Origin: Bacteroidota bacterium
GTDB taxonomy: Bacteria > Bacteroidota > Ignavibacteria > Kapaibacteriales > UBA2268
Reading direction: 5' to 3'
Length of the DNA: 53,313 nt
NCBI GenBank assembly: GCA_021780815.1
Contig: JAJXYC010000009.1
Coordinates: forward strand, 95,157 to 148,469
The translations under genes and the position numbers were made by a program. The notes under the pieces were generated by a model. It saw nothing but the letters and a program-made list of their open reading frames with translations. It was not told the DNA's origin and did no database searches. Shown in pieces: positions 1 to 53,313 of the stretch (its first letter is position 1; each line of letters starts with the position of its first letter).

Positions 1-2
1 CA

Positions 3-260
3 AGAATTGCTTTAATGCAAGAAACTCCTTCTGAAAACTGGGAAAAATATTTCCAGTCAGAAGAAAATACAAATAAATTAGAATATTACATTGCTGTAAA
101 GTTGCATTTGCAATTAGATAAAATTGAAAGAGAAATTAAAGAATCACAAAGCATATTAAAAACAAATATTTCGGATATAGAGTTAACTTCTACATTAGAA
201 GCATTAAACTCATTAATCCAGAAACGCGAAGAAATCCGTAGTAGATTAAATAAGTTATAA
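3..260 (+). CDS. C-terminal end of a protein, probably DNA primase DnaG (cut by window start)
   Basis: The reading frame is open from base 3, so the ATG at 15 is probably internal and only the last 86 residues are visible. The segment has a SENWEKYF motif followed by a long charged helix and a closing pattern of LNSLIQKREEIRSRLNK. This layout (S-x-x-W, then helices ending in an L-x-x-x-R-x-x-I repeat) resembles the DnaB-helicase-binding tail of bacterial DnaG, which would make it the primase of the replisome. No catalytic domain is in view, so the call rests on the tail alone. The next gene starts 42 bases downstream on the same strand. Confidence 0.45.
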   Translation, partial: RIALMQETPSENWEKYFQSEENTNKLEYYIAVKLHLQLDKIEREIKESQSILKTNISDIELTSTLEALNSLIQKREEIRSRLNKL

Positions 261-302
261 AATTAATTTATTTTTTTATTAATTAAGTAAGGACTCGAAA
301 AT

Positions 303-1742
303 ATGAAAATATCTTACAAAATTTTCCTTTTTACCTTCTTAGTAATTTCAACTTCATATTCAAAAGTATGGAATGTTGGAGAGACAAGACAATATAAATA
401 TTGTAGTGAAATAAGTTCACTTGTTGCAGATGGAGATACAATTTATATAGATAGCGGAACATATCAAAATGATTTGCAAGTTACATGGAGTAAAAATAAT
501 TTGTATATTTCAGGATTGAATGGAGTTCCTGTTATAGTTGCTGGCGATAAAATTGCAAATGATAATTCCAATGGGAAAGGTATTTTTGTTATTCAAGGAA
601 ATAATACTCATATAGAAAATATTGAATTCCGAAATTCTCAAGTTCCTGACCACAATGGTGCAGGTATTCGTCAAGAAGGAAGCGATTTATATGTAAGTCA
701 TTGTATTTTCAACAGTAACGAAATGGGTATTTTGCAAGGTGGGACTATTCCTAATTGTACAATAAAAATTGAATTTTGCAAATTTTCCAATAATGGAAGT
801 TTGGCAAATCAGGGCTATCAACATAATATCTATATAAATCATATCGATTCTTTGATTTTTCAATATAATTATACTTATGATGCTATTGCACAAGGTCATG
901 AACTGAAAAGCAGAGCTGACAATAATTTTATTTTATATAACAAAATAGCAAATTATACAAGTGAAGATAGTCGAAATATTGATTTGCCTAATGGTGGAAC
1001 TGCCGTAATTATGGGGAATATTATTGTGCAAGGACCTAATTCCGCGAACACTAACATTATTGGCTATGGATTGGAAGGAAATATAAATAAACCTCCACAT
1101 AATATTTGGATTTGCAATAATACTATTGTTAATAATATGAATAGAGGTAGCTTTGTTGATGTTCAAAACGCCGATACTCTTTTGATGTATAATAATATTT
1201 GCGTTGGACCAAAAACCGCCGGTTTTATTATAGGAAATTATAAAACAATAGATACTGCCTATAATTTTATTAATGACAATATTGCCGCCGCTAATTTTGT
1301 TTCGCCTACTAATTATGATTATCACCTTACAAGCAATAGTCCTGCTATTAATACAGGAATTACGCTTAATAAATCAATTAAAGGGCATTTGTTGGTGCCA
1401 GTGTTTGAATATGTTGATGAATTATCTTTTAAAACAAGAGCAATTGATGAACAAATTGATATTGGTGCTTTCGAATTTTCTAAAACTAATGAAGTTAGCT
1501 CAATAAATGAAAATCAAATTGAAATTTATCCCAATCCTGCAACAGATTATATTATTGTAGGGAACGAGCATATTCGTTCCGAGCAGAACATTGCAATTTT
1601 CGATGTATTTGGGAATCGTGTAAAAGCAGAAGAAATTTATCCGACAAATCAAAGTCATCGGATAAATATAAGCACACTTTCCACGGGAATTTATTTTCTG
1701 AAAATTGGGAATGAAAAGCCATTGAAATTTGTAAAGATATAG
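303..1742 (+). CDS. Secreted parallel beta-helix protein with T9SS sorting domain
   Basis: A 479-residue protein with an N-terminal signal peptide (residues 1-20, hydrophobic core IFLFTFLVISTS). The body, about residues 30-395, is rich in short N/I/G repeats such as NTHIENIEFRNS and NIWICNNTIVNN. These are typical of right-handed parallel beta-helix (pectate-lyase-like) folds. From about residue 405 there is a type A T9SS C-terminal domain: IYPNPATDYIIV, then IAIFDVFGNRV, then STGIYFLKIGNEKPLKFVKI at the very end. It is therefore predicted to be exported by Sec, carried across the outer membrane by T9SS and cleaved at the C-terminal domain. No catalytic residues can be assigned, so the substrate is unknown. 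An AAGTAAGGA stretch lies 9-17 bases before the ATG. Confidence 0.85.
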   Translation: MKISYKIFLFTFLVISTSYSKVWNVGETRQYKYCSEISSLVADGDTIYIDSGTYQNDLQVTWSKNNLYISGLNGVPVIVAGDKIANDNSNGKGIFVIQGNNTHIENIEFRNSQVPDHNGAGIRQEGSDLYVSHCIFNSNEMGILQGGTIPNCTIKIEFCKFSNNGSLANQGYQHNIYINHIDSLIFQYNYTYDAIAQGHELKSRADNNFILYNKIANYTSEDSRNIDLPNGGTAVIMGNIIVQGPNSANTNIIGYGLEGNINKPPHNIWICNNTIVNNMNRGSFVDVQNADTLLMYNNICVGPKTAGFIIGNYKTIDTAYNFINDNIAAANFVSPTNYDYHLTSNSPAINTGITLNKSIKGHLLVPVFEYVDELSFKTRAIDEQIDIGAFEFSKTNEVSSINENQIEIYPNPATDYIIVGNEHIRSEQNIAIFDVFGNRVKAEEIYPTNQSHRINISTLSTGIYFLKIGNEKPLKFVKI

Positions 1743-1779
1743 AGAAATATAGGTAAAAAGAGGGAAAATAAAAAAATGC

Positions 1780-2442
1780 TTATTCTATTGATTTTGTAAT
1801 AGACCAAGAGCCTTTTATTATTTCGAGAAACTCATTTAAAATCATCGCAGTTGCTCCCCAAAGAGGTGTTTTTGAATGTATATGCCATAAAGGAATTTTT
1901 GTAACTCTACCGTTAAATTCCCAGTATTCTTCTTTTGAATTGCTATCATCTAAGAAAAAATCTAAATCTTTGACAATTATTTCTTTAACTTCATTTTTGC
2001 TCAAATTAAATTTTAAGTTATGAGGAATTACTCCAACAAAAGGGTGGATAATTGAATTTGATGGTGGCACATACAAATCAGAAAGTTGAAAAAGCACATT
2101 GATTTCTTCTGAATTAATTCCAATTTCTTCTTTAGTTTCACGCAAAGCCGCATTAAGTGGAGTCTCATTATTTTCCATTCTTCCGCCGGGAAAACTAATT
2201 TGTCCTTGATGGCTTTTTAATTTTTCGCTTCTTAAAGTAAAAAGTACAGAAAGATTTTCATCAAAATCTTTTAGTAACAATACCATAACAGCACTTTGTT
2301 TTGAATTATCAGCAGGCTTAAAATTACGAAAAGGAACATCCCCGATTTTCGGGGCTAATTTTTGATGAGCTTTTTTGCCCGGCAAGTTTTCTTTATCGTA
2401 ATTAGTCAATATGTTATATAACTCTGCGAATTTCATATTCAT
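1780..2442 (-). CDS. Nudix hydrolase, CoA pyrophosphatase-like (NudL family)
   Basis: The protein has 220 residues from the ATG at 2442. A longer frame upstream starts at TTG and lies inside engB, so I reject it. The Nudix box is complete: G-x5-E-x7-R-E-x2-E-E-x-G-I, read as GRMENNETPLNAALRETKEE and then IGI. Just before it lies the NuCoA-type signature, FTLRSEKLKSHQGQISFPGG, which in the family marks hydrolysis of coenzyme A to phosphopantetheine and 3',5'-ADP. The start lies 8 bases after the engB stop, so it is the last gene of the htrA-lptB-eamA-engB-nudix operon. The coding sequence contains a perfect 6-bp palindrome at 2340-2354. Family assignment is firm; the CoA substrate is inferred from the motif. 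Confidence 0.87.
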   Translation of the reverse strand: MNMKFAELYNILTNYDKENLPGKKAHQKLAPKIGDVPFRNFKPADNSKQSAVMVLLLKDFDENLSVLFTLRSEKLKSHQGQISFPGGRMENNETPLNAALRETKEEIGINSEEINVLFQLSDLYVPPSNSIIHPFVGVIPHNLKFNLSKNEVKEIIVKDLDFFLDDSNSKEEYWEFNGRVTKIPLWHIHSKTPLWGATAMILNEFLEIIKGSWSITKSIE

Positions 2443-2450
2443 AATGTATT

Positions 2451-3035
2451 TTAGTAATACTTTTTTAATATAGCGAGGAACTGCTCTCTTCCTAACCCTT
2501 GTGCAGAAGAAGTGTTCAATACTTCTATAACGTTTTTGCAATTGATAAGCAATTCTTCCCAAATTGTTTTTTGTTGATTAGCTTGTACTTTGCTTATTTT
2601 ATCGCATTTAGTAAGTGCAACTAAATAACGAATATTGTTGTTTTCAAGCCATTCAATTAATGATAAATCTATTGGCATTGGTTCGTGTCGAGCATCAACC
2701 AGCACTGTCACAAACTTCAAATTTGGTCTATTTAAAAAATAGTGATAAATAAGTTTTATCCAATGTTCCCGCTCTGTTTTACTGATTTTAGCATAACCAA
2801 ATCCAGGTAAATCTGAAAATACAAATCTATTTTCTACTGAATAAAAATTAATTGCTTTTGTTTTACCCGGTGAAGAACTTATTCTTGCAAGGTTTTTTCT
2901 TAATACAATTGCATTTATAAAGCTTGATTTCCCTACATTTGACCGGCCAGTAAAAGCAAATTCAGGTAAATTTGTTTTAGGATAATCTCCAACTTTGTTA
3001 GATGAAAAGATAAATTCTGCATCAATAAATTTCAT
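2451..3035 (-). CDS. engB: Ribosome biogenesis GTPase EngB (YihA/YsxC)
   Basis: A 194-residue TrmE-Era-EngA-like GTPase of the usual size for EngB. The G1 loop GRSNVGKSS (residues 30-38), the G3 motif DLPGFG (75-80), the G4 motif TKCD (142-145) and a G5-like SSAQG near 175 are all present and in order. The family assists assembly of the large ribosomal subunit in the cytoplasm and is generally essential. Its ATG overlaps the TGA of the upstream EamA gene (ATGA), so translation is probably coupled, and the Nudix gene follows after 8 bases. Confidence 0.95.
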   Translation of the reverse strand: MKFIDAEFIFSSNKVGDYPKTNLPEFAFTGRSNVGKSSFINAIVLRKNLARISSSPGKTKAINFYSVENRFVFSDLPGFGYAKISKTEREHWIKLIYHYFLNRPNLKFVTVLVDARHEPMPIDLSLIEWLENNNIRYLVALTKCDKISKVQANQQKTIWEELLINCKNVIEVLNTSSAQGLGREQFLAILKKYY

Positions 3036-3970
3036 AAATTTGCTCCTACTTTGATTTTTTTAATTGTTTTTTTGTCTTTATTGAAAATAAATTTCCCTAT
3101 TTCTGAGATTAGAACTCCTGCAACCATAATTAAAGCACCAACAATTTCAACAAAAGAAAAAGAAATATTAAAAATAAAAATAGAGGCGATAGAGGCAATA
3201 ACAGGTTCAAGCGAAAAAATCAATGCCGCTTTAACGGGAGTTGTAAATTTTTGATATGCTGTATGAATAAAAGTAACGATAAACGAGGCTAAAATACCAT
3301 TATAAGCAAGTGCTATCAACAATTTTGAGCTTAAAATGAAACGTGTATTATTATAGTCAAAGATGAAAAAAGTAATTGTCGAAAAAAGAACAATTATTAA
3401 AAATTGCAAGAAAACAAGTTGTACAGTAAATTTAAAATCATTTCTACCTCGAGTAAAAATATCCATATAGGTAATATAAAAAGCCCAAAATAAAGTAGAG
3501 ATTAAGGTTAATAAATCCCCTAAGTTAATACTGGAAATATCAGGTTTGCTAAATATCCAAAGACCTATTGTGGCAATAATTACTCCAATTTTAGGAAAAA
3601 ATTGAATACTTTTCTTTTCTAGAAACCAGTAAACAAAAGGTACCATAGGAATAGCTAATCCTGTAATAAAAGCAGATTGTGGGACGGTCGTAAATTTCAA
3701 GCCATAAGTTTGCAAAACAAATCCTCCAGCATAAAGAGAGCCGAGCACAATTCCCGCCTTTAAACTTTCTTTGTCAAATTGTTTTAAATATTTTCCTAAA
3801 AAAATAATTAGCAAAAATAAAGCAAGAGAAAATCTCAAAGCCACAAAAAGTGAACCACTAATGAAATCCAAGCCTATTTTCGTAAAAATAAAAGTAAACC
3901 CCCAAAATAAGGTTATTAATCCCATTAGCAAATCTGCTTGATATGATTTTATTTGTTTAGTCTGCTTCAA
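3032..3970 (-). CDS. EamA/DMT-family membrane transporter
   Basis: A 312-residue integral membrane protein with about ten hydrophobic helices arranged as two EamA repeats. The first begins with DLLMGLITLFWGFTFIFTKI (residues 13-32) and the second near residue 152 with GDLLTLISTLFWAFYITYMD. This is the drug/metabolite transporter fold, whose members export amino acids, metabolites or drugs; the substrate here cannot be told from sequence. The C-terminus is basic (KDKKTIKKIK). It sits between lptB (23-base gap) and engB (4-base overlap), which makes it part of the same operon with no clear functional link. Confidence 0.85.
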   Translation of the reverse strand: MKQTKQIKSYQADLLMGLITLFWGFTFIFTKIGLDFISGSLFVALRFSLALFLLIIFLGKYLKQFDKESLKAGIVLGSLYAGGFVLQTYGLKFTTVPQSAFITGLAIPMVPFVYWFLEKKSIQFFPKIGVIIATIGLWIFSKPDISSINLGDLLTLISTLFWAFYITYMDIFTRGRNDFKFTVQLVFLQFLIIVLFSTITFFIFDYNNTRFILSSKLLIALAYNGILASFIVTFIHTAYQKFTTPVKAALIFSLEPVIASIASIFIFNISFSFVEIVGALIMVAGVLISEIGKFIFNKDKKTIKKIKVGANL

Positions 3971-3993
3971 ATGTGTTTGTTTAATTAAATAAA

Positions 3994-4752
3994 TTATTCA
4001 GGTTGATATCTTTCGAGTGTAAATGTTTCACCAAGATAAAGTTTTCTAACTTCTTTATTAGAAGCAATTTCTTCTGCGGAACCTTTTGTAAATATTTTAC
4101 CATCAATTAATATATAAGACCTATCTGTGATTGATAAAGTTTCATGCACATTGTGGTCGGTAATAATAACACCGATATTTTTATGTTTTAATTGTGTTAC
4201 CATTTTCATAATATCTTCGACAGCAATCGGATCTATTCCGGCAAAAGGTTCATCTAACAATATAAATTTAGGAAAAGAAGCTAATGAACGAGCAATTTCA
4301 CATCTTCTTCTTTCACCACCTGAAAGCATATAACCTTTACTTTTACGAATATGCTTTATTCCGAAATCATCGAGAAGAAATTCTAATCGTTCTTTTCTTT
4401 TATCCTTTGGTATCTTTTGCATTTCTAAAATTGCCATAATATTTTGTTCAACAGAAAGTCCACGAAAAATAGATGGTTCTTGCGGGAGATAGCTAATACC
4501 CATATGAGCTCTTTGATACATAGCTTTTCCTGTAATATCTTGATTATCCAGAAATACTTTGCCAGCATTTGGTTTAATCATACCTACAACCATATAAAAG
4601 CTTGTTGTCTTTCCTGCTCCATTCGGTCCTAGAAGCCCAACTACTTCTCCTTGGGAAACTTCTAAACTTACTTGATTTACAACTGTTCGCTTTTTGTAAG
4701 TTTTTACTAAATCTGAAACTTTCAAGACACTTTTATTTAATATATCTTCCAA
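3994..4752 (-). CDS. lptB: LPS export ABC transporter ATPase LptB
   Basis: A 252-residue ABC ATPase. Walker A is GPNGAGKT (42-49), the ABC signature is LSGGERRR (143-150), the Walker B aspartate and catalytic glutamate are D167 and E168 (LLDEPFAGIDP) and the switch histidine is H200 (ITDHNV). The signature and the DEPFAGIDPIAVEDI stretch are characteristic of LptB rather than of other single-domain ABC ATPases. It powers the LptFG complex that extracts lipopolysaccharide from the inner membrane. LptF/G are not in this window. It starts 3 bases after the stop of the HtrA protease gene, so both envelope genes are co-transcribed. Confidence 0.93.
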   Translation of the reverse strand: MEDILNKSVLKVSDLVKTYKKRTVVNQVSLEVSQGEVVGLLGPNGAGKTTSFYMVVGMIKPNAGKVFLDNQDITGKAMYQRAHMGISYLPQEPSIFRGLSVEQNIMAILEMQKIPKDKRKERLEFLLDDFGIKHIRKSKGYMLSGGERRRCEIARSLASFPKFILLDEPFAGIDPIAVEDIMKMVTQLKHKNIGVIITDHNVHETLSITDRSYILIDGKIFTKGSAEEIASNKEVRKLYLGETFTLERYQPE

Positions 4753-4755
4753 AAA

Positions 4756-6030
4756 CTACCTCCTGGAACTTTCAATTGTTACTTCTTTATTAAATGTTTG
4801 ACCATTTCTTAATACAGTAAATTGCATTTTTTGACCAACTTGACTATCAAAATAACAAACATAAAAATCATTTATACGGAAAATTTTATTACCATCAACA
4901 GCAAGAATTATATCCCCAATCTGAATACCACTTTTCTCAGCAGGTGAGTTTAGAAATACACGTGTTACAATAACTCCTTCTTGCTTTTTTAAATTGAAAT
5001 AGCGGACATATTTGTCATTAATTTCGTCTATATCTATTCCAAGATAAATATTTCTATCAATTTTTTTATGGTGAATTATTTCATCAACAGTCTTTTTTAT
5101 TCTATTGATTGGAATAGCAAAACCAATTCCAATACTACCAGATCCTTGATAATTTTGAGCAGTAGAAAATATAGTAGCATTCATACCGATAACATCGCCA
5201 TTTACATTTAAAAGTGGACCACCTGAATTACCTGAACTGATTGCAGCATCAGTTTGTACCATGTCTCTATAAACACGATTGTAAGGTTTATCTTCATTAA
5301 CGAAATTTATTCCAACATTTGACACAACTCCAACTGTTACAGTAGGCTTAGAGTTCATATCAAATAATCCAAAAGGATTTCCCATTGCTATTACCCATTC
5401 GCCAATAATTAAATCATCAGAATTTGCTAATTTTAGATAAGGTAAATTTTGAGCCTTTATTTTAAGTAAAGCAACATCGCTTACCATATCTGCACCAACA
5501 AGTTCTGCATTGTATTTATCTCCGCTTGTAAGAGTTACGATAATCTTTTTAGCATTTCCTGCTACGTGATGATTTGTTAAAATATATCCATCAGAAGATA
5601 TTAAAAACCCTGAACCAAGACTTTGAACTTGCCGATATTGCGGTTCATCAAAAGAACCAAAAAATTGTCTAAAAAATGGGTCAATTGCAAATGGGGACGT
5701 AGCTACCATAACTTCTTGCAATTCTGTTACATTAATTCCGACAACTGCTTCTCTGGCTTTTGCTGATGCAATTGAAATTGCATTTTGTCTTGTTTTGTTG
5801 ATTTGCTCCTGAATATTTTCCGGATAAATTGCGTCTTCATATACTTTCGAATTATCAGAACTGGATATGTTTAAATTTTTGCATTCCGCTTTTTGAATAT
5901 TTATTAAATTAAATAAGAATAATAAAATGAATATTTGATTTAGTGCTTTTAAGGAAAACAAATTGATGAGTATAAGTTTACTCTTAACTTTATTGTTTTG
6001 CATAATGTGAATAACTAATTTGTTAAACAT
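4756..6030 (-). CDS. HtrA/DegP-family periplasmic serine protease
   Basis: A 424-residue trypsin-like protease with an N-terminal membrane-targeting segment (about residues 17-48) and a Cys at 50 that falls near the cleavage zone. The catalytic triad is visible: H155 in TNHHVAG, D185 in SDVALLK and S269 in GNSGGP. One PDZ domain follows (about 330-424, with EGVIVTRVFLNSPAEKSGI). Family members degrade or refold damaged envelope proteins. Having only one PDZ domain makes it more like DegS or a short HtrA than the two-PDZ DegP. A second ATG at 6003 (residue 10) gives a more normal signal peptide and may be the true start. First gene of the minus-strand operon; priA is divergent 57 bases away. 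Confidence 0.9.
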   Translation of the reverse strand: MFNKLVIHIMQNNKVKSKLILINLFSLKALNQIFILLFLFNLINIQKAECKNLNISSSDNSKVYEDAIYPENIQEQINKTRQNAISIASAKAREAVVGINVTELQEVMVATSPFAIDPFFRQFFGSFDEPQYRQVQSLGSGFLISSDGYILTNHHVAGNAKKIIVTLTSGDKYNAELVGADMVSDVALLKIKAQNLPYLKLANSDDLIIGEWVIAMGNPFGLFDMNSKPTVTVGVVSNVGINFVNEDKPYNRVYRDMVQTDAAISSGNSGGPLLNVNGDVIGMNATIFSTAQNYQGSGSIGIGFAIPINRIKKTVDEIIHHKKIDRNIYLGIDIDEINDKYVRYFNLKKQEGVIVTRVFLNSPAEKSGIQIGDIILAVDGNKIFRINDFYVCYFDSQVGQKMQFTVLRNGQTFNKEVTIESSRR

Positions 6031-6087
6031 TAAAAAGTAATTTGTAATTTTAATTTTGACGAAATTACAAAAGAAAAGTTTTTACTA

Positions 6088-8589
6088 ATGAGTAGATATA
6101 TTGAAGTTGCATTACCTATACCTGTAAATGAGTTATATACTTACAAAGTTCCAGATGGAGTTTTGGCTGAAAATACTATAGGCAAACGAGTATTAGTTAA
6201 TTTTAATAATCGATATTTGACCGGGGTATCTGTAAACTTGTGCAATAAAGAAATACAATTTGAGGTAAAACCGATTTTGGAAATTTTAGATGAAGAGCCT
6301 ATATTTTCTGATAAATTATTTCAATTAACAAAATGGGTTTCTCAATATTATTTTGCTTCTTGGGGCGAAGTATTAAAAGCGGCAATGCCTCCAAATTTTA
6401 ATTTAACTTCAGTAAAAAAAATTGAAATCATTAAGCAACCAACCAATCAAGAAATTTCTGAAATTCAATCTTTTGCACCTAAAAGAGCTAAACTTTTGCA
6501 GATTTTATTAAAATATAATGGTAATATTTCTATTCAATCTTTGCAAAAAGAACTAAACTCCAAAAATCTTAGTCCTCAGATTGAGGCATTATCACAGCGA
6601 GGGTTAATTGCTATTCATTCTGAAATCCAAAAGCAAACTGAAACAAAAGTCAAAGCCATAAAAATTGCAGATTATTTGTTAGACAAGGAAGAAGAATTTA
6701 ACTCAGTTTTTTTAGAAATTGAGAATAAATCAAATAAGCAAGCACAAATTTTAAGTTTGCTTTTTTTAGAATTTCAAAAAGGCAAAAGTTTTTTGCTCTT
6801 AAATGAAGTTATTAAAGGACTAAAAACTACTTATTCTGTTATAGCAGTTTTGACAAAGAAAAAAATTGTTGAAATTTTTGAAGTAAAAAAGGAAATCTCA
6901 AAAAAAGCGCAAATTAATCTATCAAAAGACGAAAGCAAAATTGAATTGACCGAAGAACAAAATAAAATAATAAAAAAAATAAGCGAATATATTGACAAAC
7001 ATTCATTTTCCAGCCACCTATTATACGGAGTAACAGGTAGTGGAAAAACCTTGATTTATATTGAATTAATAAGAAAAGTCTTAAATCAGAACAAACAAGT
7101 GCTTTATCTTTTACCAGAAATATCGCTAACACCGCAAATAGTTGATAGAATTCGTAATTTTTTTGGAGAAGAAGTTGCAATAATACACAGCAAAATATCT
7201 GATAATGAACGGAATCAAATTTTTACTGCAATTTTGCAAAATAAATATAAAATAGTAATGGGTGTACGTTCAGCAATTTTTTCGCCATTAAAGAATTTAG
7301 GATTAATAATTGTAGATGAAGAGCATGAACCCAGTTATAAACAAGATAACCCATCGCCCCGATACAATGCGAGAGATACATCAATAGTAAGAGGAAAAAT
7401 TGAAAACTGCCCTGTTATATTAGGTTCAGCAACACCTTCGTGTGAAAGTTGGTATAATGCAAGTTTAGGGACGCATCAAATTTATCAATTAAATAAACGT
7501 GCCGATGGTGCTAATCTACCTAATGTTGAAATTGTTGATTTACGAGAAGCAAAGAAAGAAAAGAATTTAAAAGGGAATTTTTCCAAATTATTGATAGAAA
7601 AAATAATAGAAAGAATCAATCAAAAGGAAGGGACCATTTTATTTCACAATAGACGTGGATTTGCTCCACAGTTATTTTGTCCTGATTGTGGTAATGTACC
7701 GATGTGTGAAAACTGCGATATTGCTTTAACTTATCATAAAAAATCAAACAAACTTGTTTGCCATTATTGCGGTTACGTTACACCTGCTCCAAAATTTTGT
7801 AATGTTTGCGGTTCAGATGAAATGCAAGAAATTGGGGCAGGGACAGAAAGAATTGAAGAAGAACTGAAACAAATTCTTGAAGAAAAAGGAATAAATGCTC
7901 GTATTCAAAGATATGACCGAGATTCTACTTCACAAAAGAATTCATCACGGCGTATAATTTATGATTTTATGAATGGAGATATAGATGTCTTAATCGGCAC
8001 ACAAATGCTTTCAAAAGGTATTGATATTGGGCGGGTTACGCTTGTTGGTATCATTAATGCGGATATGCATCTATTTTTCCCAGATTTCCGAGCTAATGAA
8101 AGAACATTTCAATTACTTACTCAAGTATCAGGAAGAGCAGGTAGAAAAAGCAATTCAAATGGTTTAGTTATTATCCAAACAGCACATCCGGGAGCCTATC
8201 CGATTGTGTTTTCTGCACAAAATAATATAGAAAAGTTCTTCGATAAAGAATTTGAAATGCGGGGACAACTAAATTATCCGCCATTTAATCGTTTAAGCAA
8301 AATTGAAATGCAATCTATGAATTTAGATGAACTAACAAGTTTTAGTAAAATTTTCTTTGCTAATTTGCCAAATAATCAAGCAGGCTTCCAATTTATTGGA
8401 CCAGTATTTCCAAATGTTCCAAGATTAGCTAAATATTATCGCCAATTCATTTTTGTTAAATCATCAAAAAAAATTGATAAATCGGGAGAAAAATTAAATA
8501 TAATTTTACATAATACTTTGCAAAAAATAGAAAGCACTATAAAAAATATAAGAATTAATATAGATATAGATTCATATCAAAATATGTAG
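6088..8589 (+). CDS. priA: Primosomal replication restart helicase PriA
   Basis: An 833-residue superfamily 2 helicase of about family size. An N-terminal 3'-DNA-binding domain (about 1-100) precedes a Walker A at 314-321 (GVTGSGKT) and a DEEH box at 410-413. The zinc-binding insert carries the cysteine pairs CPDC, CENC, CHYC and CNVC between about residues 530 and 575. Motif VI, QVSGRAGR, follows. PriA reloads the replisome at stalled forks. It is transcribed alone, divergent from htrA, and converges on the EIIA-like gene with a single base between the two stop codons and no obvious terminator. Confidence 0.95.
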   Translation: MSRYIEVALPIPVNELYTYKVPDGVLAENTIGKRVLVNFNNRYLTGVSVNLCNKEIQFEVKPILEILDEEPIFSDKLFQLTKWVSQYYFASWGEVLKAAMPPNFNLTSVKKIEIIKQPTNQEISEIQSFAPKRAKLLQILLKYNGNISIQSLQKELNSKNLSPQIEALSQRGLIAIHSEIQKQTETKVKAIKIADYLLDKEEEFNSVFLEIENKSNKQAQILSLLFLEFQKGKSFLLLNEVIKGLKTTYSVIAVLTKKKIVEIFEVKKEISKKAQINLSKDESKIELTEEQNKIIKKISEYIDKHSFSSHLLYGVTGSGKTLIYIELIRKVLNQNKQVLYLLPEISLTPQIVDRIRNFFGEEVAIIHSKISDNERNQIFTAILQNKYKIVMGVRSAIFSPLKNLGLIIVDEEHEPSYKQDNPSPRYNARDTSIVRGKIENCPVILGSATPSCESWYNASLGTHQIYQLNKRADGANLPNVEIVDLREAKKEKNLKGNFSKLLIEKIIERINQKEGTILFHNRRGFAPQLFCPDCGNVPMCENCDIALTYHKKSNKLVCHYCGYVTPAPKFCNVCGSDEMQEIGAGTERIEEELKQILEEKGINARIQRYDRDSTSQKNSSRRIIYDFMNGDIDVLIGTQMLSKGIDIGRVTLVGIINADMHLFFPDFRANERTFQLLTQVSGRAGRKSNSNGLVIIQTAHPGAYPIVFSAQNNIEKFFDKEFEMRGQLNYPPFNRLSKIEMQSMNLDELTSFSKIFFANLPNNQAGFQFIGPVFPNVPRLAKYYRQFIFVKSSKKIDKSGEKLNIILHNTLQKIESTIKNIRINIDIDSYQNM

Positions 8590-8590
8590 A

Positions 8591-9370
8591 TTATTTCACT
8601 TTAATGGCTAAACAATCATAAGAAACTCGGTCGCCAAAATAGTTAGCAAAATATCGTTTTATTATTCTCCAGCCAGCAATTTCAAAAGAACCATTCGTAA
8701 GTAAAGTACTTGAGAAATTTGCAGGTTTTTCTAAAACATCAAATAATTCTTTATTTTGAGTTAAAATGATGTGTTTGCCATTAGAATCCACAACAATAGT
8801 TAAAGATTCAATAGCTAAATCAGCCAACCCTTGCGCAGGAATATGCGACATACTTTCTTTAACTTCCAATTGAATCATCCTTGCACGAGCTTCAGGTCCA
8901 ACGACATCTTTTGCAGTACTCATCAAATCTAAAAGGTAATTGCGGACAGAATTTAAATCTTCCAGTGATTTTAATTTGTCTTCATCGTGCAATTCGCTTA
9001 AAGCTTTCGCAATATTTGAGATTTCTTTTAAATAATGGTTCCTTTGATTGCTCGGGACAAAATACATAATGACTAAATGCACAGGCTTTGTATCAATAGA
9101 TTCGTAATTAATACCAGAAGGACTCCAACCGATTGCACAAAGCAAATCACCTTCAAAAGGAACTCGTGCATGAGGCACAGCAACACCTTTGCCAAGAGAA
9201 GTATTAAAACTTTCTTCTCGCTTTAAAACAAAACCCGCAACATCAGTGTTACTCGGCACAGCAGGTATTGCTTCTAATATGTGTGCAAGAAGTTGTAAAC
9301 CATGATTTTTTTCATTATCAGGAAGTTCTATAAGTCTCCCTTCTTGTAAAGCATCAAGTAACGCATCCAT
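8591..9370 (-). CDS. PTS EIIA type-2-like regulatory protein downstream of mgtA
   Basis: A 259-residue protein whose first ~155 residues match a PTS EIIA type 2 (fructose/nitrogen) domain, including the phospho-acceptor-type histidine H67 in GKGVAVPHARV. The last ~95 residues form an extension I do not recognise; it has alternating strands and helices and ends AIKVK. No sugar permease (EIIB/EIIC), EI or HPr lies nearby, so a sugar-transport role is unlikely. Its start lies 2 bases beyond the mgtA stop, so the pair is almost certainly co-translated. By analogy with PtsN (EIIA-Ntr), which controls K+ uptake proteins by binding, it may tune the Mg2+ pump. That role is inference. Confidence 0.75.
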   Translation of the reverse strand: MDALLDALQEGRLIELPDNEKNHGLQLLAHILEAIPAVPSNTDVAGFVLKREESFNTSLGKGVAVPHARVPFEGDLLCAIGWSPSGINYESIDTKPVHLVIMYFVPSNQRNHYLKEISNIAKALSELHDEDKLKSLEDLNSVRNYLLDLMSTAKDVVGPEARARMIQLEVKESMSHIPAQGLADLAIESLTIVVDSNGKHIILTQNKELFDVLEKPANFSSTLLTNGSFEIAGWRIIKRYFANYFGDRVSYDCLAIKVK

Positions 9371-9372
9371 AA

Positions 9373-12033
9373 TTAATCATCTCCAAATTTTTTAAAAAAC
9401 CAAACTTTAACAAAATGGGTAAGAGTTGAATAAAGTAAAAGAAAACTTGTAATCCAAATCCAATAAGTGTAAGGTAAAGCAACCAGTCCAAGAGTTCCAG
9501 ATAAAGGAGAATAAGGCAACCATACTGCAATTGCCATAATTATTAATGTTGTAAGTGTCATTGGTAGTGATGCTCTACTTCCAAAGAAAGGAATTTTCTT
9601 TGTGCGAATTATATGAACGATTAATGTTTGTGTTAGCAAGGATTCCACAAACCACCCTGTTTGGAATAAACTTACAAGATAGGATTTGCTGTGTTGAGTT
9701 AATGTTGGGTTAAGAAATTCACGAGCATTAAATATTATCCACATCAGACCAAATGTTGCATAATCAAAAATTGAACTCATTGGACCAATAAAGACCATAA
9801 ACTTTTTAATATTGTTTATGTTCCACTTCAACGGTTTAGCAATCAGTTCTTTATCTACATTATCAGTAGGAATTCCTGTTTGAGAAAAGTCATAGAGTAA
9901 ATTATTAGTAAGGATTTGAATAGGTTTCATTGGCAAAAATGGGAATAAATAACTTGCACCAAGTACACTAAACATATTACCAAAGTTAGAACTAGCTCCC
10001 ATACGAATATATTTTACAATATTAGCGAAGACTCTTCTACCTTCCATAATGCCTTCTTCAAGCACCATCAAACTTTTTTCTAATAAAATAATATCTGCGG
10101 ATTCTTTTGCAACATCCACACCGCTATCAACTGAGATGCCAACGTCAGAGGCTCTTAAAGATGGCGAGTCGTTAATCCCATCACCCATATAACCCACAAT
10201 ATGTCCTGTTTCCCTTAATCCGTATATAACTTTTTCCTTTTGAGACGGAGATAATTTTGCAAATACATTCGCTTCTTCTATAACTTGTTGAAATTGGTTG
10301 TTGTTCATTCTTTCAATTTCATCGCCAGTAACAATTTTAGTAATTTTAAGACCAACGTCATTACATACTTTTTTTGTAACTAATGCGTTATCACCAGTAA
10401 GGATTTTAACCTCTACACCACTATTATGTAAAGCGGCAATAGCTTCGGGTGTAGATTCTTTTGGTGGGTCAAAAAAGGCTATATAACCTAAAAGGATTAA
10501 GTCGCTTTCGTCTGATACGTTAAATACAGTTTTGTCTTTTGTGAATTCTCTATAACCAATAGCAAGAACACGGTAACCATCGTTGTTTAAATCTTCCACT
10601 TCTTCATATAAATCATTTTGAATCATTGGAATTAACGGATATATTTCATCGTCAACTTGATATTTGTTGCAAACAGAAAAAATTTCTTCAACAGCACCTT
10701 TACAAATTAAAACATGGTCGCCTTCGTATTCTACAACAACAGACATTCTCCTTCTTTGGAAATCAAAAGGAAGCTCGTCGACAAGTTGACATCTTGATTC
10801 AACATTTAAATCTATGCGTTCAATTACAGCTCGATCGATTAAATTTTTCAATCCAGTTTGGTAAAAACTATTTAAATAAGCATAAAGGAGGACATCATCG
10901 CTTTCTTTACCAGTTATATCAACGTGCTTTTCTAAAACCACCTTATCTTGTGTTAAAGTTCCTGTTTTATCGGTACATAAAATATCAATTGCACCGAAAT
11001 TCTGAATTGAACTTAAATTTTTCACAATAACTTTTTTGCGAGACATTGATAAAGCACCTTTGGCAAGATTTACTGTTACAATCATAGGCAACATTTCTGG
11101 GGTTAAGCCTACTGCAATAGATAAACCAAATAATAAAGCATCAATCCAATCACCTTTTGTTAAGCCTACTATCATAAAAACAGCAAAGACCATCAGAAGC
11201 ATAAATTTTATCATCAAATAAGTAAATGACTTAACACCTTTGTCAAAACTTGTTTCAGGACGTTTGCCGGTTAATTTTTCTGAAATAGAACCGAAATAAG
11301 TTCTTGTGCCTGTATTTATAACTATACCTCTTGCACTACCACTAATTACGTTACTTCCCTGGAAACAGGCATTGGTCAAATCAAAAACATAACTTCCTTG
11401 TATTGGTTCTGTTTCTGATTTTTTTTCAACTGGCATTGCCTCGCCTGTTAGTACAGATTGGCTAACAAAAAAATCTTTTGCCGTGATTAATCTTAAATCT
11501 GCGGGAATAATAGAACCAGCCTGCAATATTACAATATCGCCGGGGACTATTTCTGAAATTGGAATTTCAATTTCTTTCCCATCTCTTAATGCTATGACTT
11601 GCGATTGAACTCTTTTCCCTAAGGCTTCAACTGCTTTGTTTGACCTTCTATCTAATACATAAGATAACCCTACACTCAATAATACCATCATACTTACTAT
11701 AATTGAAGATTTCACTTCACCAATTATTATAGAAACAATTGCTATTATGAGTAGCTGGATAACAAGCGGACTTTTCAATCTGTTATATATATCAACCCAG
11801 AAGTTTAATGTTTTAGTGTGTGCAAGTTCATTTTTTCCATATTCATCTAATCTTTCTTCTGCTTCCTCGTTCGTTAAACCTAAACTGCTACTTTCCAGTT
11901 TTAAAAAATTTTCGGCTATTGATGTCTGGCAGACTTCAATTAATAATTTCTCGTAATCTGAAATTGAATGCGGACTTTTTGCCGCTTTTGTAAATGAAGA
12001 AGCTGATATTTTTGGGAAAATTGATTTAGTCAT
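9373..12033 (-). CDS. mgtA: Magnesium-translocating P-type ATPase MgtA
   Basis: An 886-residue P-type ATPase of the MgtA/MgtB (type IIIB) group. The actuator loop is LTGEAMPVEK (195-204), the phosphorylated aspartate is D355 in DKTGTLT, and the hinge GDGIND is intact. The MgtA-specific stretch ASSNFGNMFSVLGAS follows, and then FDYATFGLMW in the C-terminal membrane region. Helices cluster at about 90-125, 270-320 and in the last 220 residues. It imports Mg2+ when the cation is scarce. A strong GGAGG ribosome binding site (12040-12044) sits 6 bases before the ATG. The ATG overlaps the stop of a 60-codon ORF, and a further short leader ORF lies upstream, which suggests translational control. The EIIA-like gene follows after 2 bases. 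Confidence 0.95.
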   Translation of the reverse strand: MTKSIFPKISASSFTKAAKSPHSISDYEKLLIEVCQTSIAENFLKLESSSLGLTNEEAEERLDEYGKNELAHTKTLNFWVDIYNRLKSPLVIQLLIIAIVSIIIGEVKSSIIVSMMVLLSVGLSYVLDRRSNKAVEALGKRVQSQVIALRDGKEIEIPISEIVPGDIVILQAGSIIPADLRLITAKDFFVSQSVLTGEAMPVEKKSETEPIQGSYVFDLTNACFQGSNVISGSARGIVINTGTRTYFGSISEKLTGKRPETSFDKGVKSFTYLMIKFMLLMVFAVFMIVGLTKGDWIDALLFGLSIAVGLTPEMLPMIVTVNLAKGALSMSRKKVIVKNLSSIQNFGAIDILCTDKTGTLTQDKVVLEKHVDITGKESDDVLLYAYLNSFYQTGLKNLIDRAVIERIDLNVESRCQLVDELPFDFQRRRMSVVVEYEGDHVLICKGAVEEIFSVCNKYQVDDEIYPLIPMIQNDLYEEVEDLNNDGYRVLAIGYREFTKDKTVFNVSDESDLILLGYIAFFDPPKESTPEAIAALHNSGVEVKILTGDNALVTKKVCNDVGLKITKIVTGDEIERMNNNQFQQVIEEANVFAKLSPSQKEKVIYGLRETGHIVGYMGDGINDSPSLRASDVGISVDSGVDVAKESADIILLEKSLMVLEEGIMEGRRVFANIVKYIRMGASSNFGNMFSVLGASYLFPFLPMKPIQILTNNLLYDFSQTGIPTDNVDKELIAKPLKWNINNIKKFMVFIGPMSSIFDYATFGLMWIIFNAREFLNPTLTQHSKSYLVSLFQTGWFVESLLTQTLIVHIIRTKKIPFFGSRASLPMTLTTLIIMAIAVWLPYSPLSGTLGLVALPYTYWIWITSFLLLYSTLTHFVKVWFFKKFGDD

Positions 12034-12212
12034 AAATTGCCTCCATAATTATTTTCAGTATATATTGAATGATTATGGAAAGTATTTAAACTATAATATA
12101 ATCCTCTTTTTGGATCTATTCTTAAAACCAAAAAATTAAGCATTATATGCTTTATATTTTGCTCAAAAATACTTTGATTACAGGTTGTAAAGACATTAAA
12201 GTATTTTTTCAT
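12030..12212 (-). CDS. 60-residue ORF overlapping mgtA start (possible coupled leader or small protein)
   Basis: An ATG at 12212 is preceded by AGAGAGG five bases upstream. The frame runs 60 codons to a TGA that shares ATGA with the mgtA start. A GTG six bases earlier (12218) is a possible alternative start. The product begins MKKYFNVFTTCNQ, includes LNFLVLRIDPKRGLYYSL, has no transmembrane helix and matches no family I know. The mgtA Shine-Dalgarno sequence lies inside its last codons, so its translation would open or load that site. Two readings are possible: a true small protein, or a coupling leader. Chance cannot be excluded, because low-complexity AT-rich sequence gives such ORFs readily. 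Confidence 0.42.
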   Translation of the reverse strand: MKKYFNVFTTCNQSIFEQNIKHIMLNFLVLRIDPKRGLYYSLNTFHNHSIYTENNYGGNL

Positions 12213-12228
12213 TGGCACCTCTCTTTAA

Positions 12229-12280
12229 CTTCCTTGGAGGTTTACCAACAAATTAAATTAGGAGGTTATTTCCAAGAAAG
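12229..12280 (-). promoter_or_regulatory. Stem-loop in mgtA leader RNA (candidate attenuator)
   Basis: Bases 12271-12280, which encode the last leader codons, pair over 10 positions (one G-U) with 12229-12238: CUUUCUUGGA with UCCAAGGAAG. The 32-base loop includes CCUCC, a second CCUCC overlaps the 3' arm, and both could also pair with the mgtA GGAGG. A further CACC (12281-12284) to GGUG pairing could cover the ribosome binding site of the 60-codon ORF. A ribosome finishing the leader would melt the stem; one that drops off early would let it form. The switch direction is unknown. Confidence 0.5.
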
Positions 12281-12343
12281 GGTGTTTTTGAAATTATGTG
12301 AATTAATTTTTTGAGCGCCAGGTTCATCTGAATCAGGCATCAT
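12266..12343 (-). CDS. 25-codon candidate Mg2+-sensing leader peptide of mgtA
   Basis: Two adjacent ATG codons (12343 and 12340) open a 25-codon frame that ends in TAA at 12266-12268. The N-terminus reads MMPDSDEPG, giving two prolines and three acidic residues within nine positions, and the C-terminus reads NTLSWK. A TTAGGA ribosome binding site lies 4 bases before the first ATG, and a -7-like element lies 30 bases upstream. In E. coli and Salmonella, the mgtA leader peptide MgtL also starts with an acidic/proline run that destabilises ribosomes at low Mg2+. The resemblance is in composition and position, not alignable homology. The last codons pair with RNA just ahead of the next ribosome binding site. 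Confidence 0.55.
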   Translation of the reverse strand: MMPDSDEPGAQKINSHNFKNTLSWK

Positions 12344-12373
12344 ATTTTCCTAATATTTTGTTTAACAACATTA

Positions 12374-12381
12374 CAAAATTA
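12374..12381 (-). promoter_or_regulatory. Putative -7 element of the mgtA leader promoter
   Basis: The minus strand reads TAATTTTG, an exact match to the Bacteroidota -7 consensus TAnnTTTG. It is followed by TAATGTTG, and the leader ATG lies 30 bases downstream. No convincing -33 TTTG is seen at the expected spacing. Confidence 0.4.
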
Positions 12382-12465
12382 AGCAATTATTTCTATTTTT
12401 TTTGTATTTATTTTCAAGAATTGAAAATTTTTTTTATTTTTATTTTGGACTATACAATTAAATGG

Positions 12466-12492
12466 AAAAGCTGCCTTTTAAAGACAGCTTTT
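12466..12492 (-). terminator. Hairpin terminator after the porin gene
   Basis: AAAAGCTG and CAGCTTTT form an 8-bp stem around an 11-base, partly self-pairing loop. It lies 62 bases past the porin stop and before the mgtA leader promoter. The T-tract is only the TTTT of the stem arm on either strand, so it may act in both directions or be weak. The rest of the 12219-12553 interval holds only the mgtA leader elements described separately. Confidence 0.5.
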
Positions 12493-12553
12493 AACAATAC
12501 ATTATTTATTAGATGCTATGCTTCTTAATTATGATAAAGAGCATATGAAAATC

Positions 12554-13636
12554 TTAAAATATATAAAAGAAAGTTAATCTTGGAGTTACTGAAGCATCAA
12601 TGCTTCTTCCATTAGGAATTGATTCATAAGTTTCCACAATAACGTTTGGACTTATTGTTACTTTTTCATCTGGTTTGTAATTTAAACTTAATAAGAACCA
12701 ATTTCTCGAATCACCTTTTGAATTCGAAGATGAATTAGGGTCAAAATAATCGTAACGAACAACAGCAGATAAATCTTTGGAAAAATTATAAGAAGCAAAA
12801 GCTGAAATGCCAATTGCGTTTTTATTTGTTAAACTTCCGTTATAGATAAATCCATTTTGAGATTGTTTTGTAAATGCTTCTAATCCAAAAGAATAAGCAT
12901 CTTTTTCTTTATAAGCAAGGAATAAATCATAAGTTAAATCATTATTTGAAACATTTTCCAAAGGATTGGAAAGTGATGGAATATCGGCGTGTTGATTGAA
13001 ATCAGCATAAAGTGTAGCTGTAAATTGCTTTATTGGGTTGTATTGAATGTGTGCGTATAATCTTTTATATTTATCCGTTTCAGGGGCATTGCCACTACCA
13101 TTACCATACATTACCCAATATTTAAATATTCCTTCGCCATCAATTTTCCCTTTTAAAGAAATACCTATATCACGAGAAGGAGCAATTCCACGTAAATCTA
13201 AAATTGTTTTTTCCAAAAATCTATTACCCCAAATACCTTCGGAAACATCAAATGACGGTGTTGGTTGAATTCCAAAAATTAAATCACTTCCTGAAAATAT
13301 ATTTCTCCACTGCAAATAGGCATCTTTTACCATAACTCCAATTTTACCATTGCTTGTGTTGGCGGCTTGGTCTGCTTCAAGTCTAAATTTTGTAGTAAAT
13401 GATGAGGAAATATCATAATCGTATGTAAAATAAATTCTACGTAGTTGAAAGCCATTCAAATTTTTTGCTCCGCCATTTGCAACATTTGGCAATTTAGTAA
13501 TGGCTGTGTCTCTTGCTGAATTGTAAAAATAATCCCCGAACATATATCCCGAGAATTTTCCTTTGCTTGTTGCTTCTTCTGAATACAATTGTAAACTGGC
13601 AACAAAAAGTAAAAGGAGTGTTAGTAATTTTTTCAT
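12554..13636 (-). CDS. Outer-membrane beta-barrel porin (phosphate-selective porin O/P-like)
   Basis: A 360-residue protein with a signal peptide (MKKLLTLLLLFVASLQLYSEE). The body alternates short amphipathic strands with aromatic girdles, for example GFQLRRIYFTYDYDISSSFTTKFRLEADQAA and FLEKTILDLRGIAPSRDIGISLKG. It ends in a phenylalanine (RLTFFYIF), as expected for a substrate of the Bam machinery. The layout resembles OprO/OprP-type porins, which often carry anions; the solute cannot be read from sequence. It stands alone, with hairpins on both sides, and a TAATTTTG -7-like element lies 34 bases ahead of the ATG. Confidence 0.8.
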   Translation of the reverse strand: MKKLLTLLLLFVASLQLYSEEATSKGKFSGYMFGDYFYNSARDTAITKLPNVANGGAKNLNGFQLRRIYFTYDYDISSSFTTKFRLEADQAANTSNGKIGVMVKDAYLQWRNIFSGSDLIFGIQPTPSFDVSEGIWGNRFLEKTILDLRGIAPSRDIGISLKGKIDGEGIFKYWVMYGNGSGNAPETDKYKRLYAHIQYNPIKQFTATLYADFNQHADIPSLSNPLENVSNNDLTYDLFLAYKEKDAYSFGLEAFTKQSQNGFIYNGSLTNKNAIGISAFASYNFSKDLSAVVRYDYFDPNSSSNSKGDSRNWFLLSLNYKPDEKVTISPNVIVETYESIPNGRSIDASVTPRLTFFYIF

Positions 13637-13669
13637 ATTTTACCTATAAAATTAAAAAAAATAATATTA

Positions 13670-13677
13670 CAAAATTA
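13670..13677 (-). promoter_or_regulatory. Putative -7 element of the porin promoter
   Basis: TAATTTTG followed by TAATATT on the minus strand matches TAnnTTTG and is the same octamer as upstream of the mgtA leader and gltX. It leaves a leader of about 25-30 bases. No clear -33 element is visible. Confidence 0.4.
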
Positions 13678-13779
13678 ATTTTATATTTTGAAGGTTACGT
13701 TAAGAAAGTGTGAAAGATTAGAGTAGGAACAAAAAATTAATTAAAATATCCTTATGATAAAATTAGATTATAAAAATTA

Positions 13780-13802
13780 GTCCCGATTTGCTGTATCGGG
13801 AC
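13780..13802 (-). terminator. Hairpin terminator after ilvE
   Basis: GTCCCGAT and ATCGGGAC form a perfect 8-bp stem with a 7-base loop. It lies 56 bases past the ilvE stop and is followed on the minus strand by TAATTTTTAT. The core resembles a second palindrome, CCCCGATTTTCGGGG, inside the Nudix gene. Confidence 0.6.
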
Positions 13803-13858
13803 CATAAATAAATAACTAATTAAAAAAAAGGAATACAAAAAAGGTAAAATAAAATCTA

Positions 13859-14929
13859 TTAATTTACTTGAATAATCCAACCAAATTTATCTTCAATTTC
13901 ACCATATTGAATACCCAACAAAGTATCGTACATTTTTTGCGAGATAGTGCCAATTTTACCATCACCTAAAACGTAATCGTTATCTTTGTAAGATAAAATT
14001 CCCACTGGCGAAATAGTTGCAGCTGTTCCAGCACCAAAAGCTTCGGAAAGTTTTCCATTTTGCAATCCTTCAAAAATTTCATTAATAGAAATCACTCTTT
14101 CAGAAGTTTTAATACCCATAGATTTAGCAAGGTGAAGAACAGAATCACGAGTTACACCATTTAAAATCGTTCCGGCTTCCAAAGAAGGAGTAATAATTTC
14201 TCCATTTAGAACAAACAAAATGTTCATTGCTCCAACTTCATCAATATTAGACAAATTAACACCGTCTAACCAAAGTACTTGTGAATATCCATTCTTTTTA
14301 GCTTCTTGACCGGCGAGCAAAGAAGCGGCATAATTAGCGGCTGTTTTTGCTGAACCTAATCCACCACGAACCGCACGCACATAATTATCGGCTACTTTGA
14401 TTTTTACTGGATTTAAGCCTTCTTCGTAATAAGATGCAACTGGTGATGCAAAAATAATCAACATATAATCGTCTGATGGATGTACTCCTAACACATTGGA
14501 ATTACCGAACAGTACTGGGCGAATATAAAGGGATTCGCCTCTTTTTTGGGGAACAAATGCTTTATTGTAATGAACAACTTCTTTTACAGCTTGTATAAAA
14601 AGTTCTACTGGATATTCGGGAATAACAAGTTTTTTTGCTGAGTTGTTTAATCGTTGAGCATTTTTGTCAGGGCGGAAAATATTAATACCACCTTTAACAT
14701 TATAATATGCCTTTAACCCTTCAAATATCGTTTGTCCATAGTGCAAAGTCATCATTGAAGGTTCAATTTCAAAAGGTCCATAAGGCACAATTTTGCCATC
14801 GTCCCATTTGCCATTACGATAATTGGCAACAAACATATAATCGGCAAAATACTTTCCAAATCCTAATTTCTGCCAATTTACCGAATTAAATCTTGTATCA
14901 TTTCTTTCAATAAAATTAAATTTAGGCAT
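13859..14929 (-). CDS. ilvE: Branched-chain amino acid aminotransferase
   Basis: A 356-residue fold-type IV PLP enzyme of the longer BCAT group. The Schiff-base lysine is K195 in GGLGSAKTAANYAASLLAGQ. Supporting motifs are GQTIFEGLKAYY (residues 65-76), YIRPVLFGNSNVLGV and the C-terminal GTAATISPVG. It moves the amino group between glutamate and the keto acids of valine, leucine and isoleucine. No other branched-chain genes lie nearby. It is separated from rodA by 104 bases and followed by a hairpin terminator. Confidence 0.94.
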   Translation of the reverse strand: MPKFNFIERNDTRFNSVNWQKLGFGKYFADYMFVANYRNGKWDDGKIVPYGPFEIEPSMMTLHYGQTIFEGLKAYYNVKGGINIFRPDKNAQRLNNSAKKLVIPEYPVELFIQAVKEVVHYNKAFVPQKRGESLYIRPVLFGNSNVLGVHPSDDYMLIIFASPVASYYEEGLNPVKIKVADNYVRAVRGGLGSAKTAANYAASLLAGQEAKKNGYSQVLWLDGVNLSNIDEVGAMNILFVLNGEIITPSLEAGTILNGVTRDSVLHLAKSMGIKTSERVISINEIFEGLQNGKLSEAFGAGTAATISPVGILSYKDNDYVLGDGKIGTISQKMYDTLLGIQYGEIEDKFGWIIQVN

Positions 14930-15033
14930 GAACTTTCTCTCTTTTTAAAATTTTAATAAAAACACGTATACTAATTTAATAAAAAATAATGGAATAACAT
15001 TATTTTAATGTGAAGCATAAGTTTAACAAAATA

Positions 15034-16263
15034 TTATTGAATTGTTCTATATGCATTTAATATAAGTCCAATCAAAGAATAATTTACAATTAAAGAAGTT
15101 CCACCATAGCTCATAAAAGGCAAAGGAATACCCATAACGGGAGTTATTCCAAGCACCATTCCTATGTTTATGAAAATATGAAAAAGAAATAATGATGCTG
15201 TAGCAATGCATATTACACTAAAAAATCTGCTCCGTGTTCGTGCAGAAATATCTAATATTCTTTTTAAAACTAAAAAAAATAAAATAAGAACAATAGTTGC
15301 GCCCATAAATCCAAATTCTTCGGCAGGGACAGAGTAAATAAAGTCAGTCCATTGCATAGGGATATACCGCAGTTGTGTTTGTGTACCATGCATAAATCCT
15401 TTACCTTCTAACCCTCCACTACCGACAGCAAGAACTGATTGAGCGACATTATAACCTGTATCTTTTAAATTTTTGCCAGGTGATAAGAAAGTATTTATTC
15501 TTGCTTGCTGATGCACTGCTAAATGTGAATAAATCATTGGTGCAGATACTGAAATAATTACCGAAAGACCTATTACTATAATTTTTCTTGATAGTTTGTT
15601 CCTAAAAAACATAACAGATACAGCAAATCCGATTATCCCCAGCCAAAAAGCAATGTTTCCAGTTAAAGATAAAATTATCAAAACAGGCGAAAATGTTATT
15701 GTAAATAAAAATAATGCATCAATTCCTGTCCAATAAAGTAAACCAATTAAAATTGCAAAAAACACAACAGATGTACCAAAGTCTGGTTGAAGTAAAATTA
15801 AAATTACAGGTAAAATATAAAGACCGATCACAAGCATAAATGTCCGAAGATATTTTATACTTACATTAAGATTAGTAAAAATCAAGCCTGATGTTAGAAT
15901 TACAGCAAATTTTGCTAATTCGGCAGGTTGGAAAGATTTTCCCCCTATGCTAATCCAGCCTTTTGTTCCGTAATTTATTGTTCCAAAAACTAATGCCACT
16001 AATAAAGACAATATTGCAAGACTATAAATTGGAACTACTATGTATCTCATTAATTTTTCAGGGAAAAGAGTAAAAAAAGTTAATGAAATCAGACCTATTC
16101 CAAATGACATTATTTGATTCTGGAACTCTTTATTTGAAGCAGAAGTAGAAGTTGAACTATAAATTGAAATTAGCCCGATTATTGTTAGCAATAAAACAGG
16201 TAAAAGCAGTTTATAATCCAAATAATCAAAGAATTTTTTCTCTACGTATATTTTAGATGCCAT
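15034..16263 (-). CDS. rodA: Rod-shape SEDS glycosyltransferase RodA
   Basis: The protein has 409 residues from the ATG at 16263; the frame extends 27 bases to a TTG that I reject. About ten membrane helices are seen. The SEDS signature TPVMGIPLPFMSYGGTSLIVNYSLIGLI is near the C-terminus, and IPMQWTDFIYSVPAEEFGF lies in the large periplasmic loop, both typical of RodA. It polymerises lipid II into glycan during cell elongation together with a class B PBP. The partner PBP2 and MreBCD are not adjacent. A 12-base tandem repeat sits directly upstream. Confidence 0.93.
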   Translation of the reverse strand: MASKIYVEKKFFDYLDYKLLLPVLLLTIIGLISIYSSTSTSASNKEFQNQIMSFGIGLISLTFFTLFPEKLMRYIVVPIYSLAILSLLVALVFGTINYGTKGWISIGGKSFQPAELAKFAVILTSGLIFTNLNVSIKYLRTFMLVIGLYILPVILILLQPDFGTSVVFFAILIGLLYWTGIDALFLFTITFSPVLIILSLTGNIAFWLGIIGFAVSVMFFRNKLSRKIIVIGLSVIISVSAPMIYSHLAVHQQARINTFLSPGKNLKDTGYNVAQSVLAVGSGGLEGKGFMHGTQTQLRYIPMQWTDFIYSVPAEEFGFMGATIVLILFFLVLKRILDISARTRSRFFSVICIATASLFLFHIFINIGMVLGITPVMGIPLPFMSYGGTSLIVNYSLIGLILNAYRTIQ

Positions 16264-16308
16264 TTTGTTGTGTAATTTAAATTTAAACAAGAACTATGTT
16301 TCAAGCCT

Positions 16309-16363
16309 TAAAATAAAAATAAATATTAAAATAAATATTAAAATAAATATTAAAATAAATATT
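16309..16363. repeat. 12-bp tandem repeat between rodA and purC
   Basis: Three exact copies of TTAAAATAAATA cover 16326-16361. They are preceded by an 18-base imperfect copy and followed by a broken one. The tract lies just past the purC stop and about 45 bases before the rodA start, where slippage could alter spacing of the rodA promoter. Confidence 0.85.
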
Positions 16364-16368
16364 ATTGA

Positions 16369-17247
16369 TTAGTATAAAATAATTGAAAGAGCTTCTTTAT
16401 ATTTTGCAACAGTTCTATCGATAATCTCATCAGGCAAATCAGGCGGAGTAGAATTTCTATCCCAATTTGTTGATAACAAATAATCTCTTAAAACTTGTTT
16501 GTCAAAATTTTGTTGCTCAACATTAACAGCATAATGTTTTTTATCCCAAAATCTTGAAGAATCAGGGGTTAATGCTTCATCAATTAAAATAATTTTGCCA
16601 TTGTTATCAATACCGAATTCAAATTTTGTATCAGCTAAAATTAATCCTTTTGCATCTAAATAACTATGTGCGAAATTATAAAGTTCTAATGATTTATCTT
16701 TTAAATAATTTGCTTCCTTTTCGCCAATAATATTTGCCATTTCTTTGAAAGAAATATTCATATCATGTCCATTCTCTTCTTTTGTGGAAGGAGTAAAAAT
16801 AGGTTCAGGTAAACGTTCAAATTCTTGTAATCCCTTTGGGAGTTCGATTCCTGTAATTGTTCCATTTTTTTTGTATTCCTTCCACCCAGACCCAGCAATA
16901 TAACCTCTAACAATAAATTCAATTGGGAATGGTTTGGCTTTTTTCACAAGCATAGAACGGTCTTGTAAAACATCGCTATGTCTTTGACAAATTTCAGGAT
17001 ATTTAGAAATATCATCTGTTATTAAATGGTTAGGTATAATTTGCTTTGTATGGTCAAACCAAAATACTGCTATTTTATTCAAAATTTTACCTTTGTCAGG
17101 GATTGGTTGATTCATAACATAATCAAATGCAGATATTCTGTCAGTTGAAATAACAAGTAAGTTCTCATTTAAATCATAGACATCTCTAACTTTCCCTCGT
17201 CTAAATAATTTAATATCTTTAATGTTTGTTTGTTTAATTGAATCCAT
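16369..17247 (-). CDS. purC: Phosphoribosylaminoimidazole-succinocarboxamide synthase
   Basis: A 292-residue SAICAR synthetase. Recognisable motifs are RRGKVRDVYDL (residues 16-26, phosphate-binding), ISTDRISAFDYVM, EFIVRGYIAGSGWKEY, and IDEALTPDSSRFWDKKHY near the C-terminus. It joins CAIR and aspartate with ATP in step 8 of purine synthesis. The length fits the longer PurC type. No other purine genes are next to it; the M20 peptidase gene lies 66 bases upstream on the same strand. Confidence 0.95.
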   Translation of the reverse strand: MDSIKQTNIKDIKLFRRGKVRDVYDLNENLLVISTDRISAFDYVMNQPIPDKGKILNKIAVFWFDHTKQIIPNHLITDDISKYPEICQRHSDVLQDRSMLVKKAKPFPIEFIVRGYIAGSGWKEYKKNGTITGIELPKGLQEFERLPEPIFTPSTKEENGHDMNISFKEMANIIGEKEANYLKDKSLELYNFAHSYLDAKGLILADTKFEFGIDNNGKIILIDEALTPDSSRFWDKKHYAVNVEQQNFDKQVLRDYLLSTNWDRNSTPPDLPDEIIDRTVAKYKEALSIILY

Positions 17248-17313
17248 AAATTCACCTTTTTTATTTTACAGAATTTTAATTATCGTCATATTTAAGTCTA
17301 ATGACACAGAAAT

Positions 17314-18690
17314 TTATTTTATATTATTAGAAAATTCTTTAAGGAAATATGCCGAAGCTTTAATTCCACCAAAGAAATTATCAACAGAAAAACTTTCATT
17401 AGGAGAGTGAATATTGTCGTTTGGCAATCCTAATCCCATCAAAACAACTGGAGCATGTAATACTTTGGTAAAGGTTTCAACAACAGGTATTGAACCACCT
17501 TCACGCATAAATACAACTTCTTTACCAAAAGCTTTTTCTAATGAGGTTATACAACTTTTAATAGCAGGTCCATTTGGATCGACTAAAACAGGATTGGCGC
17601 CTGACATAACTTTAAGATTAATCTTTACTGTTGGTGGAGCAACCATTTGTATAAATTTGGAGACTTTCTTTGCAATATCTTCCGATTTTTGATTGGGAAC
17701 AAGTCGAAAAGAAAATTTTGCTGATGCTTTGCTGGGCAAAACAGTTTTTTGTCCAGCACCGATGTATCCACCTTTTATTCCATTAACATCAAAAGTTGGT
17801 CTAGCCCATATTCTCTCTAATGTAGAGAAGCCCATTTCGCCATTTACTTCTTTTACGCCTAAATCTGCTTTATATTCAGTTAAATCAAAAGGTAATTTAT
17901 TGAAATTTTCCCGTTCCATTTCTGTTAATTCTAAAACATCATCGTAAAATCCCGGTATAGCAATTCTACCATATTTATCTTTCATTTGATTAATTATCCA
18001 AGCCAGAACTTGAATTGGATTATCAACGGCACCACCAAAAGAACCAGAATGTAAATCACGGTTAGGACCAGTTACTTCTAATTCAAAATAAGATATTCCA
18101 CGCAATCCATAACAAATTGAAGGCATACCGTAATAAAACCACTCAGTATCAGAAATAACAACTACATCGCTTTTAAGTAATTCCGGATTTTGTTCAATAA
18201 ACTCATCTATATGGCTTTCACTTGCTTCTTCTTCGCCCTCAATAATAAATTTTAAATTTACAGGCAGTTTCCCTTCCGATTTTAAATAAAATTCGGCGGC
18301 TTTTAGATGAGTAAAAAGTTGTCCTTTATCATCAGCACTGCCACGTGCAACGATTTTTCCATCTTTAATGAAAGGTTCAAACGGAGAAGATTCCCAAAGT
18401 TCAATCGGGTCAACAGGTTGAACGTCATAATGTCCATAGACAAGTACAGTTTTCGCATCTTTGCCTGCACCATTCCATTCAGCATAAACAAGTGGGTGTC
18501 CTTCTGTTTCTATTAATTGCACTTTGTCAAATACAATTTCTTGAAAATTCCTTATTATCCAATTTGCTGCGGATTTAACGTCCTCTTTATGCTCCTTTTC
18601 GCTGCTTATGCTTGGAATACGTAAAAAATCAAAAAGTTCTTTTAAAAGCTTTTCATTATTTTTTTCTAAATAATTTGCAACATTATCCAT
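17314..18690 (-). CDS. M20-family metallopeptidase (dipeptidase)
   Basis: A 458-residue zinc peptidase of the M20/ArgE-DapE group. Metal and catalytic motifs are H87-x-D89 (YGHYDVQP), the bridging aspartate in RGSADDKG (D120/D121) and the catalytic glutamates in EGEEEASE (153-155). GPNRDLHSGSFGG marks the lid domain that supplies a histidine, and the last metal ligand is probably the histidine in NDNIHSPNES. The sequence style is that of broad-specificity cytosolic di/tripeptidases. It is divergent from the ABC exporter genes, so the 108-base gap probably holds two promoters. Confidence 0.88.
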   Translation of the reverse strand: MDNVANYLEKNNEKLLKELFDFLRIPSISSEKEHKEDVKSAANWIIRNFQEIVFDKVQLIETEGHPLVYAEWNGAGKDAKTVLVYGHYDVQPVDPIELWESSPFEPFIKDGKIVARGSADDKGQLFTHLKAAEFYLKSEGKLPVNLKFIIEGEEEASESHIDEFIEQNPELLKSDVVVISDTEWFYYGMPSICYGLRGISYFELEVTGPNRDLHSGSFGGAVDNPIQVLAWIINQMKDKYGRIAIPGFYDDVLELTEMERENFNKLPFDLTEYKADLGVKEVNGEMGFSTLERIWARPTFDVNGIKGGYIGAGQKTVLPSKASAKFSFRLVPNQKSEDIAKKVSKFIQMVAPPTVKINLKVMSGANPVLVDPNGPAIKSCITSLEKAFGKEVVFMREGGSIPVVETFTKVLHAPVVLMGLGLPNDNIHSPNESFSVDNFFGGIKASAYFLKEFSNNIK

Positions 18691-18798
18691 AGAAAACTCG
18701 TAATTTTATTAAAATTTTAAAACAAATTTAAGTATTTTTTACAAAAAAATCATTTAAAGTTAAGTAAAATTAATTTTATAATTTAACTAATAATAATT

Positions 18799-19719
18799 AT
18801 GAAGGTTTTAGACGTAAATTCAGTAACAAAAGTATTTGGAAATTATAAAGCCGTTGATAAAGTATCTTTCAGCATAGAAGAAGGGAAGATTTTTGGTTTA
18901 TTAGGTCCAAATGGAGCAGGTAAAACAACAATTATTCGAATGATTACTAATATATTTGCTCCCGATGAAGGTTCTATTAAAATTTTCGGTGAAGATATTA
19001 ATTCCAATTCGAAAAATCAAATCGGTTATTTACCAGAAGAGCGTGGTTTATATAAGAAAACAAAGGTAATTGAACAACTTGAGTATTTTGGCAGATTAAA
19101 AGGTCTAACTAGAAATGAGGCTCATAAAAAAGCAAAATATTGGCTTGAAAAAGTAGGTGCTAATGGCTGGGAAAATAAGAAGATACAAGAATTATCAAAA
19201 GGTATGGCTCAAAAAGTGCAATTTGTTTCTACTATTTTGCACGAGCCTAATTTTATGATATTTGATGAACCTTTTTCCGGATTTGACCCTATTAATGCTG
19301 AATTGCTAATTAATATTTTATTAGAAATGAAATCGCAAGGGAAAACTATTATTCTTTCTACTCATCAAATGTATCAAGTAGAAAAACTTTGTGATGATAT
19401 TTTTATGATTAATAAAGGCAAGCAAGTGTTAAATGGAAATTTACGAGAAATAAAAAAGAATTACGGAAAGAACAACTTAATAATTGAATTTGAAGGTAAT
19501 GGCAATTTTTTGAAAAGTATCTCGCAAAACCAAATAATTGATTATTCTGAAAATAGAGCCGAAATAAAAATTACAAGCTACGATGAAGCACAGCAGATTT
19601 TAAAAAATGCTATAACAGATAATCAAATTACTCGCTTTGAAATTGAAGAACCACCTTTAAATCAAATTTTTATTGATATTGTAGAAAAAAATAGAGATGA
19701 ATATGAAACAATCAAATAA
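18799..19719 (+). CDS. ABC transporter ATPase, NatA-like
   Basis: A 306-residue ABC ATPase with Walker A GPNGAGKT near residue 37. The signature is changed to ELSKGMAQKVQ, a form common in the NatA/ABC-2 exporter group. Walker B is FMIFDEPFSGFDP and the switch histidine lies in STHQMYQ. A ~85-residue C-terminal domain of the kind found in this group follows. The following permease gene starts inside its last codons, so the two form one exporter. The substrate is unknown; family members include Na+ and drug exporters. Confidence 0.9.
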   Translation: MKVLDVNSVTKVFGNYKAVDKVSFSIEEGKIFGLLGPNGAGKTTIIRMITNIFAPDEGSIKIFGEDINSNSKNQIGYLPEERGLYKKTKVIEQLEYFGRLKGLTRNEAHKKAKYWLEKVGANGWENKKIQELSKGMAQKVQFVSTILHEPNFMIFDEPFSGFDPINAELLINILLEMKSQGKTIILSTHQMYQVEKLCDDIFMINKGKQVLNGNLREIKKNYGKNNLIIEFEGNGNFLKSISQNQIIDYSENRAEIKITSYDEAQQILKNAITDNQITRFEIEEPPLNQIFIDIVEKNRDEYETIK

Positions 19720-20998
19720 AATATGGACAATTATTTCTTTTGAATTTATTACAAGAGTAAAATCTAAAGGATTTATTATATCAACTATTCTTGCCCCAAT
19801 TTTTTTAATCGCATTGATAATTATTCCGGGACTTGTTGCTTCTTTTTCAATGAACGAAACAAGCAAACATATTGCTGTAATTGACCAATCATCAATAGTT
19901 GTAGATAAATTAATCCGAGATGATGCTAAAACATTTTTTAAATCAAATAGTTCAGTTGATGAATTAAAAAAACAGATTTTGAATGGGAAGTTAGATGCCT
20001 TTCTTTTAATTCCGAATGATGTTTTACAAAAAGGTGAGGTTACTGTTTTTACACCGGGTGGTGGTGGAATTGGTTATATTGAAAAAATAGACAAAATTAT
20101 TTCTGACATCGTTCGTGAAAAACGGCTGCTAAATGCTGGTGTAGATAAAAAAGTAATCACTATTGTGGAGCAAGGGATTGATATAAAAAGTATTAAAGTA
20201 ACAACAGAAGGGACTCAAAAAGATTATACTGAATTTTTCTCAATTTTTGGATATATGCTTGGGTTTATGATCTATTTCCTAATGTTTATGTATGGTGCGA
20301 TTGTGATGCGAGGTGTAATAACTGAAAAAGTTAATCGAATAATTGAAGTTATTAATTCATCAGCCAAACCAATGGAAATAATGATGGGAAAAATATTTGG
20401 AATTGGTGGAGTTGGATTATTGCAAGTTTTAATTTGGGTAATTTTACTTGCTGTAGTAACAGTTGCCGGTGGTTCTATTGCAACAATGTTTATCCATCAG
20501 CCAAGTTTATCTTCAATTTCCCAAGGAGCGGCAGCGACACAAATAAAAGGATTACCTTTTGATATTCCACAAATACCAATTGGAGTATGGTTTGCTTTTG
20601 TATTTTTCTTTCTTGTAGGATATTTTATGTATTCAGCATTATTTGCCGCAGTTGGGTCGGCAGTAGACCAAGAAGAAGATGCTCAACAGCTCCAAATGCC
20701 AATTACTATGCCATTGATTATCCCAATTTTGTTTATGCCTGCTATTATGGCAAATCCCGATGGTACGCTTGCAATTGTTTTGTCATTAATTCCTTTCTTT
20801 TCTCCAATAATTATGACAGCAAGAATTGCTGCTACTTCTGTTCCTTTATGGCAGATTGCTACATCAGTTGTTCTTACTTTGGGTACTTTGCTCTTATGTG
20901 TTTGGCTTGCTTCTAAAATTTATAGAACTGGAATTTTAATGTATGGCAAAAAACCTTCTTTCAAAGAATTAATAAAATGGATTAGATTAGCTAAATAA
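19697..20998 (+). CDS. ABC-2 type permease, NatB-like
   Basis: A 433-residue membrane protein. It has one N-terminal helix (about residues 24-48), a ~150-residue extracytoplasmic domain and five to six clustered C-terminal helices from about 185 to 420. MRGVITEKVNRIIEVINSSAKPMEIMMGKI is the conserved cytoplasmic loop of ABC-2 permeases of the NatB group. Its start overlaps the ATPase gene by 23 bases, or by 17 if the second ATG at 19703 is used. It is the transmembrane partner of the ATPase. It converges on trmB with a 24-base gap and no clear hairpin. Confidence 0.88.
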   Translation: MNMKQSNKIWTIISFEFITRVKSKGFIISTILAPIFLIALIIIPGLVASFSMNETSKHIAVIDQSSIVVDKLIRDDAKTFFKSNSSVDELKKQILNGKLDAFLLIPNDVLQKGEVTVFTPGGGGIGYIEKIDKIISDIVREKRLLNAGVDKKVITIVEQGIDIKSIKVTTEGTQKDYTEFFSIFGYMLGFMIYFLMFMYGAIVMRGVITEKVNRIIEVINSSAKPMEIMMGKIFGIGGVGLLQVLIWVILLAVVTVAGGSIATMFIHQPSLSSISQGAAATQIKGLPFDIPQIPIGVWFAFVFFFLVGYFMYSALFAAVGSAVDQEEDAQQLQMPITMPLIIPILFMPAIMANPDGTLAIVLSLIPFFSPIIMTARIAATSVPLWQIATSVVLTLGTLLLCVWLASKIYRTGILMYGKKPSFKELIKWIRLAK

Positions 20999-21022
20999 CA
21001 ACTAAATTAAATATAAAATAGA

Positions 21023-21697
21023 TTATTTCTTTGGACTTGCAACGATTTTATATATTGGTATTTGCTTTTTTAAGCAAAAGTCTTCTTTATTGGTAACAGG
21101 AAAAGTCCATTCTTCAATAGAAGAATAATGAAAATCAAATTGAGATGATTTTTCTAATGTTTTTTTATGGAATTCATCGACATAATCGCAATCTGTTGCA
21201 AGAAATAATTTGCCCGTTGGCTTTAATATTCTAAAAATATTGTTAAGAAAAGTAAGGCTAAAAAGCCTGCGATTATGCTGACTTTGTTTAGGCCACGGGT
21301 CTGGAAATAAATAAAATATTTTGTCTATTGAATTCTCCTCTAAAAAGTCAAATCCATTGACACAAGTATACCATAAAGCATTGGCATTGGGAATTTGTTC
21401 ACCAAGAACCAGATTATTTAACCAATCAACTAATTTTTTTCTTACTTCAAGTCCTAAAATATTATCATTAGGATTTTGGAAAGCGTAATTCAACAAAAAT
21501 TTGGATTTACCACAGCCAACATCTAACACATTAGGGCATTTACCATTTAAGAAAATATCCGCATAATTGATAGAATTAATCAAAGGAGGATAATGTTGAG
21601 GAATAACACGCAAATTATTTATAGGGAAATAAATATTAGAACTTGCATGGTGGCGAATTTTATCGGGATAAGGATATTTTAAAAAGTTAATTTCCAT
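21023..21697 (-). CDS. trmB: tRNA (guanine-N7)-methyltransferase TrmB
   Basis: A 224-residue class I SAM methyltransferase. The SAM-binding motif is VLDVGCGKSKFLLNYA, followed by ILGLEVRKKLVDW, and the TrmB-specific FYLFPDPWPKQSQHNRRLF loop places substrate and catalytic residues. It adds m7G at position 46 of tRNA variable loops. It is translated 14 bases after the mlaE stop, so the two are probably co-transcribed although unrelated in function. Confidence 0.93.
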   Translation of the reverse strand: MEINFLKYPYPDKIRHHASSNIYFPINNLRVIPQHYPPLINSINYADIFLNGKCPNVLDVGCGKSKFLLNYAFQNPNDNILGLEVRKKLVDWLNNLVLGEQIPNANALWYTCVNGFDFLEENSIDKIFYLFPDPWPKQSQHNRRLFSLTFLNNIFRILKPTGKLFLATDCDYVDEFHKKTLEKSSQFDFHYSSIEEWTFPVTNKEDFCLKKQIPIYKIVASPKK

Positions 21698-21711
21698 ACG
21701 TTTGTAAATAA

Positions 21712-22491
21712 TTAATAAAAGAAACCAAATAATGCGTCTAAGAAAAGTATTGCTGCCGCAGAAAGAGTAAAAGCCCGGACCGTACTATTGCCCACACCTT
21801 CTGCGCCACCTGTTGTTTTAAATCCAACATAAACACCGATTAACGAAGTAACTCCTCCAAAAACACTGGATTTTATTAGTCCTATTATTATTTCCTTTAT
21901 TTTAAAAAACCGCTGGACAGATTCAAAAAAAGCATAAAAAGAGAAATCAAATTTAATGATTGTAAGGACATACGCACCGGCTAATCCGACCAAATAGGAT
22001 ACTAGAACTAATACAGGCATCATAACAATCGTTGCAACTGCTCGAGGCATACCTAAATAACGATGTTTATCAATGCTCATCATCTCCAAAGCATCAATTT
22101 GTTCAGTTACTTTCATCGTACCAATTTCTGCTGCCATAGAGGCACCTATTCTTCCTGCAATGACAAGTGCCGTAAGTACAGGTGAAAGTTCGGTAAATAT
22201 AGAAGTGGCTATTGATGAACCTAAAAAAGGTTTCGCTATATTCAGCATATTGAACTTATCAAATAAACTTGTTGCCTCTAATGCAGTTATCATCCCTGTA
22301 AAAATACCAATTAAAAGAACTAATGGCAAAGATTTGTTGCCAACAAGTTCCATTTGCTTTAATACAATAACCTTATTCTTGACTAATGTAGGAAAATATC
22401 GGAATATTCGCAAAGATAATATCCCAAATTGACCTAGTTCTGTTATAAAATTTACTGATTTTCGTCCTAATAAAATAAATAGTTTTTTCAT
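21712..22491 (-). CDS. mlaE: MlaE-family ABC permease (phospholipid transport)
   Basis: A 259-residue membrane protein of the MlaE/YrbE family. Conserved features are VLTALVIAGRIGASMAAEIG near the middle, TEQIDALEMMSIDKHRYLGMPR after it, and SSVFGGVTSLIGVYVGF before the last helices. The family forms the membrane part of the complex that moves phospholipids between the outer and inner membranes. The usual ATPase (MlaF) and MCE-domain partner (MlaD) are not adjacent here, so they must lie elsewhere if the system is complete. Confidence 0.9.
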   Translation of the reverse strand: MKKLFILLGRKSVNFITELGQFGILSLRIFRYFPTLVKNKVIVLKQMELVGNKSLPLVLLIGIFTGMITALEATSLFDKFNMLNIAKPFLGSSIATSIFTELSPVLTALVIAGRIGASMAAEIGTMKVTEQIDALEMMSIDKHRYLGMPRAVATIVMMPVLVLVSYLVGLAGAYVLTIIKFDFSFYAFFESVQRFFKIKEIIIGLIKSSVFGGVTSLIGVYVGFKTTGGAEGVGNSTVRAFTLSAAAILFLDALFGFFY

Positions 22492-22584
22492 CGTTAAATA
22501 AATTACAAAATTGAGAATTATTTTTCAATAAAAGATTATTTTTGAAAAGAATTTATTATTTTTATAGAAAATGAAAATTGCAAA

Positions 22585-25002
22585 ATGAGAAAAAAACATT
22601 TCCATAACCATTATAAATCTTTATTATTATATTTATTTACGTTTTTGTTTATAGCAACAAACACATATTCACAAGATTATACAACACCACCTTACGAACA
22701 ACACAAGACAAAATTCCCTGATGAATTTTCAGAATTAGACGAATCAAGTTGTAAAGACGTATTTCATTCGTTAGATTATCAAAATTCAATTAAATATGCA
22801 AGGAAAAAATATCACGACGCATTAGTCCTTTTACGGCAACGTGATTCGGTAAGAGCGGCAAAAAGTTTTGAAGCGGCAATTCAAAGAATAAATAAATATT
22901 TAAGCTTTCCCGGTATAGAAAATCAACAAGAGTTCTTAGATTTAGTACGCTCTATTATAGAAGACTACGAAACTTACATTACTTCAATTGATGATTTAGA
23001 TGAAAATTCGTCAATTTTCATAGTTCGTAAGATGTTATTTAACCAAATTGAGCAATTAGATTTAAGCAAATCAACTAAAAATACACAATTAGTCAATCCA
23101 AAAGCAAATGACAATAAATATGTAGTAACACCTGGTGTAAAAACTTTTGTTCCTCCACCAGATACTTTAGTAGTTCCTTTTGAAGTTAATGACCAAGTTA
23201 CAGCGGCAATTGACAGATTAACCAAAACAAAACTTCGCAAATACTTAAAAGTTTATTTAGACCGTTCTACTCGTTATTTCCCGATGATGAAAAAAATTGC
23301 AAGTTACGAAGGTGTTCCACAAGAACTGTTGTATTTGTGTTTATATGAAAGTGGTGTTAATCCAAATGCGATTTCTTCGGCAAGTGCTGTTGGACTTTGG
23401 CAATTTATTTATTCGACTGGGCAAAGATATGGATTAAATGCCAACTCATCAATTTGGATGGATGAACGACGAGACCCAGAAAAATCTACTCGTGCAGCAA
23501 TGAGGCATCTGAAAGATTTATACACTTCCTTTGGTGATTGGTATTTAGCACTAGCTGCTTATAATTGTGGTGAAGGCTGTGTCCGTAATGCTATCAAAAA
23601 ATCAAGGAAAAATAATCCTTCTTTTTGGGAAATTCAACCTTTTTTGCCTCGTGAAACACGTAATTATGTCCCGAACTATTTAGCGATTTCACTTATTGCA
23701 ATGGACCCACATAAATATGGCTTCACTAATGAAGAAATGAACTTCCAAGATGAACTTCATTATGATGTTTATGTCTTGAAAGAACCTTTCAATTTAGAAT
23801 CCTTAGCAAAATCTGCTGGTATAACTGTTGACCAGTTAAGAGAACTCAATCCTGAACTTATTCGGAATTGCACTCCTATAGATGTCTCAAGTTATTATTT
23901 GAAAATTCCTGAAAATGTTTCTGCTTCTTTTGGAAACAACCTTGCGGCAATTCCTTATGAAGAAAAGAAACCTTTTGTTGTGCATACTTTGGAAGAAGGC
24001 GAAACGCTTAATTCTTTGGTTAATAGATTTAATGTTTCAAAAGATGAAATTACTAAGCTTAACAAGTTTTCAAACATGGTAGATAATTTTAGCCCGCAAT
24101 CTCAAATAATGTTGCCAATCACTCAGAAGGCTTATGATAGTTTGAGAATTGCTAATAAAGTCGCTCTTCCAAAAGCACAATCTAATGAAAATTTAATAGC
24201 TCATCAAAAAATTATTAAGCAAACCCCGACAGAAAAGAAATATCATACTGTCCAAGATGGTGAAACTCTTTATACTATTTCACAAAAATACGGTGTTGAT
24301 TTAGCAGATTTAAAGACTTTGAATGGATTAGACGACCAATCAATTATTAAAGTAGGGCAAAAAATTATTCTTTCCGAAACTGAAGTTAAAACTATAACTA
24401 AAAATGTTATAAAATACCATAAAGTAAGAAAAGGTGAAACTCTTCAAGATATTGCAGATAATTTTGGTGCGTCAAAAGAAGATATAAAAAAAATCAATCA
24501 TTTAAAATCTAATAAAATTAAATCTGGGAAAAAACTTAAAATACCGGTAGAAGTTACTGAAACTGTTACTACAAAATCATCCAATGATAACAATGTTGCT
24601 TCTATTTCGGAAAAGAAGCATACAAAAGAACAAATAATTATCCATAAAGTAAAAGCAGGCGAATCCCTTGAAAAAATTGCGGCTAAATACAATGTAACAA
24701 CTGACCAGATTCAAGATTGGAACCCAAAAAGCGTTAATGGTGATGTTGTTTATAAAAATACAAGATTAAAAATTCACGTTGGCAAAGACATCGCAAGTAA
24801 CACTATTTCCGAAAAAAGTTCACCGAAAAGTAGCAAAAAAGACAAATTAAAAATTAAGAAATACACTATCAAAAATGGTGATACATTATATTCTATTGCT
24901 AAAAAGTTCAATGTTTCTGTTGATGATATAATTGCATGGAATAAAATCAAAAAATCCAAAACTGATAATATTAGAATTGGTACAACTCTCATTATAAAAT
25001 AA
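22585..25002 (+). CDS. LysM-rich membrane-bound lytic transglycosylase, MltD-like
   Basis: An 805-residue exported protein. A signal segment lies at residues 11-30, and an N-terminal helical region (45-165) carries a repeat-like motif. A SLT/GEWL lysozyme-type domain spans about 225-395 with catalytic E255 in [29 protein letters not shown] and AYNCGEG complete the family 1 transglycosylase motifs. Five clear LysM repeats follow from about 465 to the end (for example [19 protein letters not shown]), plus one degenerate copy near 400. It cuts peptidoglycan glycan strands. Family 1D enzymes usually have fewer LysM units, so this is a long version. A hairpin terminator follows. Confidence 0.9.
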
Positions 25003-25030
25003 TAGGTAACTTGTTGAATTTAAATTAAAG

Positions 25031-25059
25031 GGTTATATTGGGCTATGTAACCTCTTTTA
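25031..25059 (+). terminator. Hairpin terminator after the lytic transglycosylase gene
   Basis: GGTTATAT and ATGTAACC form an 8-bp stem (one G-U) with a 6-base loop, followed by TCTTTTAA. It lies 28 bases past the stop codon. Confidence 0.5.
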
Positions 25060-25080
25060 ATTGGAGCAAGTTCTTTTATA

Positions 25081-25106
25081 TTGTTAATATTAATTGTTAA
25101 TATTAA
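25081..25106. repeat. 13-bp tandem duplication upstream of the nuclease-methyltransferase gene
   Basis: TTGTTAATATTAA occurs twice with no spacer, 60 bases ahead of the ATG at 25167. It is in the position where promoter elements would be expected, so it could be a binding site pair or a simple slippage duplication. Confidence 0.85.
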
Positions 25107-25166
25107 AGGTTGAAATTCATTTGTATTTACTAAATTGCATTGATAACTTCGATAAAAATAAATTTT

Positions 25167-27419
25167 ATGGATACACAAATTGCTACAGCAAATTTTTTTA
25201 ATCTATTAGATTTTAATCAAATATTAAATAATCCAGATTTTAAAGAAGATAGTGTTCGTGAAGTTATTATCTTACCAATTTTAAAAGAATTGGGATATGA
25301 CGAATCGTCAATTGTCCGAAGCAAATCTTTGAATCATCCATTTTTAAAAATCGGAAGTAATAAAAAAATTCCCATAAAGTTAATACCAGATTATATTTTA
25401 AAAATAGAAAATAATTATGCTTGGGTTTTGGATGCTAAATCACCAAGTAAAAATATAGACAGCGAAGACTTTGTAGAACAAGTTTATGGCTATGCAACAC
25501 ATCCAGAAATCAGAAGTACATATTTTGCCTTATGTAACGGACTTGAATTTGTTCTGTATAGAACAGCATCTACTTCAAAGCCTGTATTAAAATTCAAAAT
25601 GCAAGATATTGAAGAAAATTGGGATATTTTAAAATCATTACTTTCACCTTCAAGCTTTCAAATTGGGAAAACTTTTACTTATGAAAGCATAAAATTAACC
25701 CAAAAAGGTTTTGATTACTTTAATAGACCATTATTAGAAGAAATTCAAGTAAAAAAGCAAGCAACAAAAAGACATTATGGAGTGCATGGTTATTTTACAA
25801 AACAAAGTTGGAATGTAGTTTCAGAATATATTCGTAATTTTTCTAAACCTGGGGACCTTGTGTTAGACCCTTTTGGAGGAAGTGGAATTACTGCAATAGA
25901 AGCGATGATGAATAACCGTAATGCAATTAGTATCGATTTAAACCCATTAGCCGTTTTCATTGTTAATGCTTTAATAGATCCTGTTAATTTTACAGAATTT
26001 TCCGAAGCATTTGATAGGATAAAAACAAAATATGAAAAACTAAAACCAAAAAATAATCAAGACATTGATGAAATTTTGCAAAAATATAAATACCCAAAAG
26101 GTATAAAATTACCTAAAGGTTCTGATGTTGATACAATAGAAAAATTATTCAGTAGAAAACAATTGACAGAACTTGTATTACTGAAAAATCTCATTCTAAA
26201 AGAAAAAAATAAGAATATTAAAAACTCTTTTTTATTAATGTTTTCAGGTTTAGTAACAAAACATAATTTAACATATCATACATCTTCTTACGTAAAAAAA
26301 GAAGGTGGAGGTAATGCCGCTCCTTTTCAATATTACAGATATCGGATTGCACCAAATCCTATAAGCATAGATTTAATGAAATTTTTCGAAATTCGGTTCA
26401 AAAAAGTTTTAGCTGCAAAAAAGGAGATACAATATTATATAAACGAAGACACTATTCAGAATATTCAAGTTTATAAAGGTGACGCTACCAAATTAACAAA
26501 TATCCCAAAAGAGTCAATTGATTATGTATATACCGACCCGCCGTATGGTAAGAAAATACCATATTTAGATTTATCAATTATGTGGAATGCTTGGCTTGAC
26601 CTTGAAGTTACAGAAGAAGATTACCAAAAAGAAGCAATTGAAGGTGGTTCTCATAATAAATCAAAGGAAGAATATAATAAAATGATATCTGAAAGCATCA
26701 AGGAAATGTATAGAGTTTTGAAATTTGATAGATGGCTTTCCTTTGTGTTCGCCCATAAAGACCCAGAATTCTGGCATTTGATAATTAATACTGCTGAAGC
26801 TTGTGGATTTGAATATGTTGGTGCTGTGCCTCAAAAAAATGGTCAAACAAGTTTTAAAAAACGACAAAATCCATTTACTGTACTTTCAGGACAACTTATT
26901 ATTAATTTTAAAAAAGTTAAAAATCCCAAAACAATACTTAAAGCAAATTTGGGAATGGATGTTGCACAAATAGTTATGCAAACAATCGAAGGAATTATTG
27001 CTAAGAACAATGGTGCAACTCTTGAGCAAATTAACGATGAACTTATAATCAAAGGGTTAGAACTTGGCTTCATTGATTTACTTAAAAAAGAGTATCAAGA
27101 CTTAACTCCATTATTATTAAATTCTTTTGATTATAATGAAGAAAAAGAAATTTTTACAATTAAACATAACACAAAATTTACTACTCAAATAGATGTTAAG
27201 TTACGAATTAAATATTATTTATTAAGTTATTTACGCAGAATGGAAAGAGAAGGCACTCTCCCTCATTTCGATGATATAATTTTAAATATCTTACCTTTAT
27301 TAAAAAATGGGGATACACCCGAAAATCAGACTATTTTATTAGTATTAGAAGATATTGCTGAAAGAACAGATAAAGATAAATGGAGATTAAAAAAAGAGGA
27401 CCGAACATTGTTTGATTAA
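25167..27419 (+). CDS. Fused PD-(D/E)xK nuclease and amino-DNA methyltransferase (single-chain restriction-modification-like)
   Basis: The protein has 750 residues from ATG; a TTG 27 bases upstream is a weaker start. Residues 20-160 resemble the HsdR N-terminal nuclease: a glutamate in SVREVIILPILKELGY, then D75 in PDYIL, then D89-A-K91 in VLDAKSP. These form a complete PD-(D/E)xK set. Residues 200-590 are a SAM methyltransferase with motif I LDPFGGSG (233-240) and motif IV DPPYG (457-461), so it should make N6-adenine or N4-cytosine. The ~215 residues between the motifs probably hold target recognition. The last 160 residues are unassigned. No separate restriction, specificity or methylase gene is nearby. 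Confidence 0.78.
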   Translation: MDTQIATANFFNLLDFNQILNNPDFKEDSVREVIILPILKELGYDESSIVRSKSLNHPFLKIGSNKKIPIKLIPDYILKIENNYAWVLDAKSPSKNIDSEDFVEQVYGYATHPEIRSTYFALCNGLEFVLYRTASTSKPVLKFKMQDIEENWDILKSLLSPSSFQIGKTFTYESIKLTQKGFDYFNRPLLEEIQVKKQATKRHYGVHGYFTKQSWNVVSEYIRNFSKPGDLVLDPFGGSGITAIEAMMNNRNAISIDLNPLAVFIVNALIDPVNFTEFSEAFDRIKTKYEKLKPKNNQDIDEILQKYKYPKGIKLPKGSDVDTIEKLFSRKQLTELVLLKNLILKEKNKNIKNSFLLMFSGLVTKHNLTYHTSSYVKKEGGGNAAPFQYYRYRIAPNPISIDLMKFFEIRFKKVLAAKKEIQYYINEDTIQNIQVYKGDATKLTNIPKESIDYVYTDPPYGKKIPYLDLSIMWNAWLDLEVTEEDYQKEAIEGGSHNKSKEEYNKMISESIKEMYRVLKFDRWLSFVFAHKDPEFWHLIINTAEACGFEYVGAVPQKNGQTSFKKRQNPFTVLSGQLIINFKKVKNPKTILKANLGMDVAQIVMQTIEGIIAKNNGATLEQINDELIIKGLELGFIDLLKKEYQDLTPLLLNSFDYNEEKEIFTIKHNTKFTTQIDVKLRIKYYLLSYLRRMEREGTLPHFDDIILNILPLLKNGDTPENQTILLVLEDIAERTDKDKWRLKKEDRTLFD

Positions 27420-27518
27420 ATATTTATTTATTTTAAAAATTACTACATACCAATTTGTTTAACGTATTTAGAGTAGAACAAGAAATATAAGGGAAAGAAT
27501 GGCGGAAGTTCCTTTAAT

Positions 27519-29711
27519 CTATGAATTTTTAGAATAATAGTTCTTCATTTTTAAAATAGTAAAATGTACTTTTGTTCCCACGCCAATTTCACTTTCCAGC
27601 CAGATTTTACCTTTATTTTTTTCAATAAATTCTTTACAAACTAATAAACCTAATCCAGTTCCTTTTTCATTATCTGTCCCACGTGTTGAGTGAAATTGAT
27701 GATAAGAAAATAAAAGTTCTTTGTCTTCTGCTTTTATTCCAACTCCTTTGTCAATAATAGATATTTGGTAATATTCATCATCAAAATCATTAGCATTAAT
27801 TTCAATTGTAGAAAACTTATTAGAGAATTTAATCGCATTTGAAACTATGTTTCTTAATACAGTGCTAATCATATTAATATCAGCATATACTTCATATCTT
27901 TCAGGTATTGAACTATTTAAAACAATTTGTTTGTTTTGCAGTTGAGGTTCAAGTAATTTTTCAATAACAAACATAGAATTATTTAAATTAAATTTTACAG
28001 GGTTAAATTGCACTCGCCCAGTTTGTGAATATGACTATGCAATTAAGTTTTCCAGCAAATTAATTAATTGCTTGGATGATTCAAGAATCTGCTTGTTTTT
28101 ATTTAATTTAATATCTTCGTTTAATGTATGGAAATTGTAAATTAATATTTCACTGTTTGTAATTAAACTTTGCATTGGATTCCTCAAATCATGAGCTATA
28201 ATTGAAAATAATTTATCTTTCATACCGTTGAGTTCTTCTAGTTGTGTATTATTTTCAGTTATTGTTGCATTTCTTTCTTCTAAACCTGCATTTAATTCTT
28301 CTAATTTTATGTTTGCTTCTTCAATTTGAATCTTTTTATCTGAAATATCTTTTAAAAGAATTTCCAATTCATTATTTTTCTGTTCAATTTGAGTATTTTT
28401 TACCTCTAAAACTTTATTATGCTGTTTTTTAGTTTGATTTTGTTGATATAAGACAAAAGTTAAAATAATAACCAACATAGTTAAACCAGAAACGCTAAGT
28501 AATTGAGTTTGTTGAATTTTATTTTTTTGAGTTAAAATAACAATTTCTTTTTGCTTTAATTCATTTTCTCTTGTAGCTTCTAAATTTATAATTTGTTTTT
28601 TTAATTCATTATTATTGATAGAATCTTGTAATGTATAAAATAGTAGGAGGTAATTGTAAGCGGCTTTGTAATTACCTAATACTGTATTTATGTCAGATAG
28701 AGCTTGATTGTCCATTGCTTGTTGAGCTAAATAGTGAATTTCTTTTGCCAATTTCATTGCTTGCAAAAAATAATCAATAGATATTTTGCACAGTTCTTTT
28801 TGTTTCTTTGTAGGTTTGGAGCCTTTGGTATATGTATCAAAAACGATATGAGAATATGCACTGCCTATATTACCAAGAGCCACATCTTCTGAATGCTTAT
28901 CATTAATTTCTCTACTTAATTTTAAAGCAATCAGAAGGTTTTCTATTGCTTTATAATGAAAACTTAAATCTTTTTGTTTTGGTGAGGTTTGTTTATTGTA
29001 TAGTTTTGGTAAAATCTTTGCCTCATTATATAGTTCTGGCGAAGCCTGCATACTACGAGATATATATAGTGTCCCCATATTGCTATAATATCTCAATAGT
29101 CCTTGCTTATTATTAAGCAAGCTATCTATTTTGTATTGTTCGTTATAATATTGTTGTGCTTTATCTAAATTTCCCATTTGAACATAAGCTATTCCTATAT
29201 TGCAATACTCGGTTGCTAATTGTGGTAATGTATTAAATTCCTTGAAAATCTCCAAAGCTTTTAAATCGAATTCCAAAGCTTTCTTATCATTTTTCATATC
29301 CGCATATACAAGTCCTAAATTGCCAAAATTAAAAGCCATTTCCAATCTGTTATTTAAACTTTCATTTATTTTTAATGCTTGCAATAAATAATCTATTGAT
29401 TTGACATATTCTGAACGAGTAAAAAGGGATAAACCTTTAGCGTTATAACTTTTTGCCAAACAAGTCTGATTGTTGATTTTTTTTGATATGTAAATTGCCG
29501 AATCGCATAATTTTATAGCTTTTTCAGGGTCAGATAGTCTTATTTGTTTAGCAATACTAACCATTTTTTCTACTTTTGTTGCATCTTCTGGTCTGCCTCC
29601 AAGAGAATTAATCAACGAATCAATCCAATTTGTTTCCGAAAAAGCATTGCTCCTGTTTAAAACAAGCGCAAAGAAAATTAAGGGTAATATTTTAAAAGTA
29701 TTTTTTTTCAT
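27519..29711 (-). pseudogene. TPR sensor histidine kinase interrupted by one in-frame amber codon
   Basis: From the ATG at 29711 the frame encodes a signal peptide, about eight TPR-like repeats (residues 35-390), one membrane helix (about 400-420), a coiled coil and the HisKA box SIIAHDLRNP with H507. TAG at 28035-28037 then stops it after 558 residues. The same frame continues without shift as SYSQTGRVQFNP and a complete HATPase domain: N box TVLRNIVSNAIKF, G1 DKGVGI, G2 GTGLGLLVCKEF. The stop is 52 codons after the histidine. In the kinase at 45109-46986, W449 also falls 52 residues after its histidine (FEWAKSQG). So a TGG-to-TAG change is very likely. A GTG at 28013 could start a separate ATPase fragment. 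No response regulator is adjacent. Confidence 0.85.
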
Positions 29712-29886
29712 ATTTTACAATTCTTGTAAATTTATAATTCTAAATTAACGAATATTTTTTAATTATAAAAACGAAAAAGAAATAAAATTTTAAATATCTT
29801 ATATCAATTATTATAATATCTATTTCAGGGAAAAAATAAAGAAATATATTTAAATATTAACTAATTTAAATATAAAAAAATGGAAA

Positions 29887-29912
29887 AATTAAATGCAATA
29901 ATTAAATGCAAT
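29887..29912. repeat. 13-bp tandem duplication upstream of the TPR kinase
   Basis: AATTAAATGCAAT is present twice in direct succession and is flanked by two copies of TGGAAAAAT (29881-29889 and 29917-29925). It lies between the gltX terminator and the TPR kinase start. The remainder of the 260-base gap is plain AT-rich sequence. Confidence 0.8.
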
Positions 29913-29933
29913 AATGTGGAAAAATATTGACAA

Positions 29934-29965
29934 GTAAAAAATTTCTTACAAATTTGATGTAAGAA
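29934..29965 (-). terminator. Rho-independent terminator after gltX
   Basis: On the minus strand TTCTTACA and TGTAAGAA make an 8-bp stem with a 7-base loop, followed at once by ATTTTTTAC. The hairpin starts 7 bases past the gltX stop. Confidence 0.75.
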
Positions 29966-29971
29966 TAGATA

Positions 29972-31435
29972 TTATCTTAATTTAAGAGCAATATTTTCTA
30001 AAAAATAAAAAATTCTATCAAGTACATCATTTTGTTGAAGCAAAGACATAGTTTCAAAAAGTCCAGCACCAACAGATTTACCTGTAATCATAATTCTAAG
30101 CGGATGGACAATTTCTCTTAATTTCAAGTTATTTTCTTCGCAATATTTTTGGGTAAAATCGTGTAAAGTTTGATAATCCCAATTTGTAATATTTTTCAAT
30201 TCAACAAAGTATTTTTCAATAGTATTTTGGGTATTTTCTTTCCAATGCTTTTTGATAAAATCTTGGTCGTATTCTTTTGGTTTGGCAAACATATAAGGAG
30301 CAAATTCTGGGAGTTCAATTAAATTATCAATTCGTTCTTTAATTAAATCAATAACTTTCATTAAATAATCTTTACTAATAAAATTGAAATTAATATTTTG
30401 CAAGAAAGGAATAATGAAATCAGCAAGTTCATTGAGCGATTTGGTGCGTAAGTATTGAGAATTCATCCAGTTCAATTTAGTAATGTCAAATATAGCCCCA
30501 GATTTATTAACTTTTTCGAGAGAAAAAGTTTCTATAAGTTCTTGCATTGAAAAAATTTCACGGTCTGAAGTAGGATTCCAACCAAGCAGAGCAATAAAGT
30601 TTACAAAAGCTTCTTTAAAATATCCTTTTCCTACATAATCTTCAACAGCGACATCACCTTGTCTTTTACTTAATTTTGATTTATCTTTATTTAACAGCAG
30701 AGGTAGATGCGCAAAATCAGGAGCTTCCCAGCCAAAAGATTGATAAAGTAATATATGTTTAGGAGTTGATGGCAACCACTCTTCACCACGAATAACATGA
30801 GAAATACCCATTAAATGGTCATCGACAACATTGGCTAAATGGTAAGTAGGGAATCCATCGCTTTTAAGTAAGATTTGGTCATCAACATCACGAGAACGGA
30901 CAGTAACTTCTCCTCTAATCATATCTTTGAACTTAATTTCACCTTCAAAAGGAACTTTTAAACGAACTACAAACGGAACATTCTGAGATAACAAATCTTT
31001 TGTTTTATCTTCTCCTAATGTGAATTGATTTTTCATTGAGGTTCGGTCATATTTAGGAGCAACCCCTGCTTTTTGTTGTCTTTCCCTCATTAAATCAAGT
31101 TCTTCACTTGTATCAAAAGCATAATATGCTTGTCCCTTTTCAATTAACTGCATTCCATATTTTTTATATAAATCAAATCGTTCTGATTGAATATAAGGAC
31201 CATAATTACCGCCAATATGAGGACCTTCATCAAAACTTATACCTGACCATTCTAAATATTTTATTAAATTTTCTGTTGCTCCTTCAACAAAGCGTGTTCT
31301 ATCTGTATCTTCAATGCGTAAAATCATTTTTCCATTATTGTGGCGAGCAAATAGATAATTATATAATGCAGTTCTTAACCCTCCGACGTGCAAATAACCC
31401 GTTGGTGATGGTGCAAATCTTACTCTTACTTCCAT
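29972..31435 (-). CDS. gltX: Glutamyl-tRNA synthetase
   Basis: A 487-residue class I aminoacyl-tRNA synthetase of normal length. The HIGH-type motif is in FAPSPTGYLHVGGLRTALYNY (residues 7-27) and the KMSKS-type motif is KSKLSKRQGDVAV. IRGEEWLPSTPKHILLYQSFGW between them is typical of GluRS. No separate glutaminyl enzyme is seen here, so whether it is discriminating cannot be judged. A TAATTTTG -7-like element lies 30 bases upstream, so it may have its own promoter despite following mccB. Confidence 0.95.
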   Translation of the reverse strand: MEVRVRFAPSPTGYLHVGGLRTALYNYLFARHNNGKMILRIEDTDRTRFVEGATENLIKYLEWSGISFDEGPHIGGNYGPYIQSERFDLYKKYGMQLIEKGQAYYAFDTSEELDLMRERQQKAGVAPKYDRTSMKNQFTLGEDKTKDLLSQNVPFVVRLKVPFEGEIKFKDMIRGEVTVRSRDVDDQILLKSDGFPTYHLANVVDDHLMGISHVIRGEEWLPSTPKHILLYQSFGWEAPDFAHLPLLLNKDKSKLSKRQGDVAVEDYVGKGYFKEAFVNFIALLGWNPTSDREIFSMQELIETFSLEKVNKSGAIFDITKLNWMNSQYLRTKSLNELADFIIPFLQNINFNFISKDYLMKVIDLIKERIDNLIELPEFAPYMFAKPKEYDQDFIKKHWKENTQNTIEKYFVELKNITNWDYQTLHDFTQKYCEENNLKLREIVHPLRIMITGKSVGAGLFETMSLLQQNDVLDRIFYFLENIALKLR

Positions 31436-31464
31436 ATTGTCAATATTTCAATTTTATAAAATTA

Positions 31465-31472
31465 CAAAATTA
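31465..31472 (-). promoter_or_regulatory. Putative -7 element of the gltX promoter
   Basis: TAATTTTG followed by TAATTTT on the minus strand, 30 bases before the ATG. A small hairpin (CTTTTC/GAAAAG, 31474-31489) directly precedes it and could end mccB transcripts. No -33 element is clear. Confidence 0.35.
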
Positions 31473-31567
31473 ACTTTTCTCTTGAAAAGAATAATAAAAA
31501 AAGATAAACAATTTGTTATGATTTAAAAATTTTATACTTAATAGATGTAAGAAATAATCAAAACATA

Positions 31568-33175
31568 TTACATCCTAAACACTCCAAAATTGTGGTCAGG
31601 AATAGGTGAATTTAAACTCATAGCAATAGATAAAGCAAGGACATTGCGCATATCTAACGGGTCTATAATTCCGTCATCCCACAATCGAGCAGTGCTATAA
31701 TAAGGGCTTGCTTCATTTTCATACTGATTAATAATTGGTTCACGGATAGCACGAATTTCATCATCTGAAAGTTTTTTCCCACCTTTTTGCAATTGATTAA
31801 TTTTTACAGTGGCTAAAACATCGGCGGCTTGCTCACCACCCATAACGCTTATTTTACTATGAGGCAACATAAATAATAAACGTGGGTTATAACCTCGCCC
31901 ACACATCGCATAATTGCCTGCACCATAAGAGCCACCAACCATAATTGTAAATTTAGGAACTTGTGCATTTGCAACGGCATGAACAAGCTTAGCCCCATCT
32001 CGTGCTATTCCACCATGCTCATATTTTTTGCCAACAATAAATCCTGTAATATTTTGTAAAAATATTAGTGGTATTTTACGAATTGAACACATTTCTATAA
32101 AATGTGCTCCTTTTAAACTTGATTCGGAAAATAATACACCATTATTTCCTAAAATCCCAACAGGATAGCCCATAATACGAGCAAATCCTGTAATGAGAGT
32201 TTTCCCATAATTTTCTTTAAATTCTTGGAAGCGGCTACCATCAACTATTCTTGCTATTACTTCACGAATATCAAATGGCTGTCTAATATTTTTTGGTAAA
32301 ATTCCATAAAGTTCTTCTGGTGAATAATAAGGTTCTTCTGGTGCAACTCTTCCAATATCAAATTTTTTTTGTGCAGATAAATTTTCAATTATATTTTTTG
32401 TAATTTCAATAGCATGTTCATCATTAGCGGCAAGATGGTCGGCAACTCCTGAAATTTTAGTATGGACATCTGCCCCGCCAAGTTCTTCATCTGTAACATC
32501 TTCGCCTGTTGCGGCTTTTACAAGTGGAGGACCACCAATAAAAATCGTAGATTGATTTTTAACCATCACAGTTTCATCACTCATTGCAGGGACATAAGCG
32601 CCGCCAGCAGTGCAAGAGCCCATTACAACAGCAATTTGCGGTATATTCCTTGCCGACATTATTGCTTGGTTGTAAAATATTCGTCCGAAATGCTCTTTAT
32701 CAGGGAATGTTTCGGATTGATGTGGCAAAAATATTCCACCTGAATCAACCAGATAAACACAAGGCAAATTATTCTCTATTGCAATTTCTTGTGCCCGAAT
32801 ATGTTTTTTTATTGTCATTGGAAAATACGTTCCACCTTTTACTGTTGCATCATTTGCAACTATCATTACTTCTTTTCCTTTAACAATGCCAATTCCTGTA
32901 ATAATTCCTGCGGAAGGTGCTTGTTCTTCATACATATTATTCGCCGCGAGCGTGGAGATTTCTAAAAATGGTGTATTAGCATCGAGTAATTTGCTCACTC
33001 TGTCCCGTGGAAGAATTTTACCTCTACTTGTATGTTTTTCTCGGGCATGTTCAGGACCACCCAATTTTGCATTTGCTATTTTCCCTTTTAAAACTTTTAC
33101 TATTTCCTGCGAATTTTCAAAGTTACTTTTGTATTCCGCTGTTTTGGTTGATATTTTTGATTTAATTCTATTCAT
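31568..33175 (-). CDS. mccB: Acyl-CoA carboxylase carboxyltransferase subunit, methylcrotonoyl-CoA type
   Basis: A 535-residue biotin-dependent carboxyltransferase, which is the length of the methylcrotonoyl-CoA carboxylase beta subunit. Motifs include [22 protein letters not shown] near residue 40 and [27 protein letters not shown]. The oxyanion-hole glycines lie in [17 protein letters not shown], and [15 protein letters not shown] follows. It transfers carboxyl groups from carboxy-biotin to an acyl-CoA, most likely 3-methylcrotonyl-CoA of leucine breakdown. The biotin carboxylase/carrier (alpha) subunit and other leucine-degradation genes are not in the window. The upstream neighbour is tgt, 77 bases away. 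Confidence 0.87.
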
Positions 33176-33252
33176 TTTAAATTTGAAAATTTATAAAAAT
33201 ATAAATTAAACAAAAAAGATAAAATATAAATTTATTTTTTACAAATTTCAAA

Positions 33253-34392
33253 TTATTCTTTTGAAAAATATTGATTAAGAAAATTAGTTTTCCAATTTTT
33301 AAAAGTTCCATTCGCAATATTTTCACGAGCAGTTTTGACAAGCCAAAGATAAAAAGCGATATTATGTAAAGAAGCAAGTTGCAAAGCAAGAAGTTCTTCT
33401 GCAACAAAAAGATGTCGTAAATAGCCCAGAGTGAAGTTTTTGCTTGGATAAGCATCAATATTTTCATCGATTAATTCATCGGAAAATTTATATTTGGCAT
33501 TTCTTAAATTGATTTTACCACGTGTGGTAAAAATTTGTGCATTTCGAGCATTCCTTGTTGGAATAACACAATCGAACATATCAATTCCATTTTCAATAGC
33601 ATTCAGTATATCTTCGGGCATACCAACACCCATTAAATATCGGGGTTTATTTTTAGGTAAATGTTCAGCAGACAAAGCAACAATTTCTTGCATCATTTCT
33701 TTTGGCTCACCAACAGATAATCCTCCAATTGCATAACCATCAAAATCCATATCATTCATTTGTTGAATATATTGTTTGCGGTATTCAGGATAAACACCTC
33801 CTTGACCAATTCCAAATTGGAACTGTGGTTTATCCCATTTAGGCATAGTAGAAATAAATCTTTCTCTAGCTTTTTTTGCCCAAGACAGAGAAAGTTCAAT
33901 TGATTTTGATATATATTGTGGAGAAGAAGGATATGGTGCACATTCGTCAAGTACCATAATAATATCAGAACCAATAGTCCTTTGAATATCTACTACATTA
34001 TCAGGGGTGAATATATGTGAACTTCCGTCAATATGTGATTTAAACTTTACCCCATCTTTATTAATTTTACGTAAATCATTTAGTGAAAAAACTTGGAAAC
34101 CACCACTATCAGTTAAAATTGGTCTATCCCAATTCATAAATTTATGCAATCCGCCAAAATGGTGTAAAACTTCCATTCCTGGTCTTAAATATAAATGATA
34201 AGTATTCCCTAAAATAATTTTTGCATCAATTTCAACAAGTTCTCGTTGTTCAATTGCTTTAACAGTGCCTTGTGTTCCAACAGGCATAAATATTGGAGTA
34301 GGAATTATTCCATGCGAAGTATGAATTTCTCCTAATCTTGCAGAAGACTGAACATCTTCTTTAATCAGATTGAAAAAAGTATTGTTTTTCAC
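33253..34392 (-). CDS. tgt: tRNA-guanine transglycosylase lacking the usual zinc cysteines
   Basis: A 379-residue Tgt of normal length with catalytic motifs LTDSGGFQVFSL, FGIGQGGVYPEYR, IGGLSVGEPKEMM and FDCVIPTRNARNA. It swaps guanine for a queuosine precursor at tRNA position 34. The C-x-C-x2-C zinc loop aligns to I312, A314 and S317 (DAYPSKNFTLGYLRHLF), so all three cysteines are missing, whereas the fourth ligand H343 remains. I recall similar cysteine-free loops in other Bacteroidota Tgt proteins, so loss of function is not implied. The start overlaps the stop of the response-regulator phosphatase gene by ATGA. Confidence 0.93.
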   Translation of the reverse strand: MKNNTFFNLIKEDVQSSARLGEIHTSHGIIPTPIFMPVGTQGTVKAIEQRELVEIDAKIILGNTYHLYLRPGMEVLHHFGGLHKFMNWDRPILTDSGGFQVFSLNDLRKINKDGVKFKSHIDGSSHIFTPDNVVDIQRTIGSDIIMVLDECAPYPSSPQYISKSIELSLSWAKKARERFISTMPKWDKPQFQFGIGQGGVYPEYRKQYIQQMNDMDFDGYAIGGLSVGEPKEMMQEIVALSAEHLPKNKPRYLMGVGMPEDILNAIENGIDMFDCVIPTRNARNAQIFTTRGKINLRNAKYKFSDELIDENIDAYPSKNFTLGYLRHLFVAEELLALQLASLHNIAFYLWLVKTARENIANGTFKNWKTNFLNQYFSKE

Positions 34393-35600
34393 AAAAAATT
34401 TATTTGTAATAATGAAACATCATCTTTTAAAGATTTGGTTATACTAATTTCTAATAAATCATCAATCACTTGATCTAAATTATCAGAACTTAAAATATTA
34501 TTTTTTATATATTGAATTAAAGTTTCTTCATTCCACTGTGTAAAATCAAAAGTATTTGGGTCGATGATACCATCAGAATAGATACATAACTTAGCATTTT
34601 GTGGAACAAACAACTCTTCAAAAAGAAATTTTGGATTATCCTTTGTGCCGATTAATATGTTCTGGGAATTGAGCAAAATCGGTCCAGTTTCATCAGTAAA
34701 AAGGAAAGGTGGAGGATGACCAGCACCACTATATCTTAAGATTCTTGTTCTGGTATTAAATACAGCATAAAAAATTGTAAAAAACAAATAATTATGTTTT
34801 TGAATAGGATAAGCTTTATTTAATTCACGGAAAACTTCTGCTGGGTTAGTAAAATCTTTAACAGGTAAAGTTTCAAATCGCAACATATTAAGTACGCTAA
34901 CCGATTGTAATGCAGAGGCAACTCCATGTCCAGAAACATCTAATAAATATATTGCAAAATTTTCATCATCAATCCAATGGTAGCCAAAAGAATCACCTCC
35001 TAAATTTTGTGAAGGAGCAAAAAGCCAATTAGTAGCAATTTTCCCTTTCTTTATTTTTGGAGGTAACAATGATTGAACATAATCAGCGGCACTTATTATT
35101 TCTCCTTGTAAAAGGCGATAATATCTTTCTATATCTTCTTTTGATTCAACTAATTGTTTGTTGATTTTAGTAATTTCATCAAGTTTTTTGGAAAGTGTTT
35201 CCTTTGTAATTTTTAAGTCAAGATGTGTTTTAATTCTTGCTAAAAGTTCTTTTTGGTTAAATGGTTTAGAAATAAAATCTACTCCTCCTGAATCAAAACC
35301 TTGTAATATTGCTTCTTCATCAGTTCTAGCAGTTAAAAATATAACCGGGATATCTTTTGTTTTTTCATTAATTTTTAGTTGTTTGCATAAAGTAAACCCA
35401 TCAACTTGGGGCATCATTACATCTAACAAAATAATATCTGGTGTAAGAGCTTGTAATTGTTCTAAAGCATTATCTGCACTTTGTGCCGCTTCAACTTCAA
35501 ATCCACTAAATTCTAACAAAGTACCCAATACACGTATGTTCTCTTCGATATCATCAATTACCATTACCTTAGGTTTATATCCATTTAAAAATTTCCACAT
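34389..35600 (-). CDS. Response regulator with PP2C/SpoIIE-type phosphatase output
   Basis: A 403-residue cytoplasmic protein. Residues 10-128 form a receiver domain with acidic pair D16/D17, phosphorylatable D60 (LLDVMMPQVDG) and the conserved lysine in FISKPF. A coiled-coil linker (130-165) leads to a SpoIIE/RsbU phosphatase domain with the metal-binding aspartates in GGDSFGYHW and LLDVSGHGVASA, and a C-terminal YSDGI. Such proteins dephosphorylate STAS anti-anti-sigma factors when phosphorylated by a kinase. A STAS and RsbW pair lies 4-5 kb away. Its stop overlaps the tgt start, and the VanZ gene lies 43 bases upstream. Confidence 0.9.
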   Translation of the reverse strand: MWKFLNGYKPKVMVIDDIEENIRVLGTLLEFSGFEVEAAQSADNALEQLQALTPDIILLDVMMPQVDGFTLCKQLKINEKTKDIPVIFLTARTDEEAILQGFDSGGVDFISKPFNQKELLARIKTHLDLKITKETLSKKLDEITKINKQLVESKEDIERYYRLLQGEIISAADYVQSLLPPKIKKGKIATNWLFAPSQNLGGDSFGYHWIDDENFAIYLLDVSGHGVASALQSVSVLNMLRFETLPVKDFTNPAEVFRELNKAYPIQKHNYLFFTIFYAVFNTRTRILRYSGAGHPPPFLFTDETGPILLNSQNILIGTKDNPKFLFEELFVPQNAKLCIYSDGIIDPNTFDFTQWNEETLIQYIKNNILSSDNLDQVIDDLLEISITKSLKDDVSLLQINFL

Positions 35601-35643
35601 ATACGCTATCTTATTTTTAAGAAATAATTTAAATATTTGGGTA

Positions 35644-36030
35644 TTAATTCAATTTAAATTTTTTCAAAATTAACTTAAAAAAATAAATTGAGAACAAAAT
35701 TCCTATAACATCAGTTAAAAAATCAAATATATCGCAAGTACGATTAGGAACAAAACTTTGATGAAATTCATCGGATGCAGCGAAAACTACTGCGAGCAAT
35801 ATAGCAATAAAATAAACTTTTATCATATTTTTCTTATCTTTAATTATTGCAAATATAAAGAACATTGAAGATAAGCCATAAGCAGTATAAAGAAGCAAAT
35901 GGATTATTTTATCTTGATTTAAAATATCTTGCGGGATTATTGGGAAATATGATTGACTTGATAAATAAAAAATCAAAGAAGAAAATAAAACCCATTGAAT
36001 AATAAAAAGTGATTTAAGATTTTTTGTCAT
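35644..36030 (-). CDS. VanZ-like family membrane protein
   Basis: A 128-residue protein with four membrane helices and the VanZ-like motif near residues 85-112: SDEFHQSFVPNRTCDIFDFL followed by DVIG. The family is named for a teicoplanin-resistance protein, but most members, including short ones like this, have no defined function. Its start overlaps the stop of nnrDE by four bases, so it is translated in the same operon. Confidence 0.8.
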   Translation of the reverse strand: MTKNLKSLFIIQWVLFSSLIFYLSSQSYFPIIPQDILNQDKIIHLLLYTAYGLSSMFFIFAIIKDKKNMIKVYFIAILLAVVFAASDEFHQSFVPNRTCDIFDFLTDVIGILFSIYFFKLILKKFKLN

Positions 36031-37556
36031 AAAAGTAATTTTAAGTTATAAAAAACATAATCTAAGCTTTCGATTAATTTTGAAGCCGTTAAAGTTTCTT
36101 GTGAATAATTCTCTGAATAATAATCTCCTGCTTTGGAATGGACAAAAGAAGCAAGAGATGCCGCTTCAATTGGATTTAATCCTTGTGCAATAAAGCTTGC
36201 AATAATACCAGTAAGAACATCGCCACTTCCAGCTGTTGCCATTCCGGGATTCCCGTAAATATTCCAATATGCAAAATCACCATCAGTTATAACACTTGGA
36301 ACATGTTTAAGCAAAATTAAGCAATTTAATTTTTCTGCCCAAGCAACTGCCAGTTTGTTTACATATTTACTTACTTCATCTCTATGTAAATTTGTTAAAT
36401 TGGAGAACTCACCGATATGCGGAGTTATTAAAATATTTTTCCTTAATTTAGAAGAAGAGGTAATAGATTTAATTGCATCAGCATCGAGAATAATAGGCAA
36501 TTCATCAGGAACTTCATTAATGATTTCATTTATTAGTTTAGCAATATCATCATTGAAACCAAGTCCGGGACCAATGGCTAATACGTTTGCTTTTTCAATA
36601 GACTTTAAAATTTCATTTTTTGCTGAATAAGATATGAAACCTTCCTTGTCAGATTCCAATTTAGTAGGAATAACTTCTGGAAGTAGTGCGGAGTGAAATT
36701 CAGTTGAAAGAAGATACACCAAACCTGCTCCTGAACGAATTGCCGCATTTGCTGATAATGTGGCGGCACCGGGCATTTTTGTTGAACCTGCTAAAATTAC
36801 CACACGCCCGTAATCAAATTTTGAAGAAAGCCTGTTTCTTTGAGGTAAAAGCGAAAATACATCCTCATCTTCAAGATATGCGATTTTAGAAATTTGGCTA
36901 ACAATACTATCGGGTGCCCCTAAATATGCTACTTTAATTTCACCACATAGCGATAATCCATTATTTAGCAACATACCTGTTTTAATTGCAAACATTGTAA
37001 TTGTATAATCTGCTATAAAAGCATCAGCTGCACTAAACCCGTTTAACGAATTTAAGCCTGTTGGTACATCAATTGCAATTTTTATAGATTTTTGCTTGTT
37101 TGCTTGTTGTAAAATATTTACAACTATTCCACGTAGATTTTCGGAACCTCCGACACCAATAAGAGCATCAACAATTATATCAGAGGAAAAATCGTATTGA
37201 TTGATATTTAGTTCACTTTCCAATTTTGTTATATCAAATTCCATCTGCTTTAAGATATTAAAGTTCTGCTTTGTTTCCCAACTCATTTTGGTTTCTTCTC
37301 CATACCAAGCAACACGTACATTGTATGCTCGGGATAAATGGCGAGCAAGAGCGAAGCCATCGCCTCCATTGTTTCCAGAACCGCATAAAATTAAAACCGT
37401 CGGATTATATAAATTGTTACTTTCAATTATTTCTTTAATATATTCCGACGATGAACGAGCGGCATTTTCCATCAAAATTTCCGAAGGAATTTTGAATTTT
37501 GTTATTGCTGTTGAATCCGCATTTCTAATTTCTTCTGGTGTTAAAATAAATTGCAT
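36027..37556 (-). CDS. nnrDE: Bifunctional NAD(P)H-hydrate epimerase and ADP-dependent dehydratase
   Basis: The protein has 509 residues from the ATG at 37556; a 24-base upstream extension begins at TTG and is rejected. The N-terminal YjeF_N epimerase half has LCGSGNNGGDGFALARHL and VPTGLNSLNG. The C-terminal ribokinase-like half has RSGAGLVYLLS, LAIGPGLG and the nucleotide-binding GNPGMATAGSGDVLTGIIASF. It repairs damaged NADHX/NADPHX in the cytoplasm. The two-domain fusion is normal in bacteria. It starts the minus-strand operon that runs through VanZ, the phosphatase, tgt and mccB, and is divergent from the membrane phosphatase gene. Confidence 0.93.
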   Translation of the reverse strand: MQFILTPEEIRNADSTAITKFKIPSEILMENAARSSSEYIKEIIESNNLYNPTVLILCGSGNNGGDGFALARHLSRAYNVRVAWYGEETKMSWETKQNFNILKQMEFDITKLESELNINQYDFSSDIIVDALIGVGGSENLRGIVVNILQQANKQKSIKIAIDVPTGLNSLNGFSAADAFIADYTITMFAIKTGMLLNNGLSLCGEIKVAYLGAPDSIVSQISKIAYLEDEDVFSLLPQRNRLSSKFDYGRVVILAGSTKMPGAATLSANAAIRSGAGLVYLLSTEFHSALLPEVIPTKLESDKEGFISYSAKNEILKSIEKANVLAIGPGLGFNDDIAKLINEIINEVPDELPIILDADAIKSITSSSKLRKNILITPHIGEFSNLTNLHRDEVSKYVNKLAVAWAEKLNCLILLKHVPSVITDGDFAYWNIYGNPGMATAGSGDVLTGIIASFIAQGLNPIEAASLASFVHSKAGDYYSENYSQETLTASKLIESLDYVFYNLKLLL

Positions 37557-37665
37557 AATTATCAAAAAAAATATTTTCAAATTTAATAAAGATTACACAA
37601 TATATTATTTTTTATTTTAAAAAATTCATAGCAACAATTTGATTTTTTTTCCGTATTTTGAGATT

Positions 37666-39795
37666 ATGTTAAATACAAAAGAAATAATTTCATTTTTTAA
37701 ACAAGAAATCAATAGCTTTTATTTTTTAATTGGAGTATTTCTTGCTAAAATTATCGGTGATTTTCTCCTCATCTCTATATGGGGTAATGTTGGTTTTGAA
37801 GAAAATCTATTTTGGAAATTGATTACAACTATTCTTGTTGTTTTTTTTGGATATTTATATATCAATCAAAAAATTCAATTAAAAATATTCACTTTCAATG
37901 CGGATTTTGACAATACTTTTGTTAGTAATTTAAAGACATTAAGTATGGTTTACTTAATAAGTCTTATTTTAATTTTTATAATTGATGAATTTAAATCTTA
38001 TATAGAAAAGGCAAATTCTCCCTTTTTACCATTATTGCAAATATTCGGTTGGTATTATATAATTGTATCTTATTATTCCGTAAGTTTATTATTTAATTGG
38101 ATTAATTCCAAAAAAAACAAAAGGACAATTGCTTATTTTAACTATTTCAAAATCACGTTTATTGTTACAGTAGTCTACATTTTCATTGCACAATTAATTA
38201 ATTTTTATTTTGACATAAGTTTTTTATCGGATTTATGTTCATTGCTATATATACTGCTGGTTATATTTTTAGGAATTTGGTCATATATTTTGCCTTATAA
38301 TAAGGATTGGCTTTCTTTGTTCCAGAGATATGATTTAAAAGATTTAAAGATGTATCTAACATCTTTTGTAATATTATCTTTGGTACTTTTCTTTTCTTGG
38401 GTTGGGGAAAATACGACAATTACATATTCAATGGATTTAGTATATCCCGAGATGGGAAAACTCACTCTTTTACCAATTTTGGCAATAACTTTTTATGGTT
38501 TGCGAATATTATTGATTATGCCGAAAAAATCAAAAACTCAACAAGAGATTCAGCAAAAAGTAGATAGTATCTCAACATTAACAGCATTTAATAAGTTTAT
38601 TTTAGAAGAGAATATGTTAAATCGCTCTCAGCTATTAGAATACTTTATGCAATCTCTTCGTTCAGTAGTTAATGTAGATTTTGCTTGGGTAGAAGATTAC
38701 GAAGCAAAAGGAGATAATAGATATAAAATATTTTATAAAGTAAACAATAATTTTTTAGAACAATTCAATTCAATTCCAAATATTGGAAATATAGTAAATT
38801 CCATAGAAAATGTTACCATAATTGCTTCCATCAGAGATATATGGGCGCAAATCCCGAAAAATATGTTTAAAGGTTCAATAGCAATGATTCCAATTTTTGA
38901 ACGAAAACATAGAGTTGGGACAATCTTTCTTGGAAGAAAGCAATCATATTCTTTTGCAACAGAGGAACAGCAAATTATGAACACATTTGCTAAAAATTAT
39001 GAAGTAGCCTTAGTTAATTCGATTTTATTACAAGAAGCATTAGAAAAAAGGAGGTATCAATTTGAAATACAATTAGCAAAAGGAATTCAGAAGAAAATCA
39101 TACCACAAGAACTACCAAAGATTAAGAATTTTTCCATAGCAGGTATATCAATTCCTGCTAATGAATTAGGTGGAGATTATTACGATTTAATTCATCTAAA
39201 AAATGGTGAACCAACTTTATTAATTGCAGATGTATCTGGGAAAGGTGTTTCTGCGGCTTTGTATATGTCCCAATTAAAAGGTATAATCGCCTCGATTAGC
39301 AGTAATATACAAACTCCGACGCAACTTTTAGAAAATCTAAACTCTATTTTATATAAGCACACTGAAAGACAAATTTTTATAACACTTTCAGCAATTACTA
39401 TTGCAAACGAAAAAGGTTTATTGAAATATGTTCGTGCTGGTCATTCGCCTTTAATTGTAAAAAGTCAGGGAATAATTTTAGAAAAAGCACCCAAAGGCAT
39501 AGCATTAGGAGTTGCTAATTCAAATATTTTTTCCAATAATTTAGAAGAAATAGAAATACAATTATGCAAAGGTGATTTGGTTTTTGCTTATACTGACGGT
39601 CTTGATGAACTTAAAAATAAGGATAATAATGAATATGGAACTGCAAATATCCATAAAATAATAAGCGGTACTCAAGTAACAAAGGCACAAGATTTGATAG
39701 ATGAAACACTTATCAATATTAAATCGTATATGAATGGTGTAAGACAATTTGATGATTTAACAATTTTAACTTTATTATATAATGGTGATGAATAA
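37666..39795 (+). CDS. Membrane-bound GAF and SpoIIE/PP2C phosphatase (RsbU-like)
   Basis: The protein has 709 residues from the ATG at 37666; the frame begins earlier at a TTG. The first ~290 residues hold seven or eight membrane helices in a sensor-like layout. A GAF-type domain (about 300-455) follows, then a short helix, then a SpoIIE-type phosphatase (about 470-709). Its metal-binding motifs are NELGGDYYDLI, LIADVSGKGVSAALYMS and FAYTDGLDELKN. It should dephosphorylate a STAS protein; the STAS gene starts on its stop codon (TAATG). It forms a three-gene partner-switching operon with the STAS and kinase genes. The signal sensed is unknown. Confidence 0.88.
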   Translation: MLNTKEIISFFKQEINSFYFLIGVFLAKIIGDFLLISIWGNVGFEENLFWKLITTILVVFFGYLYINQKIQLKIFTFNADFDNTFVSNLKTLSMVYLISLILIFIIDEFKSYIEKANSPFLPLLQIFGWYYIIVSYYSVSLLFNWINSKKNKRTIAYFNYFKITFIVTVVYIFIAQLINFYFDISFLSDLCSLLYILLVIFLGIWSYILPYNKDWLSLFQRYDLKDLKMYLTSFVILSLVLFFSWVGENTTITYSMDLVYPEMGKLTLLPILAITFYGLRILLIMPKKSKTQQEIQQKVDSISTLTAFNKFILEENMLNRSQLLEYFMQSLRSVVNVDFAWVEDYEAKGDNRYKIFYKVNNNFLEQFNSIPNIGNIVNSIENVTIIASIRDIWAQIPKNMFKGSIAMIPIFERKHRVGTIFLGRKQSYSFATEEQQIMNTFAKNYEVALVNSILLQEALEKRRYQFEIQLAKGIQKKIIPQELPKIKNFSIAGISIPANELGGDYYDLIHLKNGEPTLLIADVSGKGVSAALYMSQLKGIIASISSNIQTPTQLLENLNSILYKHTERQIFITLSAITIANEKGLLKYVRAGHSPLIVKSQGIILEKAPKGIALGVANSNIFSNNLEEIEIQLCKGDLVFAYTDGLDELKNKDNNEYGTANIHKIISGTQVTKAQDLIDETLINIKSYMNGVRQFDDLTILTLLYNGDE

Positions 39796-40145
39796 TGGAC
39801 GGAATACCAAAGTTTCAAATATTGAAAGACTTTTCGGAAGAGCAAGTTTTTCTAAACATTATTGGATATCTCGATGCCCACACTGCTCCTGAGCTAGAAC
39901 TAGCGCTAAAAGAATCTATGGAAAAAGGTAAATACAATATAGTAGTTGATTTTGAAAAATTAGACTACATAAGTAGTGCGGGTTTTGGTGTATTTATGGA
40001 ATTTATTGAAGAAATCAGGCAAAAGAACGGCGATATTAAAATGATAGCAATGAATTCCAAAATTCGCCACCTTTTTAATATTCTTGGGTTTGATGTTTTG
40101 TTCGAAATTTATAATGATAAAAATCAGCTCTTGGGAAATAATTAA
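39795..40145 (+). CDS. STAS-domain anti-anti-sigma factor (RsbV/SpoIIAA-like)
   Basis: A 116-residue single STAS domain. The likely phosphorylation site is S61 in FEKLDYISSAGFGVFMEF, aligned with the D-S-T-G serine of RsbV. In the known pathway the unphosphorylated form sequesters the RsbW kinase and frees its target. The ATG overlaps the phosphatase stop codon, so stoichiometric co-translation is likely, and the RsbW-like gene follows after 34 bases. Confidence 0.92.
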   Translation: MDGIPKFQILKDFSEEQVFLNIIGYLDAHTAPELELALKESMEKGKYNIVVDFEKLDYISSAGFGVFMEFIEEIRQKNGDIKMIAMNSKIRHLFNILGFDVLFEIYNDKNQLLGNN

Positions 40146-40179
40146 TTTATTTTAGGTTTATTGATAGAGAATTAATTTA

Positions 40180-40623
40180 ATGGATATTAAAGTAAAGTCA
40201 CATATTGAAAGCATTGAAATTGCATCTGATACAAAAGAACTAATCCGTCTTCGTGATTTTTTTTCAAATTTTGCAAAAAAATTAAAAATTTCGGAAGAGA
40301 TGGTTTTTCATATTAACTTAGCAATTGATGAAATTTGTTCTAATTTGATTAAGCATTCATATAAAGATGATTCAACTAAAAGAATTTTGGTTGAATTTGA
40401 AATAATAAATAATAATTTATTAAAAATCAAAATTTACGATGAAGGAGAACCTTTCAATCCAATCAAGTTTAATACACCTGATTTGCATAATCATATCACC
40501 CATCCTCATAAAGGCGGACTGGGAATCCCTCTTGTTAAACTACTTGTAAATAAAATGACTTACACAATTTTATCCCAAAATCCACAAAGAAATTTACTCG
40601 AAATTGAATTTATTTTTAATTAA
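40180..40623 (+). CDS. RsbW-like serine kinase / anti-sigma regulatory factor
   Basis: A 147-residue GHKL ATPase without a dimerisation histidine. The N box is INLAIDEICSNLIKHSY, G1 is YDEGEPFNP and G2 is KGGLGIPLVKLL, as in the RsbW/SpoIIAB family. It should phosphorylate the adjacent STAS protein and bind a target, classically a sigma factor. No sigma factor gene lies in the window, so the target is unknown. The cytochrome c genes start 92 bases later. Confidence 0.9.
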   Translation: MDIKVKSHIESIEIASDTKELIRLRDFFSNFAKKLKISEEMVFHINLAIDEICSNLIKHSYKDDSTKRILVEFEIINNNLLKIKIYDEGEPFNPIKFNTPDLHNHITHPHKGGLGIPLVKLLVNKMTYTILSQNPQRNLLEIEFIFN

Positions 40624-40715
40624 ACTGCTATAAATCCGTCAATTAAAAATTATAAAATTAATAAAACAACAATCTAAATTATTTTTCATATTTTTGTTTA
40701 AAAGAAAGTTGCAAA

Positions 40716-41717
40716 ATGAAAGGAATAGTAATAGCTATAAGTGTAATATTAGGAATAATACTTGGTATATTCCCATCAATCCACAAACCTAAACCTAAAT
40801 GGTGGAAATTGCTGGTTGCAAGTTTATTTATCATAAATTTGGTTTTAGTAATTTCTCCTATTCTGGTTGCAGATTTAAACTATGTAAACTTTTTAGCACA
40901 ATCAAACAGCACAGAGGTTTTAACAATTAACCCAAATGATGGAAATTTAATTAAGCATACTAATTCAGATACATTTTTCATTGAACCTGTTACTTATCCG
41001 ATTATCACTAAAATTCCATTTGAATCATTAAAAGATAAATTGTTAAAAATTCAGTTTGACCCTACAACAAGGCATTTTAATGTATTGGCAACAACAAATA
41101 AATCCTTTGTACCATTAACGTATCCGTATATAATTGAATTAAAAGAAAGAATCAAAATTATGGTATTACACGTTCCAGTAGCTTGGACTGCTGTTCTTGC
41201 GTATTTATTTGCAATGATATTTGCTATACGCTATTTACAGACCAAAGATTTGAAGTTTGATATTTATGCGGTTTCGTCGGCAGGTGTTGGAGTAATAATG
41301 ACTATTCTTGCAACAGTTACGGGAATGATATGGGCAAAATTTAATTGGGGTTCGTACTGGAATTGGGATCCACGAGAAACCTCTATTTTTGTTTTGCTCT
41401 TGATTTATTTTGCTTATTTTGCTTTGAGACAATCAATAGAAAATCCTGAAACACGTTCAAGATTGTCTGCTGTTTATTCCATTATAGCTTTTGCAACAGT
41501 TCCATTTTTTGTATTCATTCTACCAAGAATTTCAAGCGGCTTGCATCCTGGTGCTTCTGGTGAAGGCACTTCTGGACCTGTATTAGGTGGTGGAACTGGT
41601 ATGTTAGATAATAATTTGCTCTTTACTTTTGGATTTTCTATGTTTTGCTTTTCTTTACTTTTCTTTTGGATTTTAAATCTAAAAATTAGGTCTGAAATTT
41701 TATATAATAGCAAATAA
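40716..41717 (+). CDS. ccmC: Cytochrome c maturation protein CcmC-like, with an extra N-terminal domain
   Basis: A 333-residue heme-handling membrane protein. The tryptophan-rich WWD segment WGSYWNWDPRETS (211-223) is flanked by external histidines H152 (LHVPVAW) and H277 (SSGLHPGAS), which in the family hold heme for CcmE. The six-helix core starts near residue 145. Ahead of it there are two helices (1-20, 30-52) and a ~90-residue soluble segment, so the protein is roughly 90 residues longer than usual CcmC. The gene order ccmC-ccmD-ccmE-ccmF supports this over CcsA. Confidence 0.87.
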   Translation: MKGIVIAISVILGIILGIFPSIHKPKPKWWKLLVASLFIINLVLVISPILVADLNYVNFLAQSNSTEVLTINPNDGNLIKHTNSDTFFIEPVTYPIITKIPFESLKDKLLKIQFDPTTRHFNVLATTNKSFVPLTYPYIIELKERIKIMVLHVPVAWTAVLAYLFAMIFAIRYLQTKDLKFDIYAVSSAGVGVIMTILATVTGMIWAKFNWGSYWNWDPRETSIFVLLLIYFAYFALRQSIENPETRSRLSAVYSIIAFATVPFFVFILPRISSGLHPGASGEGTSGPVLGGGTGMLDNNLLFTFGFSMFCFSLLFFWILNLKIRSEILYNSK

Positions 41718-41758
41718 TAAATAGGTATTTTTAATTTTTGAGGTAATAAGGTAGATTT

Positions 41759-41914
41759 ATGCAATTCTTCGAACAAAACACTTTATATATAGTGCTCGTA
41801 ATTTCAATTATTATTTGGTTAGGTATTTTTTACTATCTTTTCCAAATTGATAAAAAAATTACAAAACTTGAAAAAATGGCTGAAGTAAGTAATTTTAATC
41901 AAAACAATGAATAA
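41759..41914 (+). CDS. ccmD: CcmD-like small membrane protein
   Basis: A 51-residue protein in the gap between ccmC and ccmE. One hydrophobic helix (IVLVISIIIWLGIFYYLF, residues 11-28) is followed by a basic, charged stretch (QIDKKITKLEKMAEV), the typical CcmD layout. In known systems CcmD helps release holo-CcmE from CcmC. A GAGGTAATAAGG stretch precedes the ATG. Identification rests on size, topology and position, since CcmD is poorly conserved. Confidence 0.8.
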   Translation: MQFFEQNTLYIVLVISIIIWLGIFYYLFQIDKKITKLEKMAEVSNFNQNNE

Positions 41915-42014
41915 TAATTAATTAAATTATTACTAAATTAAGATTTAAATTTAAATTATTATTAAATTTGTAATTAATTAATTTACAAATACAATTTAGT
42001 TAAGGAATACAATA

Positions 42015-42410
42015 ATGAAAACAAAATATATTGTTATCGGAATAATTGCAATTGGATTTCTTGCAGTTGCCGCCCTTTCTTTCAATTCAAGTAAAATAGA
42101 TTATGCTGATTTCCAAACAGCAAAATCAACAGAAAAAACAGTGCAAATTATTGGGAAACTTTCTAAACAATTTCCAATTAATTACAATCCCACTACAAAT
42201 ACATTAACTTTTACTTTGATAGATGAAAAGGACAACTCAGAATTTGTAACTTACAATGGTTCTAAACCAAATAATTTTGATATAGCACCAATGGTTGTTG
42301 TCAAAGGACGATATGAAGATGGTAAATTTAATGCAAGTGAAATCCTGACGAAGTGTCCATCAAAATATGAAGGAAAATTCCAAAAAAATAAATCTATGGG
42401 AGACAATTAA
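42015..42410 (+). CDS. ccmE: Heme chaperone CcmE, cysteine (CXXXY) type
   Basis: A 131-residue protein with an N-terminal anchor helix (residues 5-22) and an OB-fold body with IIGKLSK and VVVKGRYEDGKFNASEILTKC. The heme-attachment motif reads C114-P-S-K-Y118 in place of the usual H-x-x-x-Y, so heme would bind through cysteine, as in the system I* variants described for Desulfovibrio and archaea. It carries heme from CcmC to CcmF. The stop overlaps the ccmF start (TAATG). Confidence 0.9.
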   Translation: MKTKYIVIGIIAIGFLAVAALSFNSSKIDYADFQTAKSTEKTVQIIGKLSKQFPINYNPTTNTLTFTLIDEKDNSEFVTYNGSKPNNFDIAPMVVVKGRYEDGKFNASEILTKCPSKYEGKFQKNKSMGDN

Positions 42411-44755
42411 TGGTTGGTCAAGTTACAATTTGGATTAGTTTTGTCTTATCTTTATTGCTTACAATTTTATATTTTATAGCAAATTCTCACAAAGGAGGTA
42501 GGTTAGGTCGATTTCTTAATATATTTTACTTAACCTTGCCTACAATGCTTTTATTAGCGTCTGCATATTTAATGATAAACATATTAGACCATAACTATAG
42601 ATTTACTTATATTTGGTCATATTCAAATAATAGTTTACCCACACATATATTAATTACTTCGTTCTTTTCAGGTCAAGAGGGTTCATTCTTGCTATGGGCG
42701 CTTTTAGTTGCGTTCTTTGCATTAGCAGTTAGAAAATATGCCAGAAAATACGGCTACGAAGAATTAGTTATGGGTATATTTGGGCTGGTTATGATTTATT
42801 TAACTTTAATGTTGATTTTAAAAAGCCCATTTGAATATATTTGGAAAAGTTTTCCTGATGAAAATTTACCAATCAATTTTATGCCACCCGATGGTAGGGG
42901 GTTGAATCCAATACTTGAAAACTTCTGGAATATGATACATCCTCCAATTTTATTTATTGGATATTCTGTTATGACTATTCCATTTGTGTTTGCACTTGCT
43001 GGATTAATAAAAAAAGACTTCCAAAATTGGATAAAAATTGCGACACCTTGGACCTTATTTGCCGCGGGGATTTTAGGGTTAGGAATTATGCTCGGTGGAT
43101 TTTGGTCTTATGAAACACTTGGTTGGGGTGGATTTTGGGGCTGGGACCCTGTTGAAAATGCTTCTTTAATGCCTTGGCTATTAGCTAATGCATTAGTGCA
43201 TACTATGATTGTGCAAAGAAAAACCAACGGATTAATAAAAACTAATTTCTTGGTTGCTTTATTATCTTTTATTTTTGTCCTGTTTTCTACATTTTTGACA
43301 AGAAGTGGTATTTTAGGTGATATGTCAGTTCATTCTTTCGGGGAACCTGGTAAAGCCGCTTATGCTGTGTTGCTTGGTGTTCTCGTTTTATTCTTGTTAA
43401 TTAGCATTTTCTTTTTCCTTACTCGTTTAAAAGATATTAATGCAAGCATAGAGAAAAAAGATTTTCAAATCAATTCTCGTGAATTTGTAATCTCGTTAGG
43501 TGCTTTTGCCTTGTTAATTTCTACACTTGTTATTTTTGTTGGTACTACTTGGCCTATTACCACAGAATTATTTGGTGGTACTAAATCTTCTGTTGATATT
43601 TCTTTTTATGATAAATGGAATTTGCCAATTGCCGTAGTGATTTTACTTTTAAATGGACTTGCTTTCTATTTGAATTGGCAAAAATCTAATTGGAAAGACA
43701 TCGGTAAAAAATTATTCTTGCCCACTCTGCTCTCAATTATTGTAACTGCAATTTTAATTGTATTGAAGTTAAATAAAATTAATTTTATTATTCTAGCTTT
43801 TGCCGCAATATTTTCAATTTTAATTAATTTACAAATTTTCCTCAAATTAATAAAAAGTTCGTTAAGCAAAACTGGGAGTGTTCTCTCTCATATTGGGACA
43901 GCACTTTTATTACTTGGGGTGATTTACAGTGGTGGTTATTCGGAAAAAGAAACTTTTACCCTTGCACAAGGTGAAACTGACACTGCTTTTGGCTATAATA
44001 TTACTTTTCTTTCAAGAGAAAAAGTAAATCCTGAACGTAAAGACCAAGAACGATACGAATATAAATTACAATTTGAGAAAAATAATTCAAAAAGTGAAAT
44101 TGGTTCTATAATTTACTGGAGCGATTTTAATCAAAGAACCCAAATGTTTTTAGAGCCGGGAATTAAAACTGTTTTGACAAAAGATTTATACGTTTCTCCT
44201 ATTGCGTATAGAGAAGAAGTTGATTTGCCAACAACAATTTTAACAAAAGGCGAATCAACCAAATGTCCTTTTGATAGTTCAATTAGCATTACTTTAGAAT
44301 CTTTCGATATGTCTTCTGCTCAAATGAACGACAATAATGAAATACTTTTTGGGGCAATTGTAACAGTGAAAACACCAACTAATACTTCTTCTGATTCGCT
44401 TTACACTTGGATGAACACTCAAACTTACGAGGGAAAACCTATTATGTATCCAATTAACGGCAAAAGTATCAAAATTGGCTTTAGTGGCTTAAATGGTGGA
44501 ATGGGTGCACCTGGAAAAACACAAGCAAAAATCGTTTTCAGTACAAATGACCAAAATATTGATAATACTAAAAAATACTTTACATTCCAAATTGAAATTA
44601 AACCATTTATGTATTTAGTTTGGCTCGGTGCTGTTCTTGCTATTGGGGGCTTTCTCATTGCCATCCCTAAACAGATTAGGAAAAATAAAGAACTTGAATC
44701 TTTAATTATAAGTGAAGAACACGAAGAAGAAAAACAAAATCCAACAGAAGAATAA
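42410..44755 (+). CDS. ccmF: Cytochrome c heme lyase CcmF
   Basis: A 781-residue membrane protein with about fourteen helices. The WWD domain is GWGGFWGWDPVENASLMPWL, with external histidines in SHKGGRLGRF, NMIHPPILFIG and VHTMIVQR typical of CcmF. A large periplasmic domain (about 520-745) precedes the last helix, and the C-terminus is acidic (SEEHEEEKQNPTEE). It ligates heme to apocytochrome c. No CcmH, CcmG or CcmAB genes are in the window. A strong terminator hairpin follows about 60 bases downstream. Confidence 0.93.
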   Translation: MVGQVTIWISFVLSLLLTILYFIANSHKGGRLGRFLNIFYLTLPTMLLLASAYLMINILDHNYRFTYIWSYSNNSLPTHILITSFFSGQEGSFLLWALLVAFFALAVRKYARKYGYEELVMGIFGLVMIYLTLMLILKSPFEYIWKSFPDENLPINFMPPDGRGLNPILENFWNMIHPPILFIGYSVMTIPFVFALAGLIKKDFQNWIKIATPWTLFAAGILGLGIMLGGFWSYETLGWGGFWGWDPVENASLMPWLLANALVHTMIVQRKTNGLIKTNFLVALLSFIFVLFSTFLTRSGILGDMSVHSFGEPGKAAYAVLLGVLVLFLLISIFFFLTRLKDINASIEKKDFQINSREFVISLGAFALLISTLVIFVGTTWPITTELFGGTKSSVDISFYDKWNLPIAVVILLLNGLAFYLNWQKSNWKDIGKKLFLPTLLSIIVTAILIVLKLNKINFIILAFAAIFSILINLQIFLKLIKSSLSKTGSVLSHIGTALLLLGVIYSGGYSEKETFTLAQGETDTAFGYNITFLSREKVNPERKDQERYEYKLQFEKNNSKSEIGSIIYWSDFNQRTQMFLEPGIKTVLTKDLYVSPIAYREEVDLPTTILTKGESTKCPFDSSISITLESFDMSSAQMNDNNEILFGAIVTVKTPTNTSSDSLYTWMNTQTYEGKPIMYPINGKSIKIGFSGLNGGMGAPGKTQAKIVFSTNDQNIDNTKKYFTFQIEIKPFMYLVWLGAVLAIGGFLIAIPKQIRKNKELESLIISEEHEEEKQNPTEE

Positions 44756-44814
44756 TTATTCTTTTGGTAAATTTGACTTAATCTATAATAAAAAAGTACA
44801 AATCTTATATTTAT

Positions 44815-44851
44815 CTCCTGGATGTTTCAAATCTTTCGGGAGGTTTTTTTT
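44815..44851 (+). terminator. Rho-independent terminator after ccmF
   Basis: CTCCTG and CGGGAG form a 6-bp stem (one T-G), with GAT/ATC able to extend it inside the loop, followed by GTTTTTTTTG. It ends the ccm operon. Confidence 0.72.
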
Positions 44852-44852
44852 G

Positions 44853-44877
44853 TTATTCTGAACGAAGCGAAGAATCA
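44853..44877. repeat. Dispersed intergenic repeat-like motif (TTCTGAACGAAGCGAAGAATC)
   Basis: The sequence TTATTCTGAACGAAGCG followed by AAGAATCA has an ATTCT/AGAAT inverted repeat. I recognise near-identical motifs as common intergenic repeats in Bacteroidota and Chlorobi genomes. There is only one copy in this window, so its repeat status is from memory. Confidence 0.4.
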
Positions 44878-44907
44878 ATGAAAAGAAAGAACTTTTTTTT
44901 GGTATTT

Positions 44908-45010
44908 CTATATTTTTACAAATTTAATTGGCTTTTCATTCCCAATGTTAAAGAAATAAATACCTGTGGAAGGACGGGAACATCAATTTTATTATTGCTG
45001 CCAATCAAGA
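44908..45010 (-). pseudogene. Relic of a T9SS sorting domain (ghost gene end)
   Basis: On the minus strand the frame reads STGIYFFNIGNEKPIKFVKI and a TAG stop at 44908. The last 63 bases match the end of the beta-helix gene at 303-1742 with about nine differences, and the protein ending matches almost residue for residue. Upstream, LIGSNNKIDVPVLP lies in another frame, consistent with a one-base loss near 44966. No long ORF precedes it, so the body of the gene is gone. It occupies most of the 353-base gap between ccmF and the histidine kinase. Confidence 0.75.
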
Positions 45011-45033
45011 ATGATTAACCTACTTTGCTACCA

Positions 45034-45041
45034 CAAATATA
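45034..45041 (-). promoter_or_regulatory. Orphan -7-like element ahead of the T9SS relic
   Basis: The minus strand reads TATATTTG followed by TGG, an exact TAnnTTTG match, pointing at the relic 24 bases downstream. It may be the surviving promoter of the lost gene. No -33 TTTG is clear. Confidence 0.3.
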
Positions 45042-45108
45042 GAAGATTTTTTTTTATCCTCTTTGTCCCAATTTCGTAGATGGGGTTTTGGGTATTCCCT
45101 ATAAAAAT

Positions 45109-46986
45109 TTATTTAGAGATGGGAAAAATTTCTTTGATTTTAGGGAAAGTAAAAGAAATTTTAGTACCTTTATTAACTTCACTTTCAGCCCAAATTTTAC
45201 CATGATGCAATTCAACAAATTCTTTGCAAAGCAAAAGCCCTAATCCTGATCCTTTGTCAGGCGAATTCCCGATTGATTTTCTATCAATATCGCTTCGGAA
45301 TAATTTGTCTAAATCTTCTTTTGACAAACCCGGTCCCTCATCAACCACTTCAATTTGCATATAATTATAATCGCTTTCACAATCAGTAATATTTACTTTT
45401 ATCTCGGAATTTACTCGGCTAAATTTTATTGAATTAGAAATTAAATTTCTTAAAATAGTAGCACTCATATTTTTATCTGCAAATACAGAATTAACGTTAT
45501 TTTCAGTTTTTAATTCTATAATTAATTTAATATTTTTAATTTTTAGATTTTCTACATATATATTTTTAATTTCTTCGACTAACAAAACTATATCAATTGA
45601 TTCAGGATTAAAACTAATAGTGCTTCCTTGTGATTTTGCCCACTCAAATAAATTTACTATCAAATTTGACATTTGCTGGGTAGTTAAATAAAAGCTTTTA
45701 ATTGAATTAAATAAATCTTTTGTTGAAAATTTATCGAAATAGCGGTACAAAGTTTCAGATGATAAATATAAAGCATTCAAAGGAGAACGTATATCGTGCG
45801 AGATGATTGAAAGCATTTTGCTCCTTGTTTCTATCATTTCTTGTAAATCGTGTTCTGAATTTTGAAGATGTTGATTTGCAATAACTAAATTTTGTTGCTC
45901 TTTTGCCAAATGATAATTTAAATCCTTTAATTCAGCATTTGAAGCCTCTAAAGTATTTAATGTGCCTTTTAAATTTTCACTAAGGTAATAATTATCAATT
46001 GAGGCACGAATTTGCCGATATACAACAAGTCCAATTATTGCGGAAGCTCCTAAGATTACAACTATTTCAGAATTTTTGTGTGGATTAAGTAAGGTAAAAA
46101 TAAGCAGAAAATACATTGCTCCAAGCCAAAAATAAATAAAGCCGAATGAAATAAAGTAATAAATTTTTTGGAAATTCTTTTTTGTATAAAGTCTATTGAA
46201 AAATTTAACTTCATCACTTTTTACAATTGCCGAAATACCAATTAAAGCAAAAGCTAATGTCCAACCAAAATCTGCAAGATAACCACTTATAAATACTTTT
46301 TGCGTTGCAATTGCAACTTGTTGAAAATCACTAAAAATCAAAAAGAAAGCCCCCGTAAGCAAAATGATTATAGGAAAGAAGTCTGAGTTAAAATATTTTT
46401 TTCTTAAAATTATTGCAAAGAGTAAAATTAAAATAATAGTATCGAAAAAAGTGAATATTGTAAAAATAAACCAGGTCAAATTACTTTTGCTTGTGAATTG
46501 GTCTAACAAAAAGCTATAATTAAAATTCCATTGGATTAATATAATAGCAAAAGCAATGATTGAAATTTCTAGATAAAAGCTGAATTTTCTTTTTTCTTCC
46601 AGTTTTTCTTTAGGTAAAATTAATAAAGCATAAATAAATACAATATAGAATAAGAAATAAAAAATATCTGAAATTGAGCCAGTAGGATTAGTTTTGACTA
46701 CAATTTCATAAAATAAATAAACCAAGTTACCCATAACCCAAAAAGAGCTGGCGATAGCAATAAAGAACCAAGTTCTCTTTGACTTATCGTTTACTTTGTC
46801 AAGTTTTTGAGCAGTTTGAAAAGTAAAATAAGAGGCTACCAAAGATGTAAGTAATTGAATAATACTACTAATTGCTATTTTAGGGGTGGCGTTCAACAAT
46901 ATCAAATCCAGAAGTTCTAACAACGGGACCAATAAAATTGATATAATAAGTTGCTTCTTGTTTTTATTTATTGCAGTATTTTCCAC
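45109..46986 (-). CDS. Membrane sensor histidine kinase
   Basis: A 625-residue kinase. Residues 10-325 hold about ten membrane helices with no recognised ligand domain. A coiled coil (335-390) leads to the HisKA box SIISHDIRSPL with H397, then W449 in NLFEWAKSQG. The ATPase domain follows with N box ILRNLISNSIKFS, G1 DEGPGLSKEDL and G2 GSGLGLLLCKEF, and all ATP-lid motifs are present. It autophosphorylates and passes phosphate to an unknown regulator, none being adjacent. Its catalytic half is a close paralogue of the amber-interrupted TPR kinase. The next gene upstream on the same strand is 114 bases away. Confidence 0.9.
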   Translation of the reverse strand: MENTAINKNKKQLIISILLVPLLELLDLILLNATPKIAISSIIQLLTSLVASYFTFQTAQKLDKVNDKSKRTWFFIAIASSFWVMGNLVYLFYEIVVKTNPTGSISDIFYFLFYIVFIYALLILPKEKLEEKRKFSFYLEISIIAFAIILIQWNFNYSFLLDQFTSKSNLTWFIFTIFTFFDTIILILLFAIILRKKYFNSDFFPIIILLTGAFFLIFSDFQQVAIATQKVFISGYLADFGWTLAFALIGISAIVKSDEVKFFNRLYTKKNFQKIYYFISFGFIYFWLGAMYFLLIFTLLNPHKNSEIVVILGASAIIGLVVYRQIRASIDNYYLSENLKGTLNTLEASNAELKDLNYHLAKEQQNLVIANQHLQNSEHDLQEMIETRSKMLSIISHDIRSPLNALYLSSETLYRYFDKFSTKDLFNSIKSFYLTTQQMSNLIVNLFEWAKSQGSTISFNPESIDIVLLVEEIKNIYVENLKIKNIKLIIELKTENNVNSVFADKNMSATILRNLISNSIKFSRVNSEIKVNITDCESDYNYMQIEVVDEGPGLSKEDLDKLFRSDIDRKSIGNSPDKGSGLGLLLCKEFVELHHGKIWAESEVNKGTKISFTFPKIKEIFPISK

Positions 46987-47100
46987 TTGATATTATGTTA
47001 AAATTACGAATTATCAACTATTTTCATTTTATAACTTTTCAAAATTATAAAAAAATATTAAACTTTCATTAAATTAATATAGTAAGAGGGGGAAAAAATA

Positions 47101-48084
47101 CTATTTTTTCCATGTTAAAAATATTCTAATAAGATTTTCCATCTTTTTATCATATTTATAACTGACATTTTTAGCATCTTGAGATAAAGTGTCTTCTTGT
47201 TCTTCTGGTTTTGAGAACATTAAAGTAGAAGCATAAGTTATTAAAATAGAAAATTCAAGACCAAGTGCAAAGAACACCAAAGAAGGCTCAGATGCAGGAA
47301 TAAATTTCAAACCTCTTAAGCCAATAATAATAATTAAAAAAGCGGCACCAATATAAACAAATCCCAATATGGTATTAGAATATTTTTCGGTGAAGTGGTT
47401 TCTCATATAAATTTTAAGTCCCGATATGATATGCATCATCTTATAAAAGATATTAGAATACTTCCAATTTAAAGCATTTCGTAAGACCTGTAAATCATCA
47501 ACTTTAACACCCCATTCAGTAGAATAGCCATAAATTTCACGTAAGTCTGCTCTTAAAATTTTCTCGCTAATTTCTTTATCTTCTATTTCAATATGTGCGC
47601 CAAAAATAGCCCAATGTATTTTATCAATTGAATTAATAATTTCTCTTTCTATTTTCTGTCGTATATAGCCATATTTAATTGGCAATAATGTTGTTACTAT
47701 TGTGGCAAAGAAAAGAGATAGTAAAATTGAAATGATGGACAAAGAGAAAATCGGTTGGAACCAAATTCTACTTTCTGCTGGAGTGTCTAAATACAGATCA
47801 ATTGCCCAAGAATAAAAATAAGATACTTCCCTTATTTTTCTCATTCCATTTGGAATCGTTTTAAGTTTTTCTATTGATTTATCATCATCAATTGACAATG
47901 CCCGATATTCACCTGTCTTATTGTAAACTCTACCATTTAAATTTTGTTCAACAAAAAATTGAATTAAATTAAATGAAATTGTAAAAGCTAAAAATACCCC
48001 AATAAATAAGAATATCAAGAAGGTAAGTTTCTGTAACAAACTTGTTCTTGCTAAATCAAAATAATTAGTGCTTTCTTTCTTCAC
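47101..48084 (-). CDS. Uncharacterised membrane protein
   Basis: A 327-residue protein I do not recognise. Helices lie at about residues 19-42, 112-136, 241-262 and 267-289. A ~65-residue segment after the first helix (NLNGRVYNKTGEYRALSIDD onward) is probably outside the membrane, and a ~100-residue charged domain (138-238) lies between helices 2 and 3, probably in the cytoplasm. The tail is rich in charged residues. There are no enzyme motifs. It lies in a minus-strand series of envelope proteins, with 85 bases to the gene upstream. Confidence 0.7.
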   Translation of the reverse strand: MKKESTNYFDLARTSLLQKLTFLIFLFIGVFLAFTISFNLIQFFVEQNLNGRVYNKTGEYRALSIDDDKSIEKLKTIPNGMRKIREVSYFYSWAIDLYLDTPAESRIWFQPIFSLSIISILLSLFFATIVTTLLPIKYGYIRQKIEREIINSIDKIHWAIFGAHIEIEDKEISEKILRADLREIYGYSTEWGVKVDDLQVLRNALNWKYSNIFYKMMHIISGLKIYMRNHFTEKYSNTILGFVYIGAAFLIIIIGLRGLKFIPASEPSLVFFALGLEFSILITYASTLMFSKPEEQEDTLSQDAKNVSYKYDKKMENLIRIFLTWKK

Positions 48085-48169
48085 GTTTAATTTACTTTTA
48101 AAAATTAAATTTATATAAAATTAAACAAAAAAATTGAATTTTAATGAAATAATTAAAAAATTATTTACA

Positions 48170-48931
48170 TTATTTAATTGCTTTATAAAAAGATACAGAA
48201 AGACCGAATTTCCATTCAAACCATTTTTGATTTTGAATTACACTCATTAAAGGCACATCGGCGGTAACTTTTATCGAAGCGTAATAATTCAAATATAATG
48301 AATAATCATAATTTACAAAAAGTTCAGGAGTAAAAATCAATTTATTATATTCAGACAGTATGCCGTTTTGGATAACTCTTGTTTGAGAACCGTCAATAAA
48401 TTTTTCTGATACAGGCGATAGAATCTGCTCTTTATGTGTGGCTTGGGAATGAATTAAAATTTTAAGATTACCCAAAATACCATAAGCAAAATGACTTAAT
48501 CCAACACGAGATTTGACTCCAAACAGCAAATTAACATAAGAGCGAGATTCATCCAAATAATATTTATATTGAGATGTGTAATCAATTTTGCCATCGGAGC
48601 GTGGAACTTCAATAATTGTAGAAAATTCCGATGTATTGTGCAAAAAACCTGTACCACCAATCAAGGCTATACCACCATTTTGCCAATGTTCACCTACTCC
48701 TGAAACTCCAAAAGAACTACCTTTTCCTGCTTTGTATTCACAACACTCAATAAAATCTTCAAGAAAGCCAAAACTTCCCGTATTAGAAATAATACCATAA
48801 TCAAAATTTAACCCTATAAAATTTGATGGTATTTGATATGGTAACCGTGCCGAATAATCCCAATCAAACCCTTGACCAAAGACTTTTGAAATCCCGATTA
48901 ATAAAAACACTATAATTATATTTGTTTTCAA
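48170..48931 (-). CDS. Exported protein, probable outer-membrane or surface protein
   Basis: A 253-residue protein with a signal peptide (MKTNIIIVFLLIGISKVFGQ). The mature part alternates short strands with glycine turns and aromatic ends, for example FIGLNFDYGIISNTGSFGFL and GIALIGGTGFLHNTSEFSTIIEV. It finishes KFGLSVSFYKAIK, which suggests a small beta-barrel. No family is recognised. Its start lies 2 bases after the stop of the large T9SS protein, so the pair is co-translated and may work together. Confidence 0.68.
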   Translation of the reverse strand: MKTNIIIVFLLIGISKVFGQGFDWDYSARLPYQIPSNFIGLNFDYGIISNTGSFGFLEDFIECCEYKAGKGSSFGVSGVGEHWQNGGIALIGGTGFLHNTSEFSTIIEVPRSDGKIDYTSQYKYYLDESRSYVNLLFGVKSRVGLSHFAYGILGNLKILIHSQATHKEQILSPVSEKFIDGSQTRVIQNGILSEYNKLIFTPELFVNYDYSLYLNYYASIKVTADVPLMSVIQNQKWFEWKFGLSVSFYKAIK

Positions 48932-48933
48932 AT

Positions 48934-51192
48934 TTATTTTTCAATTAAAAATTGCGTAATATAATAATTATTATTATAATTTACTTTCAAAAAATATACG
49001 CCTGTAATAAGTTTTTCTGTATTAATCAACTCTTGGAAACTGCCTTCATTGTAATGTTTGGGAGTAGATTCTTCGATTAAACTGCCCTCGTTATCAAACA
49101 ATTGATAATAAACATCGGCAGATTTATTAATCTGAAAATCTATTTTAATTTTATTATTTGCTGGATTTGGATAAATGTTTTCTAATACAACCTCTTGCGG
49201 ATAAGCTTTTAAATCAATACCACAAATTGAATCTGTAATAAAATAACCATTTGAAATATTTTCACGAGGCAACGATAAAGCATAATTACATACTTCATTT
49301 CCAAAAATTGGATTGTTAAAACTAATATTTGTATATTTTGAATTACCCAAAAATACTTTAAATTGTAAAATAATCAAAGTCTTATTTTCTTTAAATCTTG
49401 TTTTGGCAGGTTTTTTAATTATTACGGCAAGTCGCCCACTTTGCTCTTCTTTAATTGCAATTTGTGTAATGGGTTGTTCAATTGCAGTATTTTCTAAAAT
49501 ATAACCGACATAATGCAAAATTGAGCGATTATAATAAAGAGTATCCTCAAATTCATTTGCTTGCACAACATTAGAATCAACTTTTATTGGAACTTGGATA
49601 ATACTTCCAGGTTTTCCTCGTAAAGTGTCAATATGCAAACTTGTCATTGCAGGAATGGTAGAATTCCCTTTTAAATAAATTATATATGGATTTTTCTGGG
49701 AGTTATTATAAAGAACTAATTCCGCACTATAATTTTGTGGAAAAATCGGCTCAAAATGGAGCGGAATAAAAGCAATTGAATTAGGTAATATTTTTAATGA
49801 ATTAGTATCAAACGAAAAAGCAAAAGTTGGAACTTGTTTGTTAATTTCAATTCTATCTATTACCAATGTATCATTACCTGCATTCCTTAAAATTAAAGAA
49901 GTATCTTTTACCGATGGGCAAGACGGGAGATAGTAATATATACTTTCAAAATCTAAAGTATCACTTGTTGTTTCAATGATTGGTTCTGCTGAAACTCCAA
50001 CAATATATATAACTTTTTTTAATGCCTCATCTGGATAATAATAAATTGGTCTTTGGGCTATATCACTTTGAATTTCATACCGTAAAGTAAAACTTCCTCT
50101 GTCTTTCAAAGTCAAATCAATAGAAAATGTAGAAGCAGAATCTGGTTGTAAATATTTATTATTTGTAATTAGATTTTGAGATACATTAGCAGAAAAACTA
50201 AAATTATCTCCAAAAACTTGTTCATTAGTTGAGTTAAAAGGAATATTACCTAAATTAGCAATTTTACCAATAATTTTAATTACTGAATTTGACTTCTGCT
50301 TTCCTACAAAAATTGTATCTCCACTAATATTATAATTCGACGAAATTAACCTTAAATCTTGCTTAACACCTATTCCAATAACTTTAACAGTTGCTTCTTG
50401 AACTGAATCAGGATATTGCTTGGGTAAAGGATGATATTTTAAACTCATTTTAGCAGAATCTAACCCTACGTCTCTCGGCAGATAGCTAATTGACCAATTT
50501 ATTACATCGCTCTTTTTTCGAAAAAGTGGGTTAATTTCATAAAATATAGGGAAAAATTCATCTTTGGTTAATTGTTGCGAAAGCACTTGGAAATTTTGTT
50601 CATCAATTTGTACACTATCTTTTTTTGTGCTTTTCACTCTCCAATCCAACGTAAGACCAACGGGGGCATTTACATAAATTGAATCAAAACGGAGTAAATC
50701 TTCATACCCATCAACATATTTGATGGTCTTTTTTGCAAATAAATGGAAAATACGATTTAATACAACTGTTGTGTCAGGTTCTTTACCGTAACCTATTAAT
50801 AAATTTGCATTATAATAACCTGTTGGGTGAATAATTATATTAGTGTCTGATCTATACTGAATTGGTAAAGTAACTTGTGAATTAGGCTGTAATATTATTG
50901 GGAAAAAAGTATTTATTTCATTAAAACTTCTGAATTCTTCATTCAAAGGGTCATTTGCAAAATAATTGTAAATGCTATATGTTGGATTTACTCCATAAAT
51001 AATAAATTTATTAGTAGAACTATTTTCCAATGTAAATTCTGAAACCAACGAATCCCCTGCAAAGCAAGGTCCAAAATTTATTTCGGTTGTATCGGGATAA
51101 TCATTTGAAAATATATGTCCAACTGGGGCAGAATAAAGATTATCTGAACTAATTATTACCAACAATAGAAATATGTATATTATTTTTTTCAA
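48934..51192 (-). CDS. Large T9SS-secreted protein with choice-of-anchor-D-like repeats
   Basis: A 752-residue protein with a signal peptide (MKKIIYIFLLLVIISSDNLYS). Repeated immunoglobulin-like modules resemble the choice-of-anchor D / ASPM-SPD2-Hydin type: NFGPCFAGDSLVSEFTLENSST near residue 40 and SLILRNAGNDTLVI near 430. A cohesin-like stretch follows near 520-650 (LRGKPGSIIQVPIKVDSN). The T9SS sorting domain from about 672 reads IYPNPANNKIKIDFQINKSA and ends TGVYFLKVNYNNNYYITQFL. Predicted to be anchored on or released from the cell surface; its binding target is unknown. The small exported protein follows after 2 bases. Confidence 0.82.
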   Translation of the reverse strand: MKKIIYIFLLLVIISSDNLYSAPVGHIFSNDYPDTTEINFGPCFAGDSLVSEFTLENSSTNKFIIYGVNPTYSIYNYFANDPLNEEFRSFNEINTFFPIILQPNSQVTLPIQYRSDTNIIIHPTGYYNANLLIGYGKEPDTTVVLNRIFHLFAKKTIKYVDGYEDLLRFDSIYVNAPVGLTLDWRVKSTKKDSVQIDEQNFQVLSQQLTKDEFFPIFYEINPLFRKKSDVINWSISYLPRDVGLDSAKMSLKYHPLPKQYPDSVQEATVKVIGIGVKQDLRLISSNYNISGDTIFVGKQKSNSVIKIIGKIANLGNIPFNSTNEQVFGDNFSFSANVSQNLITNNKYLQPDSASTFSIDLTLKDRGSFTLRYEIQSDIAQRPIYYYPDEALKKVIYIVGVSAEPIIETTSDTLDFESIYYYLPSCPSVKDTSLILRNAGNDTLVIDRIEINKQVPTFAFSFDTNSLKILPNSIAFIPLHFEPIFPQNYSAELVLYNNSQKNPYIIYLKGNSTIPAMTSLHIDTLRGKPGSIIQVPIKVDSNVVQANEFEDTLYYNRSILHYVGYILENTAIEQPITQIAIKEEQSGRLAVIIKKPAKTRFKENKTLIILQFKVFLGNSKYTNISFNNPIFGNEVCNYALSLPRENISNGYFITDSICGIDLKAYPQEVVLENIYPNPANNKIKIDFQINKSADVYYQLFDNEGSLIEESTPKHYNEGSFQELINTEKLITGVYFLKVNYNNNYYITQFLIEK

Positions 51193-51352
51193 TATGTAAT
51201 TTTTAAATTAATTAGAACTTAATATTAATATTATAAAACTAAAAAAGCAAAATTAAGGTATTAATTTTAAATGATAAACGTCTAATAAAAATATAAATTG
51301 AAATATATTAAATTCTAAACTTTGTAAATATCTTAACTAAAAATACAGACCT

Positions 51353-52117
51353 ATGTTCCCAAAACTTATATTAAACCTATTTGTTATTGTAATTTTGTTA
51401 TCTACACACATTTCTTTCGCTCAATTTATTAGCAAAAATTCCAAACAAATTCTCATAAAAGGAGTTGTTAAAGATAAATTTGATGGAACGCCGTTAGAAG
51501 CTACAATTGAATTTGAAGATGTGCAAGGCAAATCTTTTAAAATTAAATCAAACTCTTTAACAGGGAAATATGAACAAATTCTCGAAGCAGGTCAAAATTA
51601 TAAAGCAAAATTAAAGTCTGATTATATTTTCCCTACTGAAATCAATTTTAAAACCGATACAACTGATAATTACAAAGAACAGCATCTTGATTTTCTTGTT
51701 ACAAAGTTAGAAAAAAATAGAGAAGTGGCTTGTTTTCAATTATTTCAAACTAATTCATCTGAACTCACAGATAATTTCAAACAAGAGATAGATAAATTAA
51801 ATTTAAATATGCGATTTAATAGGAATATAAAAGTGGCATTAATTGTTACTGGTGATGATGCCATTTCAAATTTTACAAAGATATCAATAAAAACAAAAAG
51901 TAAAAAGAAAATACAAGATACAACTTTTCTCGATAAAGATTATGCGAATTTTGTATCGCAACGATTCCAAAAATTATCGTCCGAAGTGAAGAAACTTCTC
52001 CTTTATCCAGAAAGAGTAGAATTCGAAAAAAGAGAAGTAATTCCAAATAATACATTAAATTCATCTTGTGATGTAATTTTGAAAATTATAGATTTTAAAG
52101 AATTGTTTGATAATTAA
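51353..52117 (+). CDS. Exported protein with carboxypeptidase-regulatory-like and degenerate OmpA-like regions
   Basis: A 254-residue protein with a signal peptide (residues 1-23, ending ISFAQ). Residues 32-115 resemble a carboxypeptidase regulatory-like beta-sandwich (ILIKGVVKDKFDGTPLEATI). Residues 120-170 recall the start of an OmpA C-terminal domain (FQLFQTNSSELTDNFKQEIDKL, then VALIVTGDDA). The peptidoglycan-binding Asp and Arg of true OmpA domains are not evident, so it may have lost wall binding. It is followed by another exported protein whose start lies 13 bases beyond its stop. Confidence 0.65.
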   Translation: MFPKLILNLFVIVILLSTHISFAQFISKNSKQILIKGVVKDKFDGTPLEATIEFEDVQGKSFKIKSNSLTGKYEQILEAGQNYKAKLKSDYIFPTEINFKTDTTDNYKEQHLDFLVTKLEKNREVACFQLFQTNSSELTDNFKQEIDKLNLNMRFNRNIKVALIVTGDDAISNFTKISIKTKSKKKIQDTTFLDKDYANFVSQRFQKLSSEVKKLLLYPERVEFEKREVIPNNTLNSSCDVILKIIDFKELFDN

Positions 52118-52130
52118 AAAATATATAAAA

Positions 52131-53120
52131 ATGAGAGATTCAAAGTTTCTAAATTTGACGCTTATATTAATATTATTGAGTATTTTTTTGTATTCTGATT
52201 TGCAATCGCAAGAAGTTCAACCTCAAAATAATATTGCCACAAATACAGATTCAACAGGGCAGGTAGATAATTCTGGAATAAAAAAGAAAGATACAATTTG
52301 CTTCAAATATACCTTTTATCCGAAAGATACTTTGATTTATAAAGTCGTTGCCGCAGATAGTATAACTCATAATTTAGACAATCCCGTTTTTAAAGTTAGA
52401 ACAGAAACATTGGAAGTTGTTTGTGATTCTGTAGATAAACAGAGCAATTATTATTTGACAATGCGAACTTTAACATTAGATTCAAAAGAATGGTCGAAAA
52501 ACCAAGATACTGTAACACGCAATTCATCACCTTGGCTTGGAAAAAGGGTACGTTTGGTAATTGATTCGCTCGGAGATAGAAAAAAAGTATATTTGCTTGA
52601 TTCTACTTTTTCTATAACTTCGCCCGGAGGTGTGTTTACTCCATATTTATTTTTCCCACTTTGTGAAACTAACAAAGCACTCGGCACTTCGTGGCTTGTA
52701 AGGACAAAAGATACTTTATACGAAAATGCTTATCCGCCCGGTATTTTAGAGCAAACTTCTCTTTTCAGAATGAAAGATACTTTAAATATTGATTCCGAAA
52801 AATTTGCTTTGGTTACTTTTGTAAAAACAGGTAAAGGCATCTATGGAATTACCAACGAAGAAATGACGCTTGAGGTTGATAATGTTATCAATATGTATGG
52901 CGAACTAATGATATCGTTAGAGAATTTTGTCCCTGTACAATATATTGCAACAGAAGAGCAAAAACTTCATGTTACAATTAACGATGGCACAAGAGTGCCT
53001 ACTTGGCAAAATACGATGATAAAATTTAACTTGATGTCATTTAAAAGAGATATCAGCCCTTTGAATAATGATATTCAAAAATTAAGAAAAGAATTAAAGA
53101 AGCAAAAGCATCTTAATTAG
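52131..53120 (+). CDS. Exported protein of unknown function
   Basis: The protein has 329 residues from the ATG at 52131; the frame runs back to a TTG inside the previous gene, which I reject. The signal peptide is FLNLTLILILLSIFLYSDLQSQ. The mature part alternates strand-like segments such as YKVVAADSITHNLDNPVFKV and RKKVYLLDSTFSITSPGG, and the C-terminus is basic (KLRKELKKQKHLN). There is no T9SS domain and no cysteine cluster. The general pattern resembles secreted beta-sandwich proteins of this phylum, but no family is named. Probably co-transcribed with the preceding exported protein. Confidence 0.7.
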   Translation: MRDSKFLNLTLILILLSIFLYSDLQSQEVQPQNNIATNTDSTGQVDNSGIKKKDTICFKYTFYPKDTLIYKVVAADSITHNLDNPVFKVRTETLEVVCDSVDKQSNYYLTMRTLTLDSKEWSKNQDTVTRNSSPWLGKRVRLVIDSLGDRKKVYLLDSTFSITSPGGVFTPYLFFPLCETNKALGTSWLVRTKDTLYENAYPPGILEQTSLFRMKDTLNIDSEKFALVTFVKTGKGIYGITNEEMTLEVDNVINMYGELMISLENFVPVQYIATEEQKLHVTINDGTRVPTWQNTMIKFNLMSFKRDISPLNNDIQKLRKELKKQKHLN

Positions 53121-53254
53121 TAGGATTTTTCATATTGCTCACAATCACAAGTTTTTTCAACCACTTGGTTACTCAATAATTAAGGGTGTTTATTTTATCT
53201 TTTATTCGGCGACTATTTCTGATTGAATTTTATTTTCTTACCTTATATTTTATT

Positions 53255-53313
53255 TTATGTGTCCAGCATCTTCAAAATGTCAGACACATACTTTTTTCTT
53301 TCCAGATGGACTT
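53255..53313 (-). other. Possible C-terminal end of a gene entering from the right edge
   Basis: The minus strand is open from the window edge for 18 codons and ends VHLERKKYVSDILKMLDT then TAA. The amphipathic helix looks protein-like, but the piece is too short to judge. An 8-bp inverted repeat (TATGTGTC at 53256-53263 and GACACATA at 53283-53290) overlaps it and is followed on the plus strand by CTTTTTTC. It could instead be the terminator of the preceding plus-strand gene. Confidence 0.2.

Follow-up and report, generated by a model that had tools for sequence, protein, structure and literature searches.

Bacterial Mg2+ importers can be placed under Mg2+-dependent leader control by the M-box riboswitch (RF00380). 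In translational attenuation of the erm type, a ribosome on a leader peptide picks between hairpins and exposes a downstream ribosome binding site (RBS). The latter arrangement is depicted in a figure legend of PMC10219788. Two enterobacterial leaders stand closest to the locus described here. In Salmonella mgtQ, according to the excerpted account in PMC8092293, the Asp2 and Glu5 codons and alternative stem-loops govern exposure of the mgtB RBS, and ribosome destabilisation is the proposed cause of switching on. In E. coli, as an excerpt of PMC11282234 states, low Mg2+ causes ribosomes to be lost at the EPDP motif of the leader peptide MgtL, a loss that EttA counteracts. To judge from our searches, enterobacteria are the only group in which sensing of Mg2+ by a peptide has been worked out; a full-text search of papers outside subscription journals and preprint servers found no published account of such leaders beyond them.

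The window, by which is meant the whole 53,313-nucleotide stretch of DNA that was analysed, carries an mgtA gene preceded by a short open reading frame, here called uORF1 (Table 1). A first-pass annotation had described it as an acidic, proline-rich 25-codon ORF, preceded by TTAGGA and a -7-like element and sitting alone between a porin terminator and mgtA, and had proposed an MgtL-like Mg2+ sensor. An ORF of that extent is present at 12266-12343 on the minus strand (MMPDSDEPGAQKINSHNFKNTLSWK), and so are TTAGGA and the element TAATTTTG before it. The terminator on the far side of the leader belongs to the porin gene (PF07642) upstream, and the downstream gene is mgtA by its TIGR01524 score. 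The sequence TAnnTTTG lies at -39 to -41 from the uORF1 start codon in seven of 15 loci, the window included, and occurs anywhere within 75 nt in nine of 15, against 1.2 expected from mononucleotide shuffles. Because TAnnTTTG is kept among relatives, transcription most likely begins upstream of uORF1; no convincing -33 element was seen in the leader promoter of the window.

Table 1. Features of the mgtA leader region, in positions of the window.
Feature	Position	Strand	Evidence or remark
PTS EIIA (PtsN-like) gene, 2 nt 3' of mgtA, probable operon partner	8591-9370	-	PF00359, 8.8e-19
mgtA, P-type Mg2+-importing ATPase, the gene controlled in the proposed scheme	9373-12033	-	TIGR01524 1092.9 bits (cut-off 610.75); NF011702 1082.2 bits
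uORF2, 60 codons, stop overlapping the mgtA start (ATGA)	12030-12212	-	no Pfam family
Inverted repeat able to hide mgtA's own Shine-Dalgarno	12033-12088	-	arms 12033-12053 and 12068-12088, 76% complementary
RNA segment C, GAGAGGTGCCAATG, uORF2 Shine-Dalgarno and start codon	12210-12223	-	B:C hairpin -11.0 kcal/mol, z -1.58
RNA segment B, shared arm	12229-12249	-	pairs with A (12229-12249) or C (12236-12249); 14 nt common to both
RNA segment A, uORF1 end including stop codon, pairs with B	12261-12280	-	A:B -13.9 kcal/mol, z -2.2; covariation, 15 loci
uORF1, MPDSDEPGAQKINSHNFKNTLSWK, 24 aa, candidate Mg2+-sensing nascent peptide	12266-12340 (to 12343 if first ATG)	-	15/18 clade orthologs; pN/pS
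-7-like promoter element TAATTTTG (TAnnTTTG)	12374-12381	-	at -39 to -41 from the uORF1 start in 7/15 loci
Intrinsic terminator of the porin gene, left boundary of the leader	12466-12492	-	12-bp stem, T tail; 1 found, 0.3 expected

The first-pass annotation had tied its proposal to conservation of the ORF and of its acidic/proline start in relatives, and this conservation is found. uORF1 lies ahead of mgtA in 15 of 18 distinct Ignavibacteriota-clade orthologs, a set made up of 16 from the class-wide search, L032, and L033, which was placed by the tree only. The second ATG of the window (12340) is the one that matches the conserved start in each of the 14 Ignavibacteriota-clade relatives, so the peptide probably has 24 residues. 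Its start is mostly M[PR]DSDEPGA, and examples of the peptide are MPDSDEPGANKC (L159), MRDSDEPGANIK (L163), MTGSDEPGACQT (L034), MNDSDDPGAEHK (L035) and MLDTDELSPKKK (L032). A clear uORF1 is absent from three of the 18 orthologs: nothing resembling it is seen in L125, L170 offers no more than a weak MHNSDEI, and L161 may have a diverged MEDSVGD. The peptide is acidic, as had been claimed, but it is not proline-rich, having two prolines in 24 residues, of which only Pro7 is widely kept. The uORF1 Shine-Dalgarno of the window is modest, and the starts of L155 and L156 are weak, lacking a good one.

Pairwise counts in the Ignavibacteriota clade, uncorrected for phylogeny, give codons 3-7 a pN/pS of 0.09 and codons 10-16 one of 0.91, a contrast that points to selection on the start of the peptide and not on its tail. 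It is almost certain that uORF1 is translated and under selection. Codons 7-9, CCT GGC GCT (Pro-Gly-Ala), are near-invariant even at their third positions, a constancy not shared by the preceding DSDE codons, and an additional RNA role for these codons is possible. A DNA pattern of the DSDEPGA type, searched without regard to neighbouring genes in 331 genomes of the class, occurs at 14 places in 11 genomes, and a reversed control pattern at none. Nine of the 14 places lie 182-282 nt before mgtA, one per genome. Searches of two other classes gave one place each, before mgtA, and both were the seed genomes. The remaining five places (L190, L191, L193-L195) fall in genomes G063 (one) and G092 (four), in which mgtA had no match at 1e-150; the four in G092 carry GACAGCGACGARCCGGGCGC, and both genomes are of the same order as the window.

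Chance, which had been named as the main alternative for so short an ORF, is poorly compatible with the motif counts. A leader motif with a Shine-Dalgarno requirement, picked after the first relatives were known, was tested on the 58 mgtA loci whose identity is 60% or higher. It matches 24 of them, the window included; two match on the reverse strand, and shuffles give an expectation of 0.8. Below 60% identity it matches four of 108 loci, against none on the reverse strand and 0.7 in shuffles. Two of the 24 matches were rejected (L170, L153) and nine leaders missed by the motif were accepted by eye (L032, L034, L035, L036, L043, L154, L155, L078, L169), for a total of 31. A looser acidic-start test on 102 other mgtA-type loci gave six matches, compared with two on the reverse strand and 1.0 in shuffles. 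The small number of matches outside the clade indicates that the element is confined to one MgtA clade and that acidic leaders are no general rule for mgtA. The motif [DE][DE]P, picked after the leaders had been inspected, is present in 13 of 15 leaders of the Ignavibacteriota clade, where shuffling of residues predicts 0.6, and in eight of 14 leaders from other phyla, where it predicts 0.9. Duplicate loci were removed (L147=L032, L148=L037, L149=L050, L150=L044, L151=L072, L152=L096, L126=L038, L162=L034, L167=L035), and L078 and L156 are one locus.

Recognisable relatives of uORF1 also precede mgtA genes of other phyla that show 62-70% identity. Their starts include MNDSDGSHSC (L037), MGDSDGSQ (L040), MSDPDGGHSC (L041), MNDSDGSHSY (L044), MGDADGSPSC (L045), MSDSDGSYSS (L049) and MNDADGSYSR (L072), among others. 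Going by tree labels and the titles of the records, the phyla are Thermodesulfobacteriota, Myxococcota, Spirochaetota, Acidobacteriota and Aminicenantota, together with one Chlorobium (L038); most are metagenome-assembled genomes (MAGs), and single assignments may be wrong. In these leaders pN/pS is 0.37 for codons 3-6 and 0.88 for codons 10-16. Several of the longer ones carry a second acidic-proline motif in the middle (EPDDPFPRR in L047, EPEDPFPR in L044, ESEDPGPR in L041), and by eye these resemble a stretch of E. coli MgtL.

An MgtA tree of 131 rows, each with at least 780 bits and at least 700 residues, places all 31 leader rows in a single 49-row clade (SH-aLRT 99). They make up 15 of 18 rows in its Ignavibacteriota clade, 15 of 19 mixed-phyla rows and one of 12 Chlorobi/Nitrospirae rows; L048, among the four leaderless mixed-phyla rows, has no upstream DNA. 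This clustering was matched by none of 500 label shuffles. The E. coli MgtA falls outside the leader clade, on a long branch of unsure place. The tree makes the element an inherited part of one MgtA clade that spans several phyla, rather than something new to a single phylum. The best named relative of the window MgtA, at 80% identity, comes from a Melioribacter MAG, which places the window in or near Ignavibacteriota. A high-identity mgtA of this type was found in one of 54 family genomes, the window's own (the next match reached 53%), and a class-wide search gave matches of at least 72% identity in 16 of 391 genomes. Judged from these matches, this type of mgtA is sporadic.

An EIIA homolog lies directly 3' of mgtA in 30 of the 31 leader loci, the available DNA of the 31st (L159) being too short, and 3' of mgtA in 74 of 181 P-type ATPase loci overall, duplicates counted. 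By gene order, the putative mgtA-EIIA operon is conserved in this MgtA clade, even where the leader is missing. A viral collection gave no match to the exact pattern MNDSDGS[HQ], and one of its contigs carries an mgtA-type gene (L112) that sits near Clostridium in a separate tree. Firmicutes mgtA loci (L200/L098, L102, L201, L106, L100, L104, L103, L108), viewed by eye and without a control, show a different short ORF with a Shine-Dalgarno just before mgtA, starting MESGS, METGS, MAAGS, MDAGS, MDPDGS, MDSER or similar. In L096 (2493-2667) and L098 (2454-2648, both 0-based), a leader ORF (MDSDSSHS.., MDDGHS..) is followed by a hairpin like that of an intrinsic terminator, with a T run. The ORF contains a copy of the 3' arm of this hairpin which, in single-sequence folds, is able to pair with the 5' arm, so a transcription-attenuation version of the switch described below is possible there.

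The window leader proved to hold more than the lone ORF first described: a pair of competing hairpins and a second ORF, uORF2, overlapping the mgtA start, come after it. Segment A runs across the uORF1 stop, segment B lies 16-36 nt beyond this stop, and segment C contains the uORF2 Shine-Dalgarno. RNA alignments covered 29 loci, 15 from the Ignavibacteriota clade and 14 from other phyla, the leaders L036 and L038 being left out. For A:B, a plain MAFFT alignment of the 15 loci with the structure taken from L159 has 70.9% of its cells paired, double-sided change in 21 cells and a covariation of 0.352, values that were each reached by none of 500 shuffles; the best slid version gave 55.6% and 0.201. 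Pair 34-71, for example, is G-C in eight loci and A-U in seven. Two other measures were unexceptional: 55 of the 500 shuffles reached the number of pairs changed on both sides, and 109 reached that of further pair types. Over the 15 loci A:B has a mean folding z of -3.53, whereas the mean for 45 control windows taken from mgtA is -0.24.

The B:C hairpin is 80.9% paired in the same 15 loci, against at most 53.1% when slid, and its covariation there is weak (score reached by 49 of 500 shuffles), as expected if the Shine-Dalgarno fixes C. Its z values in this clade include -1.58 in the window, -0.96 in L124, -0.75 in L164, -1.14 in L165 and +0.13 in L169. Across the 14 loci from other phyla, pairing of B:C reaches 89.3%, with 49.4% as the highest value when slid, and seven pairs show double changes; four measures were reached by none of 500 shuffles and a fifth by five. 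When A was sought by duplex energy in these 14 loci, only L050 (z -3.64) stood out from shuffled sequences. In 14 of the 15 Ignavibacteriota-clade loci a stretch of 8-14 nt of B is contested between A and C, the exception being L164, whose plain fold lacks B:C. Whole-leader folding of the window alone (z -1.96 and z -0.60) is not decisive, in contrast to the comparison among loci. Taken over the Ignavibacteriota clade, the A/B/C switch is very probably real.

Translational coupling between uORF2 and mgtA is probable. The uORF2 stop overlaps the mgtA start by up to 8 nt in 16 of 29 leader loci, and in five others (L044, L047, L049, L072, L156) C is the start of mgtA itself. The remaining eight have neither arrangement: uORF2 ends 11-86 nt before mgtA in L159, L160, L163, L164 and L166, and L123, L035 and L040 lack a usable start codon at C. 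For these counts the mgtA starts of L041, L050 and L060 were assigned by eye. The mgtA Shine-Dalgarno in the window has a mean unpaired probability of 0.23, and a ribosome finishing uORF2 would open the inverted repeat over it.

For modelling of the predicted polarity, a ribosome was assumed to cover -18 to +11. When such a ribosome stands at the uORF1 stop, A is wholly covered in ten of 15 loci and covered to 59-92% in the other five. In the window, the predicted accessibility of C is 0.46 when the RNA is free or the ribosome stands at codon 6, and 0.12 when the stop is blocked. Blocking the stop, compared with codon 6, lowers C exposure by more than 0.1 in eight of 15 loci and by 0.01-0.09 in four, gives no difference at two decimals in L123, L034 and L169, and never raises it. 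If low Mg2+ aborts ribosomes early, this modelled polarity in the Ignavibacteriota clade is what a Mg2+ importer needs. For the 14 loci from other phyla the same model predicts the reverse in 11, by more than 0.1 in nine, because B begins 0-9 nt after the stop there (13 of 14; 27 nt in L040). These leaders may need stalling near the stop, or may act through reinitiation.

These features suggest the following course of events. With enough Mg2+, ribosomes would complete uORF1 and sit on A at the stop codon; with A covered, B would fold onto C, the Shine-Dalgarno would be hidden and little MgtA would be made. When Mg2+ is low, the acidic/proline run (DSDEP) would destabilise the ribosome near codons 3-7 and leave A free, so that A:B could form, C would be exposed and uORF2 translated. 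The uORF2 ribosomes would reach or open the mgtA start, MgtA would be made and Mg2+ imported. The Mg2+ signal we infer from the gene controlled, the acidic/proline motif and the two tested enterobacterial cases. By analogy with these cases, sensing of Mg2+ through ribosome abortion on uORF1 is reasonably probable. The whole reading, a Mg2+-responsive translational attenuator whose input is the ease with which ribosomes get through the acidic beginning of uORF1, we hold to be somewhat better supported than its denial. Degrees of confidence given here are judgements and not computed values.

In its proposed mechanism, the leader would work like MgtL and MgtQ. With mgtQ of the Salmonella mgtCBRU operon, as far as the excerpt of PMC8092293 describes it, the locus shares a small uORF that has Asp/Glu codons near its start and precedes the gene of a P-type Mg2+ importer. 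It also shares alternative stem-loops with the target RBS hidden in the inhibitory one; in the window this is the RBS of the coupled ORF, by prediction and covariation. According to the same excerpt mgtQ encodes 8 residues between mgtC and mgtB, whereas the leaders here have 17-51 residues and are predicted to come first in the transcript; the gene upstream in the window is the porin gene with a terminator of its own. Additionally, A here spans or adjoins the uORF1 stop, the second uORF overlaps mgtA in the 16 loci counted above, and the peptide sequences differ. With MgtL the locus shares a short leader ORF upstream of mgtA with acidic and proline residues. The motif in MgtL is EPDP, whereas the window peptide has DSDEP, as part of DSDEPGA, and the leaders have no EPDP, and the E. 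coli MgtA occupies a separate long branch. MgtL acts by Rho-dependent termination according to the excerpt of PMC11282234, whereas RBS hiding is predicted here. The idea of an MgtL-like sensor is supported as regards conservation of the ORF and of its acidic/proline start, and gives way as regards the output, which is predicted to be hiding and exposure of an RBS.

The M-box is alike in being leader control of a Mg2+ importer, but the window has no M-box match. An Rfam scan of the window, 14 leader loci, L096 and L103 gave only tRNAs at gathering score, except in L103 (Clostridiales, of another MgtA clade), which has an SRP RNA and an M-box riboswitch upstream of mgtA. With no Rfam match to the leader in the window or the 14 leader loci, an M-box or other Rfam RNA was rejected. 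The general traits of a translational attenuator, namely a leader ORF, mutually exclusive hairpins and an RBS in one of them, are all present by prediction and covariation. The erm type differs in relying on a drug-stalled ribosome, whereas in the Ignavibacteriota clade A:B, with C open, is the state predicted when no ribosome sits on A.

The same RNA switch could serve a different signal if uORF1 were a specific arrest peptide that pauses at DSDEPGA and reports a state other than Mg2+, such as EF-P, EttA, L31 or general translation capacity. The motif is kept residue by residue (D-S-D-E-P-G-A, and DSDGSHS elsewhere), beyond what a generic acidic run needs, and EttA acts on acidic motifs in E. 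coli in the excerpt of PMC11282234. However, most of the neighbour-blind places of the motif in Ignavibacteria (nine of 14) precede mgtA; this tie of uORF1 to a Mg2+ importer favours a Mg2+ signal, and we consider the arrest peptide unlikely. Slow charging of Asp, Pro or another tRNA might also stall uORF1, whose start carries two Asp and two Pro codons. An amino-acid attenuator of this kind is very improbable, since there is no run of a single residue, relatives have R, N, T, S or L in place of Pro2, and the product is a Mg2+ pump without a link to an amino-acid pathway. It was rejected on the lack of a codon run in uORF1 or its relatives.

A mainly transcriptional output would have Rho cut the untranslated RNA after uORF1, with uORF2 translation protecting the transcript. 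The Rho-dependent terminator through which E. coli MgtL acts (PMC11282234, excerpt), the five loci in which uORF2 stops short of mgtA without overlap (L159, L160, L163, L164, L166), and the intrinsic terminator after the uORF in two loci of other MgtA clades (L096, L098) all speak for it. But the start codon inside the hairpin is that of mgtA itself in five loci, and a consensus scan of the window found no intrinsic terminator between uORF1 and mgtA, so this output is rated as improbable. That uORF1 and the hairpins are chance, with mgtA controlled elsewhere, might be suspected from the shortness of the ORF and from the three of 18 orthologs that have no clear one. The motif counts, the pN/pS of the peptide start, and the covariation score and tree clustering, neither equalled in 500 shuffles, are so hard to reconcile with it that we give it almost no credence, and a chance ORF was rejected on the motif counts, covariation and pN/pS.

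The preferred reading, translational attenuation in response to Mg2+, may extend beyond the Ignavibacteriota clade. Tentatively, and with slightly more doubt than conviction, the leaders may represent an ancient family of nascent-peptide Mg2+ sensors, M-x-D-S-D-[EG]..., that travels with mgtA in at least seven phyla. In such a family the peptide would stay constant while the output module is swapped, being a hairpin over the mgtA RBS, a hairpin over the RBS of a coupling ORF, or an intrinsic terminator in one Spirochaete and one Clostridial locus. The 31 diverged leaders show which residues the sensor keeps. If the family is real, the enterobacterial MgtL would be one case of a general bacterial way of reading Mg2+ through the ribosome, and conservation across several phyla would turn the destabilisation of ribosomes by acidic nascent chains into a physiological signal of general use.
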